The position numbers and the translations under genes were made by a program. From an uncultured Lachnospiraceae bacterium (GTDB lineage: Bacteria > Bacillota > Clostridia > Lachnospirales > Lachnospiraceae): 36,972 bases of DNA. Below, in pieces: positions 1 through 36,972 of the stretch (positions within the stretch are counted from its first letter, which is position 1; each line of letters starts with the position of its first letter). Location: positions 1-36,972 of the forward strand of contig CANQUA010000032.1 in NCBI GenBank assembly GCA_947626915.1. The letters are read 5' to 3'. The notes under the pieces were generated by a model. That model was not told where the DNA came from. It saw only the letters and a list, made by a program, of their open reading frames with translations, and ran no database searches.

Positions 1-73
1 ATGTTGAACCGCCGTATGCCGAACGGCATGTACTGGTGGTGTGAGAGGGCGGAGAGAATCCGCCCTACTCGAT
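1..73 (+). mobile_element. Group II intron 3' end (domains V and VI)
   Basis: The first 73 bases fold like the end of a bacterial group II intron. Domain V is a stem (about 8-20 with 25-40) closed by a GAAC tetraloop at 21-24, with the usual dinucleotide bulge on the 3' strand. Domain VI is a perfect 7-bp stem (47-53 with 59-65), followed by CTACTCGAT; A67 is a plausible branch-point adenosine. Compared with the Firmicutes domain V sequences I remember, there is one extra T near position 34, which may mark decay. The rest of the intron and any maturase gene would lie upstream of the window, so intactness cannot be judged. The exact 3' splice boundary (around 73) is inferred. Confidence 0.7.
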
Positions 74-109
74 TTGCTGTGCTGATGACCAAAACCGGAG
101 AGCGACTGC

Positions 110-147
110 CCTGGCATGCGCAGTTTTTGAGAAGTGCGCACGCCAGG
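110..147. other. Strong inverted repeat downstream of the DHH gene
   Basis: A 13-bp stem with one G-T pair (110-122 with 135-147) encloses a 12-nt loop. It lies about 50 bp beyond the stop codon of the minus-strand operon, so it could end or stabilise that transcript. Neither strand has a good T tract after it, so a classical intrinsic terminator is not supported. The rest of 74-195 shows nothing recognisable. Confidence 0.5.
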
Positions 148-195
148 TGACAGGCACCGGAAATCAGCCGCCCCAGGTTACGCGGCCTATGCGGT

Positions 196-1779
196 TTATG
201 GCTCTTCGCAGGGACCGTAAAGGATATCGAATACGTGCGCCTTTACGATATAAACGTCGTCGGGGTTCTCGTAGACTGCCGCCAGCCAGTCTCCGGCTTC
301 TCCCAGCATGTATTTGTCTTTCCCGGCAGGAGTGAACAGCTTGACGCGCCGGGTGAGCTGCCGGGCGTAAATGGAACCGCTGTCTTTGGAACGGCAGGCC
401 CTGGCCAACGGAAGGACCTGTCTGGATTCGCCGGTCACCAGATCGAACACCTTGGGATCGTATTCGCGGTGTTCGTCGCTGCCTGAAAACGTATAGGGCT
501 GATCGAGAATATCGTATTTGTGTTCAAAGGTTTCTTTGTCGATCGCATAGATCTCTTCTTCGGCGCCGATCATGATATAGCTGTCTTCGCTGGTTTTGGA
601 CTCGCGTTCTCCCTCCAGCATACGGAGCAGGATGCCGGTACCGGCCGGGAACAGGTCCGTGGAGGGGACGAAGCCGATCTGAACCGGTTTTTTCTGATAA
701 ACCTTTTCTGATGTCATATTTAGGTTACAGGTTGTACTATCCAGAATCAGAGTTTCTTTGAAATAATCGTTCATGCAGGCGGTCAGAACATGGCTGAACG
801 CTTTGCCGGGCCGGTCAGGCAGTTCTTCACCGGTCAGTTCCCGGTAGGCGAGGGCCAGGCTGTCTCCTTTCAGGTAGCCGCCGGCTTTGCGCTGGTGCCC
901 GCCGCCTTTGCCTAATTTCCTGTCCTTGGCGATGTAGAGGGCCAGTTCATCCGCGCGGATCTCCTTGATGCAGCTGCGGACGGAGAATTTGGCGCCGCCG
1001 CCCAGTACGCAGAAGACGATGCAGGCGTCTACCACATCCACTTCCACCAGCAGATCGCTGATGATGCCCAGGATATTGGGATCGCAGGATTCTGCTTCTG
1101 CGATGGCATAGCCGTAGTCCTCGTGAAAATCGTAATTGGCCAGTGCGCGGCTGACGATTCCCAGTTCCTTCCGGGACAGATTGGAATTCTGCAGCAGGGT
1201 GACGCTGCTTTGACTGATTTTCAGGGTGTCCCGCACTTCCTTGTCCAGAGGATGGGAGATCTCCTGGAAGCGGCCGGTATCCATATAGAGACCGTAATAA
1301 AGAGCCGTCGCCAGCTTCTGGTTTTCGTTGACCGGATAACCGGCGTCTGTCAGAAGCTGCCACAGAACCGTGGAGCAGGAGCCGTAATTGCTCTGGATCA
1401 GCGTCATTTCCGGCGCGGGAGCGTGGGGAAGTTTGGAGATCCTGCGCAGGTCTGCTTCGTGGTGATCGATGATGGCGGCAGCGCGCCAGGAAAAGGACGT
1501 CACATTGCCCTCTCCCGGCTGGCAGTCTACGGTAATCAGCAGATCCGGCTCTTCAAGTTCGGCTGCATATTCCAGATTGAAAGGCTGCAGATATTCGACG
1601 AGACGCTTCAGATTGCTTTTCTGAATCGGGTTTCGGCCGCCGTAAACGGTGCGGGGCGTTTTGCCCTGCTCAGTCAGCCAGACGGAGAGGGCGTAACTGC
1701 TGGCGATCGCGTCGGCGTCCGGGTCGTCGTGGCATTGGATCACAATATTCTCGTAAGGCAGAAGGTCCTGGAGTTTCAT
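196..1779 (-). CDS. DHH/DHHA1 phosphoesterase with C-terminal extension
   Basis: Predicted Mn-dependent phosphoesterase of the DHH superfamily (NrnA/GdpP-type core), a family that cleaves short RNAs, pAp or cyclic dinucleotides. Visible motifs: H17-DDPDAD-23 (motif I), D85 in TVD (motif II), D105-H106-H107 (motif III), YMDTGRF with D167 (motif IV), and a GGGH motif near 293 typical of DHHA1. The protein is 527 aa, whereas NrnA-like enzymes are about 320 aa. The extra ~190 residues end in a GDWLA...DVYIV...F...Y module (about 490-523) whose function I do not know. The ATG at 1779 has GGAGG ten bases upstream and overlaps the preceding RyR gene by 4 bp, so the two are probably translationally coupled. 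Substrate is unknown; an off-switch role for a nucleotide messenger is inferred from context only. Confidence 0.85.
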   Translation of the reverse strand: MKLQDLLPYENIVIQCHDDPDADAIASSYALSVWLTEQGKTPRTVYGGRNPIQKSNLKRLVEYLQPFNLEYAAELEEPDLLITVDCQPGEGNVTSFSWRAAAIIDHHEADLRRISKLPHAPAPEMTLIQSNYGSCSTVLWQLLTDAGYPVNENQKLATALYYGLYMDTGRFQEISHPLDKEVRDTLKISQSSVTLLQNSNLSRKELGIVSRALANYDFHEDYGYAIAEAESCDPNILGIISDLLVEVDVVDACIVFCVLGGGAKFSVRSCIKEIRADELALYIAKDRKLGKGGGHQRKAGGYLKGDSLALAYRELTGEELPDRPGKAFSHVLTACMNDYFKETLILDSTTCNLNMTSEKVYQKKPVQIGFVPSTDLFPAGTGILLRMLEGERESKTSEDSYIMIGAEEEIYAIDKETFEHKYDILDQPYTFSGSDEHREYDPKVFDLVTGESRQVLPLARACRSKDSGSIYARQLTRRVKLFTPAGKDKYMLGEAGDWLAAVYENPDDVYIVKAHVFDILYGPCEEP

Positions 1780-2078
1780 TTTTGGGTTTCCTCCTTTGGC
1801 GTAATGGTATAACCGAGCTTCAGGATCAGGCGGATGGTTTCCAGCGCCGTATTGCGGTCGTATTCCTGCTCGCTGTCGGGCAGTTCCTCGTAAGGGATCA
1901 GGCAGGGGGTGGTCTTTTCCAGGTCGTTCCGGACCGGTCCGTAGACCCAGCCTTCCCGAATCCGCCCCGCGGACCAGTTTTCATGGACGTTGAGGGCCAG
2001 TTTTTCGGTCAGTTCCAGAAGCTCTTCCGGCAGCTTGACGCCGCTGGTGTCGATGGGATGAGGCACATATTCTTTCAT
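1776..2078 (-). CDS. RyR-domain protein, stand-alone
   Basis: A 100-aa protein that is almost entirely one RyR domain (the repeat first named in ryanodine receptors). Diagnostic features in order: PHPIDTSGVKLP near the N-terminus, LALNVHENWSAGRI with the conserved N-x-H-E-x-W, GWVYGP, then LIPYEELP and a C-terminal helix ending LGYTI. Prokaryotic RyR domains are believed to bind small ligands, possibly nucleotide-related, and recur in predicted conflict or sensing proteins; the ligand here is unknown. It sits between the large nuclease-like gene and the DHH gene with 4-bp overlaps on both sides. The start has GGAGG eight bases upstream. No membrane segment or catalytic motif is visible. Confidence 0.88.
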   Translation of the reverse strand: MKEYVPHPIDTSGVKLPEELLELTEKLALNVHENWSAGRIREGWVYGPVRNDLEKTTPCLIPYEELPDSEQEYDRNTALETIRLILKLGYTITPKEETQK

Positions 2079-5053
2079 TTCTCAGATTCCTCCATGATCT
2101 GTTTTAATTTTTTCCCAATATTGCGGATATCTTCTTCGCCGGAGATCGTGATGATGTTCATCAGGCGTCCTCTGGCTTTCTGCATGTTATTATTATCCTG
2201 ATAGCTGGTCTTGACGCCGTATGTATTGGCGATCAGCACTTTCTTGACGCCGATGCCGAACCGGCCGGCCAGGCTGTCCAGCTTGTAGTAGAAATTCTGG
2301 TCCAGTTCCAGCCGGGCCTTACATTCGATAATCATGGACCGGAACCCTTTGGTCATGACGCAGTCCAGTTCGTTCCTTACGCCTCCCGCTTCCCATTTGA
2401 ATTCGTAACCGCATAGGATATCGTCGAAATAGCCCAGTTTACAGGCCTCGAAATAGGTGTAAACCTCCAGAATTTCACCCGCTTTTGTCAATAGGTTACG
2501 CATTTTCACGGAAGGGTACCGCAGGGAAACCGCGTCTCCGTCGATCTGAAGCTCCGTGATGAAGCCCTTGGCCTGGAGTCCGTTCAGCAGCCTGCGGTAT
2601 TCATTCATGCGGTAAAACCGGGTGTTTAGCGGCAGATTGCGGACGGTGAAGCAGTCCGGGTCTCCCCGGCGTTCGAAATCTTCTCCCAGCGTACCGCACA
2701 GATTGTTCCAGCATCCCACGGCCGCAGAGAAGCTGAGACCGACCGCGTCCCCGGTGTAAATGCGCCAGAGGTCCTGGTATTCCGCGGCAAAGTCGGGATA
2801 ATGGAACCGGCAGTCTTCCGCATTCATCAGAGAGAACATGTCCTCTACCCGCATATAGGAATGGTCGTGGATATAATGCAGGTAGCTGCACCGGCTGTCG
2901 TGGTGGAAAAGGCGGCCGGCAGCGTCAAATTCGAAATAAGGGAAGCGTTCCGCCATCATTCCGACAAAGGCTGCGTTGGCGCGGCTGGCGGCGAACAGAG
3001 GATTCGTCCCGTCAAAAAGCTGGACGCCCTGCTCGGAAAGCTTCCTGGCGAGAAGCGGCAGGGGTTCTTCTCCGCCGTCCCAGTCCAGGATCTCAAAGGA
3101 TAAGGGAAGCTGGCGGGTCAGTTCGTTCAGTTTGTCGGTCAGGTCTTTCCGTCTCTTCGCTTCCTGCCTGGGATTTCCGGACGCATTGCCCGAAAACAGA
3201 AGCAGCAGATGCAGGCGGCAGCGGATCCGCCGGGAATCGAAGTAACCGCCCAGGGCCAGCAGTTTCCGCCGCAGCAGTCCCAGGTCGGAGCGGCGGTCGA
3301 AACAGTAGAGGTAGGTGATCCGGCCCGGATGCAGCACCGTGGCGGAAGCGGTGTTTCGGAAAACGATATCGCTGCCGCCGTCCCTGTCCTGGGCCAGGTC
3401 GAGGGCCATGGCCAGATGGGGAGACTCGCGCCGCGTGAGAATGAAGGGGATCTGCCGCACCAGGATCACGTCCAGATTTTTGTAGTCCCGGTAGAGGCTG
3501 GATTCGACCGCCGGGAAAAAATCCAGCCGGATCCTGCGGATGCTTTCGCGGATCCTGGCCCGGGCGGTTTCGCCCAGTTGTTCATCGTTTTCTGCCGCCG
3601 AAAGCAGCAGCTCCTCGCAGCGGCTGTATTGGCGGGAATATCCGCTCTCTTCATCCAGGATATTTTTCAGGCACAGACAGAAGCGCCGGTATTCCAGAAG
3701 CGTCGGTTCTCCTGCGCCGGAAAGCAGTTCCGCCAGCCGGGCGGGTTCGCCGTTTTCCATGGGGCGGGCGGACCGGAATTCCAGGGTATAACGGCGGAAG
3801 CGGCGGTGCAGTTCCAGGGACATGCGGTCCAGCGGGTCCAGCGCCGCGTCGGCCGCGCAGGGAGAATTCCAGGCAGCGTAATGGTTCCGGGTGTAGGCGT
3901 CTTCAAGGAGGGGCGCGTCCTCGCTGCCGAAGCAGATGCAGGGGTGAAGTTTCAGGACCGGATCGTTTACGCGGCCGGTCTTGATGCAATGGTCATAGTC
4001 CGTAAGGGGCCGCCAGCCCGACGTGACTTTCTCCAGAACCCAGCGCCGGTGTTCCAGAGCGGCCATCTGCCGAAGGACGCCCGGATCGCGCTGCAGCGCC
4101 TGTTCGAACCGTTCCGCTGCGGAGTCCAGACGTTCCCAGGTGTCGCCGGCTGATTCCGCCGTTTGGAGCAGGATGCCGAAGCTGGACAGCTTGTAGGGGA
4201 GCGACAGGGCGTAGGAGATGGAAGAAAGCCGGTTATAGGGAATCGCGAAGGTTTTCCGTGCGTTTTCCGGATCCAGGTTGCCCCCGCCCATCCAGAGCAA
4301 ATGGGTACAGAAAGCCATACGTTCCAGCTGGGGGTTGCCGCTCATTTGCTCCTGACCGGTACAGACCGGAACCGGACGGCACAGAGATCCGCCGTTTTCC
4401 GGCTCCGGCGCAGGCAGCCCATGGGAAATGGGCCCGCCAGAGAAATGCGGATCCATGTCCTGACCGGCCGTTTCTTCCGGTGAAAGGATCAGATAGTTGA
4501 CGCAGCAGCGGTTGTCTAAAAGCGCGGCGGTTTCGGAGAAAAGCGCGGCCAGTTCGCGGCCGAAGCGTCCGTCTTCCTCCGACAGAAAAATATAATGGAC
4601 ATGTTCCTGGTCAAGGGCTGTCAAAAGGATCTCTTCCGCGATGGCCTGATTGTGTTCCGGGAGGCCGGGACGAAAACTGTGTTCCGGTCCGGGGATTGCC
4701 AGAAATGTCAGGAACGCGTACGGCAGGTCCGGCGATCCGGCCATGGAACCGTTTACATCCACAAATTGCTCCAGGGCCGGCCGGTCAGCCAGGTAGGTCT
4801 GCCGGTCGCTGTCGGGATCCTGCGAAAAAACGGCGATATGGAGACTGTGCCCCCGCATTTGTCCGGCCTGCAGGCACAGGTCGATGAACTGCGCGGCGTA
4901 AGGATCAAAGCCGATCACCATAACATTCAGATTTTGTTCCCCCTCCGGAATCCAGAGGTACAGCGGATTTTCGTACAGCAGCCTCTGCATGGCGGCTGTA
5001 ACCTGTATCATCCGCATATCGTCTGTAACCTGCGAAGGTGTAGTAGGTTTCAT
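2075..5053 (-). CDS. Rossmann/RyR/CARF-like protein with Card1-type PD-(D/E)xK nuclease end
   Basis: A 992-aa multidomain protein. Residues ~43-190 look Rossmann-like: beta strand VMVIGFD followed by a helix, then LHIAVFS and YIFLSEEDGRFG. Residues ~325-375 look RyR-like, with LEHRRW, GWRPLTDYD and LHPC. The middle (~535-735) has strand-rich segments and a DGTNPLFAASRANAAF stretch at ~678, placed like the TGGTK segment of DUF1887/Card1 CARF domains. The end (~865-960) has a PD-(D/E)xK signature: E near 866, NELD with D897, and IIECK with E910 and K912. Card1/Can2 proteins are cyclic-oligoadenylate-activated nucleases of type III CRISPR systems; no CRISPR array or cas gene is in this window. 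The nuclease end is the firmest call, the CARF-like middle the least sure. The start has GGGGAGG just upstream. First gene of the three-gene operon. Confidence 0.75.
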   Translation of the reverse strand: MKPTTPSQVTDDMRMIQVTAAMQRLLYENPLYLWIPEGEQNLNVMVIGFDPYAAQFIDLCLQAGQMRGHSLHIAVFSQDPDSDRQTYLADRPALEQFVDVNGSMAGSPDLPYAFLTFLAIPGPEHSFRPGLPEHNQAIAEEILLTALDQEHVHYIFLSEEDGRFGRELAALFSETAALLDNRCCVNYLILSPEETAGQDMDPHFSGGPISHGLPAPEPENGGSLCRPVPVCTGQEQMSGNPQLERMAFCTHLLWMGGGNLDPENARKTFAIPYNRLSSISYALSLPYKLSSFGILLQTAESAGDTWERLDSAAERFEQALQRDPGVLRQMAALEHRRWVLEKVTSGWRPLTDYDHCIKTGRVNDPVLKLHPCICFGSEDAPLLEDAYTRNHYAAWNSPCAADAALDPLDRMSLELHRRFRRYTLEFRSARPMENGEPARLAELLSGAGEPTLLEYRRFCLCLKNILDEESGYSRQYSRCEELLLSAAENDEQLGETARARIRESIRRIRLDFFPAVESSLYRDYKNLDVILVRQIPFILTRRESPHLAMALDLAQDRDGGSDIVFRNTASATVLHPGRITYLYCFDRRSDLGLLRRKLLALGGYFDSRRIRCRLHLLLLFSGNASGNPRQEAKRRKDLTDKLNELTRQLPLSFEILDWDGGEEPLPLLARKLSEQGVQLFDGTNPLFAASRANAAFVGMMAERFPYFEFDAAGRLFHHDSRCSYLHYIHDHSYMRVEDMFSLMNAEDCRFHYPDFAAEYQDLWRIYTGDAVGLSFSAAVGCWNNLCGTLGEDFERRGDPDCFTVRNLPLNTRFYRMNEYRRLLNGLQAKGFITELQIDGDAVSLRYPSVKMRNLLTKAGEILEVYTYFEACKLGYFDDILCGYEFKWEAGGVRNELDCVMTKGFRSMIIECKARLELDQNFYYKLDSLAGRFGIGVKKVLIANTYGVKTSYQDNNNMQKARGRLMNIITISGEEDIRNIGKKLKQIMEESEK

Positions 5054-5085
5054 GCTCTTCCTCCCCTTTTCAAAGGTATATTGCT

Positions 5086-5114
5086 ATTATAAGAGATAAT
5101 CCGGGGAAAGTCCA
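5086..5114 (-). promoter_or_regulatory. Putative sigma-A promoter for the RyR/nuclease operon
   Basis: On the minus strand a perfect TATAAT (-10, at 5086-5091) is preceded by TGGACT (-35, at 5109-5114) with a 17-bp spacer. It lies about 33 bp upstream of the start codon of the 992-aa protein. The -35 matches the consensus at four of six positions. Confidence 0.5.
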
Positions 5115-5180
5115 CAGGATTCGGCGAATTTTCCCGGCGGCAGGAAGCGCTTTTCTCTGAAAACAGAAGGGCAGGAGAAC

Positions 5181-5302
5181 GCCGGTATTGGCTGCGCAGA
5201 GACGTACAGCGGATCGGCGGCGTATTGAAAAGAGTGCGCCGGTATTTGCTGCAGGGAAGCATACAGCGATCCGGCGCTTATTGAAAGAGTCTGCCGGCGA
5301 TT
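5181..5302. repeat. Imperfect 57-bp direct repeat in the divergent spacer
   Basis: Two imperfect copies begin with GCCGGTATT at 5181 and 5238 (57 bp apart) and share the elements GCTGC, TACAGCG and TATTGAAA. A third partial copy (GCCGGCGATT) begins near 5293. The repeats fill most of the 333-bp spacer (5054-5386) between the minus-strand RyR/nuclease operon and spoIIIAA, upstream of both promoters. No convincing gene lies in this spacer. Confidence 0.65.
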
Positions 5303-5331
5303 TCCCGGAACAGGCCGTCGAAGGATTCCAG

Positions 5332-5361
5332 GAATGTTTCCGGCGGGCCGTCACATATACT
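5332..5361 (+). promoter_or_regulatory. Sigma-E-like promoter of the spoIIIA operon
   Basis: GAATGTT at 5332-5338 and CATATACT at 5354-5361 are separated by 15 bp and match the sigma-E pattern (about KMATATT, 14-15 bp, CATACANT) at all but one position each. The predicted start of transcription is a few bases before the AAGGAGGG ribosome site at 5371. In B. subtilis spoIIIA is a sigma-E operon transcribed in the mother cell, so the placement fits. Confidence 0.6.
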
Positions 5362-5386
5362 GTTGGTGACAAGGAGGGAAGTGCAG

Positions 5387-6430
5387 GTGGAGAAACAAGA
5401 CAGGCTGCTGAGAATATTTGCGGAGCGTATCCGAAAGGTGCTGGAGGCGGCGGAATTGGATTTTGAGTCGCTGCAGGAGATCCGGCTGCGGGCGGGCAGG
5501 CCGCTTTTGATTCTGTACGGAAACAGGGAGTATCTGCTGCTGGAAAACGGGCGGCTGGAAGAGCCGGGGCGCGGGCGGCTTCGGGAAAATGGGACGGGTT
5601 CCCCGGTTTGCGCCGTGCGGCCGGAGGAACTGAAGGAAACGCTGGAGTATATCGGAAACCATTCTCTCTACGCGTTTGAGGAGGAGATCCGGCAGGGGTT
5701 TATTACGATCCAGGGGGGCCACCGGATCGGGCTGGCCGGGAAAACGGTAGTGGACGGCGGAGAGGTCCGCACGATGAAATACATATCCTTTTTGAATGTG
5801 CGTCTGGCCCATCAGGTGAGGGGCTGCGCGGATCCGGTGATGCCGTATCTGTATGAAGACGGAAGGGTGCTCCAGACTTTGATCGTATCGCCTCCGCGGT
5901 GCGGTAAGACCACGCTTTTGCGGGACATGATACGGCAGATCTCCGACGGACCGAAGGCCGGGGCGGGAAAGCGGCAGGCCGAAGCAGAGGGAAGCGGACC
6001 TTCGCGGCCGCCCCGGGCTGTCCTGCCCCCTCGCGGCGTCACGGTCGGAATCGTGGACGAGCGTTCGGAGCTGGCGGCCTGTTACCAGGGGATCCCGCAG
6101 AACGACGTGGGGTTCCGCACGGATGTGCTGGACTGCTGCCCCAAAGCGAAAGGCATGATGATGCTGATCCGCACCATGGCCCCGGATGTGATCGCGGTGG
6201 ACGAGATCGGCAGCCGGGAGGATCTGGAGGCCATGGAGTATGTGATGAACTGCGGCTGCCGCCTGCTGGCGACGGTACACGGCAATTCTCTGGCGGATGT
6301 GGAGCAGAAGCCGGTTTTAAGAGAAATGGTGGAAAATCAGATGTTTGAGCGGTATGTGATACTGAGCGGCCGCCAGGGGGCCGGGACCATTGAGGAGATC
6401 CGGGGGAAGGGGGGAGAATTATGTGGCTGA
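5387..6430 (+). CDS. spoIIIAA: Stage III sporulation protein AA (ATPase)
   Basis: Mother-cell ATPase of the SpoIIIA-SpoIIQ complex, related to type II/IV secretion ATPases; it is thought to power the channel that sustains forespore development. Walker A is PPRCGKTT (K174 in this numbering) and Walker B is VIAVDEIGS near residue 271. I chose the GTG at 5387 because AGGAGG ends nine bases upstream; the longer reading from TTG at 5363 has no such site. Length is 347 aa, somewhat above the usual ~310. The excess is mostly a Gly/Ala/Pro/Arg-rich insertion at about 187-217, just after the Walker A helix, which looks like a flexible loop. First gene of the eight-gene operon; it overlaps spoIIIAB by 10 bp. 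Confidence 0.95.
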   Translation: MEKQDRLLRIFAERIRKVLEAAELDFESLQEIRLRAGRPLLILYGNREYLLLENGRLEEPGRGRLRENGTGSPVCAVRPEELKETLEYIGNHSLYAFEEEIRQGFITIQGGHRIGLAGKTVVDGGEVRTMKYISFLNVRLAHQVRGCADPVMPYLYEDGRVLQTLIVSPPRCGKTTLLRDMIRQISDGPKAGAGKRQAEAEGSGPSRPPRAVLPPRGVTVGIVDERSELAACYQGIPQNDVGFRTDVLDCCPKAKGMMMLIRTMAPDVIAVDEIGSREDLEAMEYVMNCGCRLLATVHGNSLADVEQKPVLREMVENQMFERYVILSGRQGAGTIEEIRGKGGELCG

Positions 6431-6942
6431 GGCTGATCGGATGCGCGCTGGTGACGGTATCCTGCAGCGCGCTGGGATTCTGGAAAGCGCGCCAGTGGAA
6501 AGAGCACCGGAAGCTTTTGGAGGATCTGCGCCGGCTGATCTATCTCCTGCGGGGAGAGATCCTGTACGCCCGGTCCCCGCTGGGAGAGGCATTGGAGCGG
6601 GCCGGCTCGAAATCCGGCGGCCCCGCGGCGGTCTGGTTCTGTCAGGTGGCAAAACGCCTGGAGCAGCAGGAAGGCCAGCCTTTTTCCCGGATCTGGCAGC
6701 AGGAACTGGACAAGCAGGCCGGGGCCATGCTTCTGTCGCCGAGAGAGCAGCAGGAGTTAAAGGAGTTTGGGGAGCACCTGGGCTATCTGGATGTGGAGAT
6801 GCAGGAGCGGACCATTGCCCTGTATCTGGAACAACTGGATATGACGATCGGGTTTTACCGGGATCACGAACAGGAGCGGACGCGGATGTGCGCCAGTCTG
6901 GGGATCATGGGCGGGCTGTTTCTGGCGGTGATCCTGTGTTAG
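6421..6942 (+). CDS. spoIIIAB: Stage III sporulation protein AB
   Basis: A 173-aa mother-cell membrane protein of the SpoIIIA complex, distantly related to GspF-type secretion platform proteins. It begins with a hydrophobic segment (about 4-20), continues with a long charged helical region including LRRLIYLLRGEILYARSPLGEAL, typical of the family, and ends with a C-terminal hydrophobic helix (LGIMGGLFLAVILC). The start lies inside the end of spoIIIAA with GGGGGAG just upstream, so coupling with the ATPase gene is likely. Confidence 0.93.
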   Translation: MWLRLIGCALVTVSCSALGFWKARQWKEHRKLLEDLRRLIYLLRGEILYARSPLGEALERAGSKSGGPAAVWFCQVAKRLEQQEGQPFSRIWQQELDKQAGAMLLSPREQQELKEFGEHLGYLDVEMQERTIALYLEQLDMTIGFYRDHEQERTRMCASLGIMGGLFLAVILC

Positions 6943-6972
6943 GGATACCGGATGCGGGGATAGGAGGATGGA

Positions 6973-7167
6973 ATGAGTGTAAATCTGATCTTTCGGATCG
7001 CGGCGGTAGGCATTCTGGTTTCGGTCATCTGCCAGATCTTAAAGCACAGCGGGCGTGATGAGCAGGCGTTTCTGACCAGTCTGGCCGGGCTGGTGCTGGT
7101 CCTGTTCTGGATGGTTCCCTATATTTATGAGTTGTTTGAGACCATACGGGATCTGTTTGCGCTGTAA
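6973..7167 (+). CDS. spoIIIAC: Stage III sporulation protein AC
   Basis: A 64-aa integral membrane protein with two hydrophobic helices separated by the short polar turn KHSGRDEQA, which is characteristic of SpoIIIAC. It is part of the mother-cell SpoIIIA channel. It follows spoIIIAB by 30 bp with GGAGG upstream of the ATG. A 160-bp non-coding gap separates it from spoIIIAD; these two genes are usually nearly adjacent. Confidence 0.95.
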   Translation: MSVNLIFRIAAVGILVSVICQILKHSGRDEQAFLTSLAGLVLVLFWMVPYIYELFETIRDLFAL

Positions 7168-7327
7168 GAAAGGACTCCCGGGCGGCGCTGCTGCGGGACG
7201 CCGGTTTCGGGGAAACGGCCGGGCGGGCGGCTGCGGTGCGCGGGGAACCTGTCGCCGGCCCCATGGTTCCGCGGTACAGAGGGGCGTTTGAAAAGGAAGC
7301 TTTGGAGAAAAGAAAAGGGGGAGCGGC

Positions 7328-7714
7328 ATGACGGTAATTACGATTGCGGCGATCGGGATCGCGGCGGTGCTTCTGGCAGTGCAGTTTAAAGCGGTGAAAG
7401 GGGAATACAGCGTCTACCTGACGGTGGCGGCCGGGCTGGCGATCTGTTTTTACAGCGCCGCGCGGCTGAAAACGGTGGTGGAGACATTCCGGCAGATCAT
7501 GTCCTATATTCAGATCGACAGCGTTTATCTGGATACGCTGCTGAAAATGACAGGGATCGCCTACATTGCGGAATTTGCTTCCGGCATCTGCCGGGATTCC
7601 GGGTACGGGTCGCTTGGCAGCCAGATTGAAATATTCGGGAAATTGTCCCTGCTGGCGGTCAGTATGCCGATTTTGCTGGCGCTTTTGGAAACCGTGAGGG
7701 GGTTTCTCGCATGA
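7328..7714 (+). CDS. spoIIIAD: Stage III sporulation protein AD
   Basis: A 128-aa polytopic membrane protein, related to SpoIIIAC and extended at the C-terminus. Hydrophobic helices lie at about 4-20, 30-46, 77-92 and 104-126. The amphipathic stretch YIQIDSVYLDTLLKMTGIAY is typical of the family. A GGGGGAG site precedes the ATG, and the stop overlaps the spoIIIAE start by 4 bp. Confidence 0.95.
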   Translation: MTVITIAAIGIAAVLLAVQFKAVKGEYSVYLTVAAGLAICFYSAARLKTVVETFRQIMSYIQIDSVYLDTLLKMTGIAYIAEFASGICRDSGYGSLGSQIEIFGKLSLLAVSMPILLALLETVRGFLA

Positions 7715-8934
7715 GGCGGCGCGGGAAACGAACGGTTTTGAGAGCGGCCGCAGGGTACTGGGTCCTGACGGCGATGCTATCGCTGCTCTTCGGCGGACAG
7801 GCCCGCGCGGGGGAGGCAGGCCGGGGCGTGGGGACCTTTTCCGACGCATATGAGTCGGCGGGCCTGGGAGACATCATGGACCGTCTGAAGCTGGATGAGG
7901 TGGAAGCGTATCTGGCCGGGCAGCAGGATGGAGGGGAAACGGATCTGCCGGGACTGACGGAAGCGATGAAGCAGCTGATGCGTGGCGACCTGACGATGCT
8001 GGGGCAGGAACTGATCCGGGCGCTGAAAACGTCCTTGTTATCGGAAGTTTCTCTGGGCAGCCGCCTTGTGGGGCAGATACTGCTGCTGGGGATCCTGAGC
8101 GCGGTCTTCCGCAATTTTTCCGGTATTTTTCAGACCAGCCAGGTTTCGGAGACCGGTTTTTTCGTCACCTATCTGCTGCTGTTCACGTTTCAGATGGCGG
8201 CGCTGTCGGTCAGTATGCGCGTGGCGGCGGAGACGGTGGAGCAGATCCTGGGGTTTATGAAGGTGCTGATGCCGGCGTATTTTCTGGCGGTGGCTTTTTC
8301 AGGGGCTAATTTATCGGCGGCTGCCATGTATGAGGCGGCGATGCTGGGCATGACCGCCGGGGAAGGACTGCTGCATACGGTTATGATCCCTCTGGTGCGG
8401 GTGCTTCTGGTCCTGACCATGGCGGGAAACCTGATGAAAGAAAATCATTTTTCAAGGCTGACGGTCCTCGTGGAGCAGGCAATCGGCTGGGGGATGAAGA
8501 CGCTTCTGGGAGTGGTGCTGGGCGCTCATCTGCTGCAGGCGCTGGTCCTGCCTTACGTGGATTCCGTGAAAAACGGAACCGTTCAGAAGCTGGTGGGAAT
8601 GATACCGGGGATCGGCCAGGGAGCGGCGGCGGTGACGCAGATGTTCCTAGGAGCGGGCGCGCTGATCCGCAACTGTCTGGGAGCGGCGGCGGTGGCGATT
8701 TTGCTGGTCCTGGTCGCCGCCCCGGTCATTAAGCTTTGGTTTTTGACGGTACTCTATCAATGTCTGGCGGCGGTCATGGAACCGATCTGCGATAAACGGA
8801 TCCTGAACTGCGTCCTGGCGGCGGCCAAGGGACATAAACTGCTTCTGCAGATCGTGTTCACGGCGGTTTTTCTGCTGGTTATCACGGTGGCCGTGGCGGG
8901 CGCGGGGACGAGCGCGGCTTATTTTGCCGGATGA
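7711..8934 (+). CDS. spoIIIAE: Stage III sporulation protein AE
   Basis: A 407-aa polytopic membrane protein, the largest SpoIIIA membrane component. It has an N-terminal signal-like helix (about 11-30), a soluble segment rich in charged residues (about 35-105), and then seven or eight hydrophobic helices to the C-terminus, including a Gly-rich GMIPGIGQGAAAVTQMFLGAG stretch typical of the family. It overlaps spoIIIAD by 4 bp and is followed by spoIIIAF after 18 bp. Length is as expected. Confidence 0.95.
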   Translation: MRRRGKRTVLRAAAGYWVLTAMLSLLFGGQARAGEAGRGVGTFSDAYESAGLGDIMDRLKLDEVEAYLAGQQDGGETDLPGLTEAMKQLMRGDLTMLGQELIRALKTSLLSEVSLGSRLVGQILLLGILSAVFRNFSGIFQTSQVSETGFFVTYLLLFTFQMAALSVSMRVAAETVEQILGFMKVLMPAYFLAVAFSGANLSAAAMYEAAMLGMTAGEGLLHTVMIPLVRVLLVLTMAGNLMKENHFSRLTVLVEQAIGWGMKTLLGVVLGAHLLQALVLPYVDSVKNGTVQKLVGMIPGIGQGAAAVTQMFLGAGALIRNCLGAAAVAILLVLVAAPVIKLWFLTVLYQCLAAVMEPICDKRILNCVLAAAKGHKLLLQIVFTAVFLLVITVAVAGAGTSAAYFAG

Positions 8935-8952
8935 AACGGAGGTGGGGCAGAC

Positions 8953-9702
8953 TTGTCGGCGCTGTACGGATGGGTGGAAAATATTCTGTTCTTTCTTATA
9001 TTAATGAGCCTGGCGGAAACGCTTCTGCCGTCAAAGGCCTACGGGAACTATATCCGCTTTTTTGCCGGGATCGTGCTGATCCTGGTCGCGGCCCGGCCTC
9101 TTCTGGACGGTTTGCAGCTGGAGGAGGTGATCCGCGGGAATTTCGGGCAGTTTCAGTTCCAGGCGGAGGCGAAGGAATTGCGGCAGGAGATATTGGGGAT
9201 CGAAAAGGAACGGCTCCAAAGAGTCATGGCGGATTATGAGGCGGAGGCGGCCAGGCAGGTGGAGGCGATGGCGAGGGAGGAGGGATTGAAACCATCCGGC
9301 GTCAGGGTGACCATTGAGACAGACGAGACGAAAGAGACCTACGGAACCGTGGTAAGGGTCCGGATGACGGTGGCCGCGGAGACGGAAGGCGGTTCGGGCG
9401 GCGAAACGGACACGGCGTCCGAACCGGTACAGGGGGTGGAGGAGATCGAACCGGTATCCGTGAAAATGGAGCCCATCGGCGCTTCCTCCGATCCGGCGGA
9501 AGAAACGGAAAACGGGGAAGCCGGAAGCGGGGATGAATCGGTCCCGCAGGAAGCCGCGCAGGGGCAGGACGGGGGAAAAGCGAACGGGACCGGGATCCTG
9601 CAGCATCCGGAGCCGGCCGGGCTGGCAAAACTGAGAAGAAAGGTGGAGAGTTATTATGGGCTGGAATCCGAAAACGTGGAAATTCGACTGGAAGAGCGGT
9701 AA
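8953..9702 (+). CDS. spoIIIAF: Stage III sporulation protein AF
   Basis: A 249-aa membrane-anchored protein of the SpoIIIA complex. Two hydrophobic helices (about 8-22 and 32-50) carry the sequence LPSKAYGNYIRFFAGIVLI typical of the family, followed by a long soluble domain. The start is TTG at 8953 with GGAGG ending ten bases upstream; no better ATG exists. The protein is longer than the usual ~200 aa because of an acidic Gly/Glu/Ser-rich insertion at about 140-220. The end of the gene overlaps spoIIIAG by 47 bp. Confidence 0.92.
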   Translation: MSALYGWVENILFFLILMSLAETLLPSKAYGNYIRFFAGIVLILVAARPLLDGLQLEEVIRGNFGQFQFQAEAKELRQEILGIEKERLQRVMADYEAEAARQVEAMAREEGLKPSGVRVTIETDETKETYGTVVRVRMTVAAETEGGSGGETDTASEPVQGVEEIEPVSVKMEPIGASSDPAEETENGEAGSGDESVPQEAAQGQDGGKANGTGILQHPEPAGLAKLRRKVESYYGLESENVEIRLEER

Positions 9703-10288
9703 GGACCGCTGGCTGGTTCTGCTGGCGGCAGGCCTCATACTCCTGATTCTGGCGTTTCCGATGGACCGGCGGGAGGTAGTGACCCGGGACGGAATGGGCG
9801 AGAGTTTGTCCGGCACGTCCGGAACCGGGTCTGAGCAGCCGGCAGGACGGGACTTTGATCTTCTGGAGGACCAGGAGGATCCGGCCGGCTCAGCCTATGA
9901 ACGGCAGCTGGAGCGGCGGCTGGAGGAGCTGCTGCGCCAGGTAGAGGGAGTGGGAAACGTGGAGGTGATGATCGTCCTGAAGTCCACGGAAGAAAAGGTC
10001 TGGCGCGTCGATAAGGATACCGTTTATTCTTCCACCCAGGAAAACGATGCGGGCGGCGGGAGCAGGTTGGTCCAGAGCCAGGAGATCTCTGAAAAAACGA
10101 TCCTTACCGGTCAGAACGGGAACGGGGAACCGCTCCTGGAAAAGCAGCTTTATCCGGAAATCAGCGGCGTCGTGGTCAGCGCGGAGGGCGGAGGAAGCCC
10201 GAAGATACAGGCGGAAATTTCCGCGGCCGTGGAAGCATTATTCGGCGTTCCTTCTCATAAAATAAAAGTACTAAAGCGGGTAGAATAA
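9656..10288 (+). CDS. spoIIIAG: Stage III sporulation protein AG
   Basis: A 210-aa protein with one membrane helix (about 18-36) and a soluble part that in B. subtilis forms a large ring in the intermembrane space between mother cell and forespore. The ring-building motif region YERQLERRLEELLRQVEGVG and NVEVMIVLKS are visible at about 82-115, and VSAEGGGSPKIQAEISAAVEALFGV near the end. The ATG at 9656 has GGTGGAG upstream and lies within the spoIIIAF gene. Confidence 0.93.
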   Translation: MGWNPKTWKFDWKSGKDRWLVLLAAGLILLILAFPMDRREVVTRDGMGESLSGTSGTGSEQPAGRDFDLLEDQEDPAGSAYERQLERRLEELLRQVEGVGNVEVMIVLKSTEEKVWRVDKDTVYSSTQENDAGGGSRLVQSQEISEKTILTGQNGNGEPLLEKQLYPEISGVVVSAEGGGSPKIQAEISAAVEALFGVPSHKIKVLKRVE

Positions 10289-10304
10289 AAAAGGAGTGAC
10301 GTGC

Positions 10305-11153
10305 ATGAGGCTCAAATGGAAAAAGGATTTTAAGAACGTCAATATGAAAAAGCTGTTCCGCCGCAACCAGATCATTGTCACGACGCTGGTGGTCATGATC
10401 GCGGCGGCGGGGTATCTGAACTACGCGGGGCGGGAAGAACTGACCGGGGACGGCGCCTACGAGGCGGGAGTGTCGGACATTTCCCAGGAAGATATCCTGG
10501 CGGAGAATCAGAGGGTGCTGGACGCCGCGGGAGATTACGAAGAGATCTACAGTCTGGATCAGGACTACGACCAGATCGAGGAAGCGGAATCAATGGCGGA
10601 TGACAGTCTGGTGTCTGCCCAGCCCCAGGGAGGCATGGTAGCGGATCAGATTGAACAGATCGAAAACGGGACCCAGCTGGCGCAGGCCGGTCAGACGGCG
10701 CCTGAGACCATTGCCGCCGACGCCGGGATGGAAGAGGACGCGCTCACGGGGCTTGAAAATCCCGGGGAGGCGATCCTTACCAGCGGGCTCAGCGTTTCGG
10801 ATTACATAGCCAGCGTGCAGCTGAGCCGCGAGCAGGTCAGGGCCCGCACCCGCGAGACGCTCCTGAACATTATCAATAACACCAATATTGAAGAGGCAGC
10901 CAAGCAGGAGGCCATCCGGAGCATGATCGAGCTGACGGAGATCGCCGAGAAAGAAAACGCGGCGGAAACGCTTCTGCTGGCGAAGGGATTTGCCGACCCG
11001 GTGGTCAGCATTTCCGCGGATAAAGTGGATGTGGTCATCAACGCGGCCTCGATCACGGATCCGCAGCGGGCGCAGATCGAGGATATCGTGAAGCGAAAGG
11101 CAGAGGTGAGCGCGGAAAGCATCATTATCACGCTGCTGAATCTGGCCGAATAG
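10305..11153 (+). CDS. spoIIIAH: Stage III sporulation protein AH
   Basis: A 282-aa protein with a single N-terminal membrane helix (about 20-37) and a soluble C-terminal domain related to EscJ/PrgK ring proteins of type III secretion. In B. subtilis it binds SpoIIQ from the forespore to join the two halves of the channel. The conserved C-terminal region runs from about 165 (VQLSREQVRARTRETLLNII) to the end. A 100-residue acidic, Gln/Asp-rich linker lies before it. ATG 10305 was chosen because AAGGAG lies eight bases upstream; the GTG at 10296 overlaps that site. Last gene of the operon. Confidence 0.93.
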   Translation: MRLKWKKDFKNVNMKKLFRRNQIIVTTLVVMIAAAGYLNYAGREELTGDGAYEAGVSDISQEDILAENQRVLDAAGDYEEIYSLDQDYDQIEEAESMADDSLVSAQPQGGMVADQIEQIENGTQLAQAGQTAPETIAADAGMEEDALTGLENPGEAILTSGLSVSDYIASVQLSREQVRARTRETLLNIINNTNIEEAAKQEAIRSMIELTEIAEKENAAETLLLAKGFADPVVSISADKVDVVINAASITDPQRAQIEDIVKRKAEVSAESIIITLLNLAE

Positions 11154-11173
11154 ACAAATGTGTCCGATTTCTC

Positions 11174-11202
11174 TTTTCAAACAAGAGTATTTTTGCTATA
11201 AT
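11174..11202 (+). promoter_or_regulatory. Putative sigma-A promoter for the Asp23/Gls24 gene
   Basis: TATAAT at 11197-11202 is a perfect -10, with TTTTCA at 11174-11179 as a weak -35 and a 17-bp spacer. It lies in the AT-rich gap after spoIIIAH, 34 bp before the GTG start, and would uncouple the core-gene run from the sporulation operon. Confidence 0.55.
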
Positions 11203-11236
11203 AGGCTATCATAGGAATTATGAGGAGGTTATAGCC

Positions 11237-11623
11237 GTGACAGAGACTGAAGGCAGGAATACTCATACAGTGTACGAGAAGGATACGATCGGAGAGGTTC
11301 AGATCGCCGACGAGGTAGTTGCGATCATTGCGGGCCTGGCGGCTACAGAGGTGGATGGCGTGGATTCCATGGCCGGCAATATCACCAATGAATGGGTCAG
11401 CAGGCTGGGAATGAAGAAATTGTCCAAAGGCGTCAAGGTGGAGGTGACCGAGGAGCATGTGTCGGTGTACCTTTCCCTGATCATGAAATACGGATACGGG
11501 ATCCCGGAGGTTTCCGAGAAGGTGCAGGAGAAGGTAAAAAGCGCCATCGAGAATATGACGGGCCTGTCTGTGCTGGATGTGAACATCCGGATCGCCGGCG
11601 TCAACATGGAGGGCGAACACTGA
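11237..11623 (+). CDS. Asp23/Gls24 family envelope stress protein
   Basis: A 128-aa Asp23/Gls24 (DUF322) family protein. These proteins sit at the membrane of Gram-positive bacteria and are tied to alkaline and envelope stress; the molecular role is unclear. Family marks: IADEVVAIIAGLAATEVDGV near residue 21, KGVKVEV, the VYLSLIMKYGYGIPEV segment and a C-terminal VLDVNIRIAGV strand. The GTG start has AGGAGGT six bases upstream. In Clostridia this gene commonly precedes nusB, as here. A hairpin with a short T run follows, so part of transcription may stop before nusB. Confidence 0.93.
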   Translation: MTETEGRNTHTVYEKDTIGEVQIADEVVAIIAGLAATEVDGVDSMAGNITNEWVSRLGMKKLSKGVKVEVTEEHVSVYLSLIMKYGYGIPEVSEKVQEKVKSAIENMTGLSVLDVNIRIAGVNMEGEH

Positions 11624-11629
11624 CCGATA

Positions 11630-11672
11630 GGGACGCGGTTTCCGGAAGGGACCGCGTCCCCGGGCGGCTTTT
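11630..11672 (+). terminator. Hairpin between Asp23 gene and nusB
   Basis: A perfect 10-bp GC-rich stem (11630-11639 with 11651-11660) has an 11-nt loop, with TTTT at 11669-11672. The T run is short and starts eight bases after the stem, so it may be a leaky terminator or an mRNA-stabilising stem. Confidence 0.5.
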
Positions 11673-11704
11673 GCAGCAGGGGTAAGAACCAGGGAGGACA
11701 GAGG

Positions 11705-12163
11705 ATGACCAGGAGAGAATTGCGCGAGCATTGCTTTAAGATGCTGTTCTGCGCAGATTTTTATCCGGCCGCGGAGACGGAGCAGCAGTTTGTCCGTTAT
11801 TTTGAAGCGCCGGAAGAGGACGAGACCGAACAAGACGGCAGCAGCGTGACGCTTCATCAGCCGAACGCGGACATGGAGGAAATGAACTATCTGGTAAAGA
11901 AAGCGGAAATGATCCTGGCGAAACTTCCGGAACTGGATGAGAAGATCGACAGCGTGGCCGAGGGCTGGAAAACGAAACGGATGGGCAAGGTGGATCTGAC
12001 GATTTTGCGGCTGGCGCTTTATGAGATATTGTATGACAAGGAGATCCCGGAAAAGGTCGCGATCAATGAGGCCGTGGAGCTGGCGAAAAAATTCGGCCAG
12101 AACGAGTCTCCCTCCTTTGTAAACGGGGTTCTGGCGAAGCTGGTCCGGACAGAGGCGGAGTGA
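11705..12163 (+). CDS. nusB: Transcription antitermination factor NusB
   Basis: A 152-aa all-helical RNA-binding protein that joins NusE (S10) and boxA RNA to prevent early termination on rRNA operons. Family marks: RRELREHCFKMLFCADF at the N-terminus, WKTKRMGKVDLTILRLALYEI, then VAINEAVELAKKFGQNESPSFVNGVLAKL at the C-terminus. It starts downstream of GGGAGGA and is followed by xseA after 4 bp, a common order in Firmicutes. Confidence 0.96.
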   Translation: MTRRELREHCFKMLFCADFYPAAETEQQFVRYFEAPEEDETEQDGSSVTLHQPNADMEEMNYLVKKAEMILAKLPELDEKIDSVAEGWKTKRMGKVDLTILRLALYEILYDKEIPEKVAINEAVELAKKFGQNESPSFVNGVLAKLVRTEAE

Positions 12164-12167
12164 AAGC

Positions 12168-13397
12168 ATGGCGGAAGCAAACGTCTATTCGGTCGGGCAG
12201 GTAAATAAATACATCAAAAACATGTTCAGCCAGGATTTCTTCCTGCGGCGGTTAAGCGTCCGGGGAGAGATTTCCGGCTGTAAATATCATACGGCCGGGC
12301 ATATCTATTTTACACTGAAGGATGAAACCGGCGTGCTGGAGGCGATCATGTTCGCCGGCCAGAGGAAAAATCTGAAATTTCAGCTCCAGACCGGCCAGCG
12401 CGTGGTGGTCGGCGGTTACATTGACATCTACGAGAAGACCGGGCAGTACAAGCTGTACGCGCTGGAGGTCCGGCGGGACGGGATCGGGGATCTGTACGAG
12501 CGGTTCCAGAAGCTGCGGAACGATCTGGAAGACATGGGCCTGTTTTCCAGCGAGTACAAGCAGCCGATCCCCAAATATGCCAGGACCGTGGGCGTGGTTA
12601 CGGCGGATACCGGGGCGGCGATTCACGATATCGAGACGGTAGCCGCCCGCAGGAACCCCTATGTCCAGCTGATCCTGTATCCGGCGCTGGTGCAGGGAGA
12701 GAACGCGAAATACAGTATTGTGAAAGGGATCCGGACCCTGGATGCCATGGGCCTGGACGTGATAATCGTCGGCCGGGGCGGCGGTTCCATCGAGGAATTG
12801 TGGGCTTTTAATGAGGAAATGGTCGCGCAGGCTATTTTTGACTGCCGGACGCCGGTGATTTCGGCCGTGGGTCATGAAACGGACGTGACGATCGCTGATT
12901 ATGTGGCGGATATGCGCGCTCCGACGCCTTCAGCCGCGGCGGAGCTGGCGGTGTTTGATTACAGCCAGTTCGCCGATCGTGTGAATGTGATCCGGCAGGC
13001 CCTGATCCGGGGCATGGAACGCAGCCTGGAGCGGAAGCGGTACCGGGTCGAACAGGGAAGGCTGCGTCTGGAGATGCACCATCCGGAGCGCCGTCTGAAC
13101 GACAGCCGCCTGCGGCTGGCGGACATGGAGGAACAGATGCGGCAGATCCTGGAACGTCAGCTGACGGACCGGAAGCACCGGCTGGCGCTTCTGAGCGGCA
13201 GGCTGGACGGACGGTCGCCGCTTAAGAGACTGAGCGGCGGGTTCGGATATGTGACGGACGCGTCGGGCCGCGCGGTGGATTCCGTGCGGGAGGTCGCGGA
13301 AGGACAGACGCTGGATGTCCGTTTCGCCGACGGGCGCGTGCGGACGCGGGTATTGGAGAGAGAAGAACTGACGGCGGGAGCCGGGGAGCGGGAATAG
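12168..13397 (+). CDS. xseA: Exodeoxyribonuclease VII large subunit
   Basis: A 409-aa catalytic subunit of exonuclease VII, which degrades single-stranded DNA to oligonucleotides. The N-terminal OB-fold (about 5-105) includes SVGQVNKYIKNMF and GEISGCKYHTAGHIYFTLKD. The catalytic domain includes VVTADTGAAIHDI, IIVGRGGGSIEELWAFNEE near 200 and the conserved SAVGHETDVTIADYVADMRAPTPSAAAEL. A coiled-coil region (about 275-345) and a C-terminal GFGYV segment follow. It pairs with xseB 51 bp downstream. Confidence 0.97.
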   Translation: MAEANVYSVGQVNKYIKNMFSQDFFLRRLSVRGEISGCKYHTAGHIYFTLKDETGVLEAIMFAGQRKNLKFQLQTGQRVVVGGYIDIYEKTGQYKLYALEVRRDGIGDLYERFQKLRNDLEDMGLFSSEYKQPIPKYARTVGVVTADTGAAIHDIETVAARRNPYVQLILYPALVQGENAKYSIVKGIRTLDAMGLDVIIVGRGGGSIEELWAFNEEMVAQAIFDCRTPVISAVGHETDVTIADYVADMRAPTPSAAAELAVFDYSQFADRVNVIRQALIRGMERSLERKRYRVEQGRLRLEMHHPERRLNDSRLRLADMEEQMRQILERQLTDRKHRLALLSGRLDGRSPLKRLSGGFGYVTDASGRAVDSVREVAEGQTLDVRFADGRVRTRVLEREELTAGAGERE

Positions 13398-13448
13398 GCA
13401 GTTCACGTCCGGCCGGATCGGGACGGAGAAAGCGGCAGAGGAGCTTTT

Positions 13449-13730
13449 ATGGCGGAAGGCAGAGAATTCGATTTGGAAGAAAAAACATTGCAGGCGGGAG
13501 ACGGGGCCGGACAGGCAGAGACAGAGGAAAAAGAACTGAGCATTGAGGAGTCTCTGGCGGAGCTGGAGGACCTCATTGAGAAAATGGAGGACCGCGGCAG
13601 CACGCTGGAGCAGACGTTTGCCTATTACGAAAAGGGTATGAAACTGGTGAAAGCCTGCACCGAGAAGATCGGTCGGGTGGAGAAAAAGATCATAAAACTG
13701 GCGGAGGAAGGACAGAGCAATGGAGTTTGA
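13449..13730 (+). CDS. xseB: Exodeoxyribonuclease VII small subunit
   Basis: A 93-aa small subunit that binds the XseA coiled-coil. The family core ESLAELEDLIEKMEDRGSTLEQTFAYYEKGMKLVKAC is at about 34-72. The N-terminal ~30 residues are an acidic extension not needed by the family. GAGGAG lies six bases before the ATG. The gene overlaps ispA by 11 bp. Confidence 0.95.
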   Translation: MAEGREFDLEEKTLQAGDGAGQAETEEKELSIEESLAELEDLIEKMEDRGSTLEQTFAYYEKGMKLVKACTEKIGRVEKKIIKLAEEGQSNGV

Positions 13731-14607
13731 ACAGTGGCTGAAGGAAGCGGCCGCCCGGACGGACGCGGTGGTCTGCGCGTATCTGCCCGCTGAGGAAGGG
13801 TATCAGAAAACGGTGCTTTCCGCCATGAATTACAGCGTAAAGGCCGGAGGCAAGAGACTGCGCCCGCTGTTTCTGCGGGAGGTTTACCGGCTTTTCGGCG
13901 GGACAGGCCGGGAGGAGGAGCCGTTTATGGCGGCCATCGAGATGATACATACCTTCTCGCTGGTCCACGACGATCTGCCCTGTATGGACAACGACGAATA
14001 CCGCCGGGGACGCTATACGACCTGGAAGGCTTACGGTTACGATATGGCGGTGCTGGCGGGAGACGCCCTGGCGATCTATGCGTTCGAGACCGCCGCGAAA
14101 GCGTTTGCCATGACGGACAGACCGGACAGAGTGGCCCGCTGCATGGAGCTTCTGGCCCGGAAAAGCGGGATTTACGGTATGATCGGCGGACAGACGGCCG
14201 ATGTGGAACTGACAGGAAAGCCGCTGGATCGGCAGCAGCTGGATTTCATATACCGCCTGAAGACCGGCGCGCTCCTGGAAGCCCCGATGATGATCGGCGC
14301 GATTCTGGCGGGAGCGGAAGAGGAGCAGGTGAGCACCGTGGAGCGGATGGCTGCCTGCGTGGGACAGGCGTTCCAGATCCAGGACGATATTCTGGATTTG
14401 ACCAGCAGCCGGGAAGTGCTGGGAAAGCCTGTGTTCAGCGATGAAAAAAATCACAAGACCACTTACGTGAGCCTGTACGGTATGGAGCAGGCCCGAAAAG
14501 AGGCGGAGAGGCTGTCGCGGGAGGCGACGGATATCCTGGAGACGCTTCCGGGCAGTCACGAGATGCTGCGGCAGCTGATCCTTCAGCTTGTGACCAGAGT
14601 AAAATAG
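13720..14607 (+). CDS. ispA: Farnesyl/geranyl diphosphate synthase (polyprenyl synthetase)
   Basis: A 295-aa trans-isoprenyl diphosphate synthase that condenses isopentenyl diphosphate with an allylic primer. The first Asp-rich motif is DDLPCMDND (near residue 86) and the second is DDILD (near 224). GGKRLRPLF near 46 binds the substrate diphosphate. The gene overlaps xseB and is followed by dxs, giving the usual xseB-ispA-dxs order of Clostridia, so precursor supply and chain building are co-expressed. Chain length (C15 or C20) cannot be fixed from sequence alone. Confidence 0.95.
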   Translation: MEFEQWLKEAAARTDAVVCAYLPAEEGYQKTVLSAMNYSVKAGGKRLRPLFLREVYRLFGGTGREEEPFMAAIEMIHTFSLVHDDLPCMDNDEYRRGRYTTWKAYGYDMAVLAGDALAIYAFETAAKAFAMTDRPDRVARCMELLARKSGIYGMIGGQTADVELTGKPLDRQQLDFIYRLKTGALLEAPMMIGAILAGAEEEQVSTVERMAACVGQAFQIQDDILDLTSSREVLGKPVFSDEKNHKTTYVSLYGMEQARKEAERLSREATDILETLPGSHEMLRQLILQLVTRVK

Positions 14608-14632
14608 CTACGAAAAGGAAAGATCATCGGAA

Positions 14633-16768
14633 ATGCTTGAAAGGATAAATGGACCTCAGGATATCAAAGCGCTAAACAGTGCGGAACTGGAAGAGCTGGC
14701 ATCGGAGATCCGGCAGTTTTTAATTGAAAAGACCAGTATAAGAGGGGGCCACTTAGCCTCCAATCTGGGCGTGGTGGAACTGACGATGGCCATGTTTCTG
14801 ACCTTTGACCTGCCCAGGGACAAGATCATCTGGGATGTGGGGCACCAGTCCTACACCCACAAGATCCTCAGCGGCCGCAAGGATGCGTTTGACGAGCTGC
14901 GGCAGCTGGGCGGCATCAGCGGGTTCCCCAAGACGAAAGAGAGTCCCTGCGACGCGTTCAATACGGGGCACAGTTCTACGTCCATTTCCGCGGGCCTGGG
15001 TATGGCGCAGGGCCGGGATCTGCAGGGGGAGGACTATTTTGTGGTGTCTGTGATCGGCGACGGGGCCCTGACCGGCGGCATGGCTTATGAAGCCCTGAAT
15101 AACGCGGCCCGTCTCGAATCGAACTTCATCATCGTGCTCAATGACAATGAGATGTCCATTTCTGAGAATGTGGGCGGAATTTCCCGTTATCTCAGCGGGA
15201 TCCGCACCGGAGCCGGATATAACGACCTGAAGAAAAATGTGACCGGCCTGCTGGAAAAAGTACCGGTGGTCGGCCCCAAGATCATTGACAAGATCAGCAG
15301 GACCAAGCAGGGCATCAAGCAGCTGCTGATTCCCGGGATGCTGTTTGAGGATATGGGGATCACGTACCTGGGGCCGGTGGACGGACACGACCTGCGGCAG
15401 CTGCGGAAGGTGCTGGCGGAGGCCAGACGGCTGGATCACGCGGTTTTGGTTCATGTCCTGACGAAAAAAGGCAAGGGCTATGGCCCGGCCGAGAGGAATC
15501 CCGAGAATTTCCATGGCGTGGAACCGTTTGACATCGCGACGGGACGTCCGAAAGAGGAAAAAAGGTATCCGGGCTACACGGAAGTGTTCAGCCGCGAACT
15601 GTGCAGACTGGCGGAGAAGGACGACCGGATCGTGGCGCTGACGGCGGCCATGCCCAACGGGACCGGGCTGGACCGGTTTAAGAAACGTTTTCCGAAACGC
15701 TTTTTTGATGTCGGCATCGCGGAACAGCATGCGGTGACCAGCGCCGCCGGGATGGCCGCGACGGGACTGCGGCCGGTGGTGGCGGTTTATTCGTCGTTTC
15801 TTCAGAGGGCCTATGATCAGATCGTCCATGACGTCTGCCTGCAGAATCTGCCGGTCCTGTTTGCGATCGACCGCGCGGGTCTGGTGGGCAGCGACGGAGA
15901 GACCCATCAGGGAATCTTTGATCTTTCCTATCTGACTTCAATTCCCAATATGTCGGTACTGGCGCCGAAGAATTTGTGGGAGCTGCGGCGGGACCTGGAA
16001 TTTGCCGTCGGCTATGACGGGCCCCTGGCGGTGCGGTATCCGCGGGGGATGGCTTACCGGGGGCTGAAAGAATTCGATTCGCCCGTCGTATACGGGAAAG
16101 GCGAGATTCTGTTTGACGAAGGGCGGGAAATGAAAGAGGACCGCGGCGCCGGAACCTGCGCGTCTCCGGTTTCCGGCAGGAGCTCTTCGGATCCTGCGGG
16201 GCGCGGCGACGGCGGGAGCGGTTCGGATGGGCCGGAGGATGCGGCCTTTGCGCAGACGGAAGAAACGGCGCCGCATATCGCGCTGCTGGCCGTCGGGAGC
16301 ATGGTAAGCACGGCGGAGCATATCCGCGAAAAACTGAAAAACGAAGGGTACAGGGTTACGCTGGCCAACGGCCGTTTCATAAAGCCGGTGGACTTTGAAC
16401 TGGTGGAAAAGCTGGCTCTGTCCCATGATTATTTGGTAACACTGGAAGAAAATGTACTTCAGGGAGGTTACGGGTTACAGGTTACGGCCTGGGTGCAGAA
16501 ACACGTCCCCCAACGGAAGGTTCTGAATATTGCGCTGCCGGACGCTTATGTGGAGCACGGAAATGTCTCCCGTCTGCGGGAGATGCTGGGCATTGACAGC
16601 GATTCGATCATACGGAAGCTGAAAGCGGAATTCGGGCTGGAAACGGAGCGGGATCCGGCGGCAGCGCCCGGACCGGACGCGGAAGGATTTTCCGGCGGGG
16701 CCGGGACCGCTTTGGAGGCGGACGGTCCTGAACCGGCGGCCGGGAAGACGGGGAGAGGAACAGTATGA
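14633..16768 (+). CDS. dxs: 1-deoxy-D-xylulose-5-phosphate synthase, with low-complexity insertions
   Basis: Thiamine diphosphate enzyme that joins pyruvate and glyceraldehyde 3-phosphate in the first step of the MEP isoprenoid pathway. Visible: HQSYTHKILSGR near the N-terminus, the ThDP motif GDGALTGGMAYEALNN near 142, and the second-domain motif DVGIAEQHAVTSAAGMA. It is 711 aa, against about 620-635 usual. Two segments explain the excess: a Gly/Ser/Asp-rich stretch at about 499-545, between the pyrimidine-binding and C-terminal domains, and a Pro/Ala/Gly-rich tail after about 673. Both look disordered. The stop overlaps the tlyA start by 4 bp. The ribosome site (AAAGGAA) is weak and distant. 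Confidence 0.96.
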   Translation: MLERINGPQDIKALNSAELEELASEIRQFLIEKTSIRGGHLASNLGVVELTMAMFLTFDLPRDKIIWDVGHQSYTHKILSGRKDAFDELRQLGGISGFPKTKESPCDAFNTGHSSTSISAGLGMAQGRDLQGEDYFVVSVIGDGALTGGMAYEALNNAARLESNFIIVLNDNEMSISENVGGISRYLSGIRTGAGYNDLKKNVTGLLEKVPVVGPKIIDKISRTKQGIKQLLIPGMLFEDMGITYLGPVDGHDLRQLRKVLAEARRLDHAVLVHVLTKKGKGYGPAERNPENFHGVEPFDIATGRPKEEKRYPGYTEVFSRELCRLAEKDDRIVALTAAMPNGTGLDRFKKRFPKRFFDVGIAEQHAVTSAAGMAATGLRPVVAVYSSFLQRAYDQIVHDVCLQNLPVLFAIDRAGLVGSDGETHQGIFDLSYLTSIPNMSVLAPKNLWELRRDLEFAVGYDGPLAVRYPRGMAYRGLKEFDSPVVYGKGEILFDEGREMKEDRGAGTCASPVSGRSSSDPAGRGDGGSGSDGPEDAAFAQTEETAPHIALLAVGSMVSTAEHIREKLKNEGYRVTLANGRFIKPVDFELVEKLALSHDYLVTLEENVLQGGYGLQVTAWVQKHVPQRKVLNIALPDAYVEHGNVSRLREMLGIDSDSIIRKLKAEFGLETERDPAAAPGPDAEGFSGGAGTALEADGPEPAAGKTGRGTV

Positions 16769-17565
16769 AAGAACGACTGGATGTACTGCTGGTGAACCGG
16801 GGGCTGGCGTCCTCGCGGGAAAAAGCGAAAGCCATTATCATGTCCGGCATTGTCTATGTGGACGGGCAGAAAGAGGACAAGGCCGGGACTTTGTTTGAGG
16901 ATACGGCGCCGGTCGAGGTGCGGGGCCATACGCTCCCTTATGTGAGCCGGGGAGGTCTGAAGCTGGAGAAGGCCATCCGCCGGTTCAGCGTGGATGTGAA
17001 GGACAGGATCTGCATGGACGTGGGCGCGTCCACCGGCGGCTTTACCGACTGCATGCTGCAGAACGGGGCCGCGAAGGTTTACGCGGTGGACGTGGGCCAT
17101 GGGCAGCTGGACTGGAAGCTGCGCAGCGACAGCCGGGTGGTCTGCATGGAGAAGACCAATATCCGGTACGTTCTGCCTTCGGATATCCCGGACCGGATCC
17201 AGTTCGCCTCCGTCGACGTATCGTTTATTTCCCTGACGAAGGTGCTGGGGCCGGTAAAGGAGCTGCTGGACGACGGCGGCCGGGCGGTATGCCTGATCAA
17301 GCCCCAGTTTGAGGCCGGGCGCGAGAAGGTAGGCAAAAAAGGCGTGGTCCGCGAAAAAAGCACCCATCTGGAGGTGATCCGGATGGTCATGGACTATGCG
17401 GCGGCCAACGGATATTCCCTGCTGAACCTGGATTTTTCTCCTGTCAAAGGGCCGGAAGGGAATATCGAGTATTTGCTGTATTTACAGAAGAACGGCGAAG
17501 AAACGGCGGGAGGAACCTTTCCCGATCCGGCTTTCATCGTCGAAGAAGCACATCGATCATTGTAA
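16765..17565 (+). CDS. tlyA: TlyA family rRNA 2'-O-methyltransferase / S4-domain protein
   Basis: A 266-aa protein with an N-terminal S4 RNA-binding domain (about 3-60, ERLDVLLVNRGLASSREKAK) and a Rossmann-like SAM methyltransferase domain with DVGASTGGFTDCML near 86. TlyA methylates the 2'-OH of rRNA cytidines in mycobacteria; Clostridia members are inferred to act on rRNA as well. KPQFEAGREKVGKKGVVRE near 175 is a family mark. It is followed by nadK after 14 bp. Confidence 0.94.
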   Translation: MKERLDVLLVNRGLASSREKAKAIIMSGIVYVDGQKEDKAGTLFEDTAPVEVRGHTLPYVSRGGLKLEKAIRRFSVDVKDRICMDVGASTGGFTDCMLQNGAAKVYAVDVGHGQLDWKLRSDSRVVCMEKTNIRYVLPSDIPDRIQFASVDVSFISLTKVLGPVKELLDDGGRAVCLIKPQFEAGREKVGKKGVVREKSTHLEVIRMVMDYAAANGYSLLNLDFSPVKGPEGNIEYLLYLQKNGEETAGGTFPDPAFIVEEAHRSL

Positions 17566-17579
17566 GAGGCACAGGCGGC

Positions 17580-18419
17580 ATGAGACGTTTTTATCTGATA
17601 TGGAATCCCCAGAGAGAGGGAACTGAGGCGATGGCGGAGCAGATCCGGGGCTATCTGACGGAACGGGGCTGCGTGTGCGCCGTCCAGGGCCATTCCGCCC
17701 ATACCGACGCGGCCTGGGTGCCGCAGGACACGGAATGCGTGCTCACTCTCGGCGGCGACGGGACTTTGATCCGGGCGGCCAGGGATTTGTCCGGCAGGCA
17801 GATCCCCATGGCGGGGATCAATATGGGCCATCTGGGCTATCTGACCCAGGTGGGCTGCCAGAATACCGGCGAGGTCCGGCAGATGCTGGAGGATCTGATG
17901 GCGGATCAGTACCAGCTGGAGAAACGGATGATGCTGGCGGGGACGGTCAGCCGGGGCGGGAAGCCGTGGAAGAAGGATCTGGCCCTGAACGAGATCCTGA
18001 TCTCCCGGCGGGAAATGCCGAAGATCCTGGACCTGCAGATCTCGGTCAATGGGCAGCCGCTCTGCCGGTATAAGGCGGACGGCATGATCATCGCGACGCC
18101 GACCGGTTCCACGGCTTACAATTTGTCGGCGGGCGGCCCCATTGTTGCGCCGTCGGCCCAGATGATGATCCTGACGCCGATCTGTCCCCACGATCTCAAC
18201 GGCCGCAGCATCGTTCTGCCGGCGGAGGATTCCGTCGAGATCCGGATCATGGGAAAGGACGACGAGGGGCAGGCGGTGGTTTTTGACGGAGGAACGGCGG
18301 CGGCGCTTAAGGTAGGGGACGTGCTTACGGCGCGGCGTTCCGAAACCGAGACGGTGATGATAAAGCTCAGGGAAGTTTCCTTTGTAGACAATTTGCGCAG
18401 TAAGATGGCAGGCATTTAG
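17580..18419 (+). CDS. nadK: NAD kinase
   Basis: A 279-aa ATP/polyphosphate-NAD 2'-kinase that supplies NADP. The catalytic GGDGT motif is near residue 59, followed by a conserved NxGxLGYL-like NMGHLGYLTQ. The ALNE motif near 137 and the ATPTGSTAYNLSAGGPI segment near 171 are diagnostic. Length is as expected. It lies in the conserved tlyA-nadK-argR-recN order; argR begins 12 bp downstream. The ribosome site before the ATG is poor, so coupling to tlyA translation is possible. Confidence 0.96.
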   Translation: MRRFYLIWNPQREGTEAMAEQIRGYLTERGCVCAVQGHSAHTDAAWVPQDTECVLTLGGDGTLIRAARDLSGRQIPMAGINMGHLGYLTQVGCQNTGEVRQMLEDLMADQYQLEKRMMLAGTVSRGGKPWKKDLALNEILISRREMPKILDLQISVNGQPLCRYKADGMIIATPTGSTAYNLSAGGPIVAPSAQMMILTPICPHDLNGRSIVLPAEDSVEIRIMGKDDEGQAVVFDGGTAAALKVGDVLTARRSETETVMIKLREVSFVDNLRSKMAGI

Positions 18420-18431
18420 GAGGTACGCAGG

Positions 18432-18881
18432 ATGAAATTAGAACGGCACAGCAAGATAGTGGAACTGATCGGAAAGTACGAGATAGAGACGCAGGAGGAG
18501 CTGGCGGAACGTCTGCAGGAGGCGGGATTTTCCGTGACCCAGGCCACGGTTTCCCGCGATATCCGGGAGCTGCATCTGACGAAAGTACAGAACGGCAGCG
18601 GACGCCAGCGCTATACGGTGCTCCACACGCAGGAGGGACTGAATGAAAAATATATCCGCATCCTGCGGGACGGTTTCGTTTCCATGGACATGGCCCAGAA
18701 TATCCTGGTCATCAAGACCGTGGCCGGAATGGCCATGGCGGTGGCCGCGGCGCTGGACGCGATCCATTTTCATGAAGTAGTCGGCTGTATTGCGGGAGAC
18801 GATACGATCCTGTGCGCCATAAGGAGCGTGGACGACACCATCCTGGTAATGGAGAAAATTCATAAGATGATCACAGGATAG
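18432..18881 (+). CDS. argR: Arginine repressor ArgR/AhrC
   Basis: A 149-aa regulator of arginine metabolism, active as a hexamer with L-arginine. The N-terminal winged helix (about 1-70) carries SVTQATVSRDIRELHLTKV as recognition helix region. The C-terminal arginine-binding and oligomerisation domain includes VAAALDAIHFHEVVGCIAGDDTI, with the conserved GDD near 122. AGGAGG lies eight bases before the ATG. Its position between nadK and recN matches ahrC in Bacillus. Confidence 0.97.
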   Translation: MKLERHSKIVELIGKYEIETQEELAERLQEAGFSVTQATVSRDIRELHLTKVQNGSGRQRYTVLHTQEGLNEKYIRILRDGFVSMDMAQNILVIKTVAGMAMAVAAALDAIHFHEVVGCIAGDDTILCAIRSVDDTILVMEKIHKMITG

Positions 18882-18892
18882 GGGGTGGCTTT

Positions 18893-20572
18893 ATGCTGCT
18901 TGATCTGAGAGTGAAGAATCTGGCCTTGATCGAAAAGGCGGAAGTGTCATTTTCAGAGGGTTTGAATATACTGACCGGCGAGACCGGAGCCGGCAAGTCG
19001 ATCATTATCGGTTCCGTCAATATGGCTCTGGGCGGAAAAGTGACGAAGGACGCGATCCGGCAGGGAGCGGAATCCGCGTATGTGGAGCTGGTCTTTGCGG
19101 TGGATGAGCCGGAGAAACGGGAAGCGCTCCGAAAACTGGATATCGAGCTGCCGGAGGACGGGACGCTGATCCTTTCGCGGAAAATCACGCCGGCCAGGAG
19201 CGTCAGCAAGGTCAACGATGAAACGGTCACGGCGGGGCGGCTGAGGGAGATCACCGGGCTTCTCATTGATATCCACGGCCAGCACGATCATCAGTCCCTG
19301 CTTTATAAGGCCAGGCATCTGGAGATCCTGGATTCCTACGCCAGGGCGCAGACCGGGCCGCTGAAGGAGCAGGCCGCGGAAGTTTACAGGGAATATAAGG
19401 CCCTGCAGGAGCGTCTGGAGGGCATGGATCTGGATCAGGAAGCGCGGATCCGGGAGGCGGATTTTCTGCGGTTCGAGATCCTGGAACTGGAGCAGGCCCG
19501 TTTGAAGGAAGGGGAGGAAGAAGAACTGGCGGCGGATTACCGGCGTCTCAATCACGCCCAGAAGATCATGGAGCATCTGTCTTCGGCGTACCGGGAGCTG
19601 GACGGGGACCAGATCGGCCGCGCTATGCGGGAGGTGGCCCAGGCGGCCGAGTACGACGGCGCGCTGCAGGAAATCCGGGACCAGCTGACGGACGCAGAGT
19701 CGATTTTAAGCGACTGCCTCCACGATATCACTTCCTATATGGACGAGTTCCGGTTCGATGAAGAAACATTCCGGCAGATCGGGGACCGTCTGGACCTGAT
19801 CCATAATCTGTATGCCAAATACGGCAGCTCGGTGCCGGACATACTGAGAAAGCTGGAAGAAAAAAAGGCCCGTCTGGACGAGCTGGAACATTTCGATCTG
19901 GTAAAAGAAAAGCTGGAGCAGGAATATGCCCGATGCGAGAAGCGGCTGGACAGCCTGTGCGGCCGGCTGTCGGAAGCACGGCGCAGCGCGGCCGTTGTAT
20001 TGACACAGAAGATACGCCAGGGGCTGTTGGATCTGAATTTTATCGACGTGCGGTTCGAGATGGATCTGAGGCGTCTCGCCCATTATACGGCAGGCGGTTA
20101 TGACGAGGCGGAGTTTTTGATCTCCACAAATCCGGGACTGCCCATGCGGCCTTTGGGTTCCGTGGCGTCCGGAGGCGAATTATCCAGGATCATGCTGGCG
20201 ATCAAAGCGGTTCTGGCGGATACGGACGATATTCCGACGCTGATCTTCGATGAGATCGATACCGGCATCAGCGGCCGGACCGCCCAGATGGTGTCGGAAA
20301 AACTGTCCTATATTGCCGGACGGCGCCAGGTCATCTGTATCACCCATCTGCCGCAGATCGCGGCCATGGCGGACCGGCATTTCGAGATCGCCAAAGCCGC
20401 AGAGGACGGGCAAACGACGACCCGGATCCGCGAGCTGGATGACAGCCAGATGGTGGAAGAGCTGGCCAGGCTGTTGGGAGGCGCGGAGATCACGGCTGCC
20501 GTCTATGAGAATGCCCGTGAGATGAAAGCGCTGGCGGACAGAAAAAAGGCAGCGAACCGGCGGAGCGGATAG
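18893..20572 (+). CDS. recN: DNA repair protein RecN
   Basis: A 559-aa SMC-like ATPase that acts at DNA double-strand breaks. Walker A GETGAGKS is near residue 30. Two coiled-coil arms (about 150-225 and 300-375) surround a central hinge. The C-terminal half has the ABC signature SGGELSRIMLAIK near 427 and Walker B LIFDEIDTGISG near 452. Length and domain order are normal. The ATG follows GGGGGTGG; the gene is the last of the tlyA-recN run. No clear terminator follows; 20591-20609 holds only a 6-bp stem (ATCCGG/CCGGAT) without a T run. Confidence 0.97.
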   Translation: MLLDLRVKNLALIEKAEVSFSEGLNILTGETGAGKSIIIGSVNMALGGKVTKDAIRQGAESAYVELVFAVDEPEKREALRKLDIELPEDGTLILSRKITPARSVSKVNDETVTAGRLREITGLLIDIHGQHDHQSLLYKARHLEILDSYARAQTGPLKEQAAEVYREYKALQERLEGMDLDQEARIREADFLRFEILELEQARLKEGEEEELAADYRRLNHAQKIMEHLSSAYRELDGDQIGRAMREVAQAAEYDGALQEIRDQLTDAESILSDCLHDITSYMDEFRFDEETFRQIGDRLDLIHNLYAKYGSSVPDILRKLEEKKARLDELEHFDLVKEKLEQEYARCEKRLDSLCGRLSEARRSAAVVLTQKIRQGLLDLNFIDVRFEMDLRRLAHYTAGGYDEAEFLISTNPGLPMRPLGSVASGGELSRIMLAIKAVLADTDDIPTLIFDEIDTGISGRTAQMVSEKLSYIAGRRQVICITHLPQIAAMADRHFEIAKAAEDGQTTTRIRELDDSQMVEELARLLGGAEITAAVYENAREMKALADRKKAANRRSG

Positions 20573-20664
20573 AGCGCGGCGTTTTTCCTCATCCGGCAGA
20601 TCTCCGGATAACGGGGGAAATATGGCGGGCCTGTCTGCCGGGAATACATAGTTTCCTGTTTCTG

Positions 20665-20916
20665 TCACAGATATCTCCAGATCAGAAGCGCCAGCGCCAC
20701 GCCGATGAGGCTGGCCATGGTAATGCGGATCGTGAGACCGAATGTGACGACCAGGATTCCCAGGTTTAAGATCAGAGGGGAGTCCAGCCCGAAGGACTGA
20801 CCGAAATTCAGCCAGGACAGGGCCGGGATCCCTTCTGCCAGATTTCCGATGAAGCCGCCCAGCACAATGCCGGACAGGACCAGTAAAAGCAAAACCCAGA
20901 AACTTTTATTTTTCAT
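20665..20916 (-). CDS. DUF4321 small membrane protein
   Basis: An 83-aa protein with two hydrophobic helices (about 5-25 and 47-80) separated by a short loop with GLDSPLILNLGILVVTFGL, as in the DUF4321 family of Clostridia. Function is unknown. I chose the ATG at 20916 because GGAG lies six bases upstream; the ATG at 20928 has a ribosome site too close to it. It points towards recN. Confidence 0.82.
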   Translation of the reverse strand: MKNKSFWVLLLLVLSGIVLGGFIGNLAEGIPALSWLNFGQSFGLDSPLILNLGILVVTFGLTIRITMASLIGVALALLIWRYL

Positions 20917-21070
20917 TTCGTTCTCCATTTCTCCGCTTTTTGGGCGGCGCAGACAGGGCTGAAAGGATTCGTCCCGTTCATCGCGCCGCTTTTTTATTGG
21001 AATCTTTAGAACCTGCGTGCCGGCTGTTTCCGTTTGCAGGAACGTCTATCAGTCAGTTTATCATATCAGT

Positions 21071-21096
21071 TAAAAAGTGACAACTAAAAAATGACA
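21071..21096. repeat. Direct repeat TAAAAARTGACA upstream of spoIVB
   Basis: Two 12-bp copies, 21071-21082 and 21085-21096, differ at one base and are 14 bp apart. They lie 23 bp upstream of the CATACTA box before spoIVB. They could be a paired protein-binding site; no regulator is recognised. Confidence 0.4.
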
Positions 21097-21118
21097 GAGT
21101 GTTTTTTTCATCGCGACA

Positions 21119-21125
21119 CATACTA
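21119..21125 (+). promoter_or_regulatory. Possible forespore-type -10 element for spoIVB
   Basis: CATACTA matches the sigma-G -10 consensus (CATNNTA). No good -35 lies 17-18 bp upstream, so support is partial. In B. subtilis spoIVB is read by sigma-F and sigma-G. The box is 44 bp before the predicted start codon. Confidence 0.35.
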
Positions 21126-21168
21126 TAAAAGAAATTTTGGGAGAAAATTCTTAAGGAGGTGCGTCGTA

Positions 21169-22443
21169 TTGAGAAAAAGCAGATACCGCAGATTTCTGAT
21201 CTGGACGTTCTGGATCAGTATTCTGTTTACCATAGGTTTTTCTTACTTATATATGGAATGGGTGATCCCCGACCAGATTCATATTGTGCGGGACCAGGAG
21301 GAAACGCTGCGGATCCCCATGCCCGTCCGGTTCACGCTCCAGAGCGAGAGCGAGGAGGTCGCGCTGGGAAATGGTTCGGACATCCCTTCTGATCAGATCA
21401 CGCTGGTCCGCGACGAGTCGTTTCTTCTTTATGGAAAGAGTGAGGGAACCTATCAGCTGGGCCTGGATCTCTTCGGCCTGATCCGGTTGAAGGAGATCCA
21501 GGTGGATGTGGTGGATGCCCGCTATGTGATTCCCTGCGGCGCGCCGGTGGGCATTTATCTGAAATCCGACGGCGTCATGGTCATCGGCACCGGCGAGCTG
21601 ATCGGTCAGGACGGCCAGCCGGTAGAACCTGCGGCCGGGGTTCTGCGGTCCGGGGATTATATCGAGAGCATCAACGGTCATGTCCTGGAAACCAAGGAAG
21701 AGCTGGCCGAGGAGGTGGGGAAACTGCAGGGAGAAGAGGCCCTGCTGACGGTCCGCCGCGGCGAGATCCATATGCAGATATCGCTGCCGTCCGTGATCAC
21801 GCAGGACGGCGGCTGCAAGCTGGGCGTCTGGGTCCGCAGCGACACACAGGGCATCGGCACGGTGACCTATCTGGACCTAAACGGCCGTTTCGGAGCCCTG
21901 GGCCACGGGATCAGCGATACGGATACGGGTGAGATCGTGGAAATTGACGGCGGAAGCCTCTACGACACTCAGATCATCGGCATCCAGAAAGGCTCCGCCG
22001 GAAATCCCGGCATCATGTCCGGCGTGATCTATTACGGAGCGGGTTCCCTGCTGGGAAGGGTGGAATCGAATACCGGCGAAGGAATCTTCGGCACGGCCAA
22101 CGAACGGTTTATCAAAGCGATCAACTCCGAGCCCCTGACCATAGGGTACCGGCAGGAGATCGAACGTGGGAAAGCCTATCTGCGCAGCGGCGTATCCGGC
22201 GAGATCCAGGACTATGAGATCGAGATCCAGAAGATCGACTATTCCACCTCCCATACCAATAAAAGCCTGGTCATACAGGTCACAGACCCGGAGCTCCTGG
22301 CCTTAACCGGCGGTATCGTGCAAGGCATGAGCGGCAGCCCCATCATCCAGAACGGCAAGCTGATCGGCGCAGTAACCCATGTATTTATTCAGGACAGTAC
22401 GAAGGGGTATGGGATATTTATTGAAAACATGATCCAGCATTGA
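21169..22443 (+). CDS. spoIVB: SpoIVB serine peptidase (sigma-K checkpoint)
   Basis: A 424-aa secreted serine protease made in the forespore; in B. subtilis it cleaves SpoIVFA and so releases pro-sigma-K processing. It has an N-terminal membrane helix (about 10-26), a PDZ domain (about 120-205; VEPAAGVLRSGDYIESINGH) and a C-terminal S55 peptidase domain with GALGHGISD (catalytic His near 246) and GGIVQGMSGSPIIQNGKLIGAVTHV (catalytic Ser near 392). The TTG start at 21169 has AAGGAGGT eight bases upstream; an ATG further up (21091) lacks one. spo0A normally follows spoIVB in Bacilli and Clostridia but is absent here. Confidence 0.95.
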   Translation: MRKSRYRRFLIWTFWISILFTIGFSYLYMEWVIPDQIHIVRDQEETLRIPMPVRFTLQSESEEVALGNGSDIPSDQITLVRDESFLLYGKSEGTYQLGLDLFGLIRLKEIQVDVVDARYVIPCGAPVGIYLKSDGVMVIGTGELIGQDGQPVEPAAGVLRSGDYIESINGHVLETKEELAEEVGKLQGEEALLTVRRGEIHMQISLPSVITQDGGCKLGVWVRSDTQGIGTVTYLDLNGRFGALGHGISDTDTGEIVEIDGGSLYDTQIIGIQKGSAGNPGIMSGVIYYGAGSLLGRVESNTGEGIFGTANERFIKAINSEPLTIGYRQEIERGKAYLRSGVSGEIQDYEIEIQKIDYSTSHTNKSLVIQVTDPELLALTGGIVQGMSGSPIIQNGKLIGAVTHVFIQDSTKGYGIFIENMIQH

Positions 22444-22450
22444 GCCGGGC

Positions 22451-22594
22451 AGGCCGCTCACGAGAAGAAGGCGATGCAAGCTTGCTTGCAAGAGCCTTCT
22501 TTTCGTGAGCGGCCTATGGGGCGAAAGCCCCACATCCGATGGAGCCGCAGGCGCCAGCGGATGCCGCCCGGCGGGGAAGCGGGGTGTCCCCGCC
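22451..22594. other. Highly structured intergenic element after spoIVB
   Basis: Four consecutive hairpins. HP1: a 22-bp stem with one G-T pair (22451-22472 with 22494-22515), topped by an inner 7-bp stem TGCAAGC/GCTTGCA. HP2: TGGGGC-GAAA-GCCCCA, a GNRA-capped stem at 22517-22532. HP3: CATCCG/CGGATG (22533-22538 with 22558-22563) enclosing TGG/CCA and GCC/GGC with two symmetric A-G mismatches. HP4: GGCGGGG/CCCCGCC (22570-22576 with 22588-22594), with an alternative GCGGGG-tgt-CCCCGC fold. HP1 starts 8 bp after the spoIVB stop and may end that transcript. The rest looks like a dispersed structured repeat or small RNA. No other copy is in this window. The remainder to 22660 holds nothing I recognise. 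Confidence 0.65.
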
Positions 22595-22669
22595 CGCCCC
22601 TAGGCTCTCTTTCCTTCCATCCGTTAAACTCCGCAAGCCGCCAACGGCCCCGCCCCAAAAAACATATAC

Positions 22670-22697
22670 TTGCAACCCCCTTCTATCGTCATATAAT
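22670..22697 (+). promoter_or_regulatory. Sigma-A promoter of the toxin-antitoxin pair
   Basis: TTGCAA at 22670-22675 and TATAAT at 22692-22697 with a 16-bp spacer. The palindrome TTAGCTAA (22702-22709) lies at the expected transcription start and could be the antitoxin's operator, since Phd/YefM proteins autoregulate; that role is inferred. Confidence 0.7.
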
Positions 22698-22741
22698 ATA
22701 CTTAGCTAACCAGACCAGGCGAAAAACAAGGAGGAAGCGAC

Positions 22742-22984
22742 ATGACCCAGGTCAATATGCTGGAAGCCAAAACGGAGTTATCAAAACTTGTTAAAATGCT
22801 GGAAACAAAACAGGAAGAGATCATCTATCTCGCGAGAAACGGCCGTGCGGTAGCGCAGATAACCTTGATCCCTCCCCTAAAAGCGGCGGACCGTATCGGC
22901 GCAGCGGAAGGAAAATTCAAGGTTCCGGATGAATTTGATGCATGGGACAAAGAGGCGGAAGAAATGTTTGGAGGAGAGATATGA
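22742..22984 (+). CDS. Phd/YefM-family antitoxin
   Basis: An 80-aa antitoxin. The N-terminal Phd fold has MLEAKTELSKLVKMLE and EEIIYLARNGRAVAQI, typical of DNA-binding Phd/YefM proteins. The C-terminal stretch from about 50 (GAAEGKFKVPDEFDAWDKEAEEMF) is the likely toxin-binding tail. AAGGAGG lies six bases before the ATG. It overlaps the PIN toxin by 4 bp (ATGA). The region is AT-richer than the neighbouring genes, which fits a mobile accessory module. Confidence 0.9.
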   Translation: MTQVNMLEAKTELSKLVKMLETKQEEIIYLARNGRAVAQITLIPPLKAADRIGAAEGKFKVPDEFDAWDKEAEEMFGGEI

Positions 22985-23385
22985 GAATACTGCTGGATAC
23001 GCACATTCTTTTATGGGCCCTTACAAATGATCCGCGTCTGTGTGAGCATGCCAGGGAATTGATTCTCGATGAGAAGAATGAAATCTATTACAGTATCCTG
23101 TCGCTGTGGGAAACCGAACTGAAACGTCTGGCGCGCCCCGACGCGATCACGGTAACCGCAAAAGAACTGTCGGAGTATTGCGCGAAGGCAGGTTACATGA
23201 AGCTGCCGCTTCAGGAACAGCATATTTTTGCGCTGGAGAATCTCAGGCGTAAACCGGATGCGCCGGTTCACAAAAATTCGTTTGACCGGCTGCTGATTTG
23301 TCAGGCATGCGCAGAGGGAATGATATTGATTACCCATGATGCGCTTATTTCCGATTATGAGGAGCAATGTATTCTGGCAGTGTGA
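22981..23385 (+). CDS. PIN-domain toxin (VapC-type ribonuclease)
   Basis: A 134-aa PIN-domain protein, predicted Mg-dependent ribonuclease that halts translation unless bound by the Phd-like partner upstream. Acidic residues in the expected places: D6 in LLDTHILLWAL, E in SLWETELKR near 43, D101 in FDRLLICQA and D118 in THDALI. The true start is ATG 22981, overlapping the antitoxin stop; a longer reading from 22942 lies inside the antitoxin gene. Targets cannot be told from sequence. Confidence 0.9.
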   Translation: MRILLDTHILLWALTNDPRLCEHARELILDEKNEIYYSILSLWETELKRLARPDAITVTAKELSEYCAKAGYMKLPLQEQHIFALENLRRKPDAPVHKNSFDRLLICQACAEGMILITHDALISDYEEQCILAV

Positions 23386-23598
23386 GGAAACGGGGATGCC
23401 TCGTCCCACTTGGCAGAATACTTTGGACACCTGCTGCAAAAAGGCGGGTGTAAATAACGAAACGGGGGCATTACCATGACCATGAACACGGCGCAGGCGG
23501 ACACAGCTGCGGCTGGGAAGGAACGGCTGGGACAGAGAGGTGAGATTCCGATATCCAGAGCCACGATCCTTCTGCGGGTACCACTTATTTCCCATATA
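23386..23598. other. Intergenic stretch between PIN toxin and gpmI terminator
   Basis: No gene is supported in this part of the 301-bp gap. It holds a 7-bp stem (CACCTGC at 23428-23434 with GCGGGTG at 23444-23450) without a T run, possibly the end of the toxin transcript. The reading frame starting at 23476 has no homology I recognise and runs through the terminator into gpmI, so I do not call it a gene. Confidence 0.5.
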
Positions 23599-23634
23599 AA
23601 AATCCTCCCAGGGCCTGCGCCTGAGGAGGATTTT
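23599..23634 (-). terminator. Intrinsic terminator of gpmI
   Basis: A perfect 10-bp stem AAAATCCTCC/GGAGGATTTT encloses a 16-nt loop, 52 bp beyond the gpmI stop. On the minus strand it is followed by TTTTTATAT, so it reads as a terminator for gpmI; the symmetric A/T flanks may allow some bidirectional use. Confidence 0.8.
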
Positions 23635-23686
23635 ATAGTGCATCCGATCAGCCCGGGGATTTCCCCGCGCCGCGGCCGTCTGCGAT

Positions 23687-25264
23687 TTATTTCAGCATGC
23701 TCTCTTCCCAGCAGTCATAAGGCGTAAGGCCCAGAAGCTGCGCCACGGTGGGAGCCACATTGGCGAGCCCGAAGGAGGGATCGTCTTTCAGCTCATGCTT
23801 CGCGGAAGGATCGTAGAGGATGAAGGGAACCGGATTCAGGCTGTGGGCCGTGCGGGGCGCGATATTGCCTTTCTTGTCCTTCTCCAGCATCTGGTCCGCA
23901 TTGCCGTGATCGGCCGTGACCAGAAGAATGGCGCCGGCTTCCTCGACTGCTTTCTGGATGCGGGCCAGGCACAGATCCACGCTTTCCACGGCGATTTCGG
24001 TAGCGAGGCAGTTGCCGGTGTGTCCGACCATGTCCCCGTTGGGGAAGTTGCAGCGGATGAAACCGTATTTTCCGCTTTCCAGCGCCTGGATCACCAGGTC
24101 GGTGATCTGCGTCGCTTTCATCCAGGGGCATTCGTCAAAGGAACGGACGTCCGACGGAACTTCTTCCCAGACCTCCAGCTCTTCCGAGAACTTTTCGGAT
24201 CGGTTGCCGTTCCAGAAATAGGTCACATGACCGTATTTCTGCGTTTCGGAGCAGGCGTATTCCGGGATGCCGTTTTCAACCAGAAGCTCGGTGAGGGTGT
24301 GGCGGATCTCAGGCGGATTGACCAGATACTGCTTCGGCAGGTTGAGGTCGCCGTCGTACTGAAGCATCCCGGCGTACTGCACGTCCGGTTTGCGGCCGCG
24401 GTCGAAAGCGGTAAACTCGTCGCCCCCGTCGAACGCCATGGAAATCTCCAGCGCGCGGTCTCCGCGGAAATTGAACAGGATCACGCTGTCGCCGTCGTTG
24501 ATCGTTCCGACCGGGGCGTCCTGGTCGGCAATGACAAAGGCGGGCAGATCCTGGTCGATAGCGCCGGTCTCAGCGCGGTAGGTCTCAATGGCCTCCCTGG
24601 CGCTGGCGAAACGGCGGCCGATGCCGTGAACGTGAACATCCCAGCCGGCTTTTACCATGCCCCAGTTGGCCTGGTAACGGTCCATGGTGATCTTCATGCG
24701 GCCGCCGCCGGAGGCAATGCGTCCGTCAAAGCCGGAATCGTTGAGTTCCGCCAGTACATTTTCAAGCTGGTCCACATATTCCAGAGCCGAGGTGGCGGGA
24801 ACGTCGCGCCCATCCAGCAGGATGTGGCAGCGTACCCTGGAAACGCCCTCCTGTTTGGCTTCCCGGAGCATGGCGATGAGGTGGCTGATATTGGAATGCA
24901 CGTTCCCGTCGGAAAGCAGGCCGAGGAAATGCAGGGTGCCGCCGGTCTTTTTCACATTGCCGATCAGCGCGTTCCAGGTGTCGGAAGAGTAGATCTTGCC
25001 GGACTCAATGGATTCGTTTACAAGTTTGGCTCCCTGGGAATAAATCTGGCCGCAGCCTAAAGCGTTGTGGCCCACCTCGGAATTGCCCATGTCGTCGTCG
25101 GTGGGAAGACCTACCGCTTCGCCGTGGGCGCGGATCGTGCGCCAGGGCTGGGAAGCCTTCAAAGCGTCCAGAGTGGGCGTCGTGGCCTTCAGGACCATAT
25201 TGCCAAGTTCGACGGGGGTTTCGCCTACGCCGTCCATCACTACAAGTACAACAGGTTTATCCAT
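23687..25264 (-). CDS. gpmI: 2,3-bisphosphoglycerate-independent phosphoglycerate mutase
   Basis: A 525-aa Mn-dependent enzyme that interconverts 3- and 2-phosphoglycerate in glycolysis. MDGVG near the N-terminus supplies the first metal-binding Asp (D11). The catalytic serine is S62 in GNSEVGHNA, the number usual for the family. LLDGRDVPATSA, FNFRGDRA, CNFPNGDMVGHTG and VTADHGNADQM carry the remaining substrate and metal residues. The ATG at 25264 was chosen because GGAGG lies nine bases upstream; a TTG three codons earlier sits too close. The gene stands alone with its own promoter and terminator. Confidence 0.97.
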   Translation of the reverse strand: MDKPVVLVVMDGVGETPVELGNMVLKATTPTLDALKASQPWRTIRAHGEAVGLPTDDDMGNSEVGHNALGCGQIYSQGAKLVNESIESGKIYSSDTWNALIGNVKKTGGTLHFLGLLSDGNVHSNISHLIAMLREAKQEGVSRVRCHILLDGRDVPATSALEYVDQLENVLAELNDSGFDGRIASGGGRMKITMDRYQANWGMVKAGWDVHVHGIGRRFASAREAIETYRAETGAIDQDLPAFVIADQDAPVGTINDGDSVILFNFRGDRALEISMAFDGGDEFTAFDRGRKPDVQYAGMLQYDGDLNLPKQYLVNPPEIRHTLTELLVENGIPEYACSETQKYGHVTYFWNGNRSEKFSEELEVWEEVPSDVRSFDECPWMKATQITDLVIQALESGKYGFIRCNFPNGDMVGHTGNCLATEIAVESVDLCLARIQKAVEEAGAILLVTADHGNADQMLEKDKKGNIAPRTAHSLNPVPFILYDPSAKHELKDDPSFGLANVAPTVAQLLGLTPYDCWEESMLK

Positions 25265-25313
25265 GATAAACAACCTCCTTTAATAATGTTCTGCTGTAAA
25301 TTTTCTGCCTTAC

Positions 25314-25342
25314 ATAATAGAATAACCTGGGAGAATTGTCAA
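25314..25342 (-). promoter_or_regulatory. Sigma-A promoter of gpmI
   Basis: On the minus strand, perfect TTGACA (25337-25342) and TATTAT (25314-25319) are separated by 17 bp, about 50 bp before the gpmI start. Near-consensus strength fits a glycolytic housekeeping gene. Confidence 0.85.
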
Positions 25343-25404
25343 GGTTCGCGTGCAGGGAATGAAAATTACAGTGAACGGTAATGAAAATCTCCTGCCTCAA
25401 TCAG

Positions 25405-25434
25405 TTGACATAAACGGCGGTCATTTGGTATAGT
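25405..25434 (+). promoter_or_regulatory. Sigma-A promoter of the DUF3737-patB pair
   Basis: Perfect TTGACA at 25405-25410 and TATAGT at 25429-25434 with an 18-bp spacer, about 50 bp before the DUF3737 start. Confidence 0.75.
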
Positions 25435-25484
25435 ATAGCTGTTGTTTCGAAATAAAAAGACAGAAAGCGGGAGTGATGTTTGCC

Positions 25485-26351
25485 ATGAACGAAAAAACGG
25501 AGATCCGGCAGCAGTTTCTGACGGGAGAAAGGGCACTGTTTCAGGGAGCAGGACTGAAAATATATGATACGATCTTTGACGACGGAGAGTCTCCGCTGAA
25601 GGAGAGCCGCGATATTGAACTGTACGGCTGTATGTTTAAGTGGAAGTATCCGCTCTGGTACGCGAAAAATATTACGGTCAAAAACTGCACCTGGTTTGAG
25701 ATGGGACGGGCCGGCGTCTGGTACACGGACCATATCGCGGTGGAGGATTCGTCCATTGAAGCGCCCAAAAATTTCCGGCGCTGCCATGATGTGACACTCA
25801 AAAACGTTACGATCCCCAACGCGGCGGAGACATTGTGGAGCTGCGACGGCGTGACGATCGAGCAGGTTGCGGCGAAGGGAGATTATTTCGCCATGAACAG
25901 CCGGAATATGAACATCCGGGATTTCACGCTTTACGGCAATTATTCGTTCGACGGCGCGAAAAATGTGGAGATCCGGAATGCGAGGCTGCTTTCCAAGGAT
26001 TCATTCTGGAACAGCGAGCATGTGACGGTGTACGACTCGTTTATTTCCGGAGAGTATCTGGGCTGGAATTCCAAAGATCTGACCCTGGTGAACTGTACCG
26101 TCGAGAGCCTCCAGGGCATGTGCTACATCGACAATCTTGTGATGAAAAACTGCAAGCTGATCAATACGACGCTGGCGTTTGAATATTCCACGGTGGACGC
26201 GGACATTACCAGCAAGATCGACAGTGTGTTCAATCCCTCCGGCGGGATCATCCGCGCGGATCATATCGACCGGCTGATCATTGAGAAAGACAAGATAGAC
26301 CCGGAGAAAACGCGGATCTTCTGCCGGGACGAGCCGCAGCAGGAAGCATGA
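25485..26351 (+). CDS. DUF3737 right-handed beta-helix protein
   Basis: A 288-aa protein of the DUF3737 family, predicted to fold as a right-handed beta-helix from short repeated strands; GERALFQG, LYGCMFKWKYPLWYAKNITVKNC and FDGAKNVEIRNARL show the pattern with recurring C/N/D-rich turns. No signal peptide is present, so it should be cytosolic. Its function is unknown to me. It lies 142 bp upstream of a MalY/PatB-type aminotransferase, an order I recall from other Firmicutes, which hints at a shared role. Several start codons are close together; ATG 25485 has GGGAG eleven bases upstream and was preferred over GTG 25473 and ATG 25476. Confidence 0.85.
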   Translation: MNEKTEIRQQFLTGERALFQGAGLKIYDTIFDDGESPLKESRDIELYGCMFKWKYPLWYAKNITVKNCTWFEMGRAGVWYTDHIAVEDSSIEAPKNFRRCHDVTLKNVTIPNAAETLWSCDGVTIEQVAAKGDYFAMNSRNMNIRDFTLYGNYSFDGAKNVEIRNARLLSKDSFWNSEHVTVYDSFISGEYLGWNSKDLTLVNCTVESLQGMCYIDNLVMKNCKLINTTLAFEYSTVDADITSKIDSVFNPSGGIIRADHIDRLIIEKDKIDPEKTRIFCRDEPQQEA

Positions 26352-26493
26352 CGGCGGGCAGGCCGGGAATGTGGGCAGGACGTGCCGGAGGATGCCGGGG
26401 CCCGTACGGAGAAATGCCGGGGCCGGATGGAACAGGCGGCGGGAGCCCGAAGAACCGGGGAAAGTTTTGCGGCGGAAAGAAGGGAGCATGACG

Positions 26494-27663
26494 ATGCAGT
26501 ATGATTTTGACACGGTAATAGACCGCCGTCCTACCCATTGTCTGAAATGGGACGTGGCGGAGGGGGAGCTGCCCATGTGGGTGGCGGATATGGATTTCGC
26601 TACGGCGCCGGAGGTGAGGCAGGCCATCGGGGAGCGGGCCGCCCACGGCATTTTCGGCTATCAGGACGTGCCGGAGGAATGGTATCAGGCTTATCAGGAC
26701 TGGTGGAAGAGACGCCACGGACTGGCGCTGGAGAAAGACTGGCTGATTTTCTGCACCGGCGTGGTCCCGGCGATTTCCAGCATGGTGAGGAAGCTGACGA
26801 CTCAGGCGGAGAAGGTGGTGATCCAGACGCCGGTCTACAACATATTTTTCAATTCCATTTTAAATAACGGCCGCCAGGTGCTGGAAAGTCCCCTGCGGTA
26901 TGACGGGGAACGGTACGAAATCGATTTCGCGGATCTGGAGGCGAAGCTGGCCGATCCGCAGACCTCCCTGATGATCCTCTGCAATCCCCACAATCCGACC
27001 GGAAAGATCTGGAGCCGCGGGGAACTGGCGCGGATCGGGGAGTTGTGCGTGCGCTGGCATGTGACCGTGATTTCCGATGAGATCCACTGCGACCTGACGG
27101 ATCCGGGTCATGCGTATGTTCCGTTTGCGTCCGTGTCGGAGCAATGCCGAAGCTGCAGCGTCACCTGTATCGCTCCCACGAAAACGTTCAATCTGGCGGG
27201 CCTTCAGACGGCGGCGGTGGCTGTGCCGGACGAGACGCTGCGGCACAAGGTCTGGCGCGGGCTGAACACCGACGAGGCGGCGGAGCCCAATGCGTTCGCG
27301 GCGGTCGCGGCGGCAGCGGCGTTTAACCGGGGCGAGGCCTGGCTGGAAGAACTGAGGACGTATCTGTTTGAAAATAAGCGGACGGTGCGGGAATTTGTGA
27401 AGAAAGAATTGCCGCAGCTCCATGTGACGCCGTCGGAGGCTACCTATCTGTTGTGGCTGGACTGCGGCGCGGCGATCGACGGGCTGGGCCTGACGGACGC
27501 CGCGGAGCTGGCTGCGCTGATCCGGCGAAGAACCGGTCTGTACCTGTCGGAGGGCGGACAATTCGGCGGCAACGGGAATCGTTTCCTGCGGATGAACGCC
27601 GCTTGTCCGAGAACGGTCCTGCTGGACGGGCTGGGGCGGCTGAAGAAAGCACTGAAAGATTGA
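26494..27663 (+). CDS. patB: MalY/PatB-type cystathionine beta-lyase (PLP enzyme)
   Basis: A 389-aa fold-type I PLP enzyme. The PLP lysine is K230 in APTKTFNLAG, and ISDEIHCDL near 194 holds the Asp that binds the pyridine nitrogen. N-terminal LKWD and PMWVADMDFATAPEV, plus LCNPHNPTGKIWS, are typical of MalY/PatB beta-C-S lyases, which release H2S, NH3 and pyruvate from cystathionine or cysteine. Class I aminotransferases are the alternative. The start at 26494 has GGGAG seven bases upstream; ATG 26488 is too near to that site. A terminator follows at 27674. Confidence 0.92.
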   Translation: MQYDFDTVIDRRPTHCLKWDVAEGELPMWVADMDFATAPEVRQAIGERAAHGIFGYQDVPEEWYQAYQDWWKRRHGLALEKDWLIFCTGVVPAISSMVRKLTTQAEKVVIQTPVYNIFFNSILNNGRQVLESPLRYDGERYEIDFADLEAKLADPQTSLMILCNPHNPTGKIWSRGELARIGELCVRWHVTVISDEIHCDLTDPGHAYVPFASVSEQCRSCSVTCIAPTKTFNLAGLQTAAVAVPDETLRHKVWRGLNTDEAAEPNAFAAVAAAAAFNRGEAWLEELRTYLFENKRTVREFVKKELPQLHVTPSEATYLLWLDCGAAIDGLGLTDAAELAALIRRRTGLYLSEGGQFGGNGNRFLRMNAACPRTVLLDGLGRLKKALKD

Positions 27664-27673
27664 CGGCGCAAAA

Positions 27674-27719
27674 CGGCGGCGGGTCGGTATTATTTTTCAT
27701 ACCGGGCCGCTGTTTTTTT
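27674..27719 (+). terminator. Intrinsic terminator of patB
   Basis: A bulged GC-rich stem-loop uses GCGGC and CGGTAT on the left and ATACCG and GCCGC on the right (loop around TATTTTTC), directly followed by TTTTTTT at 27713-27719. It starts 11 bp after the patB stop codon. Confidence 0.85.
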
Positions 27720-27738
27720 ATACCGGCGCGTGCAGAGA

Positions 27739-27946
27739 GGAACATGCGGAAACAGGAACACGCGAAAACAGGAACGTGCGGAAACAGGAACGTGCGGAAA
27801 CAGGAACGTGCGGAAACAGGAACACGCGGAAACAGGAACGTGCGGAAACAGGAACATACGAAGAGAGGAACGTGCGCAAAGAGGAATGTACGCAGAGAGG
27901 AACGCGCGCAAAGAGGAATGTACGCAGAGAGGAACGCGCACAAAGA
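27739..27946. repeat. 16-bp tandem minisatellite, 13 units
   Basis: GGAAC or GGAAT recurs every 16 bp exactly, at 27739, 27755 and on to 27931. The first eight units are variants of GGAACGTGCGGAAACA. The last five alternate between GGAACGCGCGCAAAGA-like and GGAATGTACGCAGAGA units, giving a 32-bp higher-order period. Because 16 is not a multiple of three, all three forward frames stay open through the array as chance reading frames. It lies between the patB terminator and the lacI terminator, in a convergent gap where no gene is expected. Confidence 0.92.
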
Positions 27947-27965
27947 AAAACGCCGTCAGTCGGCG
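27945..27965 (-). terminator. Intrinsic terminator of the LacI-family gene
   Basis: On the minus strand CGCCG-ACTGA-CGGCG (27951-27965) is followed by TTTTT (27946-27950). The gene's TGA stop codon lies in the loop, so coding region and terminator overlap. Confidence 0.75.
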
Positions 27966-29011
27966 CTTTCCTCGGGCATCGTGCTTGCACGGATCATCAG
28001 CTTCGGAGTGACAAGCTGGATTCGGGAGACTTCCCCGCCTTCGACCGCGGTGACGGCGGTTCCTACCAGCATTTTGCCGAAGGTCTCATACTGGTAATCG
28101 ATGCTGGTGAGATGCGGGTGAACCAGCGTGGCGATCTGGGTGTTGTCGTATCCTGCCACGGCGATATCCTGCGGGATCCGGTAGCCGTGCTCCTGGATGC
28201 TGTTCATCACGCCCAGGGCCGTGTAGTCGTTGATGGCGATGACCGCCGTGGGGATCTCGTCGCATTTCAGCAGGCGTTCCATGGCCTCGTGGCCGGCCTG
28301 GTAATCGTAACCGCCCTCGATCACATATTCCGGGCGGAAATCGATCCGGTAATTTTTCAGGATCTGTTTATAGCGCTGAAGCTTCTGAAAACTGGAACTC
28401 ACGTCCAGCCTGCCGCCTGCCAGCGCGATCCGCCGGTGGCCCAGGTCGATCAGGTGCTCCATCAGGAGATCCATGGCTTTCATGGAGTCGATCTCTACCT
28501 GATAGCAGAGGGTCCCGTCCAGCTTGCCGCTGACGACGACGGGGATATTGTTGGTCAGCTGGTTGACGGCTTCCACGTAATCCGCGTCGCTGACCAGGTC
28601 GTCCACCCGGCCGCCCAGCTGGATCATGGCGCTGATCCTCTGTTCGTGGAAAAGTTCCAGCTGCTTTTGTTCCCGGCTGGTCTCCCCCAGGGAATTGCAG
28701 AGCAGGACCGTGTAGCCGGCGCTTTCCGCAGCCAGTTCGCAGGCCACGAAGATCTCCGCGTAGAACGGGTTCCGCACGTCGGCCACCATGATGCCGATGA
28801 TTTTGCTGCGGGTATCCGACAGGCCCTTCGCCAGGGCGTTGGGCTTGAAATTGTATTTTTCGATCAGCGCCTGTACCTTCTGCCGCTTTTCGGGCCGTAC
28901 GTTGGCGTTGTTGGTCAGTACCCTGGACACGGTCGCCGCCGAGACTCCCGCTTCGCGGGCGATGTCGTAGATCGTAATATTTCTGGCTTTCATTACACTT
29001 GGCGTATCCAT
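27956..29011 (-). CDS. LacI/GalR-family transcriptional regulator
   Basis: A 351-aa repressor-type regulator. The N-terminal HTH has ITIYDIAREAGVSAATVSRVL (about 12-32), followed by a hinge LAKGLSDTRSK and a periplasmic-binding-protein-like sensor domain (about 68-345) with IIGIMVADVRNPFYAEI. It is divergent from the GH43/ABC transporter operon, with operator-like palindromes in the shared spacer, so it probably controls that operon in response to the imported sugar. GGGGGA lies six bases before the ATG at 29011. The sugar ligand cannot be told from sequence. Confidence 0.93.
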   Translation of the reverse strand: MDTPSVMKARNITIYDIAREAGVSAATVSRVLTNNANVRPEKRQKVQALIEKYNFKPNALAKGLSDTRSKIIGIMVADVRNPFYAEIFVACELAAESAGYTVLLCNSLGETSREQKQLELFHEQRISAMIQLGGRVDDLVSDADYVEAVNQLTNNIPVVVSGKLDGTLCYQVEIDSMKAMDLLMEHLIDLGHRRIALAGGRLDVSSSFQKLQRYKQILKNYRIDFRPEYVIEGGYDYQAGHEAMERLLKCDEIPTAVIAINDYTALGVMNSIQEHGYRIPQDIAVAGYDNTQIATLVHPHLTSIDYQYETFGKMLVGTAVTAVEGGEVSRIQLVTPKLMIRASTMPEESAD

Positions 29012-29120
29012 TTTATTCCCCCATTGCTGAAAAGAGTTGTTTTCTCATCCTGCCGGTCTGAATCCCGTCAAAAGCCTCTGTCTGTCCCGCCGCGCGGATG
29101 TCCGAAAATAATCCTTTTTA

Positions 29121-29149
29121 ATACTACAAAAAAAAAATGAAAAATGCAA
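29121..29149 (-). promoter_or_regulatory. Sigma-A promoter of the LacI-family gene
   Basis: On the minus strand TTGCAT (29144-29149) and TAGTAT (29121-29126) with a 17-bp spacer; the spacer contains a run of ten T residues. This leaves a 5' leader of roughly 100 nt. The 452-bp divergent spacer (29012-29463) is AT-rich and holds no gene. Confidence 0.6.
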
Positions 29150-29230
29150 GCGTATTTACTGTGTCTGCAAATTTTGCCGCAACAGTTCAGCCGGTCGCCT
29201 GATTTGATGGAAAATCGCGCCGCCTAAATG

Positions 29231-29244
29231 TGAAACCGATTGCA
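29231..29244. promoter_or_regulatory. cre-like / LacI-type operator, upstream copy
   Basis: TGAAACCGATTGCA matches the CcpA catabolite-response consensus TGWAANCGNTNWCA at all but one position. It lies about 80 bp upstream of the lacI promoter and 136 bp upstream of the sugar operon's -10. CcpA and local LacI-family sites look alike, so either protein could bind. Confidence 0.55.
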
Positions 29245-29379
29245 AAAATGAAAAATAAAATGCCCTGAAACAGGAAAATATTGAATTAAGGCGAAAAGAC
29301 GCCCTAAATATTTTTATAAATATTCCACAAAGATAACAATACGGGAAAACAAAAATTTCATATAAATGGTTTTTACCTA

Positions 29380-29408
29380 TTGACAAACCCATACGATATG
29401 GTTATTAT
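29380..29408 (+). promoter_or_regulatory. Sigma-A promoter of the GH43/ABC transporter operon
   Basis: Perfect TTGACA at 29380-29385 and TATTAT at 29403-29408 with a 17-bp spacer, 55 bp before the GH43 start codon. Confidence 0.85.
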
Positions 29409-29416
29409 TACTAATG

Positions 29417-29430
29417 TGAAACGGGTTTCA
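29417..29430. promoter_or_regulatory. LacI-type operator overlapping the transcription start
   Basis: TGAAAC-GG-GTTTCA is a 14-bp palindrome starting nine bases after the -10 box, where a bound repressor would block the promoter. Its form fits the LacI/GalR family, and the divergent LacI-family gene is the natural candidate. Confidence 0.7.
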
Positions 29431-29463
29431 GATAGTGAAACTTATCGAAGGAGAGCGTAAACT

Positions 29464-31509
29464 ATGAAAGGCAGAACCTATCTGTATGGTCTGAGCGCGC
29501 TTCTGGCAGCCGCATATCTGGCGGGCTGTGCATCGGGCGGAAAACCAGGCGGGAGCGGCAGCGCAGACCGGACGGAGACCGGCGCGGCGGCCGGACAGCA
29601 GGAGACGGAAAGCGGCGCGGCGGCCGGACAGCAGGAGACAGATGAAAGCAGCGCCGCGGAGACGGTACCGTATCTTTGGGACGTACATACGACGGAAGAA
29701 CTGATGAGCGTGGATTATCTTCTGTACCGCGTGAACTGCGCGGGAGCCCAGGCGGACGGTGTGCTGGGGCTTTATCAGACCGCCGCGGATCAGCCTTTCG
29801 GAGAGGACGGCGGTACGGGGAAGCAGTGGGGCTATCGGGACGCCGATTATATGGTGGCCGTGGAGGACGACACGGGAGAGGATCTGACACGGTACCGATG
29901 GGAGATCCGCGAGGACGCCGAGTACGATACGGAACAAACCGGTTTTTACTATGATTTCGAGGTCCCGGACGGCGTGTATGAGGTGACGCTGGGCTTTTAC
30001 AATCCGTTTAACGCCAGGAAGGTCACGGCGGAGGCGGAGGGGGAGCTGGTGATGGACGCCCAGAAGATTCTGAAATATAAGCTGACGGAGAATACATTTT
30101 ATACGTCGGTCCGCGACGGGAGCCTGCAGCTGAAGGTGTTTAATCCGGACAGAGGCAAGGACGCGATGCAGAATCCGGTTCTCAGCTACATTCTGGTGCG
30201 GGCGGTGCCGGAGTACACGCAGGAGCTTCTGCAGGAGCTGCTGGAGCGGACGGACGCGGCGAACGCGGACCCGGGCAGGTATACGGCGGGGACCTATGAT
30301 CCGTTCCTGGAGCAGTACCGGGCGGCGGAGGCCCTGGCTCAGAAACCGGACGCCGCGGAAGAGGAATACAGGCAGCAGTATCTGACGCTGCAGGAAGCAT
30401 TTGACGGATTGGAGGAGATCAAAGTGTATCAATCATTTTTGCCGGGTAAAGCGTGGACGGACGACGCGGGCAACCTGATCCAGGCCCATGGCGGGCAGGT
30501 GCAGCAGCTGGCCGTGACCGATCCGGAGACGGGGAAACAGGAGACGAAATGGTGGTGGGTCGGCGAGGACAAAACCAACGGTTCCTCCCGCAGCGGCATC
30601 TGCGCGTACAGTTCGGACGATCTGTATAACTGGCATTTTGAGGGCGTCGTCATGCGCAATGTGGAGAGCCGCGATCAGCTGGATACGGACCCGTATTTCA
30701 CTGAATTGTATCAGGATTACACGAAAGAGCAGAAAGACCGGGTGTTTTTGTGCCTGGACGCCGGGAGCGCGATCATCGAGCGGCCGAAGCTTTTATATAA
30801 TGAAAAGACAGGCATGTACGTCCTGTGGTTCCATGCGGACGGTCCCACGGAGACCAGCGATTCTTCCTATGCGGCGGCCTGCGCCGGCGTGGCGGTCAGC
30901 GAGACGCCTTACGGGCCGTTCCGGTTCATTGACCGTTACCGCCTGAATACGTGCCCTCCGGATCAGGAGGGCCGTTATCCCCAGAGCAAAGGCATGGCGA
31001 GGGACATGAACGTTTTCGTGGATACGGACGGCACGGCCTATATCATTTATTCCAGCGAAGAAAACCTGACTTTATATATTTCAAAGCTGAATGACGAGTA
31101 TACGTATCTGGCGGTTCCGCCGGAGGAAGCGGTGTACGGCAGGGACTACATAAGATTGTTCCCGGGAGCGCAGAGAGAAGCGCCGGCGCTGTTTTTGCGG
31201 GACGGCGGCTACTATCTGATGACCTCCGGCTGCACCGGATGGGCGCCGAACCAGGCCAGGTACTATCGGGCGGATTCCGTGCTGGGCGAGTGGACCGACT
31301 GCGGCGATCCCTGTGTGGGGGACGACAGGCACACGACGTTCGATTCCCAGAGTACCTGCATTTTCAGTATGGACGGGAACTATTATTACATGGGCGACCG
31401 CTGGAACAGCGAGGACCTGAAAAACTCCCGCTATATCTGGCTTCCGATCAGTTTTGACGAGGCGGGGAACATGAGTATCTCCTATACGGACGAATGGACA
31501 TTGCCGTAA
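29464..31509 (+). CDS. GH43 lipoprotein, exo-beta-1,3-galactanase-like
   Basis: A 681-aa surface lipoprotein: signal peptide with lipobox LAGC (Cys at about 22), a Gln/Glu/Ala/Gly linker with an exact 11-residue repeat (26-bp DNA copies at 29581 and 29614), a malectin-like beta-sandwich (about 80-240), then a GH43 five-bladed propeller (about 320-680). The catalytic domain has AHGG near its start, ERPK (E439), ARDMNVFVDTDGTAYIIYSSE, EAPA (E572) and FDSQST (Q629). In exo-beta-1,3-galactanases of GH43 subfamily 24 a Glu acid plus a Gln replace the usual Asp base, and this pattern fits. The substrate would then be beta-1,3-galactan of arabinogalactan; a related GH43 specificity is possible. First gene of the divergent operon. 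Confidence 0.85.
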   Translation: MKGRTYLYGLSALLAAAYLAGCASGGKPGGSGSADRTETGAAAGQQETESGAAAGQQETDESSAAETVPYLWDVHTTEELMSVDYLLYRVNCAGAQADGVLGLYQTAADQPFGEDGGTGKQWGYRDADYMVAVEDDTGEDLTRYRWEIREDAEYDTEQTGFYYDFEVPDGVYEVTLGFYNPFNARKVTAEAEGELVMDAQKILKYKLTENTFYTSVRDGSLQLKVFNPDRGKDAMQNPVLSYILVRAVPEYTQELLQELLERTDAANADPGRYTAGTYDPFLEQYRAAEALAQKPDAAEEEYRQQYLTLQEAFDGLEEIKVYQSFLPGKAWTDDAGNLIQAHGGQVQQLAVTDPETGKQETKWWWVGEDKTNGSSRSGICAYSSDDLYNWHFEGVVMRNVESRDQLDTDPYFTELYQDYTKEQKDRVFLCLDAGSAIIERPKLLYNEKTGMYVLWFHADGPTETSDSSYAAACAGVAVSETPYGPFRFIDRYRLNTCPPDQEGRYPQSKGMARDMNVFVDTDGTAYIIYSSEENLTLYISKLNDEYTYLAVPPEEAVYGRDYIRLFPGAQREAPALFLRDGGYYLMTSGCTGWAPNQARYYRADSVLGEWTDCGDPCVGDDRHTTFDSQSTCIFSMDGNYYYMGDRWNSEDLKNSRYIWLPISFDEAGNMSISYTDEWTLP

Positions 31510-31516
31510 ACGCTCG

Positions 31517-31593
31517 CCGCCCCGGGAGGAAGGACGGTTTTCCTCTATAGAGTTCTGAGGGACGGGCAAGGGAGAACCGTATGTCCCGGGCGG
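31517..31593 (+). other. Long intercistronic stem-loop between GH43 and binding-protein genes
   Basis: An outer stem CCGCCCCGGGA / TCCCGGGCGG (31517-31527 with 31584-31593, one bulged C) and an inner 10-bp stem with one G-T pair (31534-31543 with 31571-31580). The loop region carries the palindrome CTCTATAGAG at 31543-31552. No T run follows, so mRNA processing or stabilisation of the downstream transport genes is more likely than termination. Confidence 0.6.
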
Positions 31594-31677
31594 TTTCAGA
31601 GAGACCGGATCAGACGCGGCGCGAGCGGCGGCCGGGGGATCCGGAGGGAGAAAAAGAAGGAAAGGCATGGATTCGAT

Positions 31678-34569
31678 ATGAGAAAAAATGAGAGATCTGG
31701 GTTGAGGAAGATGACGGCGGTTCTGGCGGCGGCTGTGCTGTTTACTGGCATCGACACTTTGGCCCCTGCCATAACGGTCAATGCCGCGGCAGAAACGGAA
31801 GACGTGGTGGCCGGACTGCTGGACGTGATCCATGATACCGTCGGTTACGAGGAATATCTGGCGGCCCACGCGGACGCTCCCCATCCCGCGAAAACGGTCG
31901 TGGTGGCCGGTACCGATTATAAAGAGGCTTCCGAGGGATTTACGGCGGAGGCGGACGGGCTGAACACGCTGGAGGACGGCAGCGTGACCTATGAGGTGGA
32001 GGTAGAGGAGGCCGGTTTTTACAACATCCTGCTGGATTACTACCCCACGAAAGGCAAAAATAACTCCATTGAGAGAGAGCTTTATATCAACGGGGAGATC
32101 CCGTTTGAGAACGCGCAGTACCTGGAGTTTTCCCGTATCTGGAGAGACGCGGAGGAGATCAAAAGGGACTCCCGGGACAACGACGTGCGGCCGAAGCAGG
32201 AGGAGGCCGGACAGTGGCTCTCCGCTTACATGGCGGACAGCGACGGCTATTATGAGGATTCGTTCCAGTTTTATTTTGAAAAGGGCGTCAATACGATCAC
32301 TCTGGTATCGACGAAGGAGCCGATGAAGATCGGCAGAATCACCCTGACGCAGGAGGAGGCTCTGCCGACCTATGCGGAATATCTGGCGGCCCACGCGTCC
32401 GCCCCGCAGGTCCAGCTGGCGGAACCGGTCAAGGTCCAGGGCGAGGACGCGGTCTACAAATCCGATTCCACGCTGTACCCGATCGCGGACCGTACCTCTC
32501 CGCTGTCGGAGCCGTACAGCCCCAGCAAGACCAGGCTGAACGTGATCGGCGGTTCCAACTGGAAGCAGGTGGGACAATGGCTGACCTGGGAGCTGACTGT
32601 GCCCCAGGACGGCATGTATGAGATCGCCCTCCGCTACCGCCAGAACATCAACACCGGCGTCACGGTCGTGCGTTCGGTGCTGCTGGACGGACAGCTTCCG
32701 TTTGAGGAGGCCAGAGAATGCAAGTTTTATTTCAATAATGACTGGCAGGTGGTTCCGCTGGGGATCGAGGACGGCGAGACGTTCCAGTTCTATCTGACGG
32801 CCGGGACCCACACCCTGCAGATGAAGATCAGCCTGGGCGAGGAGATGTCGGAGATCATCCGCCGGACCGACGTATGCATCTCGGAGCTGAACCGGGCGTA
32901 CCGGCAGCTTCTGATGGTGATCGGCAGTTCGCCGGATACCATGCGCGACTATCAGCTGCCCACGAGGACACCGGAAGCGCTGGCGATCTTAAAAGAGCAG
33001 TATGAAAACATCAGCGAGATCCGCCGGATGGTGGACGATTACATGAAAGGGACGGCCAGCAGCTCCACGGCCACGGTCGACAACCTGGTCAACCAGCTGC
33101 AGAGGATGACCGAGGATCCTAGAACCATCGCCCGTCAGTGGTCGGCGTTCAAGGACAATATCGTATCCCTGGGTTCCTGGCAGCTCTCGATGAAAGAGCA
33201 GCCTCTGGAGATCGATTATATCCTGGCCGGGGGGGTTGGTATGGAGCTTCCCAAGGCCGAGGCCGGATTTTTCCAGAAAGCGGTGCATGAGATCAAGCAG
33301 TTCGCGGCCAGCTTTGTGGAGGACTACGACAGCATCGGCGAGGTCTACGAGGGCGAGGCGCTGCAGGTCTGGATCCTGGCCGACGGCAACGTGACCAGCA
33401 TGAGCGGCGGCGGCCGCGACCAGGCTACGGTGATCAAGGACCTGGTCGACAACTATTTCGTACCGGAGCAGAACATCCCGGTCAATGTCAAGCTGGTCAA
33501 TAAGGACGTGCTTCTGTCCGCGACCCTGGCCGGCGAGGGCCCGGACGTGGCCCTGAACGTAGCCGGCGTCGAGCCTGTCAATTACGCCCTGCGCAACGCG
33601 GTTGTGGACCTGACGCAGTTTGAGGACTTCGACGAGGTGCGGGACTGGTTCCACGACGAGGCGCTGACCCAGTTTACCTTTAACGGCGGCGTCTACGCCC
33701 TGCCCCAGACCATGTCGTTCCACGTGATGTTCTACCGGGCGGACATCCTGACGGATCTGGGCATCGAGATCCCCAGGACCTGGGACGATTTCTACGAAGC
33801 CTTGGCGGTGATCCAGAAGAGCAATATGAACATCGGCATCACCCCGGACTATACGACGTTCGCCATGTTCCTCTACCAGCACGGCGGCCAGTACTACACC
33901 GACGACGCCAAGCGCAGCGGCCTGGATACGGAGGAAGCCATCGACGCGTTCAAGCAGTGGTCCGGCAACTATGTGAACTACCGGATGCCGGTTACATTCG
34001 ATTTCGCCAACCGGTTCCGTACCGGCGAGATGCCGCTGGCGATCGGGGATTACACCCAGTATAACTACCTGTCCGTGTTCGCGCCGGAGATCCGCGGCCT
34101 GTGGGGCTTCACCATCGTCCCGGCCTACGAGCGGGAGGACGGCACCCTGGATCACAGCGTATCCAGCTGGGAGACGGGAGCCATCATCATGGAGACCAGC
34201 GACCAGAAGCAGGAGGCCTGGAAGTTCCTGAAATGGTGGATGAGCGCCGAGACACAGACCAGCTACGGCAACGAGATCGAGAACGTCCTGGGCGTATCCG
34301 GACGTGTGGCGACCGCCAATATGGAGGCTCTGGCGAGTCTCCCCTGGTCCAACCGGGACTACCGCCAGCTGATGGCGGAGCTTCAGTGGGTGAAAGCGAT
34401 CCCGCAGATCCCGGGCGGGTATTACACGGAGCGCAACATCAAGAACGCGTTCTACACCGTATACAATAACAACGAGGATCCCAGGGAGACCCTGCAGGAC
34501 ATCGTGAAGACCATTAACACAGAGATCGACGCCAAGCGGAAGGAATTCGGCCTGCCGCTGGCGGACTAG
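31678..34569 (+). CDS. Extracellular solute-binding protein with duplicated N-terminal domains
   Basis: A 963-aa exported protein. The C-terminal ~400 residues (about 560-963) form an SBP_bac_1-type sugar-binding protein: LQVWILADGN, GEGPDVALNVAG, YALPQTMSFHVMFYRADIL, IPRTWDDFYEAL and AWKFLKWWMSAETQ are typical. The N-terminal ~500 residues hold two tandem domains, each opened by a YLAAHAxAP motif (near 60 and 235), probably carbohydrate-binding beta-sandwiches, then a helical region (about 415-490). The signal peptide (about 12-38, ending VNAAA) has no lipobox cysteine, unusual for a Gram-positive binding protein. The ATG at 31678 is preceded by an AAGGAAAGG site about 13 bases away. Followed by two permeases. 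Confidence 0.9.
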   Translation: MRKNERSGLRKMTAVLAAAVLFTGIDTLAPAITVNAAAETEDVVAGLLDVIHDTVGYEEYLAAHADAPHPAKTVVVAGTDYKEASEGFTAEADGLNTLEDGSVTYEVEVEEAGFYNILLDYYPTKGKNNSIERELYINGEIPFENAQYLEFSRIWRDAEEIKRDSRDNDVRPKQEEAGQWLSAYMADSDGYYEDSFQFYFEKGVNTITLVSTKEPMKIGRITLTQEEALPTYAEYLAAHASAPQVQLAEPVKVQGEDAVYKSDSTLYPIADRTSPLSEPYSPSKTRLNVIGGSNWKQVGQWLTWELTVPQDGMYEIALRYRQNINTGVTVVRSVLLDGQLPFEEARECKFYFNNDWQVVPLGIEDGETFQFYLTAGTHTLQMKISLGEEMSEIIRRTDVCISELNRAYRQLLMVIGSSPDTMRDYQLPTRTPEALAILKEQYENISEIRRMVDDYMKGTASSSTATVDNLVNQLQRMTEDPRTIARQWSAFKDNIVSLGSWQLSMKEQPLEIDYILAGGVGMELPKAEAGFFQKAVHEIKQFAASFVEDYDSIGEVYEGEALQVWILADGNVTSMSGGGRDQATVIKDLVDNYFVPEQNIPVNVKLVNKDVLLSATLAGEGPDVALNVAGVEPVNYALRNAVVDLTQFEDFDEVRDWFHDEALTQFTFNGGVYALPQTMSFHVMFYRADILTDLGIEIPRTWDDFYEALAVIQKSNMNIGITPDYTTFAMFLYQHGGQYYTDDAKRSGLDTEEAIDAFKQWSGNYVNYRMPVTFDFANRFRTGEMPLAIGDYTQYNYLSVFAPEIRGLWGFTIVPAYEREDGTLDHSVSSWETGAIIMETSDQKQEAWKFLKWWMSAETQTSYGNEIENVLGVSGRVATANMEALASLPWSNRDYRQLMAELQWVKAIPQIPGGYYTERNIKNAFYTVYNNNEDPRETLQDIVKTINTEIDAKRKEFGLPLAD

Positions 34570-34592
34570 GCAGAAAGGAGGATGATCTGCAT

Positions 34593-35543
34593 ATGAAAGA
34601 GAATCAGAAGCTGTTTCCCATGCTTCGGGAATATGGGAAGATCAAAGCGAAGCTGCTGTGGAAAAACATGAAAAAGAGCAAGACGTCGTACCTTTTCATA
34701 GCGCCTTACTGCCTGCTGTTTCTGCTGTTTTACCTGGTTCCGGTCCTGACCTCCATGGGGCTGAGCTTCACGTATTTCAACGTCCTGGAGCCGCCCAGGT
34801 TCATAGGCTGGAAGAATTACATCGACCTGTTCTTCGCGGATGAGATCTTCCTGAAGGCTGTGAAGAATACGTTCCTGTTCGCGGTGATCACGGGCCCCAT
34901 CGGATATTTCCTGGCCCTGTTCATCGCCTGGATGATCAACGATATCAAGAATACGAAGATCCGCGCGTTCATGACCCTGGTTTTCTACGCGCCGACGATT
35001 TCCGGTCAGGCTTACGTGGTCTGGAAGTACATTTTCTCCAGCGATACCTACGGCCTGGCCAACGGCTGGCTCATGAAGCTGGGCGCGATCTTCGGCCCGA
35101 TCCTCTGGTTCGAGGATGAGAAATACATTATGCCGATCCTGATTGTGGTCGTGCTGTGGATGAGTATGGGCACCGGGTTCCTGTCGTTCATCGCGGGCCT
35201 GCAGAACGTGGACCGCTCGCTCTACGAGGCGGGATACATGGACGGCGTCAAGAACCGGTTCCAGGAACTGTGGTACATCACCCTGCCGTCGATGAAAGAG
35301 CAGCTGATGTTCGGCGCGGTCATGACAATCACCAGTTCGTTCGCGATCCATGACCAGCTGGCGGCCCTGGCGGGCTTCCCCAGCGTCAACTACTCGGCCC
35401 ACACGGTGGTATCCCATCTGATCGACTACGGTACGATCCGCTTTGAGATGGGCTACGCCTCGGCTATTGCGACGCTTCTGTTTATGGTCATGATCCTCTG
35501 CAACAAATTAGTTCAGCTTATTTTAAGGAGGGTTGGTCAATGA
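34593..35543 (+). CDS. ABC sugar transporter permease (MalF/LplB type)
   Basis: A 316-aa inner-membrane permease with about six transmembrane helices; the first follows KKSKTSYLFIAPYCLLFLLFY. The EAA loop that docks the ATPase is YEAGYMDGVKNRFQELWYITLPSM (about 210-235). The ATG follows AAAGGAGG at an 11-base distance. It forms the transport channel with the next permease (4-bp overlap), fed by the upstream binding protein. No ATPase gene is in the visible part of the operon. Confidence 0.93.
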   Translation: MKENQKLFPMLREYGKIKAKLLWKNMKKSKTSYLFIAPYCLLFLLFYLVPVLTSMGLSFTYFNVLEPPRFIGWKNYIDLFFADEIFLKAVKNTFLFAVITGPIGYFLALFIAWMINDIKNTKIRAFMTLVFYAPTISGQAYVVWKYIFSSDTYGLANGWLMKLGAIFGPILWFEDEKYIMPILIVVVLWMSMGTGFLSFIAGLQNVDRSLYEAGYMDGVKNRFQELWYITLPSMKEQLMFGAVMTITSSFAIHDQLAALAGFPSVNYSAHTVVSHLIDYGTIRFEMGYASAIATLLFMVMILCNKLVQLILRRVGQ

Positions 35544-36409
35544 AATCCTTGTTTCGGCACAGAAAAAGGTCCAAACAGAGCCATTCCAGAGCCGGCGATT
35601 TCCTGAGCCTGCTGATCCTGATCTCCATGGGCTGCTTCATGGCGCTGCCGCTGGTGCTGGCGATCAGCAACTCCTTAAAACCGCTGGAAGAATTGTTCAT
35701 CTTCCCGCCCCGGTTCCTGGTACGGAACCCAACGCTGAATAACTTCCACGACGTGTTCGTGCTGATGAGCCAGTCGTGGGTGCCCTTTACCAGATACATA
35801 TTCAACACCGTGTTTATCACCGTGACGGGAACGTTCGGCCATCTGATTATCGCCAGCCTCTGCGCGTACGCTCTGGCCAAACATAATTTCCCGGGACAGA
35901 AGTTCATCTTCTGGATCATCGTGACGGCCCTGATGTTCTCGACCCAGGTGACGGCGATTCCCAACTACCTGATCATGTCGAAGATCGGCTGGCTGGATAC
36001 GTATCTGTCGCTGGTGGTGCCGGCCATCGCCAAGCCCCTGGGACTGTTCCTGATGAAGCAGTTCATGGAGCAGATTCCCACCACGCTTCTGGAAGCGTCC
36101 CGAATCGACGGCGCCAGCGAGTGGAAGATCTTCTGGGGGATCGCGATGCCCCAGGTGAAGCCGGCGTGGCTGACCCTGATTATCTTCTGCTTCCAGGATC
36201 TGTGGAACCTGCAGGGCTCCAACTATATTTACAGCGAGCAGCTGAAGACCCTGCCCTACGCCCTGAGCCAGATTTCCGCGGCGGGCATCGCGCGAAGCGG
36301 CGCGACGGCGGCGGTAGCGGTCATCATGATGGTCGTGCCGATCACGATTTTCATGATCAGCCAGAGCAACATTATTGAAACCATGGCTTCTTCCGGTATC
36401 AAAGAGTAA
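35540..36409 (+). CDS. ABC sugar transporter permease (MalG/YtcP type)
   Basis: A 289-aa partner permease with six predicted transmembrane helices. The EAA loop is LEASRIDGASEWKIFWGIAMPQVKP (about 187-211). AGGAGGG lies seven bases before the ATG, which overlaps the stop of the first permease (ATGA). It is followed after 12 bp by the NHL-repeat gene. Confidence 0.94.
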   Translation: MKSLFRHRKRSKQSHSRAGDFLSLLILISMGCFMALPLVLAISNSLKPLEELFIFPPRFLVRNPTLNNFHDVFVLMSQSWVPFTRYIFNTVFITVTGTFGHLIIASLCAYALAKHNFPGQKFIFWIIVTALMFSTQVTAIPNYLIMSKIGWLDTYLSLVVPAIAKPLGLFLMKQFMEQIPTTLLEASRIDGASEWKIFWGIAMPQVKPAWLTLIIFCFQDLWNLQGSNYIYSEQLKTLPYALSQISAAGIARSGATAAVAVIMMVVPITIFMISQSNIIETMASSGIKE

Positions 36410-36421
36410 GGAGGGCGGACG

Positions 36422-36972
36422 ATGAAGAAAACAGTCAAAACGATCGCAGTGTTTTGTTCGGCGCTCTGTCTCCTGACTTCGCAGGCGTTCTGTGCGCGGG
36501 CGGAGATGCCGTATGAAACCTACAACTTCAATTACTGGGGAGAAGAGGTGCTGCAGCCGCACGCCTACCTCTACTCCAACACCCTGTCCGCGGCTCAGTT
36601 CGGATCGGCCCTGCGGTATCCCCAGGATATGTGCCTTTTCGATGAGCATCTGTACGTGGCGGATACGGGCAATTCCCGGGTCCTCATTATGAATCTGGAC
36701 GGCAGCGTGGAGCAGGAAGTCACTTACGCGGACGGGGCGGAGGATCCGCTGAATCAGCCCCAGGGCGTCTTCGTCACCGACGAGGGCCATCTGTATGTGG
36801 CCGACAGCGGCAACGGCCGGGTCGTGGAATACGATGCGGACCTGAAATTTGTCCGTGAGATCGGCCGGCCGGTGACCAATCTGATCAGCGACAATCAGGC
36901 TTACACGCCGATCCGCCTGGTGGTGGACCATTCCGACCGGATCTACGTGATCGCCTACGGCATCAACATGGG
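36422..36972 (+). CDS. Secreted NHL-repeat protein, 5' part (runs off window)
   Basis: An open frame of 183 codons reaching the window end. A signal peptide (about 4-28, ending FCARA) is followed by NHL beta-propeller repeats: LRYPQDMCLF...LYVADTGNSRVLIMN and LNQPQGVFVT...LYVADSGNGRVVEYD, with a further blade starting before the cut. Such proteins often act as extracellular propellers or lactonases; in similar transporter operons of Firmicutes I recall NHL proteins that carry a C-terminal membrane domain (Yip1-type), which cannot be checked here. AGGAGGG is nearby upstream of the ATG. It is probably co-transcribed with the two permeases. Confidence 0.88.
   Translation, partial: MKKTVKTIAVFCSALCLLTSQAFCARAEMPYETYNFNYWGEEVLQPHAYLYSNTLSAAQFGSALRYPQDMCLFDEHLYVADTGNSRVLIMNLDGSVEQEVTYADGAEDPLNQPQGVFVTDEGHLYVADSGNGRVVEYDADLKFVREIGRPVTNLISDNQAYTPIRLVVDHSDRIYVIAYGINM

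Follow-up and report, generated by a model that had tools for sequence, protein, structure and literature searches.

A RyR-linked, Card1-like nuclease locus in an uncultured Lachnospiraceae bacterium: a candidate signal-triggered defence system

The described systems closest to the locus presented here are the Card1/Can2 nucleases, Thoeris, the NrnA-type phosphoesterases and the phage protein RyDEP. Card1 and Can2 (DUF1887) of type III CRISPR show the order found in the C-terminal part of the long protein P0001, namely CARF-like, winged-helix-like and PD-(D/E)xK, with an active site made of E and D plus an ExK motif. In Thoeris, an ADPR-type signal made by a TIR protein serves an effector, and effectors of the ThsA type carry SIR2-SLOG, TM-macro and the like. 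NrnA-type DHH-DHHA1 phosphoesterases have their DHH and DHHA1 motifs in common with the protein P0003. RyDEP is an anti-Thoeris phage protein (PF02026; PMC13232231) of the same domain family as the small protein P0002; this May 2026 preprint reports that phage RyR proteins bind 2'/3'cADPR and can, in one case, cleave it, the ligand contacts of RyDEP being H75, W78, H100 and D117, and that six of eight RyDEP homologues bound signals and none cleaved them. Since cleavage is reported there for the founding RyDEP only, function is not readable from membership of the RyR family alone. The literature searched, which comprised open-licence papers, describes no RyR-nuclease system and no TIR-RyR-effector system.

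Layout and genomic setting of the locus

The window, that is, the whole stretch of 36,972 nucleotides analysed, is the entire contig C32 of a 3.18-Mb genome in 107 contigs, and its features of interest are collected in Table 1. The genes for P0001, P0002 and P0003 overlap by four bases at both joints (2075-2078 and 1776-1779, respectively), and the coordinates of the open reading frames confirm the three-gene, minus-strand arrangement given in a preliminary description of this DNA. The one promoter that it also proposed corresponds to an actual consensus match, but three such sites occur against 2.0 +/- 1.5 in shuffled sequence, and since this count is near that of the shuffles the site is by itself no evidence. 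The P0001 reading frame is not a product of chance, because a relative from an uncultured Roseburia genome (L020) matches its residues 19-911, with 51% identity in the best segment.

Table 1. Coordinates of the features discussed in the text
Feature	Positions	Strand	Description
P0001	2075-5053	minus	992 aa; Rossmann-type, RyR-like, helical linker, CARF-like, winged-helix-like and PD-(D/E)xK nuclease regions, in this order
P0002	1776-2078	minus	100 aa; stand-alone RyR protein
P0003	196-1779	minus	527 aa; DHH-DHHA1 protein
Promoter-like site, TGGACT-17-TATAAT	5086-5114	minus	upstream of P0001; consensus match only
End of repeated element	1-74		contig edge; 3 more copies in the genome
Rossmann-type region of P0001	4484-4936	minus	about residues 40-190, boundaries approximate
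Divergent RyR-like (R12) region of P0001	3779-4096	minus	about residues 320-425
CARF-like and winged-helix-like region of P0001	2489-3451	minus	about residues 535-855
PD-(D/E)xK nuclease of P0001	2105-2482	minus	residues 858-983; E895, D897, E910, K912

The G+C content of the three-gene block is little different from that of the remainder. Downstream, about 120 bases beyond P0003, the contig terminates in a repeat, so that any gene farther on is not visible. The repeat resembles a mobile element, and its further copies lie at C107:4-77, C22:4-79 and C87:1099-1172, two of them at contig starts; from its look, we guess that it is the 3' end of a group II intron, although Rfam gave zero matches when run with the whole window or with positions 1-400, and thus none for the repeat. 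Upstream, the opposite strand carries from position 5363 onwards genes that we read as the spoIIIA cluster, the adjoining one being presumably spoIIIAA. This neighbourhood would suit a housekeeping or stress role, in which the Rossmann-RyR part reads NAD(H), ATP or ADPR, the nuclease acts on host nucleic acid (for example, in sporulation or NAD stress), and the forms with a kinase or PP2C described below are ordinary signalling proteins. Against such a role, the block is absent upstream of spoIIIAA in all nine same-genus stretches that reach that point, and P0001 has zero matches in 25 same-genus genomes, which supports a patchy distribution of the three-gene system and an accessory character.

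A Card1-like nuclease behind a RyR-like sensor

The sole Pfam domain found in P0001 is Card1_endonuc (E 1.3e-9, over the cut-off), at the residues given for the nuclease in Table 1, and no effector domain of the ThsA type is among its Pfam matches. In PADLOC, 13 CARF-PDDEXK or Csx1 families match P0001, the best at E 5.8e-16 over residues 817-988, and no family matches P0002 or P0003. In a single comparison with 30 stand-alone proteins (330-460 aa) in which the P0001-type nuclease also occurs, a ten-member alignment of the C-terminal part aligns end to end (Prob 99.9, E 2.4e-32), and the CARF part alone also matches these DUF1887-type proteins (hhalign, E 4.6e-11; reversed control, 0.27); because of these two matches, the C-terminus of P0001 is, by sequence, a complete Card1/Can2-like unit. 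Against PDB sequences, the ten-member profile retrieves Can2 (7bdv, E 0.0023) and a DUF1887 protein (8bao, E 0.0059), VC1899 (1xmx) ranking at E 0.42, behind an unrelated chain at 0.17. AlphaFold models of the two halves of P0001, aligned with L020 only, are of low confidence (mean pLDDT 46.8 for the C-terminal and 43.9 for the N-terminal half), and none of the 1248 matches from a fold search with the latter reached E 0.001.

The matches to Can2/Card1-type families would also fit a CARF-like domain that binds cA4 or cA6 supplied in trans by type III CRISPR, with RyR as a regulator and the DHH protein degrading the cyclic oligoadenylate, and in two relatives, G260 and G351, Csm1 is indeed encoded at another place in the genome. 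Nevertheless, Csm1, the type III marker that the search covered, passes the cut-off in only two of 11 genomes with the system, and the own genome is not one of the two; its best Csm1 match reaches 38 bits against a cut-off of 170, in agreement with the earlier observation that no CRISPR or cas gene is linked to the locus. Lys99 of Can2 contacts cA4, according to its description (PMC7969007), and falls in TGGTK in the alignment, at a place where the family consensus has no Lys and members differ widely; this is soft evidence because the alignment is uncertain there. Supply of cyclic oligoadenylates in trans is, on balance, distinctly unlikely.

Upstream of the nuclease unit, Pfam finds zero matches in residues 1-458 of P0001 and nothing convincing in the sensor part of ten other members (best 0.022), two of the weak matches being to Rossmann-type NADP-binding families (best 0.043). 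The GxGxxG motif of the Rossmann-type region is kept in L053 (GFGSYG), L052 (GSGTYG) and L139 and is degenerate in P0001 (GFDPYA) and L020; the low-confidence AF2 model shows alternating strand and helix in this region, and one cousin, L133, has a sub-threshold Pfam TrkA_N match (7.3e-4), a Rossmann likeness that counts in favour of the housekeeping reading. The RyR-like region is called from conserved residues and from a chain of profiles. E334, H335, W338, G346, H370 and C372, among others, are invariant in all 11 aligned members, and D409, a possible fourth ligand residue, varies. Compared directly with free RyR domains, the region matches weakly (E 9e-5, Prob 59; reversed, 0.27), a result to be read beside a negative control in which the Rossmann part of the sensor alignment gives E 0.0014; the gap is bridged by L133, which matches both PF02026 (26.9 bits against a cut-off of 27.4) and the P0001 sensor family (3e-23). 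Thus, of the RyR-like and Card1-type protein of the preliminary description, the nuclease is retrieved by Pfam over the cut-off and the RyR-like part is without a Pfam match, this part of P0001 being likely, from the conserved residues and profiles, a divergent RyR domain, and H335, W338 and H370 being likely counterparts of the ligand contacts given for RyDEP in the preprint.

The RyR nature of P0002, in turn, is borne out by Pfam (PF02026, E 3.9e-33, over the cut-off) and by matches to 3nrt ('putative ryanodine receptor') and to animal RyR chains. The spacing of the RyDEP contacts (0/+3/+25/+42) fits free bacterial RyR domains exactly, and places H32, W35, T57 and D74 of P0002 at these positions; three of the four contact residues are therefore kept (His/Trp/Asp, compared with His/Trp/His in P0001), T57 standing where RyDEP has H100, a phosphate-coordinating His. 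Unlike RyDEP, the RyR proteins here are chromosomal and fused to or paired with a nuclease, which makes the roles of receptor and modulator more likely for them than phage counter-defence.

A query with P0001 alone gives matches at E 0.001 in 18 of 195 relatives, counting the own genome, and among these 195 only G117, besides the own genome, matches over more than about 200 residues. With profiles, matches at 1e-8 occur in 25 of 392 genomes from the order; nine of these, with the own genome among them, match in the sensor part, and the others in the nuclease only. The profiles further retrieve 24 of 391 genomes of the class at 1e-6, and two of 398 genomes of the phylum, both from the own family. 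A pattern scan of genome contigs, the sole search that extended into other phyla, returned one relative, L020, and plasmids, phages and viral contigs held no relative of P0001; within the samples searched, the sensor family was thus found confined to the own class, presumably Clostridia.

Sensor and nuclease are fused in 13 loci (the window, L020, L051-L058 and L128-L130). A kinase precedes the sensor in ten of these by the kinase profile (PF00069 confirmed in 5/5 kinase parts examined), the window, L020 and L058 having none, and six kinase forms (L052-L055, L059 and L128), one of them cut off before the nuclease, have a gene for PP2C immediately upstream; PP2C_2 was confirmed in both phosphatase genes examined. 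In G803 (L139, 7090-10260), the sensor (Rossmann-RyR, 611 aa) and the CARF-nuclease (408 aa) are divergent neighbouring genes, and because the two halves are neighbours there, they appear to form a working pair; the 611-aa sensor has, by eye, apparent membrane segments. Five loci (L133-L135, L140 and L141) hold Rossmann-RyR proteins of 637-721 aa with no nuclease or TIR neighbour seen, which could be ligand-gated membrane effectors or channels and which also speak for a housekeeping role.

Several further observations concern these neighbourhoods. A second Rossmann-RyR protein is encoded immediately next to the fused gene in L056 (10910-13195), L057 (6010-8322) and L058 (10474-13365). An unnamed family of 141-211 aa recurs in L051 (3818-4243; no Pfam match), L056 (1071-1664), L057 (14325-14903) and L129 (6379-7014). 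DUF4062 proteins, a possible alternative partner to TIR, occur near sensor or free RyR genes (L051, 9071; L137, 4745; L145, 9577). In L051 (3-3809; G245), the sensor-nuclease gene contains an in-frame TAG, and this copy may be broken.

A free RyR gene lies directly 3' of the sensor in six of 27 loci (the window, L053, L054, G197, L128 and L132). This recurrence, together with the tight P0001/P0002 overlap, is what a toxin-antitoxin-like pair would show, with P0001 as the toxin, P0002 as a protein antitoxin acting by homotypic RyR pairing and P0003 as unrelated cargo, and the P0003 profile indeed finds no such DHH gene beside any of the 26 other sensor loci fetched. However, 21 of the 27 loci have no free RyR gene in that place (some being cut by contig ends), and the putative ligand-contact residues, needless for direct pairing, are kept in both RyR regions, so that an antitoxin role for P0002 seems quite improbable.

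TIR genes, the DHH protein and the candidate signal

TIR genes lie within 7 kb in eight of the 27 sensor loci, a total of 13 genes over 250.1 kb, as counted with a TIR profile at 1e-8, two loci without an anchor (L131 and L138) and three with less than 2 kb of flank (L054, L059 and L133) being scored as misses. All 13 pass the Pfam TIR_2 cut-off, and Pfam adds a TIR gene in L143 and a second one in L128. The expected number is 0.24, from a background of 28 TIR_2 matches, linked genes included, over the roughly 29.2 Mb (from rounded sizes) of 11 genomes, with Poisson values of 1e-18, or 6e-11 at about four times the background density; these figures are guides only, given the non-independence of the loci and the tendency of defence genes to cluster, and the TIR clustering may partly reflect defence islands. 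As a control, ten stretches from the same genus that adjoin spoIIIAA (79.8 kb in all, with nine extending upstream) gave no match to any of the profiles. All whole-genome TIR_2 matches of G260 (two) and G197 (three) are within 7.5 kb of the sensor locus, and two of the eight in G485 lie near its locus. In L132 (G756), sensor, RyR and TIR genes overlap as one operon, and in L136 (G739) sensor and TIR genes overlap by four bases. Together with the patchy occurrence, this enrichment counts against the housekeeping or stress role, which is judged unlikely.

The linkage is partial: 19 of the 27 sensor loci have no TIR gene by profile, six of them (L057, L130, L134, L137, L139 and L141) despite 12-14 kb of flank, and among the nuclease-bearing loci five of 13 (L053, L055, L056, L128 and L129) have one within 7 kb and eight have none. 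No TIR gene was found in the 37-kb window, and the three TIR_2 matches of the own genome are all on other contigs. No RyR-type neighbour was found for TIR genes of the own genome and G493 in the stretches L146-L149. Two candidates were set aside: a TIR gene running off contig C59, considered as the missing neighbour of P0003, was rejected since visual inspection finds TIR-gene sequence, and not the repeat, up to the end of that contig, and a 289-aa neighbour in L131, first taken as TIR-like, has no Pfam match and was left out of the counts.

P0003 is a predicted DHH-DHHA1 phosphoesterase, as the preliminary description held: DHH passes the Pfam cut-off (E 4.4e-12), DHHA1 falls just under it (E 8.7e-5, 23.4 bits against 25.9), and QCHDDPDADA (15), VDC (84), DHH (105), YMDTG (165) and GGGH (292) are presumably the catalytic motifs. 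Its best structure-sequence match is 4ls9 (E 0.00036), NrnA structures matching weakly (E 0.0016 and worse), and a C-terminal extension of about 200 aa makes it longer than the NrnA-type proteins. Among 145 relatives, 49 match P0003 at 1e-10; 26 of the matches (own included) span nearly the whole protein, the others mostly residues 1-310 only. The other 25 near-full-length relatives come from 24 genomes, and in ten of the 18 loci fetched for them TIR genes lie within 7 kb (12 genes by TIR profile; 3/3 examined were confirmed by Pfam), a further difference from NrnA. In two of the 18, both from the same genus (L170 and L171; G007 and G021), a free RyR gene adjoins the P0003-like gene, and there a TIR gene comes next past the DHH gene, convergent with it. 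Because the 24 genomes hold no long match to P0001, the pairing of P0001 with the DHH gene is seen in the window only. Hence, of the three-gene linkage, P0001-RyR and RyR-DHH recur and P0001-DHH does not (0 of the 26 other sensor loci), so that part of what would count against the preliminary description, namely homologues that mostly occur apart, is observed; P0001 and P0003 each seem to point to TIR through their own relatives.

The DHH-TIR gene pair is itself recurrent (L170-L186, ten of 18 fetched), overlapping in L173 and L174, and is possibly a TIR system of its own (L173, 6647-11282; L174, 6947-11537; L178, 4034-8458); several of the linked TIR proteins are of about 1000 aa, one having NPCBM domains and another beta-propeller-like repeats. 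In L176, a 435-aa protein between DHH and TIR (nuclease profile, 2e-5) proved to be an AAA_14/DUF4143 ATPase and was left out of the counts. In G260, a gene between those for RyR and TIR encodes another kind of DHH-superfamily protein, which combines DHH-DHHA2 with CBS and DRTGG.

A working model and its relation to known systems

The locus probably encodes an accessory, anti-phage, signal-triggered nuclease system. Because phage RyR proteins bind 2'/3'cADPR and can cleave it, according to the preprint, and because TIR genes recur beside both sensor and DHH genes, the likely signal is ADPR- or NAD-derived rather than a cyclic oligoadenylate. The logic first proposed for this locus is thus kept in part: the sequence profiles support the nuclease as effector, sensing of a nucleotide by the RyR part is probable, and the cyclic oligoadenylate gives way to the likelier ADPR- or NAD-derived signal. 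Upon infection, a TIR enzyme would make an ADP-ribose-type nucleotide from NAD+, to be bound by the RyR pocket (H335, W338 and H370), perhaps with the Rossmann region; the ligand-bound sensor would then release the CARF-winged-helix-nuclease unit, with cutting of nucleic acid and arrest of the phage or the cell. P0002 may bind or cleave the same ligand and P0003 may hydrolyse it or a product, the two together setting the threshold and resetting the system. The kinase/PP2C layer of the relatives is missing at the window locus. The whole chain, from a TIR-made ADPR-type nucleotide to an active nuclease with P0002 and P0003 limiting the signal, is a tentative reading, and an RyR-regulated nuclease with a nucleotide ligand is, as a more modest claim, the more credible. 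It is possible, if somewhat doubtful, that these proteins represent a previously undescribed class of immune receptor, in which a host RyR domain senses TIR-made (cyclic) ADP-ribose and activates a Card1-type nuclease, with the free RyR as sponge or glycosidase and the TIR-linked DHH protein as eraser.

If true, host receptors built on the RyR domain would reveal the purpose of this domain in bacteria, provide a parallel to the suggested sensing of cADPR by animal ryanodine receptors, and offer a model in bacteria of how the ryanodine receptor R12 region senses a ligand. TIR/NAD signals and CARF-type nucleases, to our knowledge usually described apart, would be joined in one system.

Regarding the known systems, the locus differs from Card1/Can2 of type III CRISPR in that the nuclease of P0001 sits behind a Rossmann/RyR-like sensor (and, in most fused relatives, a kinase as well), in that the own genome is without Csm1 over the cut-off, and in that the cA4-contact stretch is apparently not conserved. 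With Thoeris it has in common the TIR neighbours that recur in relatives of P0001, several of which also match Pfam ThsB_TIR; unlike Thoeris, it has no TIR gene visible in the window, its sensor is RyR/Rossmann-like, its effector is a Card1-like nuclease, and its signal is a predicted one. Judged by sequence, P0001 belongs to the DUF1887 nucleases and P0002 to the RyR family, and the locus is, on present evidence, neither Thoeris nor type III CRISPR. In its mode of action, the three-gene system may resemble a Thoeris- or Card1-type pathway and, because some relatives adjoin TIR genes, it gives the impression of a new branch among the signal-triggered defences against viruses.
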